This document shows, piece by piece, positions 1 to 64,000 of a DNA stretch of 64,000 nt (positions within the stretch are counted from its first letter, which is position 1; the number at the start of each line of letters is the position of its first letter). Below the pieces are notes generated by a model. The model searched no databases. It had not been told where the DNA came from and worked only from the letters and a program-made list of their open reading frames with translations. Both the position numbers and the translations under genes were made by a program. Location of the stretch: positions 1,169,525-1,233,524 of the forward strand of contig NC_037593.1 of NCBI RefSeq assembly GCF_003073045.1, written 5' to 3'. Source of the DNA: Pomacea canaliculata (lineage: Eukaryota > Mollusca > Gastropoda > Architaenioglossa > Ampullariidae).

Positions 1-775
1 TCTAACTGTGCATGAGCTTGAAGGGTGAGCTCCCCTCACGCCATTATTCCGGCGGGATACCCGAGTTGTGACAAGCACTCTGAGACAACGTGAGTTGGCA
101 CAAACGTAGTTGAAGACAACTCTCAGTGCGCATGACGGAACTGGGACGGCAGGACAGGAGCTGTCTACTCAAATAATTATTTCGGTTTTGATCATTTATT
201 AACTGGTTAGTTAAAGGGCTAGAGGGAGGGTAGGGACAGTCTTCGCGTTCCCTGTGATGTTTAGGGTTAATTAACCTCACGCCTCCATTCCTCCATCTTT
301 ATAATGGCCGACGAAGCACATTCTTTCCAATTCTTGAAAACACCTTTTGTTTGTTTATTTATTTTTACCTTACTCTCATTTGTCGAGACGGTTTGATTGT
401 GAGCATCCCGACACTGCTTCATTTCCTGGAGGCAAGGTCGTGCCTACGTGAGCAAGCACGTGGTGCGCCTGGTGCGCGTGGTGCACGTGCTGGGGGGACC
501 AGGCGGTGAACGGTGCACGTGCTGACCCTGGGTGTGACATGACCCCGACATGATGACCCCCGCTCATGGCACGTTGATGACTCTTTGGTTGCTGTGGGAG
601 AGGGATGTTTACTACGGGTGCACGGCGGTTGGTAGCGTGTTGCGGGTGGACAGTAAACAAGGGTTAAAAGCAGGGAGTCCCCTCCCACGTGATCCAACGT
701 CTACTGCTAACTCCAACACTCCGGTGGGCGGAGTGAATCCCCCTCCCTACCCTCTCACCCCTATGTTTTGTTGAC

Positions 776-940
776 TTACGTCACCCACCCTACACTATTA
801 ACCCCTGGCTGACTACGTGACGCAGTCGATATCCTTAACCCTTACAGTGCTGTTGGTTTATTACCTACCCACCCGCTTGACTGAATACGTCACCGACCTC
901 TGCCGTTAACCCTAACTTGTGTTAGTTGCTGTCTACGTCA
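776..940. repeat. Degenerate array of CRE-like TACGTCA plus TTAACCC motifs
   Basis: TACGTCA or a one-base variant occurs at 777-783, 814-820, 886-892 and 934-940. TTAACCC follows the first three at 798-804, 835-841 and 906-912, a motif-to-motif offset of 20 to 22 bases each time. The intervening sequence is diverged. This could be an old tandem repeat, or a cluster of CREB/ATF-type sites upstream of the gene that starts at 1992. Function is inference. Confidence 0.45.
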
Positions 941-1345
941 TTAGTCAGACTAGTCTGCTGGCTGAGTGCAGCAGGCAGTGGCAGCCTTGTACCCGGGGTG
1001 TTATGACGGGTGTCAACATCATCAATCCACTGCCCCGATGATCTGCTCGCCAGTCGGTGGCCAGCCATGATGTTTCCCTCGTGTTCCGGGGTGGGGTGGG
1101 GGGTGGCATGGGAGGAGGGTGACGCACGTAAAGAGAAGTCGAGCACGAGGAGTTCCAGTTCATTACTTTCCGCGCGTGTTCAATCGGCCATGGCGTCCGA
1201 CTTTCTTGTTGGCGGCGAGCGAGGTGTAGTGACGGTGGTGGCAACACCAATCGATGGCCGCCATCTTCTGTCGGGGCTCGGCTTGCCACAACGCGTGCAG
1301 CAGCTCTGGGTGGGCAGTCGCACCTACACCTGCACGGTGAATGAG

Positions 1346-1397
1346 CGGGTGGATATAGTGGGTGGATATAGTGGGTGGATATAGTGGGTGGATGTAG
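1346..1397. repeat. 13-bp tandem repeat, about four copies
   Basis: The unit GGGTGGATATAGT is repeated with almost no divergence, and the last copy reads GGATGTAG. It is a short, young-looking minisatellite. Confidence 0.85.
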
Positions 1398-1660
1398 CAG
1401 GCTCATTGACACGCGTCAGTCTTTACTCCTTACACGCCGACTTTTCTCCTCCTTCTCTCTCTCTCTGTAGGCTGACATTTTCTTCTTTCGTAAGACATCA
1501 CTGCATTGTCTTCCCCCATCTTACCTTACAGGTGTGTCACTCTAGTGTTGTTTGCTTTTCACACCCTGGATTCAAGCGCAAGCAAGATATTGTGTACAGT
1601 TGTACCTTGAACTACTCACTGATGTCGACTAACGTTGAGTTGAGTGAGATGGTGAGTAGG

Positions 1661-1694
1661 ACTCACACTCACACTCACACTCACACTCACACCC
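1661..1694. repeat. (ACTCAC)n microsatellite
   Basis: A hexamer microsatellite of about five and a half perfect ACTCAC units. It explains the repetitive His-Thr-like peptide in overlapping frames. Confidence 0.9.
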
Positions 1695-1991
1695 AGACCT
1701 GAGTAAACAATATTTTTCTGTTTTTGTTTTCCTTTGATTGTGGTGCCCGGTGCTTTTTAAGCCCGTGTCTCCGATAGGTTAGGACAGAGGGGTTGGGGTG
1801 CATTAGTTCAGACGGCAATAATATCGTGTACGACAGACAGTACAGTCACGTGACATAAAGCACGCGCCGCTTTCTCGCAGACAATGACAATGGAATCCAT
1901 AAAGCCGCCCTGTTGAACTAAAAATAGCTCCACCCGACCCAGTGCCAGACCGTTGTTTTTTGAATGTTGCAGGCGCCAAGCCTCGCTGACC

Positions 1992-4900
1992 ATGACGACA
2001 GCGACGTCGTCCCTCCACTACCTGCTGCCGGCCTGCCTGTGTCTCTTGGTGCATGCTACTGCGCATGCGTGCACCTTCCCGGACTTCCTGCAGCTTGGCG
2101 ACGACGGCGAGCCGTGGTACTCGCACGTGCGCTATGACGGCTCGCGACAGTACGCCTACTATGTACGTCACAACGCGCTGGAGATCCGTCACATGACGTC
2201 ATCAGACCCCGCCCTTCACTGGGCATGCGCAGCCGACTTCCGCGGCACGTTTTTGCTGAAGCGGACGGACGAGGACACGGAAGACGAGTACAGCGCATGC
2301 GTGAGGTTCGTGCGCCGCGGCCAGGGCGTGGTGCAGATGCTGTGGACGCCGGAAGCCAGAAATGAAGAGTGGGAGGCGTGCGACGACAAGGACCTGGTGC
2401 CAGACCCATGGCTTCTCGTCTCCTTCCAGCGCGTGATGCGAGACTACGCGCCAAGCCCCTTCAGCGGCGGCTACAGCATGCGCATCACCGACTCCGACTC
2501 CGGCGAAAACGCCTGCAACTACATCCACCGGCCCATGAAGCTGGAGAGCGACTGTTTGGGGGGAGAGGGCATCCTCTTCGATTTCATCGCGCAAAACTGC
2601 CTCCCCACCGCTGACATGGCGGTCAAGCAGCGCACCCTGACGGTGGCCACCTGGTCGCAAGGGGGAGACGACTTCGTGGTCCTGCGCCGCCCGGCCGATG
2701 TCGTGCTGTACTGCCTGCGGCTGCCCTCCGTCAGGGAGGATCACATGAACGTCTTCCTGTTCCGCGACCTGGCCTGCCTGCCCCACGCCGAGTCCCTGCT
2801 GCTGGGCCCCGCCACCCGGCCCCGCGACGTCAAGTACCTGGTGCTGCACCTGCAGAAATACCTGGCCACCAGTCTGTGCGACGACGAGTACCCGCAGTGC
2901 TCAGCTGTGGCCTGTGACGGGGTCCTCAGACACGAGTGTCAGAAGTCCTGCAAGGTGTGTGACCCCAAGAAGCCCCCAGTCACCTGCTCCTTCCCCCGGC
3001 GACTGCGAGGCTCGTGGCTTCAGGTGAGACAGCGTGTCTGTAGTGTGCGTGTGAGTGTGTGAGATTACTGGGCATGCATACTGTGTGTGTACGCGTCTGT
3101 GAGTGTGTGAGATGACTGGGCATGCATACTCTGTGTGTGTGAGTGTGTGAGATGACTGGGTATGCATACTGTGTGTGTACGCGTCTGTGAGTGTGTGAGA
3201 TGACTGGGCATGCATACTCTGTGTGTGTGAGTGTGTGAGTGTGTGAGATGACTGAGCATGCATACTGTGTGTGTGTGTGTGTGTGAGGGTGTGAGATGAC
3301 TGAGCATGCATACTGTGTGTGTGTGTGTGTGAGTGTGTGAGATGACTGAGCATGCATACTGTGTGTGTGTGAGTGTGTGAGATGACTGAGCATGCATGTG
3401 TGTGTACGCGTCTGTCAGTGTGTCAGACGACAGATCATGCATACTGTGTGTATATGTGCGTGTGTGTGTGTGTGTTGGTGGTCTGCATGTGTGTGCGTGC
3501 TTACGTGACTGTGTGTTGGGCTGGCTGTGTGTATGTGCGCTTGTTTACCTCTGTGTCTTGATGTGTGGCTGGTTCACTGGATGTCTGTCTTCTCTGTGTG
3601 TTGTTACATGTAGAAAATGTGTCTGTGTGCTTAGCTGCGCGCTTGCCTTTCACTTTCGTGTGTGTGCGTGTGTGTTTGTACATTTCTGTGTGTATCTGTA
3701 TTTTGTGTGTGTGAATGTCTCTGTGTTTGTGTGCATGTATGTCTGTGCGTCTCTGTCTTATCTCAGTGCGAGTGTGTGTGTGTGTCGAGCTGTGCTTTTC
3801 CTCCTGACTTCTCTCCCCTGCTCAAGATAATCGCATGCGATGGTCTCCCCGCAGTGTTCGTCCTCCATTTCTTGTGCGCCTGATCGGCTTCTGATCCATT
3901 TCCTTCCCATTTCGTTTCCATTTGGCTCAGACTGATGTGGACGGATACCATCACGTCAACATCTCGGAGTCGGACTTGTCCATCGGGGCGGTGGGCAGCT
4001 TCCGGTGCGTGCTCTTCCCCGACAGCCCCGCCCGCAAAAACCGCCTCTACACCACTCTGTCCACCTTCTCCAACGGCTGCCGCCCCCGCTACACCTGCCT
4101 CAAGTTCAAAAGGTTAGGTCCGTCTGCCCTCCGCTACACTCTCAGCCGCAGCGTCGTGTGGTCCGACCTGGACTCCAGCTTCGGTGACGTCATCTGCTCT
4201 GATTCGCAGTTCGTGCCTGACCCGGAACCCATCGGTGACCTGTACAGGTGATCATTCCTCCTTCTCACGATGTCTGGCTTTGGTGGTTGGTGTGTGTGTG
4301 TGAGGTCAACCTCGAGGTTGACACGATGGCTGACTTATTGCTCTTGTCTTTATGTCTTCTTGTCTTCTTGTCTTCTTCTCTTCTTGTCGTCTTGTCTTTA
4401 TGCTAGAGACTGTCTGTGTGTGTGTTTGTTCCCGTGACGTGTCAACACGTGTCCCACCCGTGAGTCACACCCCTTGTGTCCTTGTGTCCGTGCAGGTCTC
4501 AGGAGGACGGGGGCAAGCCCATCATCAGCCTCCAGCCCGCCCCCGAGCGCGTGCCGTGCAACCTGCACTCCTCCTTCAGCATCGCCACCACCTTCCCCAA
4601 CGGCTCCCTGTGCCACGGCAGCCTCTTCGAGCACTGTGAGGACAGCAGCCGCCTGAGAATCGAGTTCCACGCCGACTGCGGTCAGCTGGTCAGCGCGGAC
4701 ACGCATCCCTTCACGTCGCCGCACGGGGGCGCCACCCGCCCAGTCCACGCCGACTTCTCGTGTCTCGCGCGGTACGAGGGTCACTCGTGGGAGAACCTGC
4801 TGCTGCTGCAGAACGACGCCGACGCACGCGATGCTCGCTGCCTGGTGACGTCACAGCAGGACGTGTCGGAGGCCGTGGTGGTGGTGGCGGGGCAGTGCGA

Positions 4901-5333
4901 CAAGAACAGCTGGAACTATGCACGTGCGGGGCTGCGGGCCCCCCTCCTAGCACTGCGCCTGCGCCCGGACGAGTTTCCCTGCAAGTACCTGCCGCCTCCT
5001 CCTTCCCCCGCCACCCCACCCTCCCACCCGCTGCCAGAGGGCGCTTCGGGTGTGATGACGTCACAGACTCGCCGACCCTCGGAGGCCGGCGGCTTCACCA
5101 CCGCCTTCGTCTTCAGTCTCACGCTGTCGCCGTCGCAGGGGGATCCCCAGCAGCGCCTCTCTGCCCCCTACCAGGAGTCGCACGACGGGGAGAAAACCGC
5201 GTTAGCTCACAGACCCGAGTTATCTGCCGAGGGAAATGAAGCCAGAGCTGCGAGTGCCACGTCCTCCACGCTGCGGGCTGCGGCTGCCTGCCTTCTGGTG
5301 TCGGTGGCCGTGTGTTATTGGATAGCCAGGTGA
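1992..5333 (+). CDS. Secreted, probably GPI-anchored Cys-rich protein (DUF7042-7045-like)
   Basis: Three coding exons, 1992-3023, 3931-4247 and 4496-5333, join in phase (0, then 2) to a protein of about 728 aa. Donors are CAG|GTGAG and CAG|GTGAT; both acceptors end in CAG. The chosen Met (ACCATGA context) begins a signal peptide with the hydrophobic run LLPACLCLLVHATAHA. The mature part is rich in Cys and opens with CTFPDFL. A second, similar opening, CSFPRRLRGSWLQ, spans the exon 1/2 junction near residue 336, so the ectodomain appears internally duplicated. The C terminus ends in a short hydrophobic stretch (AAAACLLVSVAVCYWIAR) with almost no tail, as expected for a GPI signal or a single membrane anchor. 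From memory, the layout matches uncharacterised invertebrate proteins given DUF7042-DUF7045 domains; function is unknown. Codon use is strongly GC-rich at third positions, unlike the genes further right. A possible poly(A) signal, AATAAA, lies at 6413. Confidence 0.85.
3040..3445. repeat. Intronic minisatellite with (TG)n and GCATGCAT cores
   Basis: Intron 1 of the Cys-rich gene carries about nine copies of a unit of roughly 40 to 60 bases. Each has GAGATGACTG followed by GCATGCAT or TATGCAT, separated by variable (TG)n and TACGCGTCTG. Copies differ mainly in the length of the TG runs. The rest of the intron to about 3780 is TG-rich simple sequence with no other feature. Confidence 0.85.
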
Positions 5334-7887
5334 TAGACTATGCAGGCACTGAGAGGGGAGGCAAACACCTAGGGTTCCGGTGGGAGGTGTGAACTGTACT
5401 TACTGTTGTTTCTGAATATTCATGCAACGGTTGCCAGGACGACACTTGATGCACACCAGAGATGACTGAAGGATGAAGGGCGAGGGGCGGGGCTGGGGTG
5501 GGGAGAGGGCATGCAGACTGTGCGGTTGCTAGAGGAACATGACCTTTGGCTACCAAGTCCGGATGCTTGACACCCGGATATGTCCTCAGAATCAAATAAG
5601 CGGGTGGGACCCCGCTGACGCAGTTGCACCACACAGCGAGGAGCAGTTCCGGTGTCAAGACTTTAGTGAACTTAGCGACTCGGCGACACCTGAGGCTGAT
5701 GTTGAAGTCGATGGTGCTGTCGATGAGCTCAGCAAACCTCTCGTGTCGTCATCAAGCTGGAGTAACACAAGGGAGATAAACGAGGTGGCACAGTCCCACC
5801 TCAGGGCTCGCTATGCGACATCCAGTTAGAGTGCTGTCCCTTGATAAGGATGATGTCGATGACATACCAACGAGAGACTTTTCGCTCTCTTACTGTTCTG
5901 CTGCCTGTGGTCTGCAGGCAGGGGCGCTTAATTCAGAAAACAAAGGGAGAGAAGCTTGTTTATTGCCAGAGACTGAGTAGACATCAACCACATGTAGCTA
6001 GTCTTTGTAGTCTGTAGACAGCAACATTACACAGTAGACAGTAACATTACACTGTAGTCTGTAGACAGCAACATTACTCTGTAGTCTGTGGACATCAACA
6101 TCACAGTAATCTGTAGACAGCAACGTTACACTGTAGTCTGTAGACAGCAACATTACACTGTTGTCTGTAGACAGCAACATACACAAAATCACATGCCAGG
6201 GTTAGTTTGTCAACAAAAACAGGAGAGACACTGGAGTGTAGACAACATTTGGTACGACATGCCACTTTGCTGGTCAGAGTAGATGAGCTTTTAGAACATC
6301 TGGCAATGACATATAGACAGTGTAGACAGCTGACAACAATATGTAGACAGTGTAGGTAGCTGACAATGATGTAGACAGTGTAGACAGAACGAGGACTATG
6401 TTGGTAGGTATAAATAAAGTGATCACAACATGTTTTTTAGGATGGACTGAGGGTGAAAAAAAAAAACCCAAGGCCGGGTTACAGAGGTCGACAGTTGTGA
6501 ATGAAGACGATGCTTTCGTCGATGACATCGCTTGTGTTGATGTGGTCTCCCTCTCTCCCTTCACTTCGTCACTCCAGTGTTTCTAGATGTTTCTACAGAA
6601 GCTGTGGACTAGACGGCGCTTGTTTGTGACATGTCACACGACCCTCGTGTCGCTAAACTGTGTCACGACTGTCCGAGTCTTTGCCGTCTCCTGACATGGA
6701 AGTTAAGTGTCTTGTTGTGACACACGACACACTGTGTCATGACATGAACTTCACCTTTTTCTAGGACTGCAGTGCTATGTGTTAGTGCGGTAGTCGTGTT
6801 ACCCGTGTACATGATGGACTGTTGCTGACCTTTCACACAACAAATAGCTTTCCCCACCCCAGCCGTTCTCCTCCCCTCCCACACTTATTATTTTTATTTA
6901 TTTATTTTATTTATTTATTTTATTTTTTGACACTAAAAGATACTTTTGCGGCTTCGTCAAATCCGACGCAGCTTACAAAAACTAAACTTTTCAAGGACCG
7001 CACGACAAGCACTTCCCACAATCCTTCAGCAGTTCTGTGTTGAAAGCACGTGACCGGTGGCCTCATTACCTATCTCACCTGTGTGAAGTGCTAGGTGGCG
7101 CCCTCATGTCGCTCTCCTGACGTGGAAACCGTGGTCAGTACATCAGCTGTTATTCCCTCCCTGCTTGTGGTCACAGGTCTGGCTGTCTCCACAGGTGAGG
7201 TGACCAGGTGTCTGTAGCGATGCTTGTCTCGTGCCACTCACCCTGTGGATGACATTAGCCTTGTCATCGCCGCTGTCATCGTCATCGCCGCTCTTGTAGT
7301 GTTTGGTAGCACTTTCTCGGGTGTTTCTACAGTGTTGGTAGTGTTGGTAGTTACTGGTGTAGTGCTGTCTCTGTAGTGTTGACAGCTGTTGTAGTGTAGA
7401 GCTGTTGTTGTGACGATGCTACCTGTTCCTGTAGTGATGACAGTTGTTGCTGCAGTGCTGTTGTAGTGCGATGACAGTCGATGACAGTCAACGACTGCTG
7501 CTGCCTGTGACAATGTCTCCGCTGGCACCGCGTCTTTCATCTCTATGCACGTGTACCCTGACCCTACCCGAGCTTTAAGCTGTTTCCTGCTGCTGGACAA
7601 ATCAAGACGAGAACTTTTGGTTGCGAGGGTCATAGGGAGTCGTACATCATCCACATCTGTACACGTCACTGATAACTGATAACAAGGATGGGAACACGTG
7701 ACATTGGAAAATGCAAAGCAAGAAGTGATGGCTGGCGCACACATACACACACACGCACACACAGATGGTAACAAATGCAACTTGCACATGGCAAAACATG
7801 AAGTAGCGAACATGACAGGATGATGCCCTGTAATACACCTAGCACGAAACACTACACACATGGAAGGACGAGAACCTTGTAACGCAG
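5334..7887. other. 3' flank of the Cys-rich gene, no clear gene
   Basis: This probably contains the 3'UTR of the preceding gene, with AATAAA at 6413-6418 as the first good poly(A) signal. An open frame at 5539-5829 shows no family resemblance. The stretch is full of the words TGTAG, GTAGACAG and TGACA, in part organised as the 27-bp repeat at 6003-6186 and a looser version at about 6305-6390. A (TTTA)n run lies near 6890-6925. I see no exon structure or RNA gene. Confidence 0.5.
6003..6186. repeat. 27-bp minisatellite, about seven copies
   Basis: The unit is TGTAGTCTGTAGACAGCAAC plus ATTACAC. Copies are imperfect and one is shortened to about 20 bases. GTAGACAG continues in degenerate form to about 6390. 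The vocabulary (GTAG, GACAG) resembles the 28-bp array 1.7 kb to the right. Confidence 0.85.
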
Positions 7888-9112
7888 GTAGTATCAAGTG
7901 ACAGCTGTAATGCGTGTAGTATCACGTGAGAGCTATAATACAGGTAGTATCACGTGACAGCTGTAATGCCTGTAGTATCAAGTGACAGCTGTAATGCATG
8001 TAGTATCAAGTGACAGCTGTAATACAGGTAGTATCACGTGACAGCTGTAATACAGGTAGTATCGTGTGACAGCTGTAATGCATGTAGTATCAAGTGACAG
8101 CTGTAATACAGGTAGTATCATGTGACAGCTGTAATACAGGTAGTATCATGTGACAGCTGTAATGCATGTAGTATCAAGTGACAGCTGTAATACAGGTAGT
8201 ATCATGTGACAGCTGTAATACAGGTAGTATCATGTGACAGCTGTAATACAGATAGTATCATGTGACAGCTGTAATACAGGTAGTATCGTGTGACAGCTGT
8301 AATACAGGTAGTATCATGTGACAGCTGTAATACAGATAGTATCATGTGACAGCTGTAATACAGGTAGTATCGTGTGACAGCTGTAATACAGGTAGTATCA
8401 TGTGACAGCTGTAATACAGATAGTATCACGTGACAGCTGTAATACAGGTAGTATCGTGTGACAGCTGTAATAAAGGTAGTGTCATGTGACAGCTGTAATA
8501 CAGGTAGTATCATGTGACAGCTGTAATGCATGTAGTATCAAGTGACAGCTGTAATACAGGTAGTATCATGTGACAGCTGTAATGCATGTAGTATCAAGTG
8601 ACAGCTGTAATACAGGTAGTATCACGTGACAGCTGTAATACAGGTAGTATCGTGTGACAGCTGTAATACAGGTAGTATCATGTGACAGCTGTAATACAGG
8701 TAGTATCACGTGACAGCTGTAATGCAGGTAGTATCACGTGACAGCTGTAATACAGGTAGTATCGTGTGACAGCTGTAATGCATGTAGTATCAAGTGACAG
8801 CTGTAATACAGGTAGTATCATGTGACAGCTGTAATGCAGGTAGTATCACGTGACAGCTGTAATACAGGTAGTATCATGTGACAGCTGTAATACAGGTAGT
8901 ATCATGTGACAGCTGTAATACAGGTAGTATCATGTGACAGCTGTAATGCATGTAGTATCAAGTGACAGCTGTAATACAGGTAGTATCACGTGACAGCTGT
9001 AATACAGGTAGTATCATGTGACAGCTGTAATACAGGTAGTATCATGTGACAGCTGTAATACAGGTAGTATCATGTGACAGCTGTAATGCCTGTAGTATCA
9101 AGTGACAGCTGT
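7888..9112. repeat. 28-bp minisatellite, 44 units in strict register
   Basis: Every unit begins GTAGTATC, then a variable triplet (AAG, ATG, ACG or GTG), then TGACAGCTGTAAT and a variable tail (ACAGG, GCATG, GCAGG, ACAGA, GCCTG). The first unit starts at 7888 and the last at 9092. The distance of 1204 equals 43 x 28 exactly, so there is no net indel over the array. Each unit holds a CAGCTG E-box, and those with ACG also hold CACGTG. Because 28 is not a multiple of 3, open frames seen on the minus strand recycle every 84 bases and are not genes. Confidence 0.97.
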
Positions 9113-11107
9113 GCACACTGGTGACGCCAATGATGACTGCACTGCGCTGTCAGAACTGTCATCACAACTTCCGCTCTGACGTCAGAGTGCGATCCCGGTG
9201 TGTGATGGCGACCACGTGTTTGTGCACGTGCTGACCAGTGCAGCTGTTTTCACACAGAACGAGTGTTGGGGGTGGGTGGCAGGGTGGCTGGGGGTAATGA
9301 GCACGTGAGTGAGTGTCTACACAGAGGTGATCATGGAGTGAGGCTACACTAGAGCTTCAGTATTTATTTAGCGAAGGTTGATGATTATTTACCTGTACAT
9401 ATGTTTATACAGTGATGATGTTGTGATTATTTGTCACCAGCCGTGTAGAGCTACTGATATCTGTATCGTCAGTCGTCTGTAGAGTAACGTAGGTCTCCTG
9501 TGCCAGTGACGTGCACACCACGAACTGTTGATGTCTCGATGTCACCAGACACTGGCCCTTGCTGTCACCAGCACTTCCTGTAGATCACGTGATGTCACCT
9601 GCATCCTGTCGTCACCTGGTGGCTGACCTAGTAGTCACGTGATGACTTGTCTCCTACCCCCGTGAGTTGTACAGTGGGTCGTCTACAGTGGTAGTCAAGT
9701 CTACTGAATCTAGACTGCATAGTTGACATTGTAGTGGAGACAGCGGCCATTGGTACAGTGAGCACGTGACTCAGGTAACACACCTGGTACAGGTGAAGTG
9801 TGCCAGTCAAGGCTGTGAGTTAAGAGACAGAACTGAGATGAGGATGGACTCTACAGGAGGATGACAAGAGCTGTAGAGCGGGGAGGGGACACTACTCACC
9901 GCAGTCCTCACCTGTATGGAGACACAGGTAGCGCCACGCAGGTCAACTAGGGCCAAGCACCCTACATGTCGCTGTGCCAAGTGTGTGGACATCTCCAGCT
10001 TTATTTCTTGTAATGTTATCGTGACAAGGACGTGGTGGACAGTCTCGATGGCTGTGCAGGTGACAATACTTTGTGACAACCTGTAGTGAGAAAGTTGTCA
10101 AGACTCGCTCGCTAACTTGTAGCTTCGCGGCCGTTAGTGTAGTCAACGAAATAAGCTCATGAGACTAGTGTTGTCGCCAGCCTTGTGTAGCAGGAGTTTG
10201 TGACTCGCTTGTGACACCTGTGATCCGTTGTTCTCATGTTGAGGTCGTGGTTCATTCGTGACCGTCGTCATTTTCACCTGTTCTCGGCGCATGTGGACAT
10301 GGGGACAACACTCAGCTGTCCTCAGAGCATGTTTACAGTTTACTCTGGTCTCGTCACACCTCCATGTCTTTGTTACCTGTTGAAATAGACCACAAAAATA
10401 AACTGACAACAAAATAATGTCTGGCTTGCGTTGTATGTTTGATTGTATTTCCCTGAACCTCACCACACACACACACACGAACACACATACACACACATAC
10501 ACACACATGCACACACACGTATGCACGCGCGCACGCACACACACACATGTATATATTTCCTTCAAGACATTGGGTGAGCTGTCGACAGTTTGCAAGTTGT
10601 CAACGAAATGTTGCGAGTAGGAGCTGGCAGGTGGGCAATGACCGTGAGTGATGCTATTGCCACTTCTGAAGCGTGTCCCTGCTTGATGATTACACACCTG
10701 AACAGTTCACAGGTGATTGAGCAGCGTGCTGGCGTCACGCATCAGTGGACACGCACTCATTGCACCTAATTAGTAAAGCGTTGATAAACATAATCAAGAC
10801 ACAGACCAACAGTAGCCACACCACGTGCAGTGTTCAGCAGTCAGCCAGTCCGTTACAAATACCTCCTCTACCACCTTTCCCTTTGCTGCACACAGAGTCG
10901 TGTTGTCAGATGCTTGTCATGCTCGTGCCTTAGTTCCACAGATCAGTCAGACAGAGTACGATGACAGTACAGGCAAGGTGAGCTGTCCTACCTCACTGTT
11001 ACTGAACAACCCTGACCACACGAGGTCTGTGTTTTCATCACACTAGACTATCGAGAGGAATAATGCGTAGAATAAACCATACAAGTATTCGTAGATAAAC
11101 AACGAAA
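9113..11107. other. Intergenic, GTCACGTGA-rich, no clear gene
   Basis: Words such as GTCACGTGA, TGATGTCACC and GTAGTGT recur irregularly, as if from older, decayed copies of the neighbouring minisatellites. There is a (CA)n-type microsatellite at 10464-10546. Open frames on the minus strand (for example 10143-10697) run through that microsatellite and show no protein family signature. I see no RNA gene. Confidence 0.45.
10464..10546. repeat. Interrupted (CA)n microsatellite
   Basis: Alternating CA with interruptions by GAA, TA, TG and CG units, including a short alternating CGCGCGCACGCA stretch. Confidence 0.9.
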
Positions 11108-13830
11108 ATGTTCTCACGACATATCACCGCCACCTCCAAGTCGCTGAAGCTTCACCAGATGCCAGAAAGTGTCGCCATCATCCACCAGGAGGTCCGGCAT
11201 GGCCTTTACAAGAATAAACATGGCGGAGAAGGTATGGTACATAATTATGGCCATTCGGGACTTGCATGAAAATAACCATATCAGCATCACTCTCTACTCT
11301 TCTGTTTACCTCAGTTGTCTTTTCCATGAGTCATGGACAATAATTAGGGAACTGTCTGGCCGTGTGCTATTCATAAATTTCTTTCTTCATGTCACTCCTT
11401 GTGACAGAGGTGCTGAGGGTCTGGGACTGTTTCGCATTTTCATCAAAGGCAAGCAAAGGTGGCGGCGGAGACATCAAAGAAACGGGACCTGTGCCGCCAC
11501 GGCTCGCAGGTCGGTCCGGCGGGTAAGGTGCTTGAATGATCACATGCACCGGGTGCTGGCCGACATCAATATTTCATTCTGAGACATCCGGCCATAAGAA
11601 CCGGTCAGAACTTGCCCTAACGACAGCTCTAAAGTCTAACAAGGAGCCAACCCACCTTACACTAACGACAGACCACGTTTGAAAAAAGTCACCCACTCCA
11701 CACCTGTCAGGTGTTACAAAGTGTATCACTACAGAACTAAATACTTCCAAGTGTCACAAAGCACTAAATACTGCGCGTCTTCAGACTTTCACTCGGGTAC
11801 AATTTATAAGCACACTGTTATATGCTGTAAACATAACAAAACATTATAATTAATTGATAATGCCAGAGACCTGGAAAGGTCGTCTGTCCCAAGGCCTGTG
11901 CTGGCTTTCGGGAGTCCAGGGTTTACTCTGACATCTTGAGCTGCAACTACATAAGGCTTAACTTCTTTTGTGATAAATATGGATTGGTTGTACACTGTAC
12001 ATCTCTCTAAAACCTCGCAAACGAGGAAATTGTATAATTACAGACTAGTTCAAGCAACCCAGAGTGGCTGGATGTAGACTAGTCTCATCTAGACTTACAT
12101 CAAGTCAGTGTATGAATTGTGTGGCTATAAACCAGTCTCATCTAGACCTACATCAAGTCAATGTATGAATTGTGTGACCGTAGTCTCATCTACAAACAAT
12201 TTAGGGTTGATGTGCAACTGTTTGACCGGTCTGTGACGACTGTCCACAAAGTTAAAAATAACAACAACGAGGTTGAGAAGATACTTGCAGTGAAGCTGCA
12301 CAAAACAATGGTCGACAAATTTAACCTTCGCCATAATAATATGAACTCGAACTTGTGTATCTTTGTCGTCTGCCGAAGCCTGTCTTCAGACGAGACCCCC
12401 GGCTGTACGTCACACCCGGCGCGACGCCGGAAGAGCTTCATTGCGCGTGCGCGGTATAAAGACAATGGAGGAAGCGAGTTGCGGTGTTGAGGACAACATT
12501 GGAATCTGCTTGTTCTCATAAAAGCTGGAGAAATAATTACGCCCTGAGGCCTCACTAAACAATAAGTGGACTGGCGGGCTTGGGGGCCAACTCCATTCGC
12601 CCATTAGACCTCCCTGTCTGGCACGGCGGCCTTATCATCGATCAGCGACAGGCTATCGACCGCAGAACTTCGGTGAAAAGCAAGAAATGAACATCGATAT
12701 GCTTGTTCGATGAAGTGCATGGGGAAGAAAGAAACTGACTAATTGTATGACGTGATCCAACAACCAAATGTATTGATTGATAAACTCGGAATGAGCGCTC
12801 GTCTGCGCGTGTATTTTATCCTGTTAACAAAAATTACAAGCAAGAATCATCGCTGACAATTAACACAATTAATTCATTAAGAATAGCCCGGCTGAACGAG
12901 AAGGGTTTGGTCTCAAGACCTAGCCCCCGACTGACAGACACTGCCATAACCTTGCAGGTCAACGCAGGTCACAAGGATGAGGGTCACAATGCAGGTCGCA
13001 ATCCTGGAGGTCAACCTTTCATCGACAGCGGTATCTCATTCTTCTAGAAACCTCTCAAAGGTGATACTGATGATGTCATGACGAGGTTATCAGTGGTCGT
13101 GACTTGTGCCGGTGTCCGTCCCAGGAGTGCACGTAGCCTTATATTCAGTGTCTTGACATGTCGACGCAAATATAAACCAGTCTCATCTAGACTTACATCA
13201 AGTCAATGTATGAATTGTGTGGCCATAGTCAATGTGACGTCTTTCCGTATCCAGTGACCTGGATATGGTTACAAAGTGCGACGATCTAGGCAGGTGACAG
13301 GAGCTGGGTGGTTATTGGAGGCTAAGGTTTACAACAAAATCCCGATCGTCACAAGAAGTCACGAGAACATCGGGTGACACTTGATGTCGGCTGAGTTGCC
13401 TACTTGCACACTAAAAAGACTGTCTATAATCATGTAAAATAAAATATATAAAATGATTTAACTACCATTTTAAATGTTTTTCGTTCGGCGTCGATCTATT
13501 CATAAAGCCATATTCCAATGCCATTCAACAAAATCGCCACGTCACGTTTGTCATCTTCAGGTCGAAAAGTAGATACATTTTTTTTTAACTGACTACTTAT
13601 CGTGTCAGCCGAACAAGCGGTGCTGATAAGGCGCTTTATAGACTACTCTTCATGTATCAAGATGCCAAAGCGTGTCCTCTTGACCACACTACACCGCTGT
13701 AGCTGTAGTTCTCATCCTAACTTCATCGCATTGCACCTCCCCTGCTCCTCCAACACGCACGGTCTACAGAAAGACTTCTCCAGATGCACGCATAGACGGG
13801 TCAGTGCCCAACCTGGATAAACCACTCTAA
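11108..13830 (+). CDS. Weak candidate three-exon gene, unknown function
   Basis: Three short pieces fit together in phase. Exon A is 11108-11231 (ATG, MFSRHITATSKSLKLHQ..., donor AAG|GTATGG). Exon B is 11408-11522 (acceptor TGACAG after a pyrimidine-rich tract, reads EVLRVWDCFAFSSK..., donor GG|GTAAGG). Exon C is 13770-13830 (acceptor CTACAG after a pyrimidine tract, reads KTSPDARIDGSVPNLDKPL then TAA). An alternative last exon at 12390-12459 is also in phase, reads RDPRLYVTPGATPEELHCA and then stops. The product would be about 100 aa. I recognise no family. Each piece is short enough to be open by chance. Against it, exon A overlaps AACATGGCGG at 11218, which looks like a YY1 promoter site. 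Confidence 0.25.
12077..12190. repeat. 53-bp tandem pair, third copy at 13171-13229
   Basis: Two head-to-tail copies start at 12080 and 12133 (AGTCTCATCTAGAC, then CATCAAGTCA and TGTATGAATTGTGTG). A partial third restart follows at 12182. A separate, nearly identical copy lies 1 kb downstream at 13171-13229. Confidence 0.85.
13171..13229. repeat. Dispersed copy of the 12.1-kb 53-bp repeat
   Basis: It matches the second copy at 12130-12182 with few differences (AACCAGTCTCATCTAGAC, then TGTATGAATTGTGTGG). Its isolation suggests duplication by transposition or segmental copying rather than simple slippage. Confidence 0.85.
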
Positions 13831-16800
13831 GAATACTATTTGTTTGAGGTGGACCACCAAGTTCCTCTGAAGTCTTCACAATATCTGCTACCGCTCCCTC
13901 CCTCACCTGTAGCAGGACATGACCGAGATTGGGTAGCACCACACGTGACGGATATATCGAGCTGCGGCAATTCCTTCTTTGGAGTGTTGCAGCATTCAGC
14001 GAGGACTCTCCACAGACTGGAACTCAATTGCTGCTACAACACCAGCTGTTGGGGGACATCAGAGGCGGTTAGACAGCGGTCACATGAAGTCTGGCAGCTA
14101 AGCAGACGATCAGAAAACAGCGAGCGACTCTGTCGTCCGTCGGTAAGTGATGATGAGTGGATGGCGCGATATCAATATGCTTTTGATAATTGCTCAAAGA
14201 TAATCTGTCCCACTCAGGTGATAGACATATGATCAAGAAAATCACAAATCTATAATGTTCATATGCTAGTTAACGTATTTATTTGTCCTGTTCAAACCCG
14301 AACCAAATTAATGTGAGCAGTATAACTACAGCCAGCTCTCTTTGCGAGGAGGAGAGAAAGGCTTGCCTCCATGAAGGGAGAAGCTTGTTTACTGTCACAA
14401 CGCGTGGACCGATCTATCTTGATCTTTATCTCCTATCTTTCACATCTATTAGTTATAAGTCTATAATGCTAAACTATTATTTTTAAAAAGTAAAATGTTT
14501 TTTTCTCCTTTCCAATGAAGAAGGAAGCTGTACATCAAAAATGTACTTTTAACGATTGATCCCTTACGATAACAGAGCTTTCGTTTACCGCGGTACGTAT
14601 CGCTGGTGTTCACCACGGTATCACCGTCAGTCATGGTACAGCACCGTGTGTTCACCACGGTACCACCAACTGTCAGTCATGGTACAGCACCGTGTGTTCA
14701 CCACGGTACCACCAACTGTCAGTCATGGTACAGCACCGTGTGTTCACCATGGTACCATGCACCAACTTTTCGTGACTCTTGCGGCGAGTTTAAACCCTTT
14801 CCAGACACGTACAGTAAAAAAAAACAAGCTGTTCGATAAAGGCTCACAAATTACTAATATATGTATATAAGAGATCTCCATGGATATCGATTTGAAGCTA
14901 GAAATATATACATGTATAATAATGCATTCATGGAATGTTGTTGCACAGAAAATGAATGAGTCAAGAAAGAAACATACAAAGCTCTTTTGATTTTTGCCTT
15001 CACAAAATTTTCTTCTTGAGTAGAATCAATGTCTTGCTGGGAGTTAACAATTACCAAGCTGTGAATGACAGCAGAACATGTAGTGGTGATTGGTCAGACA
15101 ACAGAGGCAACTGCGCCATGTATGCAATGGTTGCCTCAGCAGTTTATTTAACCCCAGAGAAAAGAAAGACATTATAACCAGCAATGAAAATATTCATCTC
15201 AAACACAGGTGATGTGCTGTTCCTCATTATTCACAGCAATTTAAAAAAGTGTAAGTGCATAAAATATTATATGGCTATTTTATACTCGCTCAAATGCTAC
15301 CCCTGGCTGCCCGTTGTGTGTGTTTGTGAAAGAGAGCGATTTCTCTGTGAATATCTAAATAATCTCATTTCACATTCTGAAACGTTTTATAAAGCACATG
15401 AGATGTTTTAATTACTAGCAAGTTTGCAATAGAGTACTTTTTTATAAGCATCAGATGAAACTATAATAAAGTCAAATAAAGCTCAGTTACATGAAAACCA
15501 TTTTAACAGATTTTATCCTTTCAGTAAATTTATTGGCACGTATTCACTCTCTATTGATACACAATGAATGTAAACATTTTTAGCAGGCAAAATTCTGATA
15601 TGTATAAAAATGCTCAATGATATTGTAGAATGTCTTAAATTTATTTTTATAGCTTTCAATGTTGGTAACTACCCCATAATTATTTTTTTATAAAACAGTG
15701 AAAAATGATGCTGCACAACAATAGGTTTTGTTTTTGTTTTAATACTTAAAAGAATTCAAATTTTCTTACACAAAAATGTTTCCCCTGGTCACACATCAAG
15801 GGAAGTAAGAAACTTGGATCAAAATAAAAAGTAATAAAGTAGATACCACACTATGATTATCTCCCCACAAATCTTGTCAATAATCCAATTAAAATGTTAA
15901 ATAAACATCTAGGATAATGTAGAAGGAATACAAAGACACAGAAAGTGTTACATACACTCATTTGACACCCTTTCCATTGTCTACTATTTTCAAGTTCATA
16001 CAATCCTCGCTGAGTGTAAAGGTATGGGTGATTTAGGTTGACTTTTTCTTTATAGTTTATTACTGGAAGGAGCTACTTTCTCTGTTATGAACACAGACAA
16101 TAAAGATGTATATCTGAAGCATAATTTGAATCTAAAGGAGTATAATCCTCATTGTCAGATTCTCCTTCAGCAAGTTCATTTGCTCATGAAAAGCATTGCA
16201 AAATAAAATGTAAGAGAATCAAAACAACACATCACATTTCTGTTTCACCATTTTCAAAAGGAAGTGATGAGGTCTAGAAAATTCAAAATTTTCCAGCTGG
16301 AAGCAACCGAAATAATGCCAAGGAAGCTAACTGCAGGAAAACGATTCTGAAGCGACATCTGCAGCTGCTTATTTTACATAAAGAAATGGAATATAAAAAA
16401 AAATATCCCAGCACTTGCACATACTTTTCTTACAATCCTATGCAAAGCAACTTCTGTAAGTTAAAGGACTATAGTGGGTGCAAAATTGTGTTCCAGTAAT
16501 TGGAAAAGCTGGATGCAAGATGCTATTTCCCAAAATCTCAGTGAATGCTCTGCTTCCATTCTCAAGAGAAATGCCTGCAAATGTCACTGTGCAGGTCAAG
16601 ATCAACAATCCAGGCATCAGGATTCTGATTGGATACAATTATTTTGTGAAGATCTCAATCAATGAGGGATTGGAAACTATTCATCTGTGAAGAAATTGCA
16701 TGTCTCCAACAGTATTTTAGAATAACATTAAGATGTGAGGTTACTATAATAAACTTATTTGACTGTTGGTTCAACAGGAAAACTAATAAACACAACAGGC

Positions 16801-16915
16801 CATAAAGTAGAGCTGCAATATGATAATGCATTAAAAACCTTTACCTCTAAAAAGGTTATTTTGTAGGATGAGGAACGTCAAAATGTCATCATCTGTTTTC
16901 ATTTTTGTTTTGCAG
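13831..16915. other. Intergenic, transition to AT-rich sequence
   Basis: An open frame at 13840-14232 (+) is the longest here but shows no family resemblance. From about 14.3 kb onward the DNA is plainly AT-rich. The 46-bp repeat at 14602-14765 is described separately. An open segment at 16478-16690 (+) is unassigned and might be a 5'UTR exon of the next gene. The acceptor at 16913-16915 (TTTTGCAG) shows that the next gene has at least one upstream non-coding or start-proximal exon that I could not place. Confidence 0.45.
14602..14765. repeat. 46-bp tandem repeat, about three and a half copies
   Basis: The unit contains ACCGTGTGTTCACCACGGTA, CCACCAACTG and TCAGTCATGGTACAGC. The copies are almost identical. 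ACCGTG and CACGGT within the unit are inverted, so each copy can form a small hairpin. Confidence 0.9.
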
Positions 16916-16955
16916 ACTTCTCAAGAAAATAACTGCAAAAGCTTCTTTGGCAGCA

Positions 16956-19900
16956 ATGTTTTGTCCAAATGGAACAGAATGGACACAAGTATGGGTGGAG
17001 AATGGTATCAACCGCTGCTTTTTTGACTCGGTGTCTGCCATTGTGATATTTCTTGTTGTCGTATGTTTTGGTTCATCGCGATGTGCTGTTTTCTGGCACC
17101 GGGGCATGTCACTGAGTCCCGAGGCCCGTAAAGAGAAGGCAGCACTTTATAACATGCAGACAGCTTTGACAGTGATACTGATTGTGGAGGTTATTATAGA
17201 GATGATCCTCCACGATCTCTACTTCGAGGCAGGAGGTCTGAGTGGTTACCGAGTACTGGCAACACTGATACTCATCATAGCTTATGTGTTTTCACTGTGC
17301 TTACTGAGACTGGAGAAGAACAACATCCTTGAACAACTCCCTGACAGATGTAAAAGCGTTCCTCTCTTCCTCTTCTGGTCTGTGGGTCTAATCCAGGGAA
17401 GTCTGGCTTTGGCTTCTTGGTGGAGTCCACAGTGGTGGTGGCAATTGAGCAAGTGAGTCATTTTTGTTTTTTCATAATCATCAGCAACATTATTACAGGT
17501 ATAACTTAATAATAGTAAGAGTAACTTTTAGATTGTAGTATAATTTCTCTGAATAAAATAGCAGATACAAAAAAGAAATTTCTATGTGTGAATAAACGTG
17601 CATTTGTACACTGTAAAATAATGTTTCTAATATTATGTGAAATTCTGAACAGAACCTTACACTTGATAACACCTTTACATTTTGTTTGAAAGTTAATATT
17701 GGGATATATTTCTCTACAATATTTTAATTACATTCCACCATTTATTATGGCCAGTTGTATCAGATAATTACATAGGCTTGTTGTTAGGCAGAAAGGCCAT
17801 ATGACAAGGAATGTGTTATGATGTTGATCTTATATTTTCAATTTTGATTAAAACAGCTGAAAATTTGACATGACTGAGTACCTTTTGTTTCTACTTCAGA
17901 ACGAGCCAGTGGGTGCAATTTGGACTCTGGCTTCTACGTTTCATAGTTTTTTTGATGCTATTAGTCCTTGGCATCATAAGTACAGCAAGATACCAAAGAC
18001 GCAGATCAACAGCTTTTGGGCAACAGTTTAACATCCTCACAAACGTCATGGAAAATGGTGAAGCAAACCATCAGGAAAACCAGACTGTAGTGAAGGTTAG
18101 CTGAGTCTGCTTGGTTGTTAAAAGCAGAGAAGTTTATCAAATATATTGATTGCTGGAAGCAGAAAATGGAGAAATTAGTTGAATAAGATTTACGGTTTAA
18201 AGATTTTAATAGATGATTAACAAAAAATCTATCAGAAAATGTATTCATCATTAGAGAACAACTGTACAAAATTTTTAGAACTCATACCTCACTCCATTCT
18301 AACAGTGTTTACAAAAACTGCTATGAACCTATTTTTAAGTTTACTTCATCTGGTGTCATTTGATTTGTTACTGTTTTCATTTTTTTTAAGCATTATTGTG
18401 CAGTGTACTTTATTTCCAGCCTCAGACTATATTTCATCAAAAATTGGTGTGACATTGATTTGAATAAAAAAATGATGTGTTTTCTATAATCTATAGAATG
18501 GCACCAGAAGAACGGAGAACACAGGAGACAGAGGGCGAGGCGTTCTGAGAGACGGCAAGATAGATAACACAGACACCAAATCAACATGGGCCAACATTGG
18601 ACACAAGATCAAACTCATGATACCCTTAGTTTGGCCAAAGGGAAGCCTATTTCTGCAGACAATTGTTGTTATTTGTCTTGGCCTGCTGGTCTGTGGCCGA
18701 ATAGTCAACCTCTATGTTCCCCTTTACAACAGGGACATAGGTTTGTTGCTTTTTTTCAGACAGTAGGGATTTTAGCAAAAGATTGAAAGAACTTTTAACA
18801 ATTTTGTATTTATTTAATCCATTGTGGAATAATGCAATTCTTGTTTTTTCACATTAACTAATCATTGTCGCTATACTCATCTGCACCTCGTAATAATCAC
18901 GCAAGCAGATGGACATTTGCATATTCTTTCACAAAGACAACTACATCTGCCTCTGCCGATTCTGTCTACTCTAATACATACAGCAAACAAAAATGACAAC
19001 AACCAATAACCTTTATATACAATTTCCTTTGAATTATCTTACCAAGATAATGCTTCTTGGGGTTGGCGTCCTTGTCACAACATGATGCATAGGTCAACCC
19101 TCGAGTCAGTCCTTTCTGTGGGCTGGGTGAATGCAAGTCTCTTGTTCAATCACACCTTCATCTCTGCCTCAATACTAACTGTATTTATATAGCAAGAGAA
19201 ATAATTTACAATCCAAAGAGTCCATTAGAAATATTCAGCAAACACAAAATCAATAATATTCACATTTCTGAGAATGTACAGTTTTCTCTTCCCACAAGCG
19301 ATTAGCACAAAAGTGCAAAACTTTTCCAATGGTCAAAATAAATAGATAGTGCAAGCTATCCTAGAATATTCCATAACTTCTTGCTTTGTCACACAGTCTC
19401 TCTATGCACATGTCCGCAGCCAAAATACTCCCTGTTCTTCAGACAGACTTTATCTCAAACATCTATAAAGCTTTAGTCTTTTCTGTCAAACTATTGACTG
19501 AGTGTATTGAGGGCACTGTAATATCAAAAGGGAACATTTTTTTTTAATCAGACACACTCTTAACGCGAACATGAAATTAGTCTAGACACAGTGATCCACT
19601 CATAATTACTGTCCCTGTGCCTGCTATGGGGGTGTTTACATTTAGTCTTTATATTCAGACTCTTGTTTTCTTATAGATGAATACATGTGACAGAAATCTC
19701 TTATTCCATGATATTTGCCTGTTGTTTGTTCCAGTTAACAGTCTCACAGGATCTGGAACCCTAACATATCGTTGGGACATCATCCTCATCTACTGTTCAC
19801 TTCTCTTTCTCCGAGGAGCTGGTGGTAATCTTGTACAAAGTTATCACTTATATGTTTATAATACTGAGATTTTCTGAGAACCAATTTGTAACTTTTAAGG

Positions 19901-22900
19901 CGTTGCTCTAACCCCATCTTGACAATTATTTAAAATCTGGATCAAGAGGGAAAAAGTTTGAAACTGCAGCAAAAACTCTAATAGCAGACACACATCAAAA
20001 CAAGACAGCTAATTATGTGCGCAAAAGTAACTCAGTAGCCTTTTTGGTACATACAGTCACCATTTAAAAATTCTTGGCTGCTGTCTAATTTGTTGTTGGT
20101 ATCAAGTGAATACAGTGTTTTCCGGCATCCAATAAAAATCTGTAAAGCAACATCACTTTCTCACAGTCCGTACTTTCTTTTGCAGGACAAGGTGGAGGAG
20201 TCTTGGGCCAGATGCAGTCTCAGATTTGGCTAGCTGTCACCCAGTACTGTAGCAGACGTATGGAGGTGGAAGTCTTTACTCACTTGCATAGGTTGTAGCT
20301 TCAGTGGTTTTCTTCGTACTTTGTAGCCTATGACAATATGTATGACAATAGATACCTATCTATTTAATTTTTATGGGCATATAAAACAATTACTTTTGAC
20401 TAACTTCTAATAATTCCATCAGGTGAAGAGCTGCATATTACTATATTGCTATAGACTCACCTAGCTTTTATTGTGTTTGCAGTTTATTCATTTTAATTTT
20501 TTTTTAATTTGTGTGCTGTTTTTTACTTAAACTATTTGCTTCTTTAGTAATATAATGAATACACTCATATAAAAGGGCTATGCAAACTTTTTATGTTACT
20601 GTTAAAACCTGTTTCAGTTAAATTGTTTTGTACAAAAGTTTCATTCCATAGTACCTTTAAAATCTCTGCCTTGTTCTTTCTCAGGCTTTCTTTACGATGG
20701 CACTTGTCGCGAAAGACTGGAGCAGTCCTACGGATAGTTGACCGGGGCACCAGTAGCATGAACAGTCTATTGACGTAAGGAGCATGTGACTGGCATTGGT
20801 TGTCATGATGAAAATAAGATATTAAGGAAAAGTTTGAGGTTTTTGTATATTTTTATAAGTATCAAAGTTTCTTTTTCCAAATTTTTGTTAAGATTTTTTT
20901 ATTTTGTTAAGATAGCAGTATAAAATTGGAAAAGTACTTACATCTCAGTTATAACCACACAGTTTACTAGAGAGTATAGTTATGAACCAGACATAAACTT
21001 CTACATATGGTGTTGGGTACAGTGTTCATGGCTTATATCCATCTTAGTCATGATCATGCAGTTTGTAAGCATGCAGTGAATCAACCGTCTGACTTCCATC
21101 TGATATATCAAGCTTCGGATAGGAGCATGCTTTGGCTGTATTAATGTTCTGGTCTAACAGCATGCTTGTAAGCAGGATGCACTATGTATTTCTAATGTTG
21201 AGTAACATCTGTCTTTTATATTCCTAACACTTGACTGGCTTATGACTATAAATATTTTATAATTTCCCTAGACGGCATTATTCCTGATTATATACTGATT
21301 GCTTGGGTTATTAAGATTGTTGGATTGTTTTTTTACAGACTGACCCTCTTCTCAATCCTTCCAACAGTGGCAGATGTCATAATAGCCATTGTTTACTTTG
21401 TGACTGCATTCAGCTATTTGTTTGGCCTCATTGTCTTGTTTTGTGCCACACTTTTTGTAGGTATGAATCTTCTTTGCTATTTTCATTGTAAGAAAAGCTT
21501 CATTTTGTTTTTAAGCATGATTATATTTTAAAAACCTGTAGTTGTATTTTTAAAAGCCTTCCTATTGTTGCAATAAAATGTGGATTTTTGACACAAACTA
21601 TGAATAAGTAGCTTCACTTACACATAACATAGGATAATCCTGCAAGAGTAGTTGAAATATATACCACTAAGAGCATGATGAGAGGAGGTGGTGACAATGA
21701 AAGGAGAAGCTTGCACTAACGCCACTTGTTAGTACTAATAGTAATATATAATGAAGAATATTTGCACTCCCAACACTAATGACACATTGTGGCAAGGGAA
21801 AAGCCAGCACTTGTAGAACAGTTTTGCTTTTTTTCCTTTTTGGGGGCAAGTGACGTTAGTCTGGCAATACAATTAGTAAGTTAGGTAAATATGCATTTAG
21901 TTCTCAGCAAACAGAGAATCACAGTTCAAGCAAACAAAAGTCAACAGGTTTGTACCTATTTTGTTATTTCAATATTTTAAACACAAGTATTTAAACTGTC
22001 TGTATGATGATGTCTGAAATGTTTTGGTAATAGTTTCATTTTCTGCTGTTTCCTGCTTAATTTTGGTGACAGTTCTGACCTTCAATATGATGGAATACCG
22101 AACAAAGTTTAGAAGAGAAATGAACAGACTGGACAATGAAACCAATGCCAGGGCAGTGGACTCACTCCTCAACTTTGAAACGGTAAGATGAATAGTTGCA
22201 AATGTCCACTAGAATGTAAGCTTGTCCAAAATATGTATATATACTGTACAATTGCCACTGAATGTGCATGTACACTAAGTGTTAGATTTGTAACAACCCT
22301 TCATTGGGCTATAGATATTATAGATTTAATAATGATGTAAATTGTTATATACTGTGATCAAAAAAATAAACAGGGCATTCATTGTCATGTGAAAAGTGTT
22401 TAAGGGGGAAAAATCTGGTCCAGAAATTTTAGTTGCATGTATTATCTCCCTTTTACCACTTCTTAACTCTTTTATACTCTGCTTTATTGTGAAGGTGAAA
22501 TACTATGGAGCGACCAAGTTTGAGATAAACAAATATCAGGAAAACATCGTGGCATATCAGGTAAGTGCAGATTATTGTTTTTGATAAACGCCTTCTTTAT
22601 CTGAGTGATTATTTAAAGATTATTTAAAGAGCTGTACAGGTTTTTGTTTTCAGACATCAAAATACATGTCTTAACATAAAAATTTACAAACTGAATAATT
22701 TACAATAAGTTTGATGGGAGCAACCAATAATTAAAGAAGTGCACTTATAAACACATATAATTAAAAAAATAAACATTGGATAATTAAATGTATGAGTTGA
22801 AACGAGTACAATTAACACAAATACCACACTAGAAAACAGCAATAGCAAGATTCTACCTCCAGTGTAAGCATGCTACACTAGAGATTTGGTGGTCCTCCAG

Positions 22901-25900
22901 GGTTCAAGAGTAAGAGTAAAACTGGCAAGAATTAGATGGCTACCAGCTGCGATATTCACCACTAATAATGACTGAACTCTGTGACCTTTCCTCCCCTTCC
23001 CCTAGAATCCCACATCTCGGTCCCCAGAGGCATTTTCCCTACTCAGCCAACCAACCCATAAACATAAGAGTTAGGTCAGTCATAAAATCTAACTGAACTT
23101 TATTGTATTTGTAAACCTTTGTAAAATTTGCTCTCCGTAGGCAAATAATATTTTATTTCAGTTAAACTGTGAGCTGATAAACACTGTTTATTTTAATATT
23201 TCTCTGATAGATGGTTAACATGGATGTTTGGCTCATTGGTAACACCCTCGTGTTCACAAGACTAAAGGTCACAAAACTAATTTATACCTTAACTTGGGCT
23301 TTATCTGGGCTATGTGGCAAAAAAAGTTCTTGAATAATTAAGGCACTGAAGTTATTTGTCATATTTAATGTCATCCAAAATCAAAATAATTATTGTATTT
23401 GAAAAAGCTGTTGTAAGATAGTTTAAGTAGTTATAATATAGCGTTTTCTACATTTTTTTCAGAAAGCAGAATGGACATCACAAGTGATGGTGACAGTGTG
23501 GCAGGCCTGCCAGAATGTTGTGACTACATCTGGCTATATTGCTGGCTTCATGCTTTGTGCCTGGGCCGTGGTCAGTGGTGTTGGAACTCTTCACCTCACT
23601 GTTGGTGACTATGTCCTGTTTGGCTCTTACCTGTCCCAGCTGTTTGGACCATTGAGCACCCTAGGTGCCTACTACAGGTATATATGAAGACAACTAGTTA
23701 TCACTGAGTTCAGGGATATGTGAGGACAACTAGTTATCACTGAGTTCAGGACAACAAACTGACATACTTAAGTTTCTAGATAATTGCTTGTTTACAATTA
23801 AAAATAGTTTTCTTGTTTATGTCTTTTTGGTGCATTTATTTATTTATTATTTATACAATGCACAATTTTCCTGTTAAATTTCCCGTTATTATAGCTAACA
23901 AGCCAGGGTACTCCACTTCACCTGGATTATCTTTATTCTACTGACTCTTCCAGCTGTAATTTTATTTCAGCTTTCAATCTATCAAATTTTTTGAGTCAAT
24001 CTTATTCAAATGCAACATCAGTGTAGCAAAGTAGTGAAACACTTGTACTCTTGATGTCCTATATGACATGTCTGGCAAATAAAACGTGACCTTTTTAAGA
24101 GAGGGGGAAATAAATCATATAGTGGTGCAAATGACTCTTTCTTTCTCTTCTCTCTCATTTGCTTTCTGGGATTCTGTCTCTTCCCTCATCTGTTTGCTGC
24201 CAACTCTTTCTCTCTTTTTACTGTCATAGAATCCTCTCTCAAATTATGATGTTGTCAAAATGTCTTATGTGTGGTATACTTTTATTTGGAGCCACCAGTA
24301 TCAAATAAAAAAAAAATAAACATTGAAATAAACATGACTCAGAGGAACATACCTGAACCAAACAAAGTCTATGACCTGCCAAATAGATGAAAAGATTATT
24401 TCTTCTACATTTGGTGAGAATTGGAGAAACTGTCTATTTTTGCATAATTCACAACCAGAACCACACACGCACACACAGACCTTCACACTTTTTTCATTTA
24501 TACGATAAACTGACATTTTATTTGGTCTTTCTATTTCCTTTTTTTTTCTGTCTAACTAAACTTATTTTTCTGGCAATTTTCTTTCATGCTTTTTACTTTA
24601 CCTTAGTTATTTAATGCTCGCCTTTTTTTATTTTGTAAATAGACAGATGCAGCAAAGTTTCACAGACATGGAAAATATGTTCGATCTTCTTGATATTGAG
24701 CCAGAAGTAAGTAGCATGCATTTAGTGAGGAGAAGGAAATCTCTCAGCTGTAATTATTTCCAAGCTGTTTGCATGTGTGCCTGCATTGCAAAACTGTGAG
24801 CATTTGTGTCTGCTTATATTGTGTTATACCTATTGTGCAATGCCTTTGTAGCTTACCAGTTTACTCTGAGTCAAGTTACATGTCAATAGTCTCAAACCAA
24901 GGGATGCTTGTGTCAGAGACACTTTTAACAGTTGACACATTAAATACAGTCACATCCAGGAAGACAAGTCAGTGTGACCATTGTGAGACTCAGAACTACA
25001 TGTGTCAAAGATAAAGTAACTATCTAATATCATTTATGTTGTAAACAATTAAAAGTAATGAGTAAACTCTCTACCATCACTTGCAGAGACCATTTAAAGA
25101 TTATGCTCAGGGATACTTCTTTGGCAGATAAGCTGAAGAGTAGTTTACATAACAACAATAAAACAGGAGAAAACTTGAACCAGTGGGCTGATTAAAAAAA
25201 AATCTAGACAACGACCTGTAATAATAAATATAAGGTGTCCTTATAATAAACAGTATGACACAATGTAGTGAATGGGCTTTGTGATAGTTGCTGTCCTTGA
25301 AAGCACGTTGTAAATAAATTAAAGCTTAAGGGAGATTTCTGTGTGAAAGTTATGCAGGCCACTTCATCAGGAGCAGGTAATCTAAGAAGGTGGTTGTTGG
25401 AGGGAAGGTTATTCAGGACACTTCTTCAAGAGCAGGCAGTTAGGAAGGTTATCATTTAAGAACAAATTTTTTTCAAGCTACAGAAATAAACCATGTTTTG
25501 GCTTACAGGTAAAAGATGTCCCAGGTGCAAAGGACCTTGTCCTGTCCCAAGGAAAGATTGAATTTCACAATGTGTGTTTTTCATATGAACCAAGGTATGT
25601 GTGCCCATATGTGGTTCCACATATGTGAAGTGCAAGAATGATTTAATAATAATAATAGGATTTATATCGCACATTTCCCTACCCAGAAGTAAGGTCAATG
25701 CACTTTACAAGACAACGGAACAGTAGATAGTGATGCCCATGACATCACAATCAGGCAAACATACATGCACAGTGAACATCATCAGGAACATGAAAGTAGA
25801 GAGAAGGTAACAGTCAGGGTTAACCAATTACAGTAGGTATTTCTGAAAGAGATTGAAAAGCATGTAGAATCTCCAGTGTAAGGAAATTTGTATAAGCATT

Positions 25901-28900
25901 CCAAATAATAATTCAATAATATAATGCAAGGAATATTATTTAAAATATTGAAAGGATTGAAACAATATGGCATGGATTTACATAGCATGAACACTCACAT
26001 ACACTTTTTCTCACATGCACGCACAAACACACAAATCACTGCACTTTGCTTTATTTTGCTGTTGGATTGTATGCATCAATAAGTATTTCCTTGTGGCCAA
26101 CCTATATTAAAACACTTGTATTTCACAGATAGCACTATATTCAGAGAATATCATTTCTATATGGCTATGATAACTACAAGTCAATGTCAAAAGCTGAAAT
26201 GTTTTGAAAGGTGGTTTTTTTGGTTTTTTTTGTATTTCAGTCGACCCATATTGAAAAATATATCCTTTACAGTTCAGCCTGGACAGACTCTTGCACTGGT
26301 GAGCTTTCTTCAGTGAATGTTTCTTTTATACAAATGTTGACACTTACAATTATACTAATAATAAATGCAAAATTTATAAAGCACATACGGACACTCCTAA
26401 GGAGCATACAAAGGATAGGAAAAGAAACAAATAACATATGAACTATAAAAGAATAAACAACAGCACTAATGAAGAATAAAATCAATTTCAGAAAATGCAT
26501 ACTACATAGTCAACAACAACAAAAACTTACAGTAGTCTGTAAAGCTACCAGAAAATTCAAATAATGTAATCTACATAATTGGACCTCATGGTCAGTATAG
26601 TAACTATACTGCTACTGCAACTGTTCTTAAATTCTAGATGTAAGTATAACCCATGATTACACAACATGATCTTTAAAAATGAACCAAAACATTTTAAATG
26701 ATGTATTTGTGTAGTCTGATATATTTTGTTGAGCAGGTTGGACACACAGGGAGTGGAAAAAGTACAATAGTTCGTCTTGTGTTTCGCTTTTATGATGTGA
26801 CCAGTGGTGAGATTAAAATTGATGACCAGAATGTGGCACAGGTATAATGCCTTTCTTGAACACAGTGTACACCTTTTCTTCTGAGATCATAAAGCTCTCT
26901 CATTTGTTATGTAGCTTGATCTCTTGAGTGCTTATGTATCCTCATCTTCTATCTTATTATGAACATTATGTTCTGTATATCCAGTCATCTACCTTTATTA
27001 GAAGTCTCAAGCACTTAGTTCACTTTTGATATATTTGTACATGTGTATATATGTGTGTGTGTAAAGCTAGTCATCATCCAGAAGTAAACATAATTCATAT
27101 ATATATATATCAGGTTTCTCAAACTCATATTAGCATGTGGGCCGCAGTGGAAAGTAAGAGCCAGTCAGCGGGCCGCACCATGAAAAGAAAATGTCTTTTC
27201 ATTAAATTTTACGAACACTACTGTCACTGCAGTTAAATGCGAAAATAAAGTTTTTATATTTATTAATTACATTTAGTGTAGTTTATTACCATTAATCAAC
27301 ATACATATACACCGCGGACTTGGCCGCGGGCCGCACAAAAATGTTTTGCGGGCCACATGCGGGCCGCGTGTTTGAGACCCCTGATATATATAGATGTCTA
27401 TGATTGCCAGCATGAAAATATTCATAGATTTCTTAATATTTCAGGTTCCAACTTGAAAATATTCTCAGTAAAGCATTAATTTTTTTCATCCTTTCAGTTC
27501 TTTCAGAATTTTCAATACATTGAATATTTTCAACATGAAAAACTCTGTAGAAGGGCATTCAATTTTTCAGGTTACACAAGAATCGCTCCGTAGCAACATT
27601 GGAGTTGTTCCCCAGGACACTGTTCTTTTCAACAGAGACATAAGGTCAGCATTATAGTTATTGTTATCATATTACAGCTATTATAGTTACTATATCATAG
27701 CTATTATAGTTACATGGACAGACACTTGGTGCCACCAGACTTATAATAACTATAGGCAGTGAAACATGACATGAAAAAAGGCAGAAGTTGGTTTTAGATG
27801 CTGGGACATGGTATTCAGAGCATCCTCAGTAAAAAGGAGGATGCAAGAATATTCTCATTCTCTCTTTGGGCATAGAACAATGGTTGAGATGCCACACTGT
27901 TCTCAAGACCATTGTAATGACACCCAGCAGACTCTTCCCTTCAACAGCAATAGTACCAGGGATGATCTGTGCTTCCCATAGCAGCAGTGATGCCGTGAGA
28001 GCCCAAAGACATTAGCAGCCTTTTCTGCAAGGATCCTAGCTACGCAAAGTTTTCTTCATCTAGAATACATACTCCACAGACATTAGATTTTTAATATGAG
28101 CTTTATACAATCACATTGTCCAATTTACATTGAACAACAACAATTTTGGAAACTTCTGAAGAAATTTTTTTGTTGTTTTGTTTCTCTGTAAAACTGACTT
28201 CTTTACTGTGATAGATTAAAAATTAAACTTTATTTTGAACTTAATTACTTTCAAATGACAATGTTTCTAAAGGTACAACATAAGCTATGGTAAAACATCT
28301 GCAACAGAATCAGAAATCTGGGATTCAGCCAGAGGAGCTGAAATGCATGAACGCATCATAACCTTTCCAGACAGTAAGTAACCTGTAACAAGAGCAGGTG
28401 TGTAATCAACAAGTACATTGTTAGATGTGTACTAAGAACAGTGTAACAAAGGCGAATGTGTAGTCAATCAGCACTTTGTAACAAAGGCAAATGTACTCCA
28501 TCACAAGGGCAGGTCTGTAGTGTGCACAGGGCAATAGCAGACACAAAATGTGCTGTGAAGTACACATTAATATAATTATATTTAACTGATGTACAGCACA
28601 GAAAATTGTATGATATGGCAAGATCATAAATACACATTATATATGATTAGTATGATAAGCACAGAAAAGCTTTCAACCAAATACCCTTGCATACTGTTTA
28701 TGCACATTGTCTTCTTTCAGAGTACGACACTGTGGTTGGAGAGCGTGGACTCAAGCTTAGCGGAGGAGAAAAGCAGCGTGTTGCTATTGCACGGACACTT
28801 CTGAAGGCTCCAGCCATTATTCTACTGGATGAGGTTATGCACCTGTTTTATGACAACTTTTACCAAGTCTATCAGTGGACTTTGTCATTGTTTATAAAGT

Positions 28901-29928
28901 TGATCAGGGAACTTTACTGACAGATATACAAATGTAGCAGCTTTTTATCTGTGCATATACATGCAGGCCCTCGTACAGTGAAGGATGTTTTATTGTGCAA
29001 AACCATCGATTATTGACAAGACTGAGACAAATTCATCACACTATACTAATTCAGTTAGCAGCTGATTTAAAAATGAAGCTGCAATACACTATTACAATTT
29101 TGTTATACATATATTGAACAATGTCTTTATGAATCTTACAGGCAACATCAGCACTAGACACTACAACAGAGCGAAACATTCAGGCATCACTGACACGCAT
29201 GTGCCAGAATCGCACCACAATCATCATTGCTCATCGTTTGTCCACAATCATTCATGCCGATCAGATCCTTGTTCTCCAGGAAGGGGAGATAATTGAACGT
29301 GGCACGTGAGTTTTGGAAAGTTATTTTCTTAAGGTTACTGTTCCAAAGTATATGATTAGAATGAACCCATAATTCTTTCCCCTAAACTCAGAAGGGTATG
29401 TCTGTGCTGCATTGTCATTGAGAATAGAATTTGTTGGAATATATATACTTTAGGGCTGATGTTTAGTCCCTGTCTCTGCCCCAGCCTCCTCTATTAGTAT
29501 CTGAAAGTTTATTCAAATTAAGACAGCCACACCTGCCTGAAGACTTCCCCTCTATACAATGCCTCTATTAGGCTCTCAGGGGATGAACGCCAGCTTGGTT
29601 CCATTACTAAAAAAAAAAAAGAAAAATGTTCATGCAAATAGCATTAGAAGTAATATTTTGGGTGGTAGCAGTTTTACAAATATTCTTTCAGACCTCACCT
29701 GGTTATATGCCAGTCATAATGGTAAAAATGCACTCCTTTATGATAGAATGCTTGAACTACAAATAAATTTAAAATGAAATTGTTTCAGATTTTAATGCAG
29801 ACATAATCAGCATATGCTTTCTTTCCAGGCATGAAGAGCTTCTAGCCCAAAATGGACGCTATGCCAGTATGTGGCAACAACAGCTTACAAAATCTGACTC
29901 CACTGATTTGATTGATCTGTCTAGCTAG
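16956..29928 (+). CDS. ABC transporter ABCB6 (porphyrin/heavy-metal half-transporter)
   Basis: Nineteen coding exons join in phase: 16956-17452, 17900-18095, 18497-18740, 19735-19824, 20186-20291, 20685-20774, 21339-21460, 22073-22182, 22495-22560, 23463-23677, 24643-24706, 25509-25594, 26241-26298, 26737-26841, 27571-27644, 28273-28373, 28721-28833, 29142-29305, 29829-29928. The product is 866 aa; human ABCB6 is 842. It has a five-helix N-terminal TMD0, a six-helix ABC membrane domain ([15 protein letters not shown] and [15 protein letters not shown] are nearly identical to the human protein) and one nucleotide-binding domain. That domain shows Walker [10 protein letters not shown] at about 650-658, Q-loop VVPQD at 695-699, signature LSGGEKQR at 754-761, Walker B IILLDE at 774-779, D-loop SALD at 782-785 and H-loop His810. 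ABCB6 works as a homodimer at mitochondrial, lysosomal or plasma membranes, in haem/porphyrin and metal handling. The start Met aligns with the human start, but the reading frame stays open to the exon edge at 16916, so a slightly longer N terminus is possible. All residues expected for ATP hydrolysis are present. Confidence 0.96.
23222..23290 (+). repeat. Possible decayed tRNA-derived SINE head
   Basis: GTTTGGCTCATTGGTAACAC resembles an A-box region (TGGCTCATTGG) and is followed by CTCGTGTTC and AAAGGTCACAA. This is the order seen in gastropod tRNA-SINE heads, but the B-box is lost. Weak. Confidence 0.3.
23686..23754. repeat. Tandem duplication, 39 bp, two copies
   Basis: GACAACTAGTTATCACTGAG plus TTCAGG occurs twice, immediately downstream of the ABCB6 exon 10 donor. 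A recent local duplication. Confidence 0.85.
25636..25745. repeat. SINE or LINE-tail-like fragment (TTTATATCGCAC type)
   Basis: (AAT)n is followed by AGGATTTATATCGCACATTT and then CAATGCACTTTACA. This resembles, from memory, a repeat tail common in molluscan and other invertebrate genomes. A diverged relative may lie at about 26330-26410 (AATAATAAATGC, TTTATAAAGCACATA). Confidence 0.45.
27111..27383. mobile_element. hAT-type non-autonomous element (273 bp)
   Basis: The left end CAGGTTTCTCAAACTC and right end GTTTGAGACCCCTG are imperfect inverted repeats with the CAG(G)...TCTCAAAC signature of hAT/Charlie-like elements. The subterminal parts carry GGGCCGC and GCGGGCC words. Both flanks read ATATATAT, compatible with an 8-bp target duplication although the site is low-complexity. 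There is no coding capacity. It lies in the ABCB6 intron between exons 14 and 15. Confidence 0.85.
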
Positions 29929-32487
29929 AATTGAGATGGACTTTACACACATACTTGTAACCATAATGAAGTGAAACACCCAGCTTATACCACACAGACT
30001 GCCATCATTTTGTTAGTGAACTGCTTTCTTGTGATTTTGATGAGTCATACCTTTAAATTCATTCACTGTATTGTTATCCAGAAACATGTAACAAAGTGAA
30101 CCATACTTCACTAGTCAAATCACCTCTCTATTTCATCTACACCCATTAGCTTTGTTTATTGACTGTTATTTCATTTTCTGCCTCTCTAATTACACTGCTT
30201 TTTAAGTATAATGAGAGCAGATATACCAAGTCATGTGACCTTTATAAAACAGGCTACAAGTGCACATATCTGCACTTTAGTTGTTTCTTGAGATATTTGT
30301 TTATAAGAGGCAACTAAACTTGAGGATTGCTACAGATACAGTGATGTAATAGAAGCACTTTTTTATATCAGCGTTAAAGCATTTCTGTATCAGCATCTTG
30401 ATGTCAAAATGTCTTTTGTCTATACTGTGTAATATTTTTATTTTTAGCTTATGGTCTTAGAAGAAACACCAAAATCTTGTGTTATTGTCAGGCAAATGTC
30501 AGGGTTACAATTAAGAACTTAAAGAATTTCAGCAGTATGTGCTTAGATGAATTTGAACGGTACACCTTTATTTAGATGTTAGAGCTGTGTGGATCTTGAT
30601 AGTCTGTGCAGGAAGACTGTGCTGTTTGATCGGTCAGGTGCTGAAGCACAGTTTCAAGAAGTTCAGAACCTGCAAGTAACAGAAAGCTGTTTTCTCCATT
30701 CATAGTACACGCATTTATGTATATATGTGTGAGTGAGATGTTTAATGGCCATAATCAGATACATACTGCTCAAATAAATGGTCGTTTTGAGAAAGGTTTG
30801 ACTGGGAGAGTACTACATATATGGCATTACACACAATTAATCGGAGCTTGCCAACATTTTTTTTTAATATTTGCATTTCTGAAGTCACTATAGTTTGACA
30901 TTACGATCCATGTGACATGACATATTTGACGCTGCTTGGTGAGGAATGAGTGTTCTTATGACTTATGACTTCACAATGGAGATCGCGATTTGTTTTCTGC
31001 ATGCATCTTACTTTCACACCTTTGCAGTGTTAATACTAAACAGCAACTACTATATGGTTTCATGTTAAGAAGATAAATCTGAGTATCAGTGGGGTCTTGC
31101 ACTGTAAGATTGTAAGGATACATGCTTGGAGCTGAAGAGTTGTAGTGACCGCCTGTGAGAACGAAAGAATTATACTTGTATTTGCATATGACTGATCGTT
31201 GTGTTTTTTAAAGATACTACAGAGATCAAAGAATATATTTTCTGTTTCTATGGGGTGTTTTTATTTTAGAGTTCATAATTTTAGTTTAAACAAACACAGA
31301 TGCTTCATCATAAAGCTGATAATACGTATAAGAGGTTAATTTTAATTTAATATATACATGCTATCTTTATAAAAGTAAAGTAAGAAACAATTAATAATTA
31401 AGTGGGCTCGTGACGTTCGTCTTTGTGCAAAAATAAGAGAATAATTCAAATGTGACCGACTACAAAGAGACTGTACAATGATCTTACTTTACTGTTCAAT
31501 TATGTGGACCGATAGAACTAAATATAAAAATAGATTGGAAGTCTTCGTCAGATCCCCAAAACACGATCGACATGTATCGTGGTGACCCTGGCCCCGTCGT
31601 TGACTGTCAGTCTAGTCTGGACTCACAACGCAACAAAGATCCTTTATAAAAAAAAGCATTCCCGAACAACTTTAGAATACCTAGATGTTTTGTGTGAGAG
31701 AGAAAGCGAAATTGAGTCGCTTCTTATTACGCTCATATTTTTTCCAGTCAGTGTTGTCTTCTATCGTCTGCTTCGTGTCATGCTGATAGTCTCCCCTTCA
31801 GTCGGCCAACATGGCGGCTAGAAACCAAGACGCCGTGCCTCTGTCTTAGCGACTGAGAGGTACCATCAAATTTCAGTCTTTTGACACAGGGATGTTAAAT
31901 CGTTTTATTTTATAAATGATTATACAGTAGTCTTCAAGGCTCAGGTCAACAAATAACACTAAATCCCATTCGTCCAATGTTAACAGCGAAAACTGGCACG
32001 GGAGTATACGTCGTACATTTTATGAACATTCTGGACAGATGTGAAGGAAAACATTCCAAACAGACTAAGATACATGTATTCAAAAAATAGCAATATATAA
32101 ATAGCACATATTTTTAAAATACTTTTAGATGATAAAATTTTAGTTCTCTTCCTTATCTGCTGTGCCTTTGCCGCAATTTTCCCTTTTGTTGACATAGGGG
32201 AGGTTAATATATTTGTTCCTTTTCAAAAGTGCTTTAAACTTCTTTCAGTTCTTCAGTTTCCTTAAGAAAATTTTCTCGCATAATAATGATACAAATCAAT
32301 TCACAACTGTTTAAATAGTCATCAAGGTGTAAGAACAGAGACTGCAATGTTGTCAGCTGTGAAATGACAAGTCGGATCGGGACACAGAAGAGTTTGGCAT
32401 GTTTTATAAAACAACAGCAAACTATATCTTTTTTGACTGGGACTAATTACTATTAATGACTTTAATGCATGATTCCAATCCGATACA
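29929..32487. other. ABCB6 3'UTR and intergenic region
   Basis: The ABCB6 3'UTR probably runs from 29929 to just past AATAAA at 30773-30778, though later signals cannot be excluded. No other gene is visible. Near the right side, AACATGGCGGC at 31808-31818 suggests a promoter (listed separately). The rest is AT-rich and featureless. Confidence 0.5.
31808..31818 (+). promoter_or_regulatory. YY1-type site, possible promoter of the coiled-coil gene
   Basis: AACATGGCGGC matches the YY1 core (AANATGGCGGC) often found just downstream of transcription starts of housekeeping genes. It also opens a 12-codon frame ending at TAG (31847-31849), which would act as an upstream ORF if transcribed. The site lies 0.67 kb upstream of the next start codon, on the same strand. 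Confidence 0.4.
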
Positions 32488-35400
32488 ATGAGTTCACTTT
32501 CACAAGTTCGTGGGGTTGGGAAAAGAACAAGACCTCTGGGATCAGTACGGCACACAACGACTAGTGATGAAAAAGTGCACCTGCCCAAATTAACTAATTC
32601 AGCATTCAGACATCAAGATGGAAAGTTGGGTGACAATTACGCTGGGATCCAAGGCAGTGCCTTGACTGTGGCAAGCTCTAGAGAGACTGCACCACCAGGA
32701 CAGAATGACAGACAAAATACATCACCTTCACCTTCATCTGCAACACCAAAAGATGCAAAACTGGCAGCACAGTTGTCCTCTCCACCTGCTGTCTCTGTGT
32801 CTCATGAGTCATGTCAACTTGAAATCAAGGAAGCACGGGTAAGCTCAGTTGCTGTTATCTGCTTGCTTCATGTCAGTTAACAAGAAATAATTAAGCAAAG
32901 GTGAGCACTTGGTTAAAACTATAATTGATCAAAATGTCAGCTACAGGTTTAGCGCACTAATAACTCTGTCATTTGTGTGGTCTCTAAGACAAAACATTCT
33001 AATTATTTGTGGCTGGAGCTATTTCATTAGCTTATTTTCCACTCCAATTCACTCCCCCCCCCAAAAAAAAAAATTGATCTCTGTAGCAGTCTGGAGTCTA
33101 GCAGCAGGTAAGATGCCAAACATCACCCTTCCCATATCTGCAAGAGCCAGTCAGCTAAACAATACACGAAAAAGGAGGAATAGCCAAAGTCTATGTCTTT
33201 GGAAGTCAACTTTTGGACCCCATCTCTGTTAGAAGTATGTTAATTGTAACTGATTTTCATTGAGTGTAAATTAAACTTACCGTAAACATATTCAGTCTTC
33301 CCATATCTGTCAAAAGGCTATGGAGGGAGAGCTGAGGAAGAAGATAGCACAACTACAAAAGGAGGTGGAGATGCTGACCTTGCAGCTGGCAGACGAAAAA
33401 CAAGTTGCACAAAATCTAAAGCATGATTTGCAAACTTTGGTAAATTTTCTTCAGTTTTACCATCAGTAAAGCAGATCTTCAGTGGAAGCAGGACTACTTT
33501 TAAACATGAGCACTAGAATACTTAACACTCATGCTGACCTTGTCAAAGAAGTTTTTTGTCTTCTGTCACATTGTGTTCATGTTATCATTATTATCAGGGC
33601 CCCACCTCCTCACCCACTCACATCAGAAAAAAAACCCAGCAAGCACCAGCTGGTGATTGCAAGGATGAGAACTCAGGGACTTTAACAGCTTGATGCCGAC
33701 AATCAAATTTTAATTACTATTACACTGTGGATATGGAATGCTGAATGCACAATTAACAACCACTTTTAAAAAGAGCATCAAACAGGCTGAAATCTGAATG
33801 GCATTGCATGTCATGGTTAGTAATGCAGTTATTTTGAAGTCAGCCTCTTTGCACATGCTTAAAATAAATCTTTTACCTGTGCAGGAAACTAGGATACTCT
33901 TGGCCACTCAGATTATAGCCCAATTTTTGTTGTCAGGAAGTTGACTATAAAAAAAGATTGGAGGAGGAGCAATGCAGCCATTCCATGACCCGTCAGAATG
34001 CCCAGGAGGAGATAATTGCTCTGCAGAACAAATTGGAAACGCAGGAGAAAACAGCAAAGGAAAATCTTGATAAGCTGCGCTGTGATGTAGGTGGTAATAC
34101 ATGTATTTGTCATGCTGCAACTGCAGGTGTTTCTGGGTTTGGTGCTATAGTGATGAAGTATATCTCCAGCACTAAAGTCTTTTTAATAACTACAGTTAAA
34201 ATCCAACATCAGTTATTTTTATCTCAAGTTCCATATCAGCCATTATTAGCATATTGTCAGCAAAGTACTTGCTTTAAAGATGTCTTTGCACAGGGTGTAC
34301 TGTTCATTCCCAAGTGATTGCCCTTGGAGCCACTGTCAGTTTTCATCTGCACAACAATAACTACTTATTTATTCTCTGTGCACCAGTTATTACTTCTTTA
34401 TTCCCCTCAAGCACCAAAGTCAAACAGTACTCTTCAATCAAATTTTAATATGCCAGTGGAAATAGTAGACAAACAACGGTTAGTTTTCTGACCTTAGATT
34501 ATTGGACATTTGCTTACAAGCTATGATAACTAGGAATGGACAGCTGCTGCAAGTAACTGTTTATTGAGGAGGCCCAGGTGGTCATCTATGATTGCAGCTA
34601 ACAAATCAAATGACAGCAATGGAAGTCATGAAAGATAAGGAGATAGCTGACAGGGATCAGAAGTTGTCTCGTCTTAAGATGCAAATAGCAGATGCTCTTA
34701 AAGGCAACTCATGGTTAGTATTTTGTGTATTGTGCTGTAGCTATTGAAATGTAATTTTCACATTAACCTCCTAGGCCAGCGGTTCTCAGCCTTTTACTTG
34801 TGACGCCCCCCTGATGACCAAAGGTACATCCGCGCGCCCCCCTTAGCCATCAATGTAAACTAATTTCACTAATACTGGTGTAAGAAACTTAAAAAAGGAC
34901 CACCTTCGCGCCTCCCTTGTAAGCACGTCGCGCCCCCTGGGGGGGGGGGGGGCGTGCCCCACCGTTTGAGAACTGCTGTCCTAGGCAATAACCCTGAACA
35001 TTACTTGGGCTCAAAATTTTGTATAAGAATGGTTAATCTCAAGTGTTTATATAGCCTTAATGTTGTATCTGGGTTCAAATCAGCTGATGCTTGTGGTTAA
35101 TCGTTTTAACATAAAGTTACTCCAACCTTGAATAAAGCTCAGAATTGACAGTACCCTGACCAAATATGGAGAAGTTTGTTGTTCACATTCTCAGATGGCA
35201 GTGATTTGCTTGGATGACACAAATGACTACAATACTAATAGACAAATACATGTACTGTAGTTTGTGCTGCACAGTTGGGCACACATGGTGTGGATGCGAA
35301 TAAAATGTCTTTATGTGTAGTGATGATACACGTTCTCACAGGTTCTATCGAGTGCCTGTAGTATTGAAGTACCTACATGTGGTATGAAGATGACTGGCTG

Positions 35401-36091
35401 CTGTTCTCGTTGTAATCATTACAAGTTCTGGCAGACTTGATCAAGTGCCTACATGTGGTGTGAAGACGAGTGGCTCACTGTTATCACTGTAATCATTATT
35501 CAGGGAAAGGCAGCAGCAGCTGGAGGAGCTGACAAAAGAGCTGGCCAGAATTCAAGAGGAATGTGATGTGCTACGTGGAAAACTTAAGGTTCTCACCAAA
35601 AACAAACAGGTATGTTTCTTAGAAAAAACAGGCATTCTGAGGCAAGTCGGTGAAAACAACAGTAGCACAATGAGGTAATCTTTTAATCAGTACAAGCTCA
35701 AGGAGGAGGGGTGTAGTATGGTCTGCCTTTTGCCTACGGAAGAGAGTATGAACAGCATTATTTTGTACACCTCTGTAAAGTTCTTAATGTGGTAATTTCT
35801 CAACCCATCTGTGTCAGATCAAACAAATTTTATGTGACATTTTAAAACTGGTGATAATGTAATTATTTAATAACTGAAAATATATATACATTTATGCAGG
35901 GGGACTGTCAGAATTGTGCCCAGGCAACAGCGAGGGCAGAGAAGTTAGCTACAATGGTGAAAGAGAAGGACATCACAATCAAGGATCTCAAATCTCTTGT
36001 CTCAAAATTTGAGAAGCAGCTTTCACAGCAAGATCAGTTACTCAAAATGTGGGCTGAGAGCAAAGGTCATAAGGTTACCATATCTCAGTGA
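32488..36091 (+). CDS. Coiled-coil protein, unknown function
   Basis: Six coding exons join in phase: 32488-32838, 33317-33439, 33937-34086, 34598-34713, 35504-35609, 35900-36091, giving 345 aa. The first 117 residues are low-complexity, Ser/Thr/Pro-rich and basic at the start (MSSLSQVRGVGKRTRPLGSV). From about residue 118 to the end the protein is almost one continuous coiled coil (heptad-like runs such as KIAQLQKEVEMLTLQLADEK and RQQQLEELTKELARIQEEC). It contains a CQNC pair near the start of the last exon and ends in WAESKGHKVTISQ. I cannot place it in a named family. Long coiled coils of this kind are typical of centrosomal, ciliary or sperm proteins, but that is only a class resemblance. 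It is convergent with GPN3. AATAAA occurs at 36549 and 37285. Confidence 0.8.
34777..34978. mobile_element. hAT-type non-autonomous element (202 bp) with perfect TSD
   Basis: Starts CAGCGGTTCTCAGCCTT and ends GTTTGAGAACTGCTG, giving inverted ends CAGC(G/A)GTTCTCA. Both flanks are the identical 8-bp TCCTAGGC (34769-34776 and 34979-34986), the hAT hallmark. The interior has GCGCCCCCC words and a run of about a dozen G. No coding capacity. It sits in the intron between exons 4 and 5 of the coiled-coil gene. Confidence 0.95.
35366..35503. repeat. Tandem duplication carrying an exon's 3' splice site
   Basis: Two diverged copies of a unit of about 60 to 75 bases (GTACCTACATGTGGTATGAAG versus GTGCCTACATGTGGTGTGAAG, both running to GTAATCATTA). 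Copy 1 ends ...CATTACAAG near 35427; copy 2 ends ...CATTATTCAG, which is the acceptor of exon 5 of the coiled-coil gene. Confidence 0.75.
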
Positions 36092-38955
36092 CAAACCACT
36101 CAGTGGAAAGGGCAAAAAGGTTAAACCAATCAATGCTATATCTCAGCACCAGGAGTAAAGAATTCCTGACAACTTTGTCTAGAGATATACCATCACATTG
36201 AAAATCTCACCATTTTCTTCATTTGTTCATCAATAACAACAGCAGAAAGCAAGCTGGATGGATTGTTTAGATGTAAGAGAAATCTATCAGCTTGAAAGCT
36301 GTTAATATGAACAATTTCTGTGAAGTGTTGCAGTAGTGATATTCATATTCATACTCATACCCCCACCAGAGTTAGGCTGGACATGATAAAGACTAAAGGC
36401 AGGCCCTGATCCACTATTTTCTTTCCCTCATTAAATGCCACATAAAAGTTTTGTGTGCTTCAGCTTGAAACTTTCTGATAAAGTTCATGGACAATTGTAC
36501 TAAATCAAAGTGGTGACTCCATTTTTTTTAAAGTTTGAAACAGGCAAGAATAAAACAGTGAAATATCTTTGCCAATTGAAAACCTTTGGTACTACTTTTG
36601 AGGATATCTCTATCACGTGGATTTAAATATGTGAGAATTCCAAAGGAATAATGTTGTTTTACTATTGTAATACCATAGTTTTGGATGTAGTGACTCATGA
36701 AACAATGTCTCTAATACACCTTTTCATTACAAGTGTGAAAGCTGTCCACAAAAGTGTGTGGAGCTATAGACAACACTTAGTTGCTGTTATCATGGTTTAA
36801 GCCCACCACGAACTTGTAAGCCCATCCTTTGTAACATCCACTGCATTCTCTGAGTAGGTGAGATACAAACATGTAATCTCCGCTGCAGATTATGAATGCA
36901 TACAGTGTTCCAAAATGTGCACAATTTCAGACTGGTGAAAATTTGAGCACCAGTTCAAGTACTTTATGAAAAACTATTAATCACATTGTTAGATGAGAAT
37001 ATGTGACAGATAGTTTTGAAATCAGAAAGATCTCAATAGACACTTAAGATAGCTTCTCGTTTCCCATGCAGTCCTTTGGCACATATCGGGCAAACTACAT
37101 TTAATTTCTTGTTCATCAGTAGTATTTTCCTGTGCTGCATTTTATATTATCAATATCTTGTCTTATTATTTTAATCATGTTTATAATTGATGCTTGATTT
37201 TGCAGTTGCACCAAATCCAATAACAGATGGCTTCATGCTGATTATTTATAAACAATGGAATTCCCTACACTCTTTTATGCATCTAATAAAATTTCTTTAG
37301 TTTTTAAAAATGTAGTTTTTAAAAATGCCATTTAACTGACTGGGTAGGCCAAAAAATAGGGATGATTGTAAAACAAATTGAAAAAAATACTGATAATGCT
37401 AGATAAAGTTTGTCTTTGTTAAATTTGTGACAAATAAGTATTTGCAAAATGTTGACAAGTTTGCTTATGAATACAATGCAGCATTTTATATCAACATTAT
37501 AGACTTATTGAAGTTATTTGTTGTAACTTTTAGCTCTAATCATTATTACAAAGACTTTAGATATTAACACACATATATATGTATAGAATGTAATTGTAAC
37601 ATTCAGAAATCTGAATCTAAAATAATACAATTACCAATAACTGATATGCTTGGATTTCAGTTAAATGAAAAGCAATGCTGATGTCAACGACTCATGTTTA
37701 GTAGAATATCCTAAATTTACAGAGGCTAGAGAGTACCTTGTAACTGATGGGTTAACCTGATGGTGTCTGGGTCACGCTGATCACAAACAGTAGAACTGGG
37801 TCCCATGACTGTTTTAGGATCAGTAAGACAGGTCATATGCGGCCCTATGCTCCAGCGGGGGGTGATTAGGAACAAGAAGAAGACAGGTCATGACCTATTT
37901 GCTTGTTCTGCATTTCTTTTAAGGGATTAATGTCAATTTATTTTATAAAGGAGTATCTCACTATAAATTTTGAGACAATAAAGAATATTCTATATTTTGA
38001 AAACAGATGTTTGGTGTATAATATATTTTATAGTTCCATTTGGAGTGATTTTTTGTATTTTCAGAACAATTTTGTTCACATCTTCCACAAGTTCAACTTT
38101 TGGACTTTTTGGTGCCATCTTTAAAAGATTTTTTCTTCACCATGCCTGTGATCTGTTAAAGATTGTTAAAGACTATACTAAATGCAAAACCATGCTACAT
38201 TCAAAAGGTTCAATTTATAGTACTAATTAATGCTTTAAACTCAAAATTGCACAAAGATGGCTTTCCACTAATTGTCATTCACTAATTTTGCATACAATGT
38301 CACATTTTTTTCTGGCAATAAGCAACTCATCTGGAATATTTATCATACTGCTGTCAGTTAAGCACAAAAATTGCAGAAAAGTACACATACGAATTTTATT
38401 CTTTAAACACTTTTTTTACAAGATCGCGTAAAGAGCATGACATTTCTCTGAATGCATTCTCAAACATCAGGAGCCCTTTCTATACACACATTCTCTCTCT
38501 CTGACACATTTTCAGTTATTCTTGTGTTCATTCTATGACACATCACCCACCAAATTTCATTTGTAACTCATGCATAGCTGTTGGAAATATCTTGCATTGT
38601 GTACAATGTTTGCAATGTGTAATGATGATACACAATGCAAGTTTCCAGTCTGGTAAAGGATGTACCTCATCTGGTCAGGGTTACAACCTATTTATGCCAG
38701 ACTGTCTTGCTTACCAGTCTGGTCGACAGTAATTACAGAAACAATGAAAGACAAAGGCATTCCTTGTTGATTAACATTATCTTATTCTTCTATTTTTTCC
38801 TGCACAAACTCACTGCTTTGATATTCTTGTAATGAAGAGTACTTTCCTCAGCTAGTTTCACAAAATGCTAGCCCTGATAGAATGTCCCTTAACACTTCAC
38901 TCCCCAGCAACTACAATGTCACTGTAATAACTTTACCTTTAACCCCCCCACCCAC
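36092..38955. other. 3'UTRs of the convergent coiled-coil gene and GPN3
   Basis: This AT-rich stretch lies between two convergent stop codons. AATAAA (+) at 36549 and 37285 could end the coiled-coil transcript. TTTATT at 38395-38400, read on the minus strand, could end GPN3. A LINE 3'-end fragment is present near 37835-37885. No further gene is visible. Confidence 0.55.
37835..37885 (+). mobile_element. 3'-end fragment of an RTE-like LINE
   Basis: GCGGCCCTATGCTCCAGCGG, then GTGATTAGGAACAAGAAGAAG, matches the end of the LINE coding region at 55745-57103 (GCGGCCCTATGCTCCTTGAG on its sense strand), followed by an AAG-rich tail. The upstream part (about 37743-37834) may belong to the same insertion, or to a SINE that shares the LINE tail. 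Confidence 0.6.
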
Positions 38956-41900
38956 TTAGTCCATTCCACTGTCATCGTCTGCGCTGATATCATCAGCTTC
39001 CTGTGAAAATAAAAGAAAATATGCTTCTTAGATGACAATTACTACCACTGAGTTTACTTTCTAAATGGGTCTGCTAAGTATTTTTTATAGTGCAGTATTT
39101 CATTGTCAGAACCTTTACAACAAAGATTAAAATTAACAGTTAAAAATCCCTCCCTGCCTTATTATGTTATAGCTATTACAATTTGTCCCAGGTCAAAGTA
39201 TTTGACTGTACACAAGCATGTGTGCATGTATATATGGAAATGTAAACTTAGTGCAACACAGGATATCAACACTTTTATTACATGCCTGCTGGCAAAATGC
39301 AAAAATTGAATTCAGCAAGGTACTATTAACTGACAGTAAACCTAGTGACAGTGAATATGACAAACTGTTATGACTCAATCACACTTGATGCTAAAAATTT
39401 ACCCTGTATTCGCGTGGCTCCAAATCTTCACCATACTGAATGGCATTATCTATCTGGATGAGTGCATTATTGATGCTGTCTTCATCATTTGGGTCTAGTG
39501 GTAGGAACGTCACCAGACTATAGTCGTCTATCTGTTGAAAAAAAAATCATCTGCCAAAACACTGAGTACAGTGGCTTGCTAAACATCTTTAAGCTGTAGC
39601 CAACAGCTCTTTTCTTAGAAATAATTGCAGTGACTGGAAAAAGTACTACACAAAGACTGGGAATCTAACAACTAATTATCCAAACAAAAAGGATTAGGAA
39701 TTTAAACATTAGAAGAAAGTTAGAGATGAGCATGTCTTCATGTTCAGCTCTTGCACACCACTATCACTGACACTATAGGGTTAGGGTTAGGCTTATGTGT
39801 CTAAACTCGACCTCTACACTGATATATGCTAGGCTGCGTCCAAACTAGACCTTCTACACTGAAGAACAATGAATCCCACAACTTTATCAGAATCGTAATA
39901 CACACCATTGATGCCATTGCTGTATTTAATGCTTTGAAACGATGGCCAAATTTTTTGTCATCAAACTCTTCTGTGAGCAGACTTTTCACATCTGGTTCTA
40001 GGTATCTGTAAATGACAGTCAAATATGGTCTTCCTTCCTTAATCAATAAAATAATGAAATCAATTTTACATGTATATCTTAAAGATACATTTTTTGCAAT
40101 TTTCAACCCTTGTTTTAGCAAGACTGTCAGATTTTTTCCTGCATCTCCAAAAGGCATAAAATGCACAATATCTCATTAGGCTTTTATCATTTTGGAAGAC
40201 TTTCGGTATTGCAGACATTGTGTATCTAAACATCAACTGATAACAGGCAACAGAAAAATTACTATGTATTGCACTCTGCTATAGCAAACTGACTAAACAT
40301 CAGGGGATAGTCATTGGCTAGTCTGCATGCACCCATGTGTATTAGTACTTATTACAATAGATTAGCACTATATTCAATCCTACTCATGTTTACTGTCAAG
40401 TTGGCAATGCTCCAGTGAATAATATATTGTTCTGTGCTACGACATTGCAAGGTATAACATCATCATGATTTTATATAATTGGTCTTCACCTCTCCAGACC
40501 CTTCCTGTCCTTTTTGCTGAGGAGGTCAAGCTTGGACATAACATTGACATGAGGAATCTCCATGCTGACCATGGCAGACAGGGCTGTCAGAATTCCAGAT
40601 ACAAACTTTGAGGGCTCAATAAGAAACTGTGCATCAAGCAGGAAGACACCACACACGCGAAAGTTCCAGTTTTGAAGAGAATCAACCAACTGCCTCATAA
40701 CAGGGATGTGAGTGTACAGCTCTATCTGCCCTATAAAACAAAAAACTGATCTTTGAAAAATCATTATGTGATATTTACAATAGCAAAAGACCTTTAAAAT
40801 GTATTTTTATAGTTCTTTTAAATATATTTATTTCTTGCGCATTATGATAATTAAAATGAAAAACTTAAAGAAAATATGTTCACCTGGAAGATCAAAAAGA
40901 ATATAATCATCTTCAACATCATCCAGTTGTTCATGAAGCCAGTCAAGATTCTGCATCAGATACCTGAATACAGAAACATTACAAATTGTTATCTAGTCTA
41001 CCACCATATAAATTTCCTCTTAAATGACAGGTGAAAAGGAAAATATTTGTTACAGTCTTTGTTACCAATGTATTATTTACAGTGCTACACTGTATTACCT
41101 ACAGTGCTAGATTGTATTACTTACAGTGCTAGATTGTTTGATTTATTAAATACTCATCTTCATAAGCAGTCTACAAATCCAGCTGTTCATTGCATGACTG
41201 TGCTCTGGCATGATAAACCACCATTGTTCTAGATCACAATATATTAACTTCTATTTCAAGGTCTTGATACTTCTTTTTTTATGACTGCAATATTGTATTG
41301 AGCCTAACAAATAATCCCTATACATTTAAAAGACAGCTCTGGCTAGTTCTGAAGGTTGCCTTGTTTCCATACTAAGCAAGAACCAAACTGACCTTAATTC
41401 ATGACATCTATGCACAGTTTGAGCAGACAAGGATGAAGAGAAAGGCACTCAACTGCTTTAATAATAAGCAGGCCAAATCTTAGAACCCATAAGAGTTTTC
41501 ATTCTCAAATTTACAGACAGCAAAATTAAACATTCAACCTGTATATCTTTGAAAAAAGCATAGTCATAATAAAAATTGGTTTTATCTATATTCTTAAATA
41601 TGTACAAATGTTTCCTCCAGTATAACCAGATTCACAAGAATGATGCTGAAGGTTGATACTATGTTACTGTTAGTTTCTGTATTTTCTCTCAGGCTCCATT
41701 TCATCCAAGTTTTTGCAACTGTATCCTGGTTTGATATAATCTTCAGATTCGTGATGCCTATAATTAGAGCTTGGTGACCACAGTAATGACACTGAAAATG
41801 TAATCTCAAGTCTCAAAGACTAAGACATTATTTGACTACAAAATATGGTGTCTTTGAGTGGAAACCCATTGAGTATCTCATCAATTGTCAACTTTTAACT

Positions 41901-44206
41901 CAGTTACAAAAAAAAAAAAATTAACCTCAGTGACTAGCAAAGGCTATCACAGTGCACAGGATAACATTTTAGGAATTAAAAATACATATTTATATGACCT
42001 ATATATAGGTCAACAGTGAATACACTCACTCCATACAAAACACAAGTCCTCCATTGGGCCCAAAGTGCAAGTCTTCATCTTCCATTGCATCATCAATTTG
42101 AATTAGTTCTCGGATATCTGCAAGGTGAAAATCAAAAATGAAAGAAACATCTATCTCAGATACATAGCACAGGGTTCCCAGGGATCAGGGATGGTGCCAA
42201 AAAAGGACCTTAAAAGGACCTTTCATGCATTCGTAAGGACCTAAGTGACAGTCATCAATGCTTAAGTTTTTCTCTTGTGTGGTCGGAAAGATGTATTATT
42301 TATGAATCTGTGGTCTTCTCTATGTTCTCAAATACATGTATTTCTAGTAATAAATAATCAAAGAGTTAATTTTGATGCCTGTCTGCCATATTTAGATTAG
42401 ATAACTTAAAAAGTGTCCTTAGCGCGCTGATAACGTACACCGTTAATGTTCCAAGTTTTCTAGAAATCTAAGTAATAATAATTGCAAAACCTGAAAGCCA
42501 TTCTTTGGTATAATACAAAAGTCAGTTCACGTGTCTCTCTCTCGCACACACACTCTAACGGGAAGAGAGAGAGAAATAGAGCTATGCACAGTAGTACTAG
42601 AAGATCAAAGTTCAAGAAAGAGTAAGTTTCTAAAGACCTTTTGAAAAAAGAGTGTTTTTTGCGAATACGGAAGGGCAACTAGTGTTGTACAGATGTGTAG
42701 ACCAAACATGCGGCGAAAAATCGTCGGTATTTTGCGCCAAAGTCGACTCCGGAAATAAATTTGTGGTAATATTTTATCGATAAAAGGACTTAAAAGGGTC
42801 ACAGAGAAAATGTAAGGACCTGTGTGAGAATTTGAAAGGACTGCATGGCAAATAAAAGGACTTAAAAGGCCTTTCGGCGAAAATTCAATATAAAAGGACT
42901 TAAAAGGACCTTGCAAGGACCTGGGAACCCTGATAGCATGAATTGAAAACAGACATGAAACACAAAAAATACAATGTTTAAAGTTAATATATTTTTGAAG
43001 AACATAAATATTAATTAATTTTATTAATCCATAAAGGTTTATTAATTCAGAAACCCATGTGTTGGTGTTACAAGCACTGGAAGCAAGCCCAATGGAGGGG
43101 GGGGGGGTCTGTAATGATACTAAAGCTGATCTCCAGCTAATTCTATATTATAACTCTTCATCTTTTGATTTTGAGTGCTGATTTGTGATAAAACTGCCAT
43201 GTAGTAGTTTAGTTTATTCCTTGTTACTCCTTGAGAAGCATAGAGCCGCAAACTGCTATGTACTGTATTCTTATTAGAAAGGGCTACCCATAAAACAATC
43301 TTTTACCCATATGGATCAATACACTTCTCCCAGTTGGCTCAATTATTCTATGGGTAGAAAAAAATCTTGATTTTGTGATTGGGAGCTTCTTTTTTTTGTG
43401 AGGGCATGTCCATCTTCTCTCTCACACACATCTTTATCTTCCCCAACCCTCTACAAAGTTGGATAATCATTGCACAGCTTCGTCAATCTGAGACTTTTAA
43501 GTTTGGACATTGTTGCTCTAACAGTCTAACCACTAGTGTAACCACTTTCTCCAATGGCTGCATGACCCCTGCATTTTGTAAAAAGGCAGCAAACCAGCTA
43601 GTAAAGCATCCTCACAAAAGATGATTCCACGTTTACACAACTCCCGTACATAAGTATATATATACTCATGCGACTAGAAAGTAACTAAAAACGTGGTTTC
43701 AAAGGGGTGGAATGGGTAGTTACCTGCATAAACTGGGTAGTCAAAATGCTCTGCAGCTGGGTCAAGATTGACCACTTGTACAGATCTTTTCAGTACTTCA
43801 CAGTGTTTCACAATATTGCTACAGTAGGTGGACTGCAATGATAAAAGAACAAATTAATTTTGTTTTAATGATCGGCTGGCAGTGATATCAATATTATCAT
43901 TGCAGTTAAGCAAATTTACACAACTGCAGTCTAAAGTGAGCCATTTCTTAAAGTGTGATCAAAAGTATAACGGCAAATTATATGCAACAAGTATATTAAC
44001 ATAATGATTTACTCTAGGGCAAAGGTTTGCTGCGACTGAATTTCTCATCACAACGTCAACTGTACAGGAAGACGAACCTATACAAATATATAAGTCCGTG
44101 GTAATTACACATTAAATCGCTATTAAGATATCCTTGTAACACTATTCTAACACTTTACCTTTCCACACCCCGCAGGGCCCATCACAAGCTGAGCATAACG
44201 AGGCAT
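38956..44206 (-). CDS. GPN3: GPN-loop GTPase 3
   Basis: Eight coding exons on the minus strand: 44159-44206, 43724-43832, 42030-42117, 40884-40963, 40490-40730, 39906-40005, 39403-39531, 38956-39000. They join in phase to 279 aa (human about 284). The start [18 protein letters not shown] has the P-loop at about residues 10-18, and exon 1 ends exactly inside it (GK|ST). The family-defining Gly-Pro-Asn insertion is at 72-74 (HFGPNGG). The switch-like motif DLPGQIEL is at 106-113 and the guanine-specificity motif SKLD at 174-177. GPN3 pairs with GPN1/GPN2 to assemble RNA polymerase II and bring it into the nucleus. The acidic C terminus ([13 protein letters not shown]) is shorter than in human. 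Gene is head-to-head with ARPC3 and convergent with the coiled-coil gene. Confidence 0.96.
41070..41135. repeat. 22-bp tandem repeat, three copies
   Basis: GTATTACTTACAGTGCTAGA-type units repeat three times with one or two changes each, in the GPN3 intron. Confidence 0.85.
42170..42932. mobile_element. hAT-like non-autonomous element (763 bp), 13-bp TIR
   Basis: The ends are perfect inverted repeats: CAGGGTTCCCAGG (42170-42182) and CCTGGGAACCCTG (42920-42932). The element is flanked directly by ATAGCA on both sides (42164-42169 and 42933-42938). The subterminal regions are packed with AAAAGGAC(C)TTAAAAGGAC words, about four at the left and eight or more at the right, as expected for transposase-binding repeats. 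The interior has a CTCTCTCT...GAGAGAGAG inverted pair and no coding frame of note. CAGGG ends suggest hAT, but the duplication seen is 6 bp rather than the usual 8. It lies in a GPN3 intron. Confidence 0.9.
43206..43256 (-). mobile_element. 3'-end scrap of an RTE-like LINE
   Basis: TTCCTTGTTACTCCTTGAGA, then AGCATAGAGCCGCAA, matches the 3' end of the LINE at 55745-57103 in the same orientation with a few substitutions. Only the tail is present, so this may be a SINE that borrowed the LINE tail. Confidence 0.6.
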
Positions 44207-44549
44207 GATTTCTCCGAATGTACACTAGTTCGAATCAAGGACAGGATATAAGTTCGTGTTCGAATCACAGATGCACATGTTGATGAAAATCCAACTATCA
44301 GGAACGACAACTACTACACTTCTTTGGAGCCCCTTATGGTGTCAATCTATAAATTTTACAATGATAAGAAAAAAAGACCTTTTCAAAATATTATACATGA
44401 CTTTAATAAATATCACTATAAATTTTCAATAATCAGACTAAATGAAATTTAAGGTCTAAATGTTTGTAACGATATAGGTGACACAAGGAAGGAAGGTTGC
44501 GGCGGAAGTGTAACCCGAAGGTAGAGCCTTGCTACAAGAACTAGACAAG
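44207..44549. promoter_or_regulatory. Bidirectional promoter, GPN3 / ARPC3
   Basis: Only 343 bases separate the two divergent start codons, so both 5'UTRs and a shared promoter must lie here. CGGAAGTG at 44503-44510 is a good ETS/GABP-type site, the classic element of TATA-less bidirectional housekeeping promoters. Two GTTCGAATC words (about 44228 and 44256) look like tRNA B-boxes, but no cloverleaf accompanies them. Confidence 0.75.
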
Positions 44550-47500
44550 ATGCCTGTAAGTTTTAACAACTTTTACACGAGTTCATTCTCGAATCAATGA
44601 AAAATCTTATTTGCTTGTAGCTTTTTGACTTACACATTCTCGTTCAATTAACTTCACAGTCTTAGTTATGTCAGCCTAATTGTTGTTCCTTAGTGTGCCA
44701 TCGCCCTGAGAATGCATCGGGCAAATTGCATTTCCTTTAATGAGCAATTTCCTTATTGTTTCCTAGACACTGGCTTTTGGAAAGGGAATCGTTTAACGAA
44801 ACAAGGTTAATTTTGTGTCAAGTTCATTTTCATTCTTAGACTTAGCATAGTATTTTAAGTTAAAACTAGTTGTGTTCCAGTAGGCGTGGTTCCCTGTACA
44901 CTCAGTAAGCGGACGGGGGAGGGGAGTGGTGGTGTGTGTGTGCAAGATGGGGTGGGGTGCGAGATATACCTCCTTACAGCACAATCTGCAGCACCATATG
45001 AAGCAGTTTATTATGTTACTTCATTATTTCCCACCACGTTTTCGTATATTACCTAACACAATCTAGTTCTCGTAAATCATAAGAAAATCTAGATAATGTA
45101 ATTTGCACACACATGCGCAGATGTCCTTTCTGTTAGTGCTACTTGAACTGGGCACTGATTAAGGTGGATGTGTGTCCACTTGCATGCATGTATGTCCACC
45201 AAAAGTAATGCCATCCACTTTCTCCACCTACTGGTTATTTACATGCTTTCAAATTGCAGGCCTACCACTCCCAGTTCACCAGTCCACCCCAGCTTATTGG
45301 CAACATGGCACTCTTGCCTCTCAAGACGTCATACAAGGGACCTGCACCAAGAACAGGTCAGGAAAAAAAAAACTATCATATTTTTCCAGAAAGTCATATT
45401 CATGAGCATAGAAAAGATAAATATTTGTGGGCTTTTCTGCTCTTACAAACTATTGGCCTATAAGTTACAGAAATAAGGTATTTTAGATTTTAAAAAAACA
45501 GCTGAAGAAAAATACAGCCAGTGCATTTGAAGACTGAGATACCCATCTTGAATCTGCTTATGTCTTTTACTGTTTTTAAGGTCAGATGAGCCATTGCCGA
45601 AACATATTTTAAAGAGGGCCGTTTTCCTAAAAACTGCTTGTTTTCTTTAGAGATATAGACTGTCCAATGAACTTTTAGGGTACTTTTGTTTTCATGGCTT
45701 TTATCAAGAGCTTTTTGAAATGTACTGTATATGTATATATGTGTGTTATTATGTGGGACTGTTTTGTATTTTTGTTAGTTAACTGCTGTCTGAGTGGTAT
45801 AACCTGCTTATTATCTATGAGCTTGAATCATAATAAATAAAGACTATTCTCCATTACTTCAGTTCATGATGCAACAAAATGCAAGGTCCTCATCAGTACT
45901 TGTTTCCTTTATGATATATTTATATTTACCTGCAGCATTTTTTGCAACATTGAATATGACATTTCTGTGCAGGTTCAGATGCTGATGATATTATTGATGA
46001 AGCAATTTACTACTTCAAAGCCAATATTTTCTTTCGCAGTTATGAGATCAAGGTAAGACTATATTTGCTAAGGATTTTGTGTATAAATCTGTATCATATA
46101 ATAAAACACAATACTCGTAGAAGCTTGTATACACTCTCTCTTACGCAGAATCGCACATTCGTCTTCTGGAGGAGTTTGTTGAAATATTTGCAGTTTTGTT
46201 CAATGTTTGTTGCTGGACATTGACAATAACTATAGAGTTCAGCTTGTAGCAATGATTACAGTATTCTGTACAGAGAGTTTAATATCGGTTGTCATTCTCT
46301 GCATGATTTTTCTTTAAAACTTATTGACTTATCATATTTTGTGCTTCTTTTTTCCTTAATTTTAATTACAGAGTGAAGCAGACAGAACTCTGATTTATAT
46401 CACTTTGTACATCAGTGAATGTTTGAAAAAACTACAGAAGGTAAAGTCTATATTAGGTGTTCTTTCGAAGATACTTATTTTGTTTGTCTGTTACTTGAGT
46501 TCTTGTCTTGAATCCCTCAGTTTCTCTGCTTTGGTACACAGGTATACTTTCTTTTGTGCATCTCCATCATGTTGTCATCATTCTCCTTACATCTATTTTA
46601 TATCAGTGCATTTTGCTTGTCACTTCCTTTTTTATGTGTTATGTCACTATGGCAATGTATTCTTCCTGTACTTTGCATGATTTGGAAATAGGAAAAGAAA
46701 TTCTAAAGCCTACATAGAGAAGGTTATTTACAAAGAGTTGTTCTTTGGGGAGATTTCCTGTCATTTTCCTTGAGATGACAGCGTTTGTTACCTAAATCTG
46801 ATTTTTCACAGTATAAAACAATAGAAGCGATTGTAACTGAAGACATTTTAGTGCAGTTTAGCAAGCACAAGGAACTATTTTTTTTTTATGTGGACCCCTG
46901 AGAGATTGTGCTTAACTGTTGCATACTTAATAAAGAAAACAATTCCTTTGGTGGTGTGTTTATATTTTAGTGCTCTTCAAGAAACCAGGGAGAAAAGGAA
47001 ATGTACACTCTAGGAATTTCCAATTTTCCTATTCCTGGTGAGAGTGGCTTCCCCTTGAATGCCATGTACACCAAACCCGCTAACAGGAATGATGAAGGTA
47101 AAGCAAATATATTTTGTGACTTCAAGGTTTCTAAAGCACAAAACAGTAAAAGACTAAAGTCAGGGGAAGAGAGTTCTCTTTTTTATGATTGCATACTGAG
47201 TACAGCTGTTCATGAAAGCATGTTACACCAACCTGTACAATCTTAAAGAAGTGTAATCAAAATTTGTTTGTTTAGTGTGGGATAGTATTCTGTTTTTTAT
47301 GTAAGGTGGTGATATTGTCTGGTGCATGATCATGTCCTTTGCTATATCTGGCATACAGAAGCAATGCGTGCTTACCTTCAGCAACTACGACAGGAGACTG
47401 GCACGAGGCTACTGGACAAAGTCTTCGACCCACAGACAGATAAACCCAGCAAGGTACTAGCCAAAGAGTATTTTATAATAAGTTTTTATTTTGCTCATTA

Positions 47501-47949
47501 TTATGATCAGAGGCTTTATCATCACATAAAATGAGTGCATAATAAGGTCTGCCTTTTTCTCAAGACAGCTTTGTTACTAACTAGGGAATTAGAATTCGTT
47601 GGGAGCTGTCAAGTTGATATTCTGGAGGAAATTGTGGTACCTATTAACCCCCTATTGACAAATAAGTACAACTTTTGTTGTAGGTTTGTTTTTTGTTTTT
47701 TTAAGGCAACAACTTTTCAAAGAAGGAAATTTTGTGCATTCAAATTTTCTAACCTGCACAAACATAGCTCTTCATAAAATCCATTATGTAAACACCAAAC
47801 AGTTGTGCAAGAAATGTGAATGGCTTGTTGACTGATGCATTGTGTGTTTCTCCAGATAGTCAGTTGATTTACTTTCCCTGTTTCAGTGGTGGCTGTGCTT
47901 TGCCAAGAGAAAGTTTATGGACAAGAGTCTGTCAGCCCCAGGATATTAG
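44550..47949 (+). CDS. ARPC3: Actin-related protein 2/3 complex subunit 3
   Basis: Seven coding exons: 44550-44555, 45260-45356, 45973-46052, 46372-46440, 46971-47097, 47359-47453, 47887-47949. They join in phase to 178 aa, exactly the human length. The protein reads MPAYHSQF...[20 protein letters not shown], then [80 protein letters not shown], and ends [21 protein letters not shown]. This is collinear with human ARPC3 (p21-Arc), a structural subunit of the Arp2/3 actin-nucleating complex. The first coding exon contributes only ATGCCT (Met-Pro). A poly(A) signal AATAAA is at 48233-48238. Introns (largest 44556-45259, 45357-45972, 46441-46970) show nothing recognisable. Confidence 0.98.
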
Positions 47950-49249
47950 ATGCCTCTTTTTTTCTGCGTATAAATTATGCTGTCATTTTCACCATCTCTT
48001 TCATAATGCTTAATATATGTTTACTATCAGTTGTGTGCATATTGTCTTGAGCCAAAGGAAAGACAAGACATATGTATGTTCTTAAGTGATGGTGCAAATA
48101 TGATTATGTGTTCCGCAACCAGACGTTGAAGCCACACCTTCCAAACATACACCAGTGGTTGGACCAAACTCCTGCATAGACTGTACAAAATATTTTCATG
48201 AGTTTTGCTTTTACACTTACCGAATAAAACCCATGAACAAAAAAGAAAACATTTTTGAAACTTTTTTTATTAAGTGAACTTTTAGCTTGTCTTCAGCTCT
48301 GTGTGTGCACATGTGTAGTGTAACATACCTTATTGGTTCTGGGCAGGGCTATCATCAAAACACAAGAAAATACCACTTAAATATTAGTGGGGTCAAACTT
48401 TTTTTTTTTTCTAATGATATGGTAAAGTTCAGTACAATGTAATATTTCTCTGGATCTGTGTGAATACCTCCCCCCCCCCATTTTTTTTTTCCTCAGGTAT
48501 ACTCCTACAAACATCACCACGCACTGAAAAAGGAGGTGATACTAATACATACATACACCTCAGAGGAATTGTCAGTGGTGTGTTTATGTGTAATGTTGTA
48601 GTTGCCTCATGAATATCCTTGATGTAAGTTTATATATATATGATGGTCACTTACCCGTAACTTTTTCATTTGCTCATATTTTTCACTATTGACATCTTTT
48701 TAACGTTGCACCTTGCAAAGAACTTTTATTTCTAACTTCTACTTTTGTGGCTAAAGCACCTTCCCATGTTCAAATTGCTCACTGGGACAAATAAAGTTGG
48801 TCATTGTCATTATCAGTCAAAAGAGGCAGGAGTGGTGGGCCCTGTCAGCTGCCCAAACAACAGGTACCAGATGTGACGAAACACTGGATCATTTGAAATA
48901 AATTTTGCAACACACAAGTCCTATAACAACTTTTTTTTTCCTGCAAATTTTATGCTCTGTGCAGACTGGAAAGTTTAAAACAGTCACAAGGATGAAGATT
49001 TATGGCTTTGGGTGCCAACACAACTGAAATATGGAAGAAATTAACCATAAGTAGCATGAAATGGACTAGAAGTTAATTTTTCCCAATATGAACATCACCA
49101 TCACTGAAGATTTCCAAAACACAACTTGCCATCAAGGCATACTCTTAAAAGCCAAATGCAAAACTGAATTTCTCAACACACCACTACACTTTTAAGATCT
49201 CTTTAAACATAGTATGGCCCTGCCAAATGCTTTTCATCTTTTCTTTAAT

Positions 49250-49860
49250 CTGTTCGACAATGGAAATTGAAGAAGTGCTCAATTGTCTCAATCCTTTCCA
49301 GAGAATTGTAATAAGGAACAAGTAGCAGAGCTGTTTAAGTGAGTGAAGATAAATAAGGCTCAATATCCTAATGGTATTTGTGGCAGAACTTCACATTTCT
49401 GTGCAAATCAACTATGAGGTATTTTCCAACCCTGTTTCAGTGCTGTCTGGATTCTTTCTCAATCATCTACTGTTGTAGTTCAGCATCTTAACGACTATAA
49501 ACCTGTGGCCTTAACATCATTTGTCATCAAATTACAGGAGAAAATCATTAAAGCTCTGATTCTAAATGTCATTTGCATACTGGATCAAGAGATGATGATG
49601 CTAAATTGTTTATCCTTCAGACATTACATGCCCATGCAAAACTACTGTTTGCCAACTTCTTGTTGGCTTGTAATATCATCCAGCCATATCACCATGTTCA
49701 GGCACTTATCCCAAGCTGCATTTTATTCCAATCTCGTTACATTTTCCAATAAAACTGCGACCATAAAACATTGGTGTGAATACCACATGATGCCTTAAGA
49801 CCCACTAACCTACAGTTGTGTGGAAGATGTGCTTAAGTGCCAGACAGGAGAAAAACCTAA
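49250..49860 (+). mobile_element. Old LINE fossil, CR1/L2/Rex1-like reverse transcriptase
   Basis: Translated + strand segments keep the order of a CR1/L2-type reverse transcriptase. There is a segment reading close to QVAELFK..., then INKAQYPNGICGR (family: N..KA.GPDGI), then LNDYKPVALTSFVIKLQEKI (family: LNDYRPVALTS), then a stretch around 49625-49710 reading like TLHAHAKLLFANF..ACNIIQP (family: LH.HL..K...LF.DFSSAFNTI.P). Several stops and shifts interrupt it, so it is long dead. Boundaries are uncertain. Confidence 0.6.
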
Positions 49861-50544
49861 ACAAGAAACTTCCATTAAAGCTTAAAACATAAATCTCAAT
49901 TTACTTAATGAACTTTAAAATCTTATACGAGTAATATAAATGGTATAGTGTTGGTAAATGTAATGAAACTATACAGAAAATTGAAGCAGGTTGTGGATTT
50001 GTATCTGTTCCTGTTTAGTTACTTATGTGAAACTGTATTGTCTATAACCAATCCCCTATATGAATTCTCACAAAACATACGAACAAACAATAACAATTAA
50101 CTCGTAACAGTGAAACCTACAGGTAAGAACTTTTTAATTACAGTGATCAAAAAGATCCAACCACCCCTAACACCCTCATATGAAATTGTGTAGTAAAGTT
50201 TTCAACGATCAGCGTAGCATTATAGCATATGCATTGCAAAAGACATTATTTGTTGATGGATGGAGTTAACGCAAATGGGGTGGTAAATCACTAAAGGACT
50301 TTAGCTCCCATAAACAAGACGAGTTCAACATTTCATAAGCGTACAGTATACCCTGATATCTCTTTATGCAGTCGCTGATCCTCTCATGTTTACAATGTTT
50401 ATCCTCACTCCTCCTGTCTTACGTTTCAACGGAGACTCGCGCAGTCGATACGTTTAAATGACGTACAGGGGGGCATGTTCTTCATAAACGTATTCTTCGT
50501 AATTCTGAAATTAAATATGAAAGACTAGATTCCACAAGTTTTAA

Positions 50545-50920
50545 TTATCCTACACTAGCCCCCAATGTTAGGTTAGCTTCGTGGCGTCGCAGGTCGGTGG
50601 GTCTGTCAGCGCCGAAGACCCAACAAAGACCCGCAGCTGAGCTCATTTTCGCCGAGGGGCACGCGATGAACTCATTTGCATATTCGCGCCGGCAGATTTT
50701 TGTGTCGCTATTGAACACTCCTGTGGTAAGTTTTAGTGGCGCATACAGATAAACTAAAAATGGGAAAACTTTATGATGCTCTTCTTGAGCTTTATTAATA
50801 TTCAACAGCGTTTTCGTCAATGCATTTCTCTCATAAAGAGAGGTAAGATTTAGCAAGGCGACACTTGGTGCGAGTTCATCATTCACGAGGTCGCCATCTT
50901 GAACATGATAATTCATTGTT
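50545..50920. promoter_or_regulatory. Promoter-like CpG-richer stretch
   Basis: Locally GC-richer with several CGs, in an AT-rich setting. It carries ATTTGCAT (octamer) at 50674-50681 and, on the minus strand, AAGATGGCGAC (YY1-type) at 50890-50900. A good donor, CTGTG|GTAAGT near 50724, would suit a 5'UTR exon of the Myb/SANT-like gene on the plus strand. A minus-strand frame of 123 aa runs through it without family resemblance; whether it is real is unknown. Confidence 0.4.
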
Positions 50921-52073
50921 CAGCATCAAAACTAAGAATCAGTGATGAAAAGAAAAAGACAATTTAATGCATTTATGCTAATCAAGAACCATTTTCAATT
51001 ATATTATTTTAAGCATGTTTCTGAATAGATTTTTTCTACCAGTGTTGTCTTCAACATTTGTATATCGATAAATAGTAATATGACAAGCTAATCATTAGTA
51101 CGTAGCTCAGCGGCATAGAGTGAGTTCAGTCTGTTGTTCAGTCAGTGTGTTGAGTGTCTGAGTTCATCTTGTGTGTATGAGGCTATGAGTGTATGTTTTA
51201 ACTCCAGTACACAGCCCTAGTTCTGATTACTCCCCCTTTTAAACAGGTGTTGTTTACAGTTATAGGCGAGCCCATCTAAGAAGCATTGTTGCAGTAATCA
51301 TTTAACTAGTATTGACTGATTTTTTGACTGACTGGCAGTCAAGTGATGCACGAGGCAAAAGATACCGTAAATATGTAGCAGACGTTCATGTAGATGATTT
51401 CCCGTTTTAGATTTTTTTTTAAATCCACTTAGCATCATCAGCTTTATACAGACAGTTTTTAAGTAGCTTTTAATCAGTAGGAATCTTCATCGTTATGACA
51501 GCTACATTTAAAAAATTGTAGCCATCTCTCACTAAAGTTACTTTTTGTTAAGAAAACAAGTAAACATCTGGTGTTTACTATGCTATTTAACAAAACAGAT
51601 AATGTGTAATATGTTCATGACTTAGTCAAGTTTGCAACTCTTGGAAGAATATAAAACACTATGCAGGCTATACAAAAATCACATATCATTTGATGCAGCC
51701 TATATATGACCTGCACTGAAGGACTATGTATCCCAGTTTTAGCTCATCCATTTCAGCTTGATGTAATTATTTTCATGTATCCAACAAAACTTAGATATAC
51801 AACAGACAGTGGTAAATAATAAATCAAGGAATGCACTTTATTTTACAGAGTAAAATAAGTGATCTGTCAGTAACAGTGCAAATTTCTGTTGGATTCAAAT
51901 GATGTGGAAGAATGGCTTATCAAAGTAAAAAGTGCAATGAGAAGATACTGTATGGACTGGTGCTTTTTTAATTTTTTAATTTTTTTTTTAATATTCAGTT
52001 CTGAGTCGGCACACCTTCCAGTATTAGCATCACTCTCACCCTAACGGTGACCTCTTTGTGGTATCCACTTGAC

Positions 52074-53858
52074 ATGATGGCAGCCATTCCCACCGGCAGG
52101 CCAGACATTCCCATGATGCCAATGCCAGTCTATCCAAATCCAGGCTTTATGCATGCCCCAGACAACCCTCACATTAACAAACTGCCTGTGCCTGCAGCCC
52201 GAGGTCTTCACAACACCCACATTTCCACCACAACTGCCCCACCATCTGAACCAGTGCAGCTGATTTCAAGCAATCAACAAAACAACAAGACACCAGGGGC
52301 TTCCTCTGACGGTACCAATGAAACAGGTGAACACAATGCTTTGTGCTGTAAGCCACTTTCATTTAATGCATCATGGGAGATGTGTTTTAAGTAGCCTGAT
52401 CTGTCATACACACGTGACAGATGCTTTACACCTTAAATCCTAAATGAGTTATTTTACATATAAATGAGTATGTTTAAAATGTACATACTTGTCAACACAT
52501 TCTTTATTGTAAAAGAAAATGACAGCTTTTTTGTATCCCAGCAGCAGTGGATCCTTCACGGCTGAAATATTGGAATCACGAGGAAATTGTGGAGCTGATT
52601 CAACTGTATAAAAAGTACTTACCTGAGTTTCACAAGTTTGGCCAGAGGAAAATGAATGTTTGGCAGCGTGTGACAGAAGAACTTGTTGCGAAAGGCTATG
52701 GAAACTTCTCGTGGGCTGAATGCAGTGCAAAGTTCCGTAGTCTGCGGGACAGGTAATTGTTTTGTGCTTGACGATGCTTCTGCAGTTTTGATGTACAGCA
52801 CATTGCAGTAAAGATATTAAAGCTCTACCCTACAGCAATAAAAAAGTTTTTGCTTTTGATTTTTCCTGTTGTAATAAATTGTGGGTAATTTTCTTTATTC
52901 CTTAACTTAAACCAATGAATCAATGGCAAAGGAGACACCTTGTAGCATGTGTACATTTTAAGGATGGAATTTTAGTTGATGTTATTGAAGACTTGGTGTT
53001 AATAAACATTATACAAATTATCTCATTTTTATCAAAAAATGAATTGGATGTTGTAGAAAACAAAATATGTCAATTTAGTGTATTTGTTGCAGTTACAGAA
53101 GGACTACTACCGGTGGGCGGGCTCATACCTGGCAGTACTATCCACTCATGAAAGAAATTATGAAAATGGAAAAAATGATTCTTGAACAAGAGCCAGCCAA
53201 CAAACCACCAAAAGGAACCATTACTTGTGAAAATGAGATAAGGGCCCAAAACATCGCATTCACCAACAACCAACAGCCATGTACATCACGGAATGATGAT
53301 AACGGAGAAGCTGATTTTGGGGACTCTGACCTTGAGGATTTGAACAGAAAGAGAACTTTGTCAGATTCTAATGGACCTGCAGGCAAGAAAGGAAAAGAGT
53401 CTGACCAGGAATCAGAGATTGTCATTGGCAAAAATTTCAATGGTGAAACTGTTAAGGCTAAGACAAAACGACCACTGGGTCCACTGGGACCTTTGAGTGG
53501 TCTGCAGGCATTAGGGAAGAGCTTGTGCTTGCCGCAAACTCAGCTGGTTGTGGCTGATGATGGTCAGGTAGTGCAGACAACCTCAGCTCCAACTGGTCTG
53601 TTTGTGGATGAGAATGGTCGGCTTGGCAGCAGTCAGGTCACACCTGCTCGACAAACAGTTTCTATGCCTCAGTGGTTCAAGATGTACGAAAAAAGAACAC
53701 GTGCTGAAAATAATCGTCGTTTGGAAGAGCTGAAAGAAATGCATCAGGAGAGTTTGGAGCTGCAGCGACAAAGTCTGGAAATACAGAGGCAGAAAAATGA
53801 ACTGCTGAAAAATCTGACAGAATCATTGGCAGAATTCAAATCACTTCTTCAGAGATGA
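52074..53858 (+). CDS. Myb/SANT-like (trihelix) DNA-binding protein
   Basis: Three coding exons, 52074-52326, 52542-52752 and 53093-53858, join in phase to 409 aa. Residues 1-84 are Pro/Met-rich and disordered (PTGRPDIPMMPMPVYPNPG). Residues 94-177 form a Myb/SANT-like domain of the MSANTD/trihelix kind: YWNHEEIVELIQLYKKYLPE, then KMNVWQRVTEELVAKGY, WAECSAKFRSLRDSYRR, closing with HTWQYYPLM. A long acidic, basic and low-complexity middle follows (KRTLSDSNGPAGKKGKES). The last 64 residues, 346-409, are a coiled coil (RRLEELKEMHQESLELQRQS), probably for dimerisation. Expected to act in the nucleus as a sequence-specific DNA-binding protein; the target is unknown. Such domains often derive from Harbinger-type accessory proteins, but this is a normal spliced gene. 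Exon 2 is preceded by three consecutive CAG acceptors. The first of two Mets is used here; an intron ends at 51998 in the 5'UTR. Confidence 0.88.
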
Positions 53859-55744
53859 TACAGTAATAGTCTTCTTGTAGTCTGCATAGTGATGTGTATG
53901 AGTGTTAGCTAGCCTGTAGCGTACATATATTGACAGCAACAGAAAATGCTTGGTTGTGAGATCGCATAAAGAAAAATGGCTTTTGTCTTGTGAGGAAATA
54001 TATGACTCGCCACCACAAAATGAGTCAAAGTCGCACAAAGCAGTTTCAGGGTAGAGGCCCAGAAATGTGATTAGGTTCAACTTTGTGCCATCAGACTTGC
54101 GCACTTCAGACCTTTATAACTCATTCAATTTTAGCATCAAAAGAAAGGTCAAAACCTGTACATTTTAAAAATATACAATTTGCAAAATCTCAAATTTCCA
54201 ACTTAAACTCATAAGGATACGTGGTTCTTTGGAAGAGCAGGGGCTGCACCAAACATTACAGCATTGTCTATTTCATAGCCATATAAAAGGATAAAACGTC
54301 GTCCAATGAAAGGGTTTGACTAAAGAATTCATGCTGGTATTTTTAGGCACCCAACGAGCATATATGCACTGAGAAAATGGTGATGTTGAGAATGGGAGTT
54401 GTTGGATATACCATAAAAGTCTAAAGACTCTGTTATAACAGTAGTGCCAAAAGAGGAAATATTCTGAGCAAGAGAGTACTTGTGAGAAATGGTAGAGAAG
54501 ATAAGGAAGTGAATGGTCAGAATAACAGTTAAATTATTTCTTCTCAGGAAGCAAAGATATGATCTATAAATTTTGTTCTGAAGCTGCTGTACTTGTTGAA
54601 TCATTAACAGCTCATAGACCTATGAGCAAAAATTGCTTTAGTACAAATCAGGGGAGTTGCAGACTGATTCTTGTTTTTTATATCTTCATTTGTGGTTGAT
54701 ATTTTAGCAATAATTACAGAACAAAAATAAAATGCTTCCTTGCACAAAACTTATCACCCTCTTCCTCTCATTTTCACTCATAGCTCCTCGTCTTCCTTTT
54801 GCAAAATGGCGATACTCGATCTCAGTCCTTGTTACTTGGATCCTCAGTTACGCTTTTTTTTCGTCAGTGCTGTTCTTTATCCTTCCATCATTCATGTGTT
54901 GTTTGCTGGTTCTTCCAACCCTCATATGTTGCCCATAACTTGTTCTTAAGCACTAAGAGCATGCTCCTTATGAGTTTTGCATTTATTATTTATTATAATT
55001 GTTAAAAATTTTTGCCATTTGAAACAAAACTATTCTTGTAGGTAGAGCGTACAAATAAAGAAGCGTACAAAAATACAAATTGGGGAGGAGATATCATAAA
55101 GCTCCCTTAATAAAGATATTTAGCAGCATTTTAACTTGTATCCCTCTACTCCTAATCCCTTTGTAATGCATCAAGGTTGTGCTCGTTAAGATATTTCTTC
55201 CATGAAAAAGTTCACAACTGGTTTTTCGCAAATGTTGTAGCTTAGTTCTGCGGGCTTCAGGTTCTTAATGCATCATTTTATATTGTGATTGACATAATCA
55301 TTTGTACATTGTTGCTTCCTTGCCATGCTGGTTTTTGTGCTTCAAAGATTCCATTACAAGAAACTGAATTTATGTCTTTAATAAAATAAAACTAAAAGCT
55401 AAATGGTTGTTTTAAAATAAATCCCCAAAAGATTGCTACATGATTGACAGTAGTACATGGCTGTACCTTTCACAATCAGTACTGTTGCTTGTCTTAACAG
55501 TTTTAATAATAGTTGGAAGGTGCCATTTAAAACTGTAAGGTACCTGCATCAGTCCTTATAGGCCACCTGTTGTGGAAGAGGGACCAGACTATGACATCCT
55601 TATAGTGCTTTTGCTTGTAGTTGTTTAGAAACAAGAGATGGCAGCCATTAAATGGCCTGGTTGAAATGGGACCAGACCTGTATCATGCTTATAAATAGAT
55701 CACTGCATTCATGTGTGTGTGTAAAAGGATCAGAAACAAAAAAT
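53859..55744. other. 3' flank of the Myb/SANT-like gene
   Basis: Possible poly(A) signals are AATAAA at 54726 and near 55053 and 55381. Open frames at 54732-55005 (+) are low-complexity and without family resemblance. No RNA gene or further exon is seen. The region ends at the target duplication of the LINE. Confidence 0.5.
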
Positions 55745-57103
55745 CATCATCATCATCATCATCATTCCTTGTTACTCCTCAAGGAGCATAGGGCCGCAAC
55801 AACACCTCGCCAGCGAACCCGGTTTTGGGCAGCCCCCCTCAGTTGGGCCCATGTGGTTCCGGCAGCCTTTGCCTCGCTCTCTACTGATCTTCTCCAAGTC
55901 TGTTTTGGCCTTCCAACTTTTCTCTTCCCCTGCGGGTTCCAGTCAAGTGCCTGCCTGGCAATGGTGTCAGCCGGTTTGCGCAGGGTGTGTCCTATCCAGC
56001 CCCACTTGCGCTTTTTGATGTCTTGACTAGTGGCATTCTGGTTAGTTCTTTCCCACAGCTGCTGTTTGAGATCCTCTCAGGCCATCTTATTCTCAAAATA
56101 TGGCGAAGGCATCGGTTGGTGAAGGTCTGGAGCTTGTTGTTGATGGTGTTTGTCACTCTCCAAGTTTCAGAGCCATACAGTAGGACTGTCTTCACATTGG
56201 TGTTAAATATGCGGGTCTTGTTGCGAAGGGATAATGCTCGGGAGTTCCAGATGGGGCGCAGACTGTTGAAAGCATGCCTGGCCTTGTTTATGCGGCTTCT
56301 GATGTCTTCGTCCGCTCCACCATCCTTGCTGACGATGCTCCCCAGATATGTGAAAGCGGTCTGTTTCTAGGATGTTCTCGCCTTGAAGTTGAATTGGAAG
56401 TTCTTGCTTGTTGTTGAATTTCATCACTTCGGTCTTCTTTTTGTTGATCTTTAAGCCGGTCTTTTCTGCTTCCTCTGCTAGTTTGCTCAGTTTGGTTTGT
56501 GCATGCTGCTGCCGATGAGATAGGAGACTAATGTCATCTGCAAAGTCCAGGTCTTCTAGCTGTTTAGTGAAGGTCCACTGGATACCGGTGTTGTTGTCTT
56601 GGGTCGTCTTACGCATAACCCAGTCTATGACCATCAGGAAGATTGTCGGTGATAGTATGCAACCCTGTCTTACACCAGTCTTCATTACAAAAGGTTTAGT
56701 GAGTCTGCCATTATGGATAACTTGGCAGGATGAGTCTTCATACAATCCCTGGACGATGTTTATGAATTTAGGTGGAATACCATAGTGGTTCATCAGTCTC
56801 CAGATGACATCCCTGTCTACACTGTCGAAGGCCTTCTCAAAGTCCACAAAGGTTATATAAAGGGAGGATTGCCATTCGATGGACTGTTCTATGATGATAC
56901 GAAGGGTTGCAATATGGTCAGTGCATGATTTGTCTTGGCGAAACCCTGCTTGTTCTGGTCTCATTCTCATGTCTAGTGCCTTCTTCAGTCTCTCTAGTAT
57001 TATCCTTGTCAGGACTTTGCTGGGGATGGACAGCAGCATGATTCCCCGCCAGTTGTTGCACTGGGACAGGTCTCCTTTCTTTGGAAGTTTGACCAGGTGG
57101 CCT
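55745..57103 (-). mobile_element. RTE-like LINE, 5'-truncated, 10-bp TSD
   Basis: The minus strand encodes the reverse transcriptase of a non-LTR retrotransposon: NNWRGIMLLSIPSKVLTRII, EQAGFRQDKSCTDHIATLRI, FVDFEKAFDSVDRDVIW, GVRQGCILSPTIF, the active site FADDISLLSH, and a C-terminal region reading GWIGHTLRKPADT...GRPKQTWRRS. The endonuclease is missing, so the copy is 5'-truncated at about 57103. The reading frame breaks near 56355 and again near 56080. The 3' end carries a (TGATGA)n tail. The flanks are identical 10-mers, AACAAAAAAT (55735-55744 and 57104-57113), which are the target duplication. RTE-like is my favoured clade from sequence style and the microsatellite tail; CR1/Jockey is not excluded. 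Confidence 0.92.
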
Positions 57104-57324
57104 AACAAAAAATGATAGTAGAAATTATGTACTCTTTTTTTCATTTGCTGGTTGGGACAGGAGGAATGAGTTCAGTATCATAAAGAATTTTGAAGGAACT
57201 TTCTAGGCATAAAAGGGTGTTGGTGTTTAGTGAGAGGTAACAGAAAGCAGTTATAAGTTTAAAATATTTGTTTGCAGTCTGACTTTAAGAGGTCACAGCA
57301 ATAAATTTGTTACTCTCTCTTGGT

Positions 57325-57400
57325 GGGTGGTCCACTGGCACAACAGTTTGTCATCAATAGAGTGAGGATTAGCTGTCTTGGGTTCAGATCTCATTTTAGG
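57325..57400 (+). repeat. Possible decayed tRNA-derived SINE
   Basis: TGGTCCACTGGCACAACAG resembles an A-box and GGTTCAGATCTC, about 55 bases later, a B-box. No target duplication was found and the cloverleaf is not intact. Confidence 0.35.
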
Positions 57401-58800
57401 CACACTGTTCTTTCTCTGAATGTGACATATCTAATTCACATATTTTGCTTCTGAAGCTGGCTTTAGATAGCATTTCCACTGTTAAACAGTTGGATCTGAA
57501 GGGTACCTTCAGCAATATTCAGCATTTTAGAGTGACTGCTGATACAAAATGTAATGCAATTCTTAATGAGTAATTTTTTTCAACCATATTTTAAATCAGG
57601 AATGAATTTTTTTCTCCTTTCTTTGATAGGCAGAAAATCATGACCATTTGAATTATACATAACTGCTGGATAAAATTATCAATTAACACTGAACAAATGT
57701 GATATGGAATTCTCTCATAAACTTCCACAGCTTTTGATGTGTGTTTTCATTATATGCAGGCTATGCACCAGCATGCCATACTAAAACAATAAAAGAAGTG
57801 TTTTGCAAAAAGCAGCCATAAAACCTCAAGTTTTTACCCTCCTGATCTTGATTACCTAAATGTTTGTAGTTCATTATCATACCCAGGTATGAAAAAGAGA
57901 AACATTCCCTTAACTTAGTTCTTTGTTTAGATACATACTCATGTTTCTTAGTGAAATTACAAATCAAAATGTTGGCAGTAAAATAGATGTCACAGTTATT
58001 TCACAGTCATGACTGTACGCAATGTAGAATATTTCATTCATAAAGCATTTTTAATGTTTGATTTTACATGTGTATGTAGATGCATGCAGATGTATTCATT
58101 GAAAACCATAAAAATGCCGTAACTTAAGCAATTAGACTAGTGCATGCAAGTAACAAGAGAGCTGCTCAGTGAAGGTTTCTTTTACAGAGCTGTTCGATGC
58201 CACAATGTATGTGTTGCAGTTGTTGTCAGGCACTTATCTGCAGACATCACAAACATGTAACAAAAAAATTTTTGAAGCATTAACAGGAAAAAATCTAAAT
58301 CAACTTTTAAACAATTAATGCCTTATTTAAAACTTGTGCTATAAAGTTGCTTCAGTAACTTGGCTTTACTAAACTTTAAATCTGGGAATCTTTGTTTGGG
58401 CTGCAGTGAAGGAAATTGTTAAAATACAGATTTATGTCATGTCTTGTGGGTATATTTATGTAGTTCTATCAGTATAGCACATTACATTTGGAATGTTTAC
58501 TGCATGATGCTGATCACTACTGCTTCAAAATTCAAAGATAAAAGGGTGTGTATGGAGCACTGAAGGCATGTTCGTGTGCATCTAAAGGCATATAGTGGAA
58601 GACTGTTGTCAGCATGTACTGTTGCTCTAGCAAAATAAAGCTTTGTACAAGAATAAAATAAAACTGGCACCAGAAACATTTAAAACTATTTAGACTCTTT
58701 CAATGACATTTTACCACTCTCTCATTGGTCATTTAGTAATTCATTAGTTAGACATTTTTTACTAGTGCTTTACCATTCCATCATATTCTTTTTCCATACT

Positions 58801-58960
58801 GTCATTCAGTCACAATTTTTTTTCACCAACAAATACTAAGAATTATGTCACATTTTTGTTCATACACAAATGCTGCTATTCTGTCAAATTTTTGTTTATA
58901 CACAAGTACTGCCTTTCTGTCACTTCAGCTTGTTTACTGTTTTGTAGCAGTCTCTTTCAT
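58801..58960. repeat. 36-bp degenerate tandem repeat
   Basis: GTCACATTTTTGTTCATACA-type units restart at 58847, 58883 and 58919, a spacing of 36. A looser copy begins at 58801. Confidence 0.6.
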
Positions 58961-60106
58961 GCTATGCCATATTATCATTCTCACGTATTACATTTCTGTC
59001 ACAATTTACATAAATTGCTATTCTGCCACCTATTGTGTGCTATTTTATACAGTCTGATTTGTTTTTGATTGTTCTAAGTTCTAAATTGTCATTGAGTTTT
59101 TTTTTAACTTCCTCAATTAGATACAAAATGCCACGCAGAAAGAAAATATACTTTAAAAGAAGGCATTTTAAAATAAATAAACTGCCCTCTGAAAGTTTTG
59201 TCAGGTTTAAGTCTTCACACAATTATCATGATGAATGCTATTAGGCATGATGAAGTCTTAGCTGTTGACTGTGTAAAACACCAGTCATCACCCCAATATC
59301 CTTAGCCTTCCACACTGAACAGTCAGGAGTCTCAATAGCCTAACAACCTTATTTCACTGTAGCTACTAGCTTCAATAGCTATAGTGTCAATAACAAGGTC
59401 ACTAGTCTCAATAGCCTAATTTCCACTCTTTTTGGATTTATCACTCGCTAATCTGAAAAGCCAAACTACCACATACCCTGCCAGATGTGCACTGCTGCCA
59501 CCACCCCACCTCTCTAATGAACATCTTCCACCTCACAGGTGAACACATCCATGCCAGCATAAGTAGAATGTAAAACTTTGCACGACATTAATCCTCAAGT
59601 CACAAAACCAAAAGTACATATGTCAAAAGTACATCATGTCTTGTTGCTCATGCCTTCCCACTATCTTCGCCTCAGCTCACATGTACCATTGTCCAGCTTC
59701 ACTGTTGTAAGAGATCACTGGAAGTGCTGCTTATTACGGATGAAGAAGAAAACACTAATTTTATCTTTATAACTGCAGGAGGGCAACAAGCCAGTGATGC
59801 TGACAGATGTAGCACTTTAGTACATGAAGATGTCTCATCTGTTGTGCCACTATCAGGAGTGTTTTCTCACCAATCATGTTTTTATTTTATGCTTGGCTGC
59901 ACATATTTCTACAGCAGCTTACTAACCTCTACTGTAGACAATAATGATGGTCTATTCAGTAACTGATGGCAACATGCTTGTCACGTACAAAATTTGGTAC
60001 TGTCTGCAGCTGCCTGGATTTATTTACCTATAACCTTCAGCAGCCTTACCCAACAACCAATAGACAAGTAAAGACAGGTGACACTTTTCACATACTTGCC
60101 ATAGTA

Positions 60107-63100
60107 CTATAGAACCAGTTTCTTTTTTTTAGCAGATCCTGCACTGGCACCACTTCCTGGAATGCCATCAAAACCACTGCCACTAAGCACTGGAAATCGT
60201 TCTTCTCCAATCACTTCTTCTCGTTCTAGGATAAAGTTCATAAGAGCACAGGCAGCAAGGACAACAGAAGGAATTTTGTCTGGCAGCATTTCCAATAATT
60301 CCAAGCGCTGAAATGTGTTTTTAAGCAAAGTGGTGGTGCGATCTAAGGCCACCATGCTAGCAGCATGCAGGCGGTTGAAGTAAAACATTTCATCAGACAT
60401 GGGTGCACTCTGAGAAAATGGAATCCAAACATGGTTTCTGACTGGATAGTCCCGGCTTGCCAAAACCTGTTTATGGATAAGGGAAGAAAATACACAGAAT
60501 GCACCAACATGATTTGTCTTATCTGCAATACTGAAATATTTTCTTGAACTGCTTCAACTGCAATTTCCACTATAAATTGTTTTGACACTCTCACTAGCTG
60601 TCTATGACATAATGCATACTGTTCAGCTAATTACCTTTAATACATGACATCACATTATTCATGTTTCTTTCCAAGCTGGATTTAGTCTGAGAATATGTGA
60701 TAGTAGGCAGGGCAAATAAAGAGCAGAAATAAGTTTCTAACACATATGACTGACACAAGGGAATTGGGTGCTGGTGGAAGATGGCTCAGATAAAAATAAA
60801 AATCTGGTGCAAGAAAAGCAATTCTGTGCAAGATTTTACATTTATAAGAAAGCAATAATACTAAAACTGATAAGTACAAACCTGAGCATAATCAGGAAGT
60901 TTGTCTAGTAGTCCTGGAAGGTCACTCTCATGAAAAGCAGCATGTTCAGCAGTTGTACCTGGCCATCCAGCACTAACATGTAAAAAACGACGTGTACCAT
61001 CACAGACTGCTTGCAGAAGAATAGATGGTCGTCCATTAGGGTCCCTGTAGGGTGCACCCCTTTTAGCTGAGCGCAATCGCAAAGGCAAGCGACAAGCTCC
61101 AAGACACCCCATGACCCCTTGACAAAGACATGCAAAAATTAGCAAAAGTGTAAAGTTCTGTAAGCCTCTATCTAAAAATAGTGTACTTCTAGTAAATTTT
61201 ATTTTGTTTTGACAATAGCAAACACTTCATAAACTCCTTGCCTTCTTTTTATAGGTAGAGGTCATCCCTTAACCTTTTCAGGTCATTGGGGGGTGTGGTG
61301 TTAGAGACCTCACTTTTCTCGGGGCAAGTTTTAAGGGATTAAGTAGGGCGGTTTGGATGCCAGCACTCTAACCACTCGGCTATTCACTTCCCCTACTTTT
61401 TATAGCCATTCATCCATTAATGCACATGCCTGCGATCATAAAGATGAAAAGTTCTGAGTCAAAAAAAGTAATAAAAGGTTTCTTCAATGCTATGCTTTCA
61501 AGCCAATCTTTATCTTGGCACAGATGCTGTATATATCATGCTGAATAAAATGCATCTGAAAGTAAAAAGAGAACAGTAAGCAGAAATAGCATTGTAATAC
61601 TTTATGACTATTTTTCTATAATTTAACAATGCATGAAAATCTCGTGAGAAGAGGTGGGGTGGAGGAATCCATAAAGTTTTAAAACAACACAAACAAATTC
61701 TCTGCTAAGTTTGTTCAATACCTTGAAAATTATAATTTGTTTCAAATGATGCAAGGCATCGTTTAACTTCCTCCTCTGTGGATGGCCAATGAATTGTCTG
61801 AGGCATTAAGTGCTCCACAATGGCTGTACTGAACAGGTGGACTGCACCATGAAAGGTGCCTATGCTCCAGTCAAAGCGCTTCACCAACTGCTTCATGCTT
61901 TCTCGTCCTGCCAGCCACCATAACACTCCCATCAGCTTGGAGTAGGGGCTAACTGTCCTCCCTGCTACTTTGAAACCCACCACCTCACAGAGCTCCTGGA
62001 TCAAAAGAATCTTTGATAGCTTAATAAATCTTTAAAATCCATTACATTAAGACAGTTAAATTAACAAATGAAATGTAACTGTTTTCATGGAATAAATGTT
62101 TGTTATCTTAAACAGTCAGCTCAAAAATCACTAAAGAGAAAAAAAATGCTTAGTTGACCCCACCCACCCCCCAAAAAAAAACAACAACAAAAAAGCACAG
62201 CTAAGGCCTATAGTGTGGAAGTCACCTAAAGATACTTGAATCTCACTTGTGGTATGACATAAAGAATGAGAATACTTTCATTTATTGCACTTTGTACAAT
62301 ACCTTTTCCCTCACTTTCTGAGATAAATATACAAGTACATGTAAAATTTTTAATAACAGGTACAGATAAATGAAAATCAGAGAAATTCATAAAACAACAG
62401 CTTGCATTTTGTTGCTATTATTTTAAAGTAGTGGGATCCCTGATAATTAAAATATTTATATTCCTAAGAAAAGGATAAATATTCCCATGTCAAAAAAAAA
62501 TAAACACCATAGTAGATTGGGTTCAAGAAAGATTTTTAATCTGCACTGCAATTTCAAGCTGTTTTCATCAGTCATTCATTGGGAAGTTTTAAAAAAAAAT
62601 AAAAGTCAGACTGCAGAACCAGTATAAACTTATCTTTTTCCTTTCTATGCTGGTTCTATAGTCTGTCTGTCCATGATAGGAATAGTCTGAACAGTATTGT
62701 CCATATCTGTTCCTGAGTAATACAGGTATCAAGCAGAGAATTGGCTTCCTCTTGTTATCAGTAAATTGTCAGAAAATGCTTCCAGCAATTTGTCTATACA
62801 AGAACATTTTTTAAAATATGATAAGCATAGTAAAAATGAGCAAACCTGAAATGTACTTCGTTCCATGTGAAATGAGCTCTTAAAAGATGGGTCCCTGAAG
62901 TATGGTATTTTCTCGAGCTCCTTTTGCATAATCTGTGCATCTGTAAGGCCTGCATCATCAGAATCATGGTCTTCTTGTGCTAAATCTCCGAGCTCAAAAT
63001 AACCTTCTTCAACCTCTCCTGTTCTCTTCTTGAGTTGCTTTAGCTTGCGTGGATTTTTTGATCGCCTCCACACTTTAGACTTTGGCTTTGGCTGCGCTCT

Positions 63101-63681
63101 TGGTTTTTTCTGTCTCTCCGCTGAACTTTTTTTCTTACGTGATTTTTGAACTGGTTGTCTGTAAGATACCAAACATCATCATTCAATGAAAACGGTTACA
63201 TTTCATTTGTAAAGACATGCTAATCTACCAGCATAAAAAATAGATAATACCCATTTACAGATGAAAAACAGAACAATCTTTATGTCATTAGTACGTCAAT
63301 TGTTGACATTATATTCTGCTTTTAATGCACATAATCTAAAAGACAATAAATTCCAAAAGGCTTGAATGCTCTGACTACTCCTTTTCAGAAGATTGTAAAC
63401 ATCAAGTACTTAAATACCAACCCATTTTCGTCAAGCTCAGCGACTTTGCGTTTTCTGGCAGATTTGCCACCGCCTTTACTTACTGCTCGGCGATTCACAA
63501 GAGCTCCGTATTTAATCGCTATGTGTCCGACGACCGACGACCGTATCCACGATTTCTTTGCAAGGTACTCAGCCTCTTTGTAGACTTGATTCCTATGGGT
63601 CTTATTGTCGGGATCATCTGCAAACTCTCCAAGGATAATGCCTATGGTTTCTGCTAGTAGAGAACATGCCTCTCGATTCAT
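60107..63681 (-). CDS. Domesticated PIF/Harbinger transposase-derived (HARBI1-like) protein
   Basis: Five coding exons on the minus strand: 63422-63681, 62846-63158, 61722-61995, 60882-61117, 60107-60466. They join in phase to 480 aa. Residues 1-150 are a host-like N-terminal extension with a strongly basic stretch (SARKRKVAEL, KKPRAQPKPKSKVWRRSKNP), probably a nuclear signal, followed by an acidic patch. From about residue 170 the protein follows the Harbinger/DDE_Tnp_4 layout: IPYFRDPSFKSSFHMERSTF, then a helix-turn-helix-like VSPYSKLMGVLWWLAGRES, HWPS, GCLGACRLPL (family GCIDGTHIPI), GWPGTTAEHAAF (family WPGS.HD), DYPVRNHVWIPF, ALDRTTTLLKNTF (family VIEKTF) and VVLAACALMNFIL. The catalytic D, D, E positions read Gly289, Glu340 and Asp403, so nuclease activity is doubtful. 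Intact spliced structure and no terminal repeats indicate a host gene. The exon 1 donor (GTTGGT) is weak but is the only one in phase. Confidence 0.88.
60467..63421. other. Introns of the Harbinger-derived gene
   Basis: Four introns: 60467-60881 (nothing seen), 61118-61721 (carries the tRNA-SINE), 61996-62845 (AT-rich, nothing seen) and 63159-63421 (nothing seen). Confidence 0.7.
61255..61395 (-). mobile_element. tRNA-derived SINE with perfect 10-bp TSD
   Basis: On the minus strand the element reads AAGTGAATAGCCGAGTGG, then TTAGAGTGCTGGCATCCAAA; the tRNA A-box (GCCGAGTGGTTAGAGTGCTGG) occupies 61360-61380 on the plus strand as its complement. The tail reads GACCTGAAAAGGTTAAGGG. Identical flanks CTTTTTATAG (61245-61254 and 61396-61405) are the target duplication, which points to a fairly recent insertion. 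It lies in an intron of the Harbinger-derived gene. Confidence 0.9.
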
Positions 63682-63844
63682 TTGAAGAAAATTTTTAAAA
63701 ATATATGCTTAAAAGTTTAGTACGCTGTATTAAAAAAAAAATTGTACTCGACGCCTTCAATTATTCTCACTCGTCTTTAAACTTTATATGGTTCTATTCT
63801 TACACGGAGGATTTAAGATTCGTTGGCACGCAGGAACGGCCAAA
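63682..63844. promoter_or_regulatory. Bidirectional promoter, Harbinger-derived gene / TMEM97
   Basis: The two start codons diverge across only 163 bases, so transcription starts of both genes must lie here or inside the first exons. I see no TATA box and no strong named site. Confidence 0.65.
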
Positions 63845-63952
63845 ATGCGTTTCTTGGACGTCGTTTTCTTTCTGTATTTTCTGACGCATATTCCAATCGC
63901 CTTGTTGTTTGATTCTCAGGGGGTATTTCCTGAACAGTATTACCCCAAACTT
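63845..63952 (+). CDS. TMEM97: TMEM97 (sigma-2 receptor), first exon, partial
   Basis: An ATG at 63845 opens 36 codons ending at a good donor, CTT|GTACGT. The peptide (MRFLDVVFFLYFLTHIPIAL, then LFDSQGVFPEQYYPKL) aligns with the start of human TMEM97 (LLGLYFLSHIPITLFMDLQA, then VLPRELYP), including the buried Asp of the first helix (Asp23 here). TMEM97 is a four-helix EXPERA-domain protein of the endoplasmic reticulum involved in sterol handling and is the sigma-2 receptor. The rest of the gene lies past the window edge. Confidence 0.88.
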
Positions 63953-64000
63953 GTACGTCTTTTTCTAGTCTATTTAAATTTTGTGCTATTAAGCTTTTAC

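Follow-up and report, generated by a model that had tools for sequence, protein, structure and literature searches.

The vertebrate genes HARBI1 and NAIF1 are not known to be linked. They encode a nuclease and a Myb protein which have both been retained and which are described as able to interact (PMC4671723; named in PMC9710019). In Arabidopsis, the host has kept both ALP1, a Harbinger nuclease whose triad has lost residues (DGA for DDE), and its Myb partner ALP2, as is proposed for the case presented here; the two proteins interact and associate with PRC2, and no nuclease gene such as ALP1 adjoins ALP2, according to the accessible portions of PMC7282668 and PMC4671723. Physically linked pairs are reported from insects, where the PIF co-domestications DPLG7/DPM7, APLG1/APM1, APLG2/APM2 and LPLG2/LPM2 are ascribed to one insertion, with flanking terminal repeats not recognised in the accessible part of that study (PMC9710019). 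Among gastropods, the Aplysia MADF genes are Myb/SANT genes of presumed PIF origin, which, as far as the available text goes, were excluded because they have no transposase domain in the same gene (PMC10027918).

The window, i.e. the whole 64,000-nt stretch analysed (Pomacea canaliculata NC_037593.1, 1,169,525-1,233,524, forward strand), holds a transposase-derived gene and a Myb/SANT gene in convergent orientation (Table 1; all coordinates are positions in the window). As in the insect pairs, single-copy transposase- and Myb/MADF-derived genes stand side by side (PMC9710019, in the portion available); the differences are that the host is a snail and that its pair is known here from the sequence of one genome alone. 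In contrast to ALP1 and ALP2, the snail genes are adjacent, and, unlike the Aplysia MADF genes as surveyed in PMC10027918, the snail Myb gene still adjoins what appears to be its cognate transposase-derived gene. Both genes are intact and were found once, and a two-gene Harbinger family in the same genome contains a homologue of each. Their adjacency is read directly, and from introns, layout and homology we infer that they come from the same element. The reading we prefer, with a probability of roughly 70%, is that one ancient PIF/Harbinger insertion supplied both genes, which were co-opted on the spot as a linked pair and kept the convergent layout of the element. Taken separately, descent of the two genes from a single element appears very likely; co-option by the host, proposed for the transposase-derived gene in a preliminary description, likewise appears likely, and the Harbinger origin of that gene is supported.

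Table 1. Features of the gene pair and its surroundings (positions in the window)
Feature	Position	Strand	Description
Transposase-derived gene, coding span	60107..63681	-	480 aa, five exons; gene model and DDE_Tnp_4 profile
Exon 1	63422..63681	-	N-terminal extension; helical by prediction, low confidence (pLDDT 60)
Exon 2	62846..63158	-	Basic NLS-like stretch, then Harbinger transposase homology from near residue 166
Exon 3	61722..61995	-	Aligned with helix-turn-helix (HTH) part of Harbinger transposases
Exon 4	60882..61117	-	DDE domain, first half; G289 (61098-61100), E340 (60945-60947)
Exon 5	60107..60466	-	DDE domain, second half; S365 (60455-60457), D403 (60341-60343)
Gap between convergent genes	53859..60106	.	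6.2 kb
Gap between ATGs	63682..63844	.	163 bp; transposase-derived gene (-) versus presumed TMEM97-like EXPERA gene (+, ATG 63845)
Myb/SANT gene	52074..53858	+	Exons 52074-52326, 52545-52752, 53093-53858; 408 aa
SANT-domain intron of Myb gene	52753..53092	+	Phase 2, at the codon that the C13 Harbinger Myb gene also splits in phase 2
PQWF motif and coiled-coil-like block	53628..53858	+	C-terminal; P of PQWF is residue 346; also in Harbinger Myb genes

The Harbinger-type gene of the preliminary description is recovered as a complete model, running from the ATG at 63681 to a stop codon that ends at 60107, with GT-AG at all exon borders. The profile search returns DDE_Tnp_4 at 6.1e-16 (58.9 bits, cut-off 24.8), with residues 301-438 matching profile positions 16-158 of 158. 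The basic N-terminal extension reported earlier is also present: it comprises about 165 aa, and residues 67-135, across exons 1 and 2, are 39% K/R. A protein search of the genome found no relative of the exon 1 extension, and Pfam gave nothing for the first 72 aa at E up to 10. Searched by itself, exon 3 has no Pfam hit, hence none to an HTH family, at E 0.01. Structure prediction covered exons 1 and 3, each folded alone, and gave pLDDT values of 60 and 62, too low for a fold search; helices are predicted for exon 3 at low confidence. A sequence search of the PDB at E up to 10 yielded no credible relative of either this protein or the C6 protein introduced below, and NCBIfam gave no match. In the 440-Mb genome, with 44 of 44 candidates scored, nothing besides the gene itself exceeds 36% identity, the best matches being the loci C12a (77.9 bits) and C6 (72.2 bits). 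With 150 of 389 candidates scored, at least 150 DDE_Tnp_4 matches were found, which makes the family abundant, whereas the transposase-derived gene stands alone.

The active site was aligned with three relatives, C12a (C12:1804934), C6 (C6:10005163) and C12b (C12:12833126, joined from pieces), all of which carry Asp, Asp (in an HD motif), Asp (in a GDS motif) and Glu where the snail protein has G289, E340, S365 and D403. In C6 and C12a, the HD acid lies 50 residues and the GDS acid 77 residues from the first Asp, with a further 38 residues to the Glu; the matching intervals in the snail protein are 51, 76 and 38. The canonical second Asp sits in the GDS(A/G)Y motif and not in the HD motif, and the published second-D position, as given in the accessible text, agrees. 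Because of the spacing in these two intact relatives and the published position, the triad is assigned to G289, S365 and D403. The preliminary description had named G289, E340 and D403, with R292 close to the first. All four residues are read as such in the gene model, and the first and third triad positions hold; the second was misplaced, and on the spacing above the triad G289-E340-D403 was rejected. E340 is, in this alignment, a further conserved acid position (HD), changed from D to E. The earlier view that the first acid is lost holds; the second triad acid is also lost, being Ser. As aligned, two of the three catalytic acids are lost outright; with no acid at the first or second position, an intact D, D, E triad is absent, and the proposed loss of the cutting site is supported by the Gly and the Ser.

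The conservation of these positions elsewhere was counted by eye over 11 rows from outside the window, near-duplicates included: all 8 rows that extend over the first Asp keep it, all 11 keep the HD acid, and 9 of 10 keep the Glu (C5 being the exception). Of the DDE-part columns invariant in the three relatives, 34 of 72 are kept in the snail protein, as against 0 of 4 active-site acid positions, two of which are still acidic. The loss at the acid positions is therefore suggestive, lying only mildly above the background and making no strong enrichment by itself. In the profile alignment, C6 matches DDE_Tnp_4 from position 1, whereas the first 15 profile positions are unmatched in the snail protein, and since the first Asp of C6 lies near the profile start, these correspond to the expected first-Asp site. 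The codons of G289 (GGA) and S365 (AGC) are internal to exons 4 and 5, respectively, so a shifted splice site would restore no Asp. It could still be argued that the enzyme cuts with altered acids, E340, D367 or D403 standing in for the canonical residues; E340 and D403 are acidic at two of the four conserved acid positions, and D367 lies two residues from S365. Taking into account that Gly and Ser replace the first and second Asp, and that the single change D295A in rice Ping lowers excision about 150-fold (PMC2836001, in its accessible part), this appears very improbable. An enzyme that has lost its cutting site suggests that the pair has probably been kept by the host for another job.

The preliminary description regarded all four introns as gained, which does not apply to intron 2, 5' of exon 3: its site and phase 0 are identical in the C6, C13, C12a and C12b Harbinger loci (C6 and C13 being copies of one family), and it is inherited. 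For intron 3, borders read by hand are offset from those of C6 by 4 nt at the donor and about 14 nt at the acceptor, and C12b lacks an intron there. This could be one and the same intron whose borders have shifted, and so possibly inherited, or an independent intron. For introns 1 and 4, the relatives read show no counterpart.

These data also bear on whether the locus is simply an old Harbinger copy dying without host function, its frames still open by chance or because death was recent. In the transposase tree, the window row sits on a long branch (1.65 vs 0.46 for C6 and 0.49 for C12a), its placement unsupported and its nearest rows by path being C6, then C12a and C12b; such a branch, like the alteration of all four active-site acid positions, is what decay might produce. 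Against this, two full-length spliced genes are intact, and the transposase-derived gene shows no stop or frameshift despite an identity of at most 36% to any relative found; moreover, introns 1 and 4 and the 165-aa extension are absent from the relatives read. In a neutral simulation, a 480-codon frame remained free of stops in 6 of 500 runs at 0.1 substitutions per site and in 0 of 500 at 0.2, a result that overstates the case, since part of the divergence arose in a still-working transposon ancestor. On balance, a dying copy is considered unlikely.

The Myb/SANT gene mentioned in the preliminary description was found on the plus strand, 6.2 kb from the transposase-derived gene. Its Myb_DNA-bind_4 match (5.6e-13) spans profile positions 3-89 of 89; this full SANT profile is obtained with the acceptor ttgcag at 53093, which replaced an initially considered ttacag. 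Among the best candidates scored, the protein has no match in the genome above 36% identity besides itself. Elsewhere, its SANT domain is matched best by the Myb genes C1:29075968 and C6:10007506 and more weakly by C13:6077369, and the SANT-domain identity to relatives is about 33%. The SANT-domain intron agrees with that of C13 (Table 1), and its donor also with those of the C6 and C1 Myb genes, for which the comparison covers the donor only. Trp 94, 124 and 167 are kept, as judged from a by-eye alignment with Harbinger Myb genes of this genome, in contrast to ALP2, which lacks the DNA-binding tryptophans according to the accessible part of PMC7282668.

Further support comes from the C-terminal region. 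Within 1.5-kb flanks, searched for 30 of the 43 Myb sites in the genome, a PQWF-like motif occurs at 4 of 30 loci, namely the window gene, C6, C1 and C13. After the flanks of C3 and C14 were widened, a divergent version of the motif, PKWIKKF, appeared at C3 (as good in 2 of 2000 shuffles), and no PQWF-like motif was found in the widened flank of C14. The alignment score between the C-terminal blocks of the window gene and C6 was reached by 3 of 2000 shuffles. In a Myb tree of 18 of the 30 loci (12 were omitted as fragments or near-duplicates, including the Harbinger-linked C11:23317931 and C7:25597497), the window gene groups with the C6, C1 and C13 Harbinger Myb genes at 91/80, below the star level of 95 and 80, and a wider set of eight rows is starred at 98/99. 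Collectively, the sequence evidence says that the Myb gene is a cognate partner by descent, beyond mere membership of the usual partner class.

The layout of the pair is best seen against that of the Harbinger elements in the same genome. C6 (about 10003.8-10007.7 kb) and C13 (about 6077-6084 kb) belong to a two-gene family whose Myb genes lie 1.9 and 4.5 kb, respectively, from a Harbinger transposase gene; over long stretches, C6, C13 and C1 are 96-97% identical in DNA sequence and therefore represent one real two-gene transposon family. The snail pair resembles this family in its homologous transposase and Myb genes, their convergence and their common intron sites, and differs from it in that the family has several copies, its C6 member having an intact D/D/E and no basic N-terminal extension. 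A genome profile search returned 43 Myb_DNA-bind_4 sites at E up to 1, of which 24 are over the cut-off. Eight Myb/DDE_Tnp_4 pairs, including the window, lie within 8 kb, and all eight are convergent; they include copies of one family and are thus not eight independent events. Two further neighbours are divergent at 8.9 kb and tandem at 12.9 kb. A DDE-like scrap upstream of the C3 Myb gene shares that gene's strand, so the two do not converge, and it is not counted as a pair.

It is on this point that the competing view, in which only the transposase was co-opted (or is a mere relic) and the Myb gene, of the MADF/SANT kind, is unrelated and lies nearby by chance, has to be weighed. Domestications of the transposase alone are also known in insects, according to the available portion of PMC9710019; the SANT-domain identity is low; and no Myb match was found in the 9.5 kb read around C12a, the closest transposase relative. 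A chance neighbour, however, would not be expected to share the position and phase of the SANT-domain intron with C13, nor the PQWF/coiled-coil-like block and the placement in the Myb tree. The convergent layout adds to this, and the regions within 8 kb of the 43 Myb sites make up about 0.16% of the genome, which sets the chance of such proximity. An unrelated Myb neighbour is consequently judged quite unlikely, and descent of both genes from one element is preferred.

As for function, nuclease and Myb protein bind each other both in Harbinger elements and in the domesticated genes derived from them, the former through its N-terminal and the latter through its C-terminal part (PMC7282668), and the two proteins depend on one another for nuclear entry (PMC9710019), as stated in the accessible text of both papers. 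The parts matching this known interaction are kept in the snail pair, namely the HTH-aligned exon 3 and the PQWF/coiled-coil-like block of the Myb protein. With these parts retained and the basic extension added, a Myb-targeted non-cutting complex is to be expected. The Myb protein would bind DNA through its SANT domain, and its C-terminal block would hold the N-terminal part of the transposase-derived protein, which in turn would contribute its K/R-rich stretch as a strong nuclear-localisation region. The non-cutting DDE fold could then serve as a platform for host proteins, the outcome being a sequence-targeted regulator of chromatin or transcription. By analogy with ALP1/ALP2 in plants, we give about even odds that the complex recruits chromatin or transcription proteins in this manner. 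A less probable use, which we hold to be doubtful, is that of a brake on living Harbinger elements, with the Myb protein recognising Harbinger ends and the dead transposase joining or blocking transposition complexes. Such a brake would amount to a 'poison subunit', a self-derived defence preserved beside a housekeeping promoter, in a genome where related two-gene elements live on.

A literature search of titles and abstract openings, with subscription papers mostly outside its reach, found no report of molluscan Harbinger co-domestication. If orthologues agree, the pair would represent a linked co-domestication of both Harbinger genes in a mollusc, a pattern otherwise met in insects, and, if true, would extend to another phylum the co-domestication model, in which proteins are kept because they work together. 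It would also imply that the source of molluscan MADF/SANT genes may be recoverable from a neighbouring gene; such genes were omitted from the 2023 survey, as its accessible part describes it (PMC10027918).

An inverted-pair search of positions 50400-64000 returned no convincing outer terminal repeat around the pair. There are 113 inverted pairs in all, and the 25 longest include one that is located outside both genes; it is 27 nt long, AT-rich and 74% identical (51007-51033 / 63688-63714). A search for the element ends of the C6 family did not find them either. The head-to-head neighbour of the transposase-derived gene matches the EXPERA/EBP domain at 6e-22 over two joined exons, its first exon alone giving no domain match, and we take it to be TMEM97-like. 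The ATGs of the two genes lie at 63681 and 63845, a distance of 164 bases, which makes a shared promoter likely; the intervening gap is thus a probable, putative promoter from which the transposase-derived gene would also be transcribed. Between the convergent genes lies a 5'-truncated LINE (about 55749-57105) that holds a reverse-transcriptase frame. It is 95-100% identical to most other copies scored, with the best at 99-100%, and part of the gap is therefore recent.

The closest relative of the window transposase in the same genome, L035 (G000:C12:1804934), is a three-exon gene in which the four acids of the Harbinger active site are all intact, with DATD standing in place of DGTH. A second DNA copy of its coding part was searched for and not found, and this locus may itself represent a co-opted copy or a last survivor. 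A second degenerate Harbinger transposase-like gene is present at L038 (G000:C5:4393504); in the alignment, the Asp positions are retained and Ser replaces the catalytic Glu. This is possibly another co-opted gene; the 9.9 kb read there contained nothing that matched the Myb protein of the window. Regarding the Myb genes, L071 (G000:C3:2486277) is kin of the Harbinger partner family and carries the C-terminal motif in the diverged form PKWIKKF.

Within the Harbinger-derived gene of the window, intron 2 contains two inverted stretches that are 81-91% complementary to segments from the last part of intron 1 and the initial 32 nt of exon 2. A fold of the pre-mRNA around this exon is possible.

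Additional features of the window
Feature	Window position	Strand	Match or identity
Inverted complementary regions, Harbinger-derived gene	62061-62143 and 63127-63213		
5'-truncated LINE insertion	55749-57105		up to 100% identity to other copies
Frames with DUF7043 match	1917-5333	+	domain match, 2.8e-9
Exon with MTABC_N match	16872-17456	+	domain match, 1.1e-37

The LINE insertion is very recent. The MTABC_N domain forms the N-terminal part of mitochondrial-type ABC transporters. The frames with the DUF7043 match also match DUF7044 below, and DUF7042 at, the respective cut-off.
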